Source: Alphaproteobacteria bacterium (GTDB lineage: Bacteria; Pseudomonadota; Alphaproteobacteria; UBA3830). Taken from it: a stretch of 7,896 nucleotides of DNA. The stretch lies in NCBI GenBank assembly GCA_025998595.1, contig BNWE01000063.1, forward strand, positions 1-7,896, read 5' to 3'. The notes beneath the pieces are model-generated. The model had not been told where the DNA came from, did not search any database, and saw only the letters and a list, made by a program, of their open reading frames with translations. Shown here one piece after another: positions 1-7,896 of this stretch. Every line of letters begins with the position of its first letter. The first letter of the stretch is position 1. The position numbers were made by a program, and so were the translations under genes.

Positions 1-125
1 TTAGGGAAATTGAAAATAAACTTAACAATCGACCACGGAAAGTGTTAAACTTCAAAACACCTCGAGAGGTCTTTGTGGCAAATCGGATTGTTTCGCCACT
101 TGATGCACTTCGTTTCTGAATGGGC
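1..125 (+). mobile_element. Right end of an IS30-family insertion sequence (partial)
   Basis: The window opens inside an IS30-type element, identified by the transposase C-terminus it encodes. In many IS30 members the right inverted repeat overlaps the last codons of the transposase gene and runs a few bases past the stop. The segment at about 103-125, containing GATGCACTTCG and TGAATGGGCG, is in the right place and looks like such an end. The exact boundary is a guess, because the left end is outside the window and cannot be compared. No target duplication can be assigned. Confidence 0.5.
3..119 (+). CDS. IS30-family transposase, C-terminal fragment (5' end outside window)
   Basis: This frame is open from the window edge and ends at TGA 117-119, giving 38 residues. 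It reads REIENKLNNRPRKVLNFKTP followed by REVFVANRIVSPLDALRF. The block LNNRPRKxLxFKTPxEVF is the hallmark of the IS30 DDE transposase C-terminus, just after the catalytic Glu helix, and these proteins commonly end in a short ALxx tail as here. The DNA-binding domain and the three catalytic acidic residues lie upstream of the window, so intactness cannot be judged. The gene points towards murE and ends 232 bases before it, so read-through from the element into the wall operon is possible. The family call is firm; whether the copy is functional is unknown. Confidence 0.82.
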   Translation, partial: REIENKLNNRPRKVLNFKTPREVFVANRIVSPLDALRF

Positions 126-280
126 GACACTCATATCAAACGACATACCAAAATTCAGAGTACGAGCTCTCCTTTCGACGGTGATTAAGTATACCATAGC
201 AAAAAACACAATCAAGAGTTGTATTTTTTCCTGAGTGCTGCAAAAAAGAGAATATTGTACATACATTTTTCATATTAATG

Positions 281-309
281 TTGCTTTCATAAATTACTTC
301 TGGAATATT
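281..309 (+). promoter_or_regulatory. Candidate sigma-70 type promoter for the murE operon
   Basis: TTGCTT at 281-286 and AATATT at 304-309 are separated by 17 bases, in the spacing of a -35/-10 pair, and would give a leader of roughly 35 bases before murE. Both hexamers deviate from consensus and the area is AT-rich, so chance matches are easy. No other pair in 120-340 is clearly better. Confidence 0.22.
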
Positions 310-340
310 TTAATGCGTATCCAAGGATTATACAGCTACT

Positions 341-345
341 AGGAG
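341..345 (+). promoter_or_regulatory. Ribosome binding site of murE (decides the GTG start)
   Basis: AGGAG lies 6 bases upstream of GTG 352-354. The murE frame has a stop (TAG 340-342) just upstream, and the next in-frame ATG is about 80 codons downstream, beyond the conserved N-terminal domain. GTG 352 is therefore the only sensible start. An ATG at 350-352 in another frame is closed at once by TGA 353-355. Confidence 0.75.
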
Positions 346-351
346 ATTTAT

Positions 352-1962
352 GTGAAAAAAATATCGGAAATTATTAGTTTCGAGCTTCCGGATGAGATAA
401 AATGCTTGGAAGTGTCAGGAATATGTGATGACTCAAGAAAAGCCTCGGAAGGATGTCTGTTCGTTGCAATAGATGGCTCCCTGGATGACGGAAAGAAGTA
501 CGTGGACGACGCCATTGCTCGTGGAGCCAAATACATCGTGTTAAACGGTGAAGAAAATCACGCTATGCAAAACGATTCTGGCATAACATATATATATGTA
601 AAGGATTCTCGATGTGAATTGTCTCATATTGCATCTAGGCTTTTTCCAAACGATTTAGATTATGTTGTGGCAATCACCGGAACAAATGGAAAATCATCCA
701 CCGTTGATATTGTGCGTCAGATTTGGACGGAGTGTGGTCGTAGATCCGCTAGTATCGGAACGTTGGGCGTCCAACATGACGTTAGATCAGATAATTATAA
801 AACGCATGCACAGCAAGCACCTGGATTCCTACGCCCCTCCGGGGCTCTGAATGACGGTGGGGTTAGTGTTTCTCGTCATCCAGAGGAGCGTAGCGACGTA
901 GGGATCCAGCTGAATAAAATCCAAAATCCCAATTTAATTGCACACACAACCACGCCAGATCCGATTCAATTGCACAAAATTTTGCATGATCTGAGTGGTG
1001 ATGGCGTGAAGAATGTTGCACTTGAAGCGTCCAGTCACGGCATATGTCAGCATAGGTTGGACGATGTTGCCTTTAACGTATGTGCTTTTACGAATTTCAC
1101 TCAGGATCATCTGGATTATCACGGAACAATGGAAGATTACTGGAAGGCAAAAGAGAGACTGTTTTCCGAAATCGCCGGAGAAAACACAGTATTTGTGGTA
1201 AATGCCGATTATGAATATTCGAAGAAAATATTAGAAATTGCGGCGGCCAGAAATATAAAATGCATAACATATGGATGTAAATCAGATGACATAAAAGTTC
1301 TTCTTACAACGACTTCTGAGACTCGTACATTCATGGGAGTTTCATTTTTTGGAAAGCAACTTCATATTTCGATGCCGATATACGGTTTGTTTCAGGTGTA
1401 TAACGCTTTATGTGCGGCTGCAATATGTTACCTAACTGGCATTCCAATCCTTGACATAAGAGATGCTCTAGAAAACATACAGCCAATTTGTGGAAGGATG
1501 GAGTTGGTGAGAAAATACAATGGAGCGAGTGTGTTTCTTGACTATGCTCACACTCCAGATGCTTTAAAAAATGCAATTGAATCCGTAAGACGTCACTTAC
1601 AAAATGAGAAAAGTAGAGTTATAACGGTGTTTGGATGCGGTGGAGATCGAGATCGAGAAAAGCGGAAATTAATGGGAGAAGTTGCAGCACAATTTTCAGA
1701 TTTTACTTTTGTTACGGATGATAATCCACGCAACGAAGATCCTGCTACCATTAGAAAAATGATAATGGAAGGATTTAGTGGAAACGACAATAAAGTCATA
1801 GAGGTTCCAAGTGGACGCAAAAACGCCATAGAAGTAGCGATGGAATTCGCGTCCAAAGGAGATTCTGTGCTTATAGCAGGAAAAGGCCACGAAAACTATC
1901 AGCAATTGGCCAATGAAATGGTATACTTCAGCGATAGAGAAGTTATTTTAAATAAGGCATAA
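352..1962 (+). CDS. murE: UDP-MurNAc-L-Ala-D-Glu:meso-diaminopimelate ligase MurE, with in-frame insertion
   Basis: This cytoplasmic Mur ligase adds meso-DAP to UDP-MurNAc-L-Ala-D-Glu using ATP. The N-terminal substrate domain (about 20-65) has the DDSRKASEGCLFVAIDG signature. The ATP loop is GTNGKSS at 110-116. The UDP-sugar-binding TTPDP is at 200-204, EASSHG at 225-230 and TQDHLDYHG at 250-258. YWKAK at 263-267 supplies K267 as the probable carbamylated lysine. The C-terminal domain has CGRMEL at 380, DYAHTPD at 397-403, GCGGDRD at 428-434, DNPR at 457-460 and GKGHE at 510-514. DNPR is the marker of DAP-adding rather than Lys-adding MurE. The start is GTG. At 536 residues it is about 40 longer than usual, and the excess lies between residues 140 and 199, where a palindromic repeat is inserted in frame. 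All catalytic motifs are intact, so it is probably functional. It ends two bases before murF. Confidence 0.96.
   Translation: MKKISEIISFELPDEIKCLEVSGICDDSRKASEGCLFVAIDGSLDDGKKYVDDAIARGAKYIVLNGEENHAMQNDSGITYIYVKDSRCELSHIASRLFPNDLDYVVAITGTNGKSSTVDIVRQIWTECGRRSASIGTLGVQHDVRSDNYKTHAQQAPGFLRPSGALNDGGVSVSRHPEERSDVGIQLNKIQNPNLIAHTTTPDPIQLHKILHDLSGDGVKNVALEASSHGICQHRLDDVAFNVCAFTNFTQDHLDYHGTMEDYWKAKERLFSEIAGENTVFVVNADYEYSKKILEIAAARNIKCITYGCKSDDIKVLLTTTSETRTFMGVSFFGKQLHISMPIYGLFQVYNALCAAAICYLTGIPILDIRDALENIQPICGRMELVRKYNGASVFLDYAHTPDALKNAIESVRRHLQNEKSRVITVFGCGGDRDREKRKLMGEVAAQFSDFTFVTDDNPRNEDPATIRKMIMEGFSGNDNKVIEVPSGRKNAIEVAMEFASKGDSVLIAGKGHENYQQLANEMVYFSDREVILNKA
807..944 (+). repeat. TGCACA direct repeats bounding a 132-base in-frame insertion in murE
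   Basis: TGCACA occurs at 807-812 and again at 939-944, a distance of 132 bases or exactly 44 codons. Deleting one copy plus the intervening DNA gives NYKTHAHTTTPDP, which restores ordinary MurE spacing before TTPDP and an ordinary length of 492 residues. The palindrome at 821-909 lies inside, with 8 bases to its left and 29 AT-rich bases to its right. The repeat could be a target-site duplication or a deletion scar. A six-base match can arise by chance, so this is inference supported by the restored spacing. Confidence 0.45.
821..909 (+). repeat. 89-base imperfect palindromic element inside murE (RPE-like)
   Basis: The outer arms CTGGATTCCTACG (821-833) and CGTAGGGATCCAG (897-909) pair at 12 of 13 positions. 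The inner arms CTCTGAATGACG (845-856) and CGTCATCCAGAG (874-885) pair at 11 of 12. An 11-base poorly paired segment separates them on each side, and the loop is 17 bases (857-873). By my count 53 of 89 bases are G or C, well above the surrounding DNA. It is translated as murE residues 157-186, including SRHPEERSDVGIQ. I recall peptides of this type as scattered repeats in several alphaproteobacterial genomes, and Rickettsia palindromic elements are known to insert in frame in genes in this way. The exact family name is not claimed. Confidence 0.8.
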
Positions 1963-1964
1963 TA

Positions 1965-3353
1965 ATGAAGGAAGTTTTTTCTAGAGAACAGTTATCGAGC
2001 ATTTTTAATCAAGATATTAGGTATGGCATCTGCGACATATGCGTCAATTCGAAAAACGCAAAAGACGGAGATCTGTTTATCGCTCTGGAGGGTGAAAACA
2101 CAGACGGCCATAATTTCATAAAAGACGCGCTCTCCAATGGAGCCGTCTTGGCTGTATCGCAACGCGATATCGAACCGGCGAATAGAATCGTTATGGTAGA
2201 ATCGTCCTACGAAGCGCTTTTGAAATTGGCCAAGTACAATCTATCCAGAACCAATGCGCAATACATAGGCGTTACGGGAAGTGTAGGAAAAACCACGACG
2301 CGGGATATGATATATCATCTGTTGGTAAATTCCCAGGAATCATCGAATGCATACGTATCCCGGAAGAATTTCAATGGCCAAATAGGTCTTCCGATTTGTG
2401 CCACTCTTATGCCTCCGGAAACAAAAGTCGGCGTTTTCGAGATGGGCATGAGCGAGTCCGGCGAAATCAGGAAGCTTATTGATATAGTCAGTCCTGATAT
2501 ATCAGTTATAACTAACGTATGCGAGACACATCTAGAGTATTTCGATTCGGTGTTTGATATAGCAAAAGCAAAATCCGAGATTTTCGAAACAGCAAAACCA
2601 CAAAAGGCAGCAATAATTCCCAATGATTTGCCTTATACGGATTTCTTGGTAAGAAAGGCTCATCAATACGATGCAGAAGACGTTTTCACTTTTGGGGCCG
2701 AGAATAAGTCAGATGCACGAATGCTGTCTTACGATTTTATCTACGATATTATCCGAGTAAAAGCTGAAATATTTGGTCAAGACATCACCTATGATTTGCG
2801 CTGCAACAATATTTCTTGTGTAATGAACAGCTTGGCAGCACTGCTTACGGTTCACGTGAAATCGGGATATTCATCGAATGTTTTAGCGGAATCCATGGAG
2901 ACATTTATGGCTCCTGCGGGACGTGGGGAAGCATTCTATATCAATAGTCATGATGTGATTATTGTGGATGACTCCTATAACGCGTGTCCGACATCAATGA
3001 GATCGGCAATCATATCGCTGTCGAAGTACAAAAACAGGAGAAAAATTGTCGTTATCGGAGATATGCTGGAGTTGGGGCCGGATTCCGTTCGCTTTCACGA
3101 AAATATTGCTCCCACGATAGATAAATTTGACGTCGATAAGGTTTTTGCCTGCGGAAAACTGTCGAAGTGTCTCTTTGATAATATTCTGGAGGAAAAGAAA
3201 GGATGCTGGTGCGAAAACTCTACAGAACTTGCTGAGAAGGTGGTCGAGAATATCGCTGATGGCGACTGCGTTTTGATAAAAGGATCAAATTCAATGAAAA
3301 TGAAATACATCGTTGATTTTATAAAAAAGCACTTCAATAAAATCGCCGCATAA
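1965..3353 (+). CDS. murF: UDP-MurNAc-tripeptide:D-Ala-D-Ala ligase MurF
   Basis: MurF adds the D-Ala-D-Ala dipeptide to UDP-MurNAc-tripeptide with ATP in the cytoplasm, completing the pentapeptide precursor. The N-terminal domain has VNSKNAKDGDLFIALEGE with DGHNF. The ATP loop GVTGSVGKTTT is at about 102-112, followed by EMGMSESGEI (159-168) and the conserved ETHLEYF with H189. The C-terminal domain has DDSYNACP at 335-342 and GDMLELG at 365-371, both typical of MurF. Its 462 residues match the family. The start is ATG, two bases after the murE stop, with AAGG at 1954-1957 inside the end of murE as a likely ribosome binding site, which suggests translational coupling. One oddity is Cys341, where the motif normally reads YNAN. 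Otherwise it is a standard, intact enzyme. Confidence 0.96.
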   Translation: MKEVFSREQLSSIFNQDIRYGICDICVNSKNAKDGDLFIALEGENTDGHNFIKDALSNGAVLAVSQRDIEPANRIVMVESSYEALLKLAKYNLSRTNAQYIGVTGSVGKTTTRDMIYHLLVNSQESSNAYVSRKNFNGQIGLPICATLMPPETKVGVFEMGMSESGEIRKLIDIVSPDISVITNVCETHLEYFDSVFDIAKAKSEIFETAKPQKAAIIPNDLPYTDFLVRKAHQYDAEDVFTFGAENKSDARMLSYDFIYDIIRVKAEIFGQDITYDLRCNNISCVMNSLAALLTVHVKSGYSSNVLAESMETFMAPAGRGEAFYINSHDVIIVDDSYNACPTSMRSAIISLSKYKNRRKIVVIGDMLELGPDSVRFHENIAPTIDKFDVDKVFACGKLSKCLFDNILEEKKGCWCENSTELAEKVVENIADGDCVLIKGSNSMKMKYIVDFIKKHFNKIAA

Positions 3354-3365
3354 GGTAAACAACAG

Positions 3366-4442
3366 ATGTTTTATAATTTTATTTTTCCGGCGCTGAATTT
3401 TATATCTGGAATGAATCTTTTGCGTTACATTACGTTTCGAACGATGTGCGCATTGCTTACATCTCTATTGATTAGTTTTTTCCTGTATCCGAAATTCATA
3501 AAAAAGTTTAGATACGCGCAGCCCATAAGAAACGATGGTCCACAATCGCACATAGTGAAAAAACAGGGAATTCCCACGATGGGTGGAGCGATTATGATTG
3601 TCAGCTCCATAGTCTCCTCAATACTCTGGGGAGACCTCACTAACAAATACATGTTACTGTTGATGATATTAACATTCTGCTATGCATTTTTGGGATTTAT
3701 GGATGATTTCCTGAAAGTAAGGAGAAAAAATACTGATGGAGTCGCCGGGAAAAAAAAATTGCTGTTCCAGATATTGGTTGCCTTTGCTTTTTCGTATCTA
3801 GTTGAATCACTGCGGTCTCCGGACATAGTTGGCCATCTTACTTTTCCGTTTTTTAAGAATTTTGCGATAGTAAATGCTCCTTTTCTTCTGATATTTACGA
3901 CATTTGTAATTGTCGGGAGCTCCAATGCCGTCAACTTGACCGATGGACTAGATGGCCTTGCGACGTTTCCTTCGATGTTAACAGCGCTGTGTCTGGGAAT
4001 AATCAGTTATCTGGTGGGGCATTTTGTGTTCGCCAATTATCTTCAGATAATCTATGTGCAATCGGTCGGAGAACTGTGTATTTTTTGCGGAGCGCTCATT
4101 GGATCATGCCTGGGATTTTTGTGGTACAATGCTCCTCCGGCTCAGATATTTATGGGAGATACCGGATCGTTAGCCATAGGTGGCGCTCTTGGCGGCATAA
4201 GCGTCATAGTAAAGCATGAATTTGTGCTTGCAATCATAGGAGGGCTGTTTGTTATGGAAGCAATGTCTGTTATGATACAGATTGCGTACTTTAAACTGAC
4301 CGGAAGAAGGATATTCCTAATGGCTCCTATCCACCATCATTTTGAGAAAAAAGGATGGCATGAGTCTACGGTCGTTGTTAGGTTTTGGATTATTTCTCTT
4401 GTTCTTGCATTAATTGGACTAGCGACGTTGAAGATAAGATGA
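3366..4442 (+). CDS. mraY: Phospho-N-acetylmuramoyl-pentapeptide-transferase MraY
   Basis: MraY is the inner-membrane enzyme that transfers phospho-MurNAc-pentapeptide to undecaprenyl phosphate, giving lipid I and UMP. Its 358 residues are highly hydrophobic, consistent with the family's ten membrane segments. Visible motifs are GIPTMGG in the first cytoplasmic loop, the Mg2+ and lipid-phosphate motif MDDFLK (D113, D114), NAVNLTDGLDGL at 187-198, MGDTGS with D265 (263-268), and APIHHHFEKKGW with the triple His at 323-325. All match active MraY. The N-terminus FISGMNLLRYITFRT resembles alphaproteobacterial MraY. The gap after murF is 12 bases and TAAGG at 3351-3355 serves as a weak ribosome binding site. 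The stop TGA overlaps the murD start as ATGA, so the two are probably translationally coupled. Confidence 0.97.
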   Translation: MFYNFIFPALNFISGMNLLRYITFRTMCALLTSLLISFFLYPKFIKKFRYAQPIRNDGPQSHIVKKQGIPTMGGAIMIVSSIVSSILWGDLTNKYMLLLMILTFCYAFLGFMDDFLKVRRKNTDGVAGKKKLLFQILVAFAFSYLVESLRSPDIVGHLTFPFFKNFAIVNAPFLLIFTTFVIVGSSNAVNLTDGLDGLATFPSMLTALCLGIISYLVGHFVFANYLQIIYVQSVGELCIFCGALIGSCLGFLWYNAPPAQIFMGDTGSLAIGGALGGISVIVKHEFVLAIIGGLFVMEAMSVMIQIAYFKLTGRRIFLMAPIHHHFEKKGWHESTVVVRFWIISLVLALIGLATLKIR

Positions 4443-5842
4443 TTTTATTAGACTCCTATAAAAATAAGCGTGTCGGAGTGATTGGTCTCGGTAAGACTGG
4501 ACGGTCTGTTATTGATTCGCTTCAGGAATCCGGGGCAATTGTCGGCGTATATGACGACTATGGCTTGGATGATTCGAAGTATATGAATTTGGCATTGAAT
4601 CTACTCTATTCTCGCGAAAGTGACCTGTTTTCAGACGATTGGAAAACACTCGATTGCATGGTGGTGAGTCCCGGTATTCATTTGCTTTGGCCCGAGAGAC
4701 ATCCGGCGGTACGATTTGCCGCGAAAAATTGCATACCGATCATCAATGATGTGGATATGTTTCAGCAGAACGTATCCTCCAAGAACATATGCATCACAGG
4801 AACAAACGGAAAATCCACAGTTACAGCACTCATTGGACACGTACTTGAGGTTTCCGGACGAAGATCCTCCGTTGGTGGAAATCTGGGACTTCCTATATTA
4901 TCGTCTCCGGCTGGTAACGATTTCTATGTTTTTGAGCTGTCTTCGTACCAATTGGAATCCTGCAATCATTTGGGATTTGATACATCTATCTTGCTAAATA
5001 TTACTCCGGACCATGTTACCCGTCACGGAGGTATGCGGGGATACATCACGGCAAAACAGAAGATTTTTGCGAATTTTCATCGGGGATCAAATGCCATAAT
5101 AGGAGTTGATGACGAGCATTGTAGCCGCATAAGAGATTTTTTAATTAGCATTAATCATCATAATGTGATTCCCATATCCGGTAAATTTGTGCCAGATTGC
5201 GGCGTTGGTTGGTACATGGGCGATCTCGTCGATAACAGAAAAGGCCATAGTATTTTCGTCTGCAAAGATAGTGAAATACTTGAGGGCGTTCACAATCGCC
5301 AGAATATAGCGGCGGCCTATGCGGCGTGTACTCTAAACGGAATCAGTAGGCAAGAATTCTGTGACGGACTGCTTTCGTTCAAAGGACTTCCCCATCGTCA
5401 GGAGTTGGTGACGGCCCTCAACGGTGTAAAATATGTAAACGATAGCAAAGCCACCAATGTTAAATCCGCCGAGCAGGCTCTCATGCGTTTCAATAATATA
5501 ATATGGATACTGGGTGGAGTTCCAAAGGAAGAAGGCGTAGAAAAGTTAACCGATTACTTTCGTAAAGTGAAATACGCGTTTCTCATAGGGGAGGCGGCAA
5601 ACGATTGGTATAAAATCATGCGATCCCACAAAGTGAAATGCGAAGTGTCGAGATCTTTGGAAATGTCTGTGAGTAACGCATATAAAATGTGCAAGCTGAT
5701 GGAAGTTGACGTTGTGCTTCTATCTCCCGCCTGTGCAAGTTTCGATCAGTTCAAAAATTTCGAAGAACGCGGAGATGCCTTTAGAAAATTCGTACAGGAA
5801 ATAGAATATAAATTAAACAACTCCAAAAGCCATAAGTCATAG
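4439..5842 (+). CDS. murD: UDP-MurNAc-L-alanine:D-glutamate ligase MurD
   Basis: MurD adds D-glutamate to UDP-MurNAc-L-Ala in the cytoplasm, the step before MurE. The N-terminal Rossmann-like domain shows GVIGLGKTG at 13-21 and VVSPGI. The central ATPase domain has GTNGKST at 121-127, FELSSYQLE, and NITPDHVTRHG ending at 197. K206 in ITAKQKIF is the probable carbamylated lysine. The C-terminal domain has GLPHRQE, NDSKATN, WILGG and the MurD signature LLSPACASFDQFKNFEERG starting at 427. With the ATG at 4439 the protein has 467 residues, normal for the family. The frame stays open upstream to an ATG at 4385, but that would add 18 residues that lie over mraY and precede the natural N-terminus. 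The ATGA overlap start is preferred. The stop lies 10 bases before ftsW. Confidence 0.96.
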   Translation: MILLDSYKNKRVGVIGLGKTGRSVIDSLQESGAIVGVYDDYGLDDSKYMNLALNLLYSRESDLFSDDWKTLDCMVVSPGIHLLWPERHPAVRFAAKNCIPIINDVDMFQQNVSSKNICITGTNGKSTVTALIGHVLEVSGRRSSVGGNLGLPILSSPAGNDFYVFELSSYQLESCNHLGFDTSILLNITPDHVTRHGGMRGYITAKQKIFANFHRGSNAIIGVDDEHCSRIRDFLISINHHNVIPISGKFVPDCGVGWYMGDLVDNRKGHSIFVCKDSEILEGVHNRQNIAAAYAACTLNGISRQEFCDGLLSFKGLPHRQELVTALNGVKYVNDSKATNVKSAEQALMRFNNIIWILGGVPKEEGVEKLTDYFRKVKYAFLIGEAANDWYKIMRSHKVKCEVSRSLEMSVSNAYKMCKLMEVDVVLLSPACASFDQFKNFEERGDAFRKFVQEIEYKLNNSKSHKS

Positions 5843-5852
5843 AGAGTAACTA

Positions 5853-6974
5853 ATGTTTTCTTTTTCTAGAACAGATAGTGGAATTCTCGGAACCTGGTGG
5901 TGGACAGTTGATCGCGTTATGCTCTTTTCTTTTATGGTAATAATTGCCATAGGAATACTAATGGCGGTATCTGCTACTCCCATGGTCGCCAACCACTTGG
6001 GAGTTGAAAGATTTTATTTTTTCAAGAGACACCTGTTATACATAACGCCATCTTTGCTAATTATATTTCTGGTATCCACATTTGATAATTCTGCCGTAAA
6101 AAAACTAGCGCTATCTCTGTTTATTGTATCTATTCTTCTGACAGCGTTAACTCTTTTTATGGGAACCGAAATAAAAGGCGCCAGAAGATGGATATCCCTA
6201 GGTGGATTTTCCCTACAGCCATCTGAATTTTCCAAACCGGCGTTGACGGTTCTAACAGCCTGGATGTTTGCGGAGGAACGAAAGAACAAAGAATTTTGCG
6301 GAAGAATCATAGCGTCGTTTTTTCTGCTCATTAACGTTTTTCTTCTGCTGCTACAGCCGGACATAGGCATGATTGTGGTTACGGTTGCCGTTTGGTTTGG
6401 TCAGCTGTTTCTAAACGGTCTTTCCATTGCATTGGTATTGGCGGTAATTGTTTTTTCCGTATGTGGATTTATATTGGCATACCTATTTATTCCACACGTA
6501 ACGACCAGAGTCGATAAGTTTTTGGATCCGTCCATTGGAGATCACTATCAGATAAATCGATCGCTTGAAGCGTTTGCAAATGGAGGAGTATTTGGAGTTG
6601 GGCCTGGAGAAGGCGTCATAAAAAAGCATCTGCCAGACGCCCATGCAGACTTTGTATTTGCAGTTTTGGGAGAGGAATTTGGATTTTTCTTCTGCGCATT
6701 TGTCGTAGCTCTCATATGTTTCGTTGTGGTATATGGAATGATCCGTGTTCTAAAGGGAAATGATCTCTTCCAAATATTTGCTTCGGTTGGACTGCTATCA
6801 CAATTTGGACTGCAGTCTTTCATAAACATTGCTTCCGCACTTCATTTTATTCCGACGAAGGGAATGACGCTACCGTTCATGAGCTACGGAGGATCGTCCA
6901 TGTTGGCCGTAAGCGTTTTAGTAGGGATGATATTGGCTCTTGGAAAACGCAAAAACATTCATTATGAGGAATAA
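5853..6974 (+). CDS. ftsW: Septal peptidoglycan glycosyltransferase FtsW (SEDS family)
   Basis: FtsW is the SEDS-family polymerase that joins lipid II into glycan strands at the division septum, working with the transpeptidase FtsI. The protein has 373 residues and roughly ten hydrophobic segments, with a short cytoplasmic N-terminus. Family motifs are RRWISLGGFSLQPSEF at 111-126, LLQPDIGM, the periplasmic loop sequence LPDAHADFVFAVLGEEFGF from 260 with D266 as the likely catalytic Asp, and the C-terminal PFMSYGGSS at 341-349. RodA shares the fold, but the position within a mur cluster and the AHADF/GEE sequence favour FtsW. GAGAG at about 5842-5846 precedes the ATG. The last codons contain GAGGA (6966-6970), the ribosome binding site of the next gene. 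Confidence 0.93.
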   Translation: MFSFSRTDSGILGTWWWTVDRVMLFSFMVIIAIGILMAVSATPMVANHLGVERFYFFKRHLLYITPSLLIIFLVSTFDNSAVKKLALSLFIVSILLTALTLFMGTEIKGARRWISLGGFSLQPSEFSKPALTVLTAWMFAEERKNKEFCGRIIASFFLLINVFLLLLQPDIGMIVVTVAVWFGQLFLNGLSIALVLAVIVFSVCGFILAYLFIPHVTTRVDKFLDPSIGDHYQINRSLEAFANGGVFGVGPGEGVIKKHLPDAHADFVFAVLGEEFGFFFCAFVVALICFVVVYGMIRVLKGNDLFQIFASVGLLSQFGLQSFINIASALHFIPTKGMTLPFMSYGGSSMLAVSVLVGMILALGKRKNIHYEE

Positions 6975-7643
6975 ATGAGAACGTTATATTATTATCCAAT
7001 GAGCCCTTTTAGTAGAATGGTACGCATCTATCTCAATGAAAAAGCTATTGAATATGAATTTGTTTTGGAAACTCCGTGGGATCGTAAGAAGAAGTTCTCG
7101 GAGAACCATATGTTTTCAGATATACCAACTCTTGTAGAAAAAGACGGACAGGTGCTGCAGGGATGGTACGCTATCGTTGAGCATGTGGAACAGATCTACA
7201 AAGCGAAATCGATGTTTGGTGCGAGCCAAAAAGAGAAGTCCGAATCCCGTAGACTTATTTCTTTGTTTAACGAAATGTTTTTTACGGATGTAACCAAGAA
7301 TGTTGTTTTCGAAAAAGTAATTAAAAGATATGTGGAAAACTCTTCTCCGGATTCTTCCTGCATAAGAAAAGCGATTGTGGGTATGAAAACATATATGGAT
7401 TATATTTCCTGGTTATCTGATAGACGGAATTGGCTTGCCGGTGATAATTTTACTCTGGCGGATATCTCGGCGGCGGCAAATATATCGTGCATAGATTATT
7501 TTGGCTCCATCGAGTGGGAACGATATCCACTGGTAAAAGATTGGTACGTTCGCATAAAGTCGCGCCCATCTTTCCGTGGTATACTAGCCGACCGAGCAAC
7601 TTCGGTGGCTCCCGTTCCCCACTATCAAGAACTGGATTTTTAA
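6975..7643 (+). CDS. fzlA: GST-fold protein, probable FzlA-like FtsZ-binding division factor
   Basis: The 222 residues form a glutathione S-transferase fold. The N-terminal thioredoxin-like domain (about 1-75) has YYYPMSPFSRMVRIYLNEK, PWDR at 34-37 and the cis-proline in DIPTLV (P51). The helical C-terminal domain has AGDNFTLADISAAANI, the N-capping box with D163, then RYPLVKDWYVRIKSRPSF. The chain ends PHYQELDF. FzlA of Caulobacter is a GST-like protein of this size that binds FtsZ, does not appear to act as a glutathione transferase, and needs its extreme C-terminal tail. From memory, FzlA-type proteins in this class share the PWxR motif and an LDF-like ending. The ATG directly abuts the ftsW stop and GAGGA sits 4 bases upstream, so it is co-translated with a division gene, which supports the role. 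An ordinary GST is the alternative. The fold is firm and the FzlA call is an inference. Confidence 0.72.
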   Translation: MRTLYYYPMSPFSRMVRIYLNEKAIEYEFVLETPWDRKKKFSENHMFSDIPTLVEKDGQVLQGWYAIVEHVEQIYKAKSMFGASQKEKSESRRLISLFNEMFFTDVTKNVVFEKVIKRYVENSSPDSSCIRKAIVGMKTYMDYISWLSDRRNWLAGDNFTLADISAAANISCIDYFGSIEWERYPLVKDWYVRIKSRPSFRGILADRATSVAPVPHYQELDF

Positions 7644-7733
7644 AGAATTTTGTGAGTATGAAGAAAAAATACTATCTGTTCGGAGTAATTAAAATCTGGG
7701 AAATACTTAAATCCTGAACCGGTGAGTCACGAG

Positions 7734-7761
7734 GCCAATTGCAAAAAAGCGTCAACTTGGC
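7734..7761. repeat. Small imperfect inverted repeat
   Basis: GCCAATTG (7734-7741) pairs with CAACTTGGC (7753-7761) with a single bulged base, enclosing an 11-base A-rich loop. It is not followed by a T-run on either strand, so a rho-independent terminator is not supported. Its role is unknown. Confidence 0.35.
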
Positions 7762-7783
7762 ACGCAATAAAAATCAATTACGA

Positions 7784-7797
7784 CCTGCTAAAGCAGG
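7784..7797. repeat. Short perfect inverted repeat CCTGC-TAAA-GCAGG
   Basis: CCTGC (7784-7788) and GCAGG (7793-7797) are perfectly complementary around TAAA. Compact hairpins of this shape occur near the ends of IS200/IS605-type elements, but no tnpA or tnpB gene is recognisable in the window. It may equally be a chance hairpin. Confidence 0.35.
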
Positions 7798-7896
7798 AGG
7801 TATGCTAAGAATCTGAAGATACGCTGAATGCGGATAAATCCTACTTTTCGTCCCATACCTTGAATTCATTTGGCCCATCACTTTGGTTTTCTATGT

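Follow-up and report, generated by a model that had tools for sequence, protein, structure and literature searches.

A dispersed palindromic repeat translated within murE of an alphaproteobacterium, apparently stacked on the remnant of another repeat

How does a palindromic repeat come to be translated within an essential enzyme of cell-wall synthesis? The question is raised by a 7,896-nt stretch of alphaproteobacterial DNA (the window), whose open reading frames and Pfam matches give the gene order murE-murF-mraY-murD-ftsW followed by a GST-like gene. The host gene of the insert, murE (352..1962, forward strand, as are all features below), has a GTG start and encodes 536 aa in a frame that is uninterrupted across all 536 codons, palindrome included. 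Its product (P0001) features Mur ligase domains by Pfam, and the P-loop, TTP and DNPR motifs together with the fold identify it as MurE. An earlier note, made from the sequence alone, had described an in-frame interruption of murE that spares the catalytic motifs, and this proved correct: the P-loop (GTNGKSS, residues 110-116; 679..699) lies in invariant columns of an alignment of relatives, while the TTPDP motif (residues 200-204; 949..963) is likewise intact, with T200 and P202 invariant. We take the P-loop, TTPDP (substrate) and DNPR motifs to play their customary roles in this protein.

P0001 derives from one contig and one member sequence. Its nearest MurE relatives are P0002 (63%) and P0003 (62%), both from records labelled 'Alphaproteobacteria', followed by P0004-P0006 from Holosporaceae metagenome-assembled genomes (55-56% to P0001). 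P0003 is contained in the MurE ORF of a sister genome, G012, against which murE has a dN/dS of 0.22, loop codons included, and murF, mraY, murD, ftsW and the GST-like gene have values of 0.06-0.10. Judged by these ratios, murE is under purifying selection that is weaker than in its five neighbours, and some relaxation of constraint on the window murE is possible given that its dN/dS exceeds theirs. At its start, the window holds the 3' end of a truncated frame (1-127; REIENKLNNRPRKVLNFKTPREVFVANRIVSPLDALRF*) that presumably resembles the C-terminus of an IS30-type transposase. Pfam gave no match for the 38-aa piece at 3-116, and the DNA of 1-127 recurs in nine G012 contigs, several times near a contig end. 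Among the matches listed, no other repeats of note lie within the window.

The palindrome and its place in MurE

The palindromic core (821..909) consists of two head-to-head CGTC-tagged halves, in which the right half (874-909) runs CGTC...CCAG and the left half (821-856) does the same on the reverse strand. The nested arms described earlier are real: the outer pair (821-833/897-909) matches at 12 of 13 positions and the inner pair (845-856/874-885) at 11 of 12, around a 17-nt spacer or loop (857-873). Nested arms of like quality (12-nt arms, at least 11 pairs, span of 120 or less) were found in none of 200 dinucleotide shuffles of the window. The 89-nt core is 60% G+C, compared with 41% for the window, and folds as RNA at -42.1 kcal/mol, the strongest value among 507 89-nt windows of murE and 781 tiles of the whole window, in which the next-strongest 89-nt fold reaches -31.2 kcal/mol. 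The corresponding z-scores are -3.2 as RNA (815-915) and -3.5 as DNA (821-909), and in the murE mRNA this element, which we call A, is a predicted hairpin, as had been proposed. Folded alone, the 36-nt halves behave differently: the right half has a z-score of 0.08, and the left half forms a 5-bp stem with a z-score of -1.59. No Rfam family matched the element at the gathering threshold, plasmid records held no match to 801-930, and viral contigs yielded seven pattern matches but not one MurE relative.

The extent originally given, 821-909, stands for the core; the full feature is larger. Several G012 copies share a right-hand tail (910..941), with matches ending at 939, 941, 939, 936 and 940 for the copies on contigs C19, C12, C61, C82 and C25, respectively, and pairwise matches place the whole unit between 816-821 and about 939-941. 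To the left, 792-821 looks like the remnant of a different repeat, discussed below. By eye, GCAC at 817-820 recurs at 940-943, a pair that could, as a weak post hoc reading, represent a 4-nt target duplication, in which case 119 + 4 = 123 nt would keep the frame.

The palindrome is read through as residues 157-186, ending 13 residues before the TTPDP motif as the earlier note had counted, within an enlarged loop of 60 residues between the GTLGV and TTP motifs (772..948) that was delimited by the alignment of relatives and by a break in collinearity. A motif rule allowed this loop to be measured in 114 of 120 listed proteins (6 were not measurable), and in 111 of the 114 it spans 8-16 residues. 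Longer loops occur in only three proteins: P0001 (60), P0002 (40) and P0003 (35). These short loops rule out an ancient conserved loop of MurE as the origin of the segment. The window is collinear with G012 contig C22 over 202-665 (78%), 676-770 (82%) and 960-7645 (82%), and the breaks coincide with an insert of a second repeat family, B, in G012 and with the loop itself (771-959). Because the flanks are collinear and the loops of relatives are short, the element represents an insertion into murE. Only one of the six frames is open across 801-945.

An AlphaFold2 model of the window MurE, built from a 52-row alignment, has a mean pLDDT of 89.2 and a pTM of 0.88, and its best match among solved structures is E. 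coli MurE (1e8c). The sole low-confidence stretch of the model, residues 146-195, is the insert. The translated segment most likely lacks both order and function and is tolerated by MurE. Elsewhere among the relatives, P0031 carries a low-complexity insert (EKSEAERSEKSEK) before the P-loop.

A dispersed family and its use in genes

To place the element in its genomic context, we searched 49 genomes of the order, entered via the MurE locus of Holosporaceae UBA3830. Matches were found in at least five of them (at least 21 in G012, where 18 of 32 candidates were scored, at least 18 in G026, at least 6 in G028, at least 4 in G019 and at least 1 in G043), and those outside G012 span the right half only (query positions 52-92 of 94). 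Class-wide, partial matches were found in at least 3 of 385 genomes, with up to two candidates scored per entry listed. Copy counts refer to G012, a draft assembly that may include foreign contigs and that was sampled through contigs C1-C102 (1,275,636 nt out of some 1.6 Mb, the smaller contigs being left out); the window organism itself is sampled through its contig alone. An iterated nhmmer profile seeded with window 781-960 (168-nt model, the extended profile) identified 46 loci in these 1.28 Mb in addition to the window copy, and 24 of the 47 cover at least 60% of the model. A core-only profile seeded with the 89 nt of 821-909 identified 14, 28 and 27 G012 loci after one, two and four rounds. 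By these sequence matches, the window palindrome belongs to a dispersed repeat family, A, in line with the earlier note, although the copies come from the sister genome and not the host.

The means by which family A spreads was sought among Y1 (RAYT) transposases. Pfam Y1_Tnp matches occur in 21 of the 49 draft genomes, 20 of them over the cut-off, and G012 has only a fragment covering 44 of 121 positions. There is no Y1 match in the drafts of G028 and G043, which contain partial A matches, and no half-element adjoins any of the 20 Y1 loci inspected, which leaves a RAYT transposase unsupported as the mover of A. No mobilising enzyme for family A was identified among the genomes searched.

Two further families, B and C, accompany A in G012, with 24 and 128 profile loci, respectively, in contigs C1-C102. 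Their coding use was assessed with stop-to-stop ORFs of at least 180 aa, which cover 77% of G012 bases and within which copies near the ends may lie outside the true gene, as for an A copy that precedes a LolA domain. Such ORFs contain 86 of the 198 loci: 6 of 46 for A, 10 of 24 for B and 70 of 128 for C. The frames used are uneven. Family C is read in one of the six frames 34 times and in a second 25 times, the others accounting for 5, 3 and 1 (68 scored, two weak copies being unscored), while 8 of 10 B copies share one frame, as do 4 of 5 A copies when the window is included and two weak copies are left out. The suggestion that family A tolerates translation in this frame is weakly supported by the frame of its few ORF copies, but among 23 near-full-length G012 copies a single one falls within a long ORF (10 of 22 for B, 62 of 98 for C), and no frame is open in 11 of the remaining 22. 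The latter count rules out A as a repeat built for translation. Copies outside ORFs have a mean of 0.73 open frames for A, 1.83 for B and 2.28 for C. As far as these counts in G012 go, family A is mostly intergenic and its murE copy unusual, while B and C are gene colonisers.

The genes entered are diverse. A Pfam scan was made of 30 host ORFs, comprising 6 for A, 9 for B besides murE and 15 for C taken down the list and thus non-random. All 30 match a Pfam family at E ≤1e-4, and 29 also exceed the curated cut-off. With names inferred from their domains, the hosts include aminoacyl-tRNA synthetases (AspRS-type, CysRS, Glu/Gln-type, LeuRS and GlyRS-beta) as well as MnmA, TruB, TilS-type, RecO, Fhs and ProC-type proteins, and partial A copies lie in TilS, RecO and glycosyltransferase ORFs. 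Among 40 copies in 29 host ORFs, 31 fall outside the best Pfam stretch, 6 inside and 3 at its edge, a count based on best stretches only, so that breaks inside a domain are scored as outside. A 529-aa frame at 8395-9981 of a further G012 locus (L292, contig C35) encodes diaminopimelate epimerase and RNase H domains, separated by a C copy at residues 351-391; on its sequence, this could possibly be a gene fusion bridged by a repeat.

The enlarged loop and its possible history

In the two nearest relatives, too, this loop has been enlarged by a repeat, but a different one, which the earlier note had missed. The sister MurE, P0003, carries a family C element in its enlarged loop and a family B element before the P-loop, neither related to A. 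Its loop DNA has 16 matches in G012, itself being one of them, and none in the other 48 genomes searched. For the loop peptide of P0002, a search of G012 and nine other genomes gave 9 matches, all in G012; the peptide appears to resemble family C read on the reverse strand. The loop inserts of P0002 and P0003 differ in sequence, and both proteins have the family B insert before the P-loop. Family B is found in 16 of the 49 genomes by DNA and 14 by peptide, and a family-B-like peptide also lies near the C-terminus of another relative, P0012, in its C-terminal domain. The window has no profile match to family B; a 21-nt blastn match at 7729-7749, behind the GST-like gene (90%, E 8e-4), is not confirmed by the profile. 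In another genome, G014, a first look gave 151 family-B-like candidates, and a near-identical piece of this kind lies near bases 16-105 of contigs C1, C7, C8, C11, C14, C18, C22 and C24, a pattern suggestive of assembly breaks at a high-copy repeat.

Also missed was a putative 30-nt remnant of the family C 3' end (model positions 78-107) at 792..821, abutting A. Family C has no match elsewhere in the window at E 10, and with filters off this segment is the sole match. Its score of 4.5 bits, obtained with a profile built without window sequence, was reached in none of 1000 shuffles of the loop region, and among 59 tiles only the two over 792-821 score at least 4. A GCAC/GCAT-like left flank is present in 3 of 10 G012 A copies inspected, and just one of these three adjoins a called C locus; the final bases of the remnant may therefore belong to A. 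The remnant is read as THAQQAP, a minority reading at a 3' end that most coding C copies read as VNACAA, which suggests that its history included further indels.

Families A and C also lie together more often than expected in G012. Of the 46 A loci of the extended profile, 9 have a C locus no more than 100 nt away, against a mean of 1.8 and a maximum of 7 at random (none of 500 permutations reached 9); 6 of these 9 pairs overlap in coordinates, and 4 of the 6 A copies in ORFs are within 100 nt of a C copy. The core-only profile, which excludes the C remnant in the first query as the cause of adjacency, placed 6 of 27-28 A loci near C after two and four rounds (random mean 0.9, 0 of 500), two of the six adjacencies being at one place. 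The 14 strongest core-only loci, from one round, showed no excess (1 of 14, reached by 190 of 500 permutations); as profiled here, the excess concerns partial A copies. The permutations used random positions, so permissive sites may inflate it. No comparable link was seen for family B, with 0 of 24 loci adjacent. A separate 656-aa frame (L300, G012 contig C43, 8035-10002) has three C copies and one A piece in a row behind a glycosyltransferase domain.

We consider it likely that in the window lineage a family A copy entered MurE at a surface-type loop, that this loop had earlier been enlarged by an in-frame C element, and that only a frame-keeping copy survived selection. An in-frame C element would have enlarged the loop first, making it neutral ground; family A would then have entered the C-enlarged loop, and selection would have kept a copy that added a multiple of three nucleotides overall and was open in one frame of six. 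An older C element is suggested by the C copy in the P0003 loop, the C-like peptide of P0002, the window remnant and the A-C excess, on which grounds A in the window murE probably landed on an already tolerated C element. Instead, the loop may just be permissive, A having entered it in the window and C in the relatives as independent events, with no prior C element in the window murE. This would suit the shortness of the remnant (30 nt, 4.5 bits), the unlike loop inserts of P0002 and P0003, the repeats at other MurE sites (B before the P-loop and the related peptide near the P0012 C-terminus) and the lack of adjacency among the 14 strongest A loci. The remnant, however, lies exactly at the junction with a score that no shuffle in 1000 attained, and A-C adjacency exceeds chance under both profiles, the core-only one at two and four rounds; we regard independent hits as rather unlikely, though worth serious consideration.

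The element could also have been kept for a function, either in the mRNA, where a hairpin might slow or regulate translation of murE, or in the protein as a useful segment. Neither murE nor the rest of the window has a stronger local RNA fold, and many REPs are argued to act as RNA elements in Di Nocera 2013 (PMC3733652), yet the two closest relatives have other sequence in this loop, most relatives have no insert, the segment is predicted to be disordered and the three repeat families occur in many unrelated genes, which makes such a function improbable. A metagenome assembler might also have joined the murE flanks through a repeat copy from elsewhere, since repeats cause chimeric joins and P0001 comes from one contig and one member sequence. 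Such an artefact is highly improbable: both flanks belong to the same murE and are collinear with G012, the frame is kept across 536 codons, and relatives carry inserts in the same loop.

Successive insertion into a tolerated loop may be part of a wider process. On a tentative view, to which we give somewhat less than even credence, repeats spread in frame through housekeeping genes across the clade, as the share of loci in ORFs might suggest, and an established in-frame repeat serves as a landing pad for the next, the murE loop passing from about 14 residues to C and then to a C remnant plus A. If so, tolerated coding repeats would seed more repeats and genes would grow by nested insertion. 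The murE series (short loop, C, C remnant plus A) would provide a test of how selfish DNA becomes protein and why loops are re-entered.

Comparison with known repeat systems

Coding palindromic repeats are known chiefly from Rickettsia, with scattered intragenic REPs elsewhere. The Rickettsia palindromic elements (RPEs) are small interspersed palindromes, with several families per genome, that lie in frame inside ORFs of probably functional proteins. Family A is alike in being a multi-copy interspersed palindrome with in-frame copies in probably functional ORFs, and it differs in that its host is Holosporaceae-like, that it is mostly intergenic and that two families are apparently stacked in murE. 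Likened by layout and placement and not by sequence homology, element A behaves as an RPE-type coding palindrome, the kind that the earlier note had proposed. MITEs, small non-autonomous repeats with inverted ends, are also able to enter genes; for A, neither a parent transposon nor a terminal match nor a firm target duplication has been established. We know of no earlier report of coding repeats in Holosporales, most subscription papers lying outside our search. Literature on Holosporales and palindromic sequences gave nothing on repeats, judged by titles or the start of abstracts, and the available part of a Holosporales review (PMC11909080) makes no mention of palindromes, repetitive DNA or transposition.

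The layout of A recalls the CGTC-tagged REPs. As described in the 2013 survey by Di Nocera et al. (PMC3733652), these have a CGTC tag at one end and a CCA-type tail at the other, head-to-head dimers predominate, and units of CGTC-1 to CGTC-4 form an 8-9 bp stem with a 4-5 nt loop. Family A shares the inward CGTC tags, outward CCA-type tails, head-to-head arrangement with a short spacer and mainly intergenic placement. The G012 profile consensus has the same head-to-head layout as the window copy, and an exact-tag scan of G012 and the window found 16 units, with two head-to-head pairs and one tail-to-tail pair. In contrast to the published units, the halves of A have no 8-9 bp unit stem and pair with each other instead; we have therefore not filed A in CGTC-1 to CGTC-4.

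Parallels extend to the genes entered. That survey equates RPE-4 and RPE-6 with CGTC-4 and CGTC-1 of R. conorii, intragenic copies included, and places RPE-1 in the R. conorii gene for tRNA pseudouridine synthase B (PMC3733652), to which the family C copy in the TruB ORF of G012 may be compared. It also reports that recB of Xanthomonas campestris and of X. oryzae is occupied at nearly the same position by REPs that differ (PMC3733652), a situation like that of the murE loop, where different repeats occupy about the same site of a gene in related species. Here, however, the families are unrelated, the host is an essential wall enzyme and there are signs of one repeat atop another. The kind of element is thus known, as in Rickettsia; the novelty lies in its lineage, in the repeat families and in their apparent stacking within murE. 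This would be a second lineage in which several unrelated repeat families have entered essential genes, two of them apparently stacked in one loop, and the palindrome in the loop of MurE provides an example of repeat DNA turned protein.
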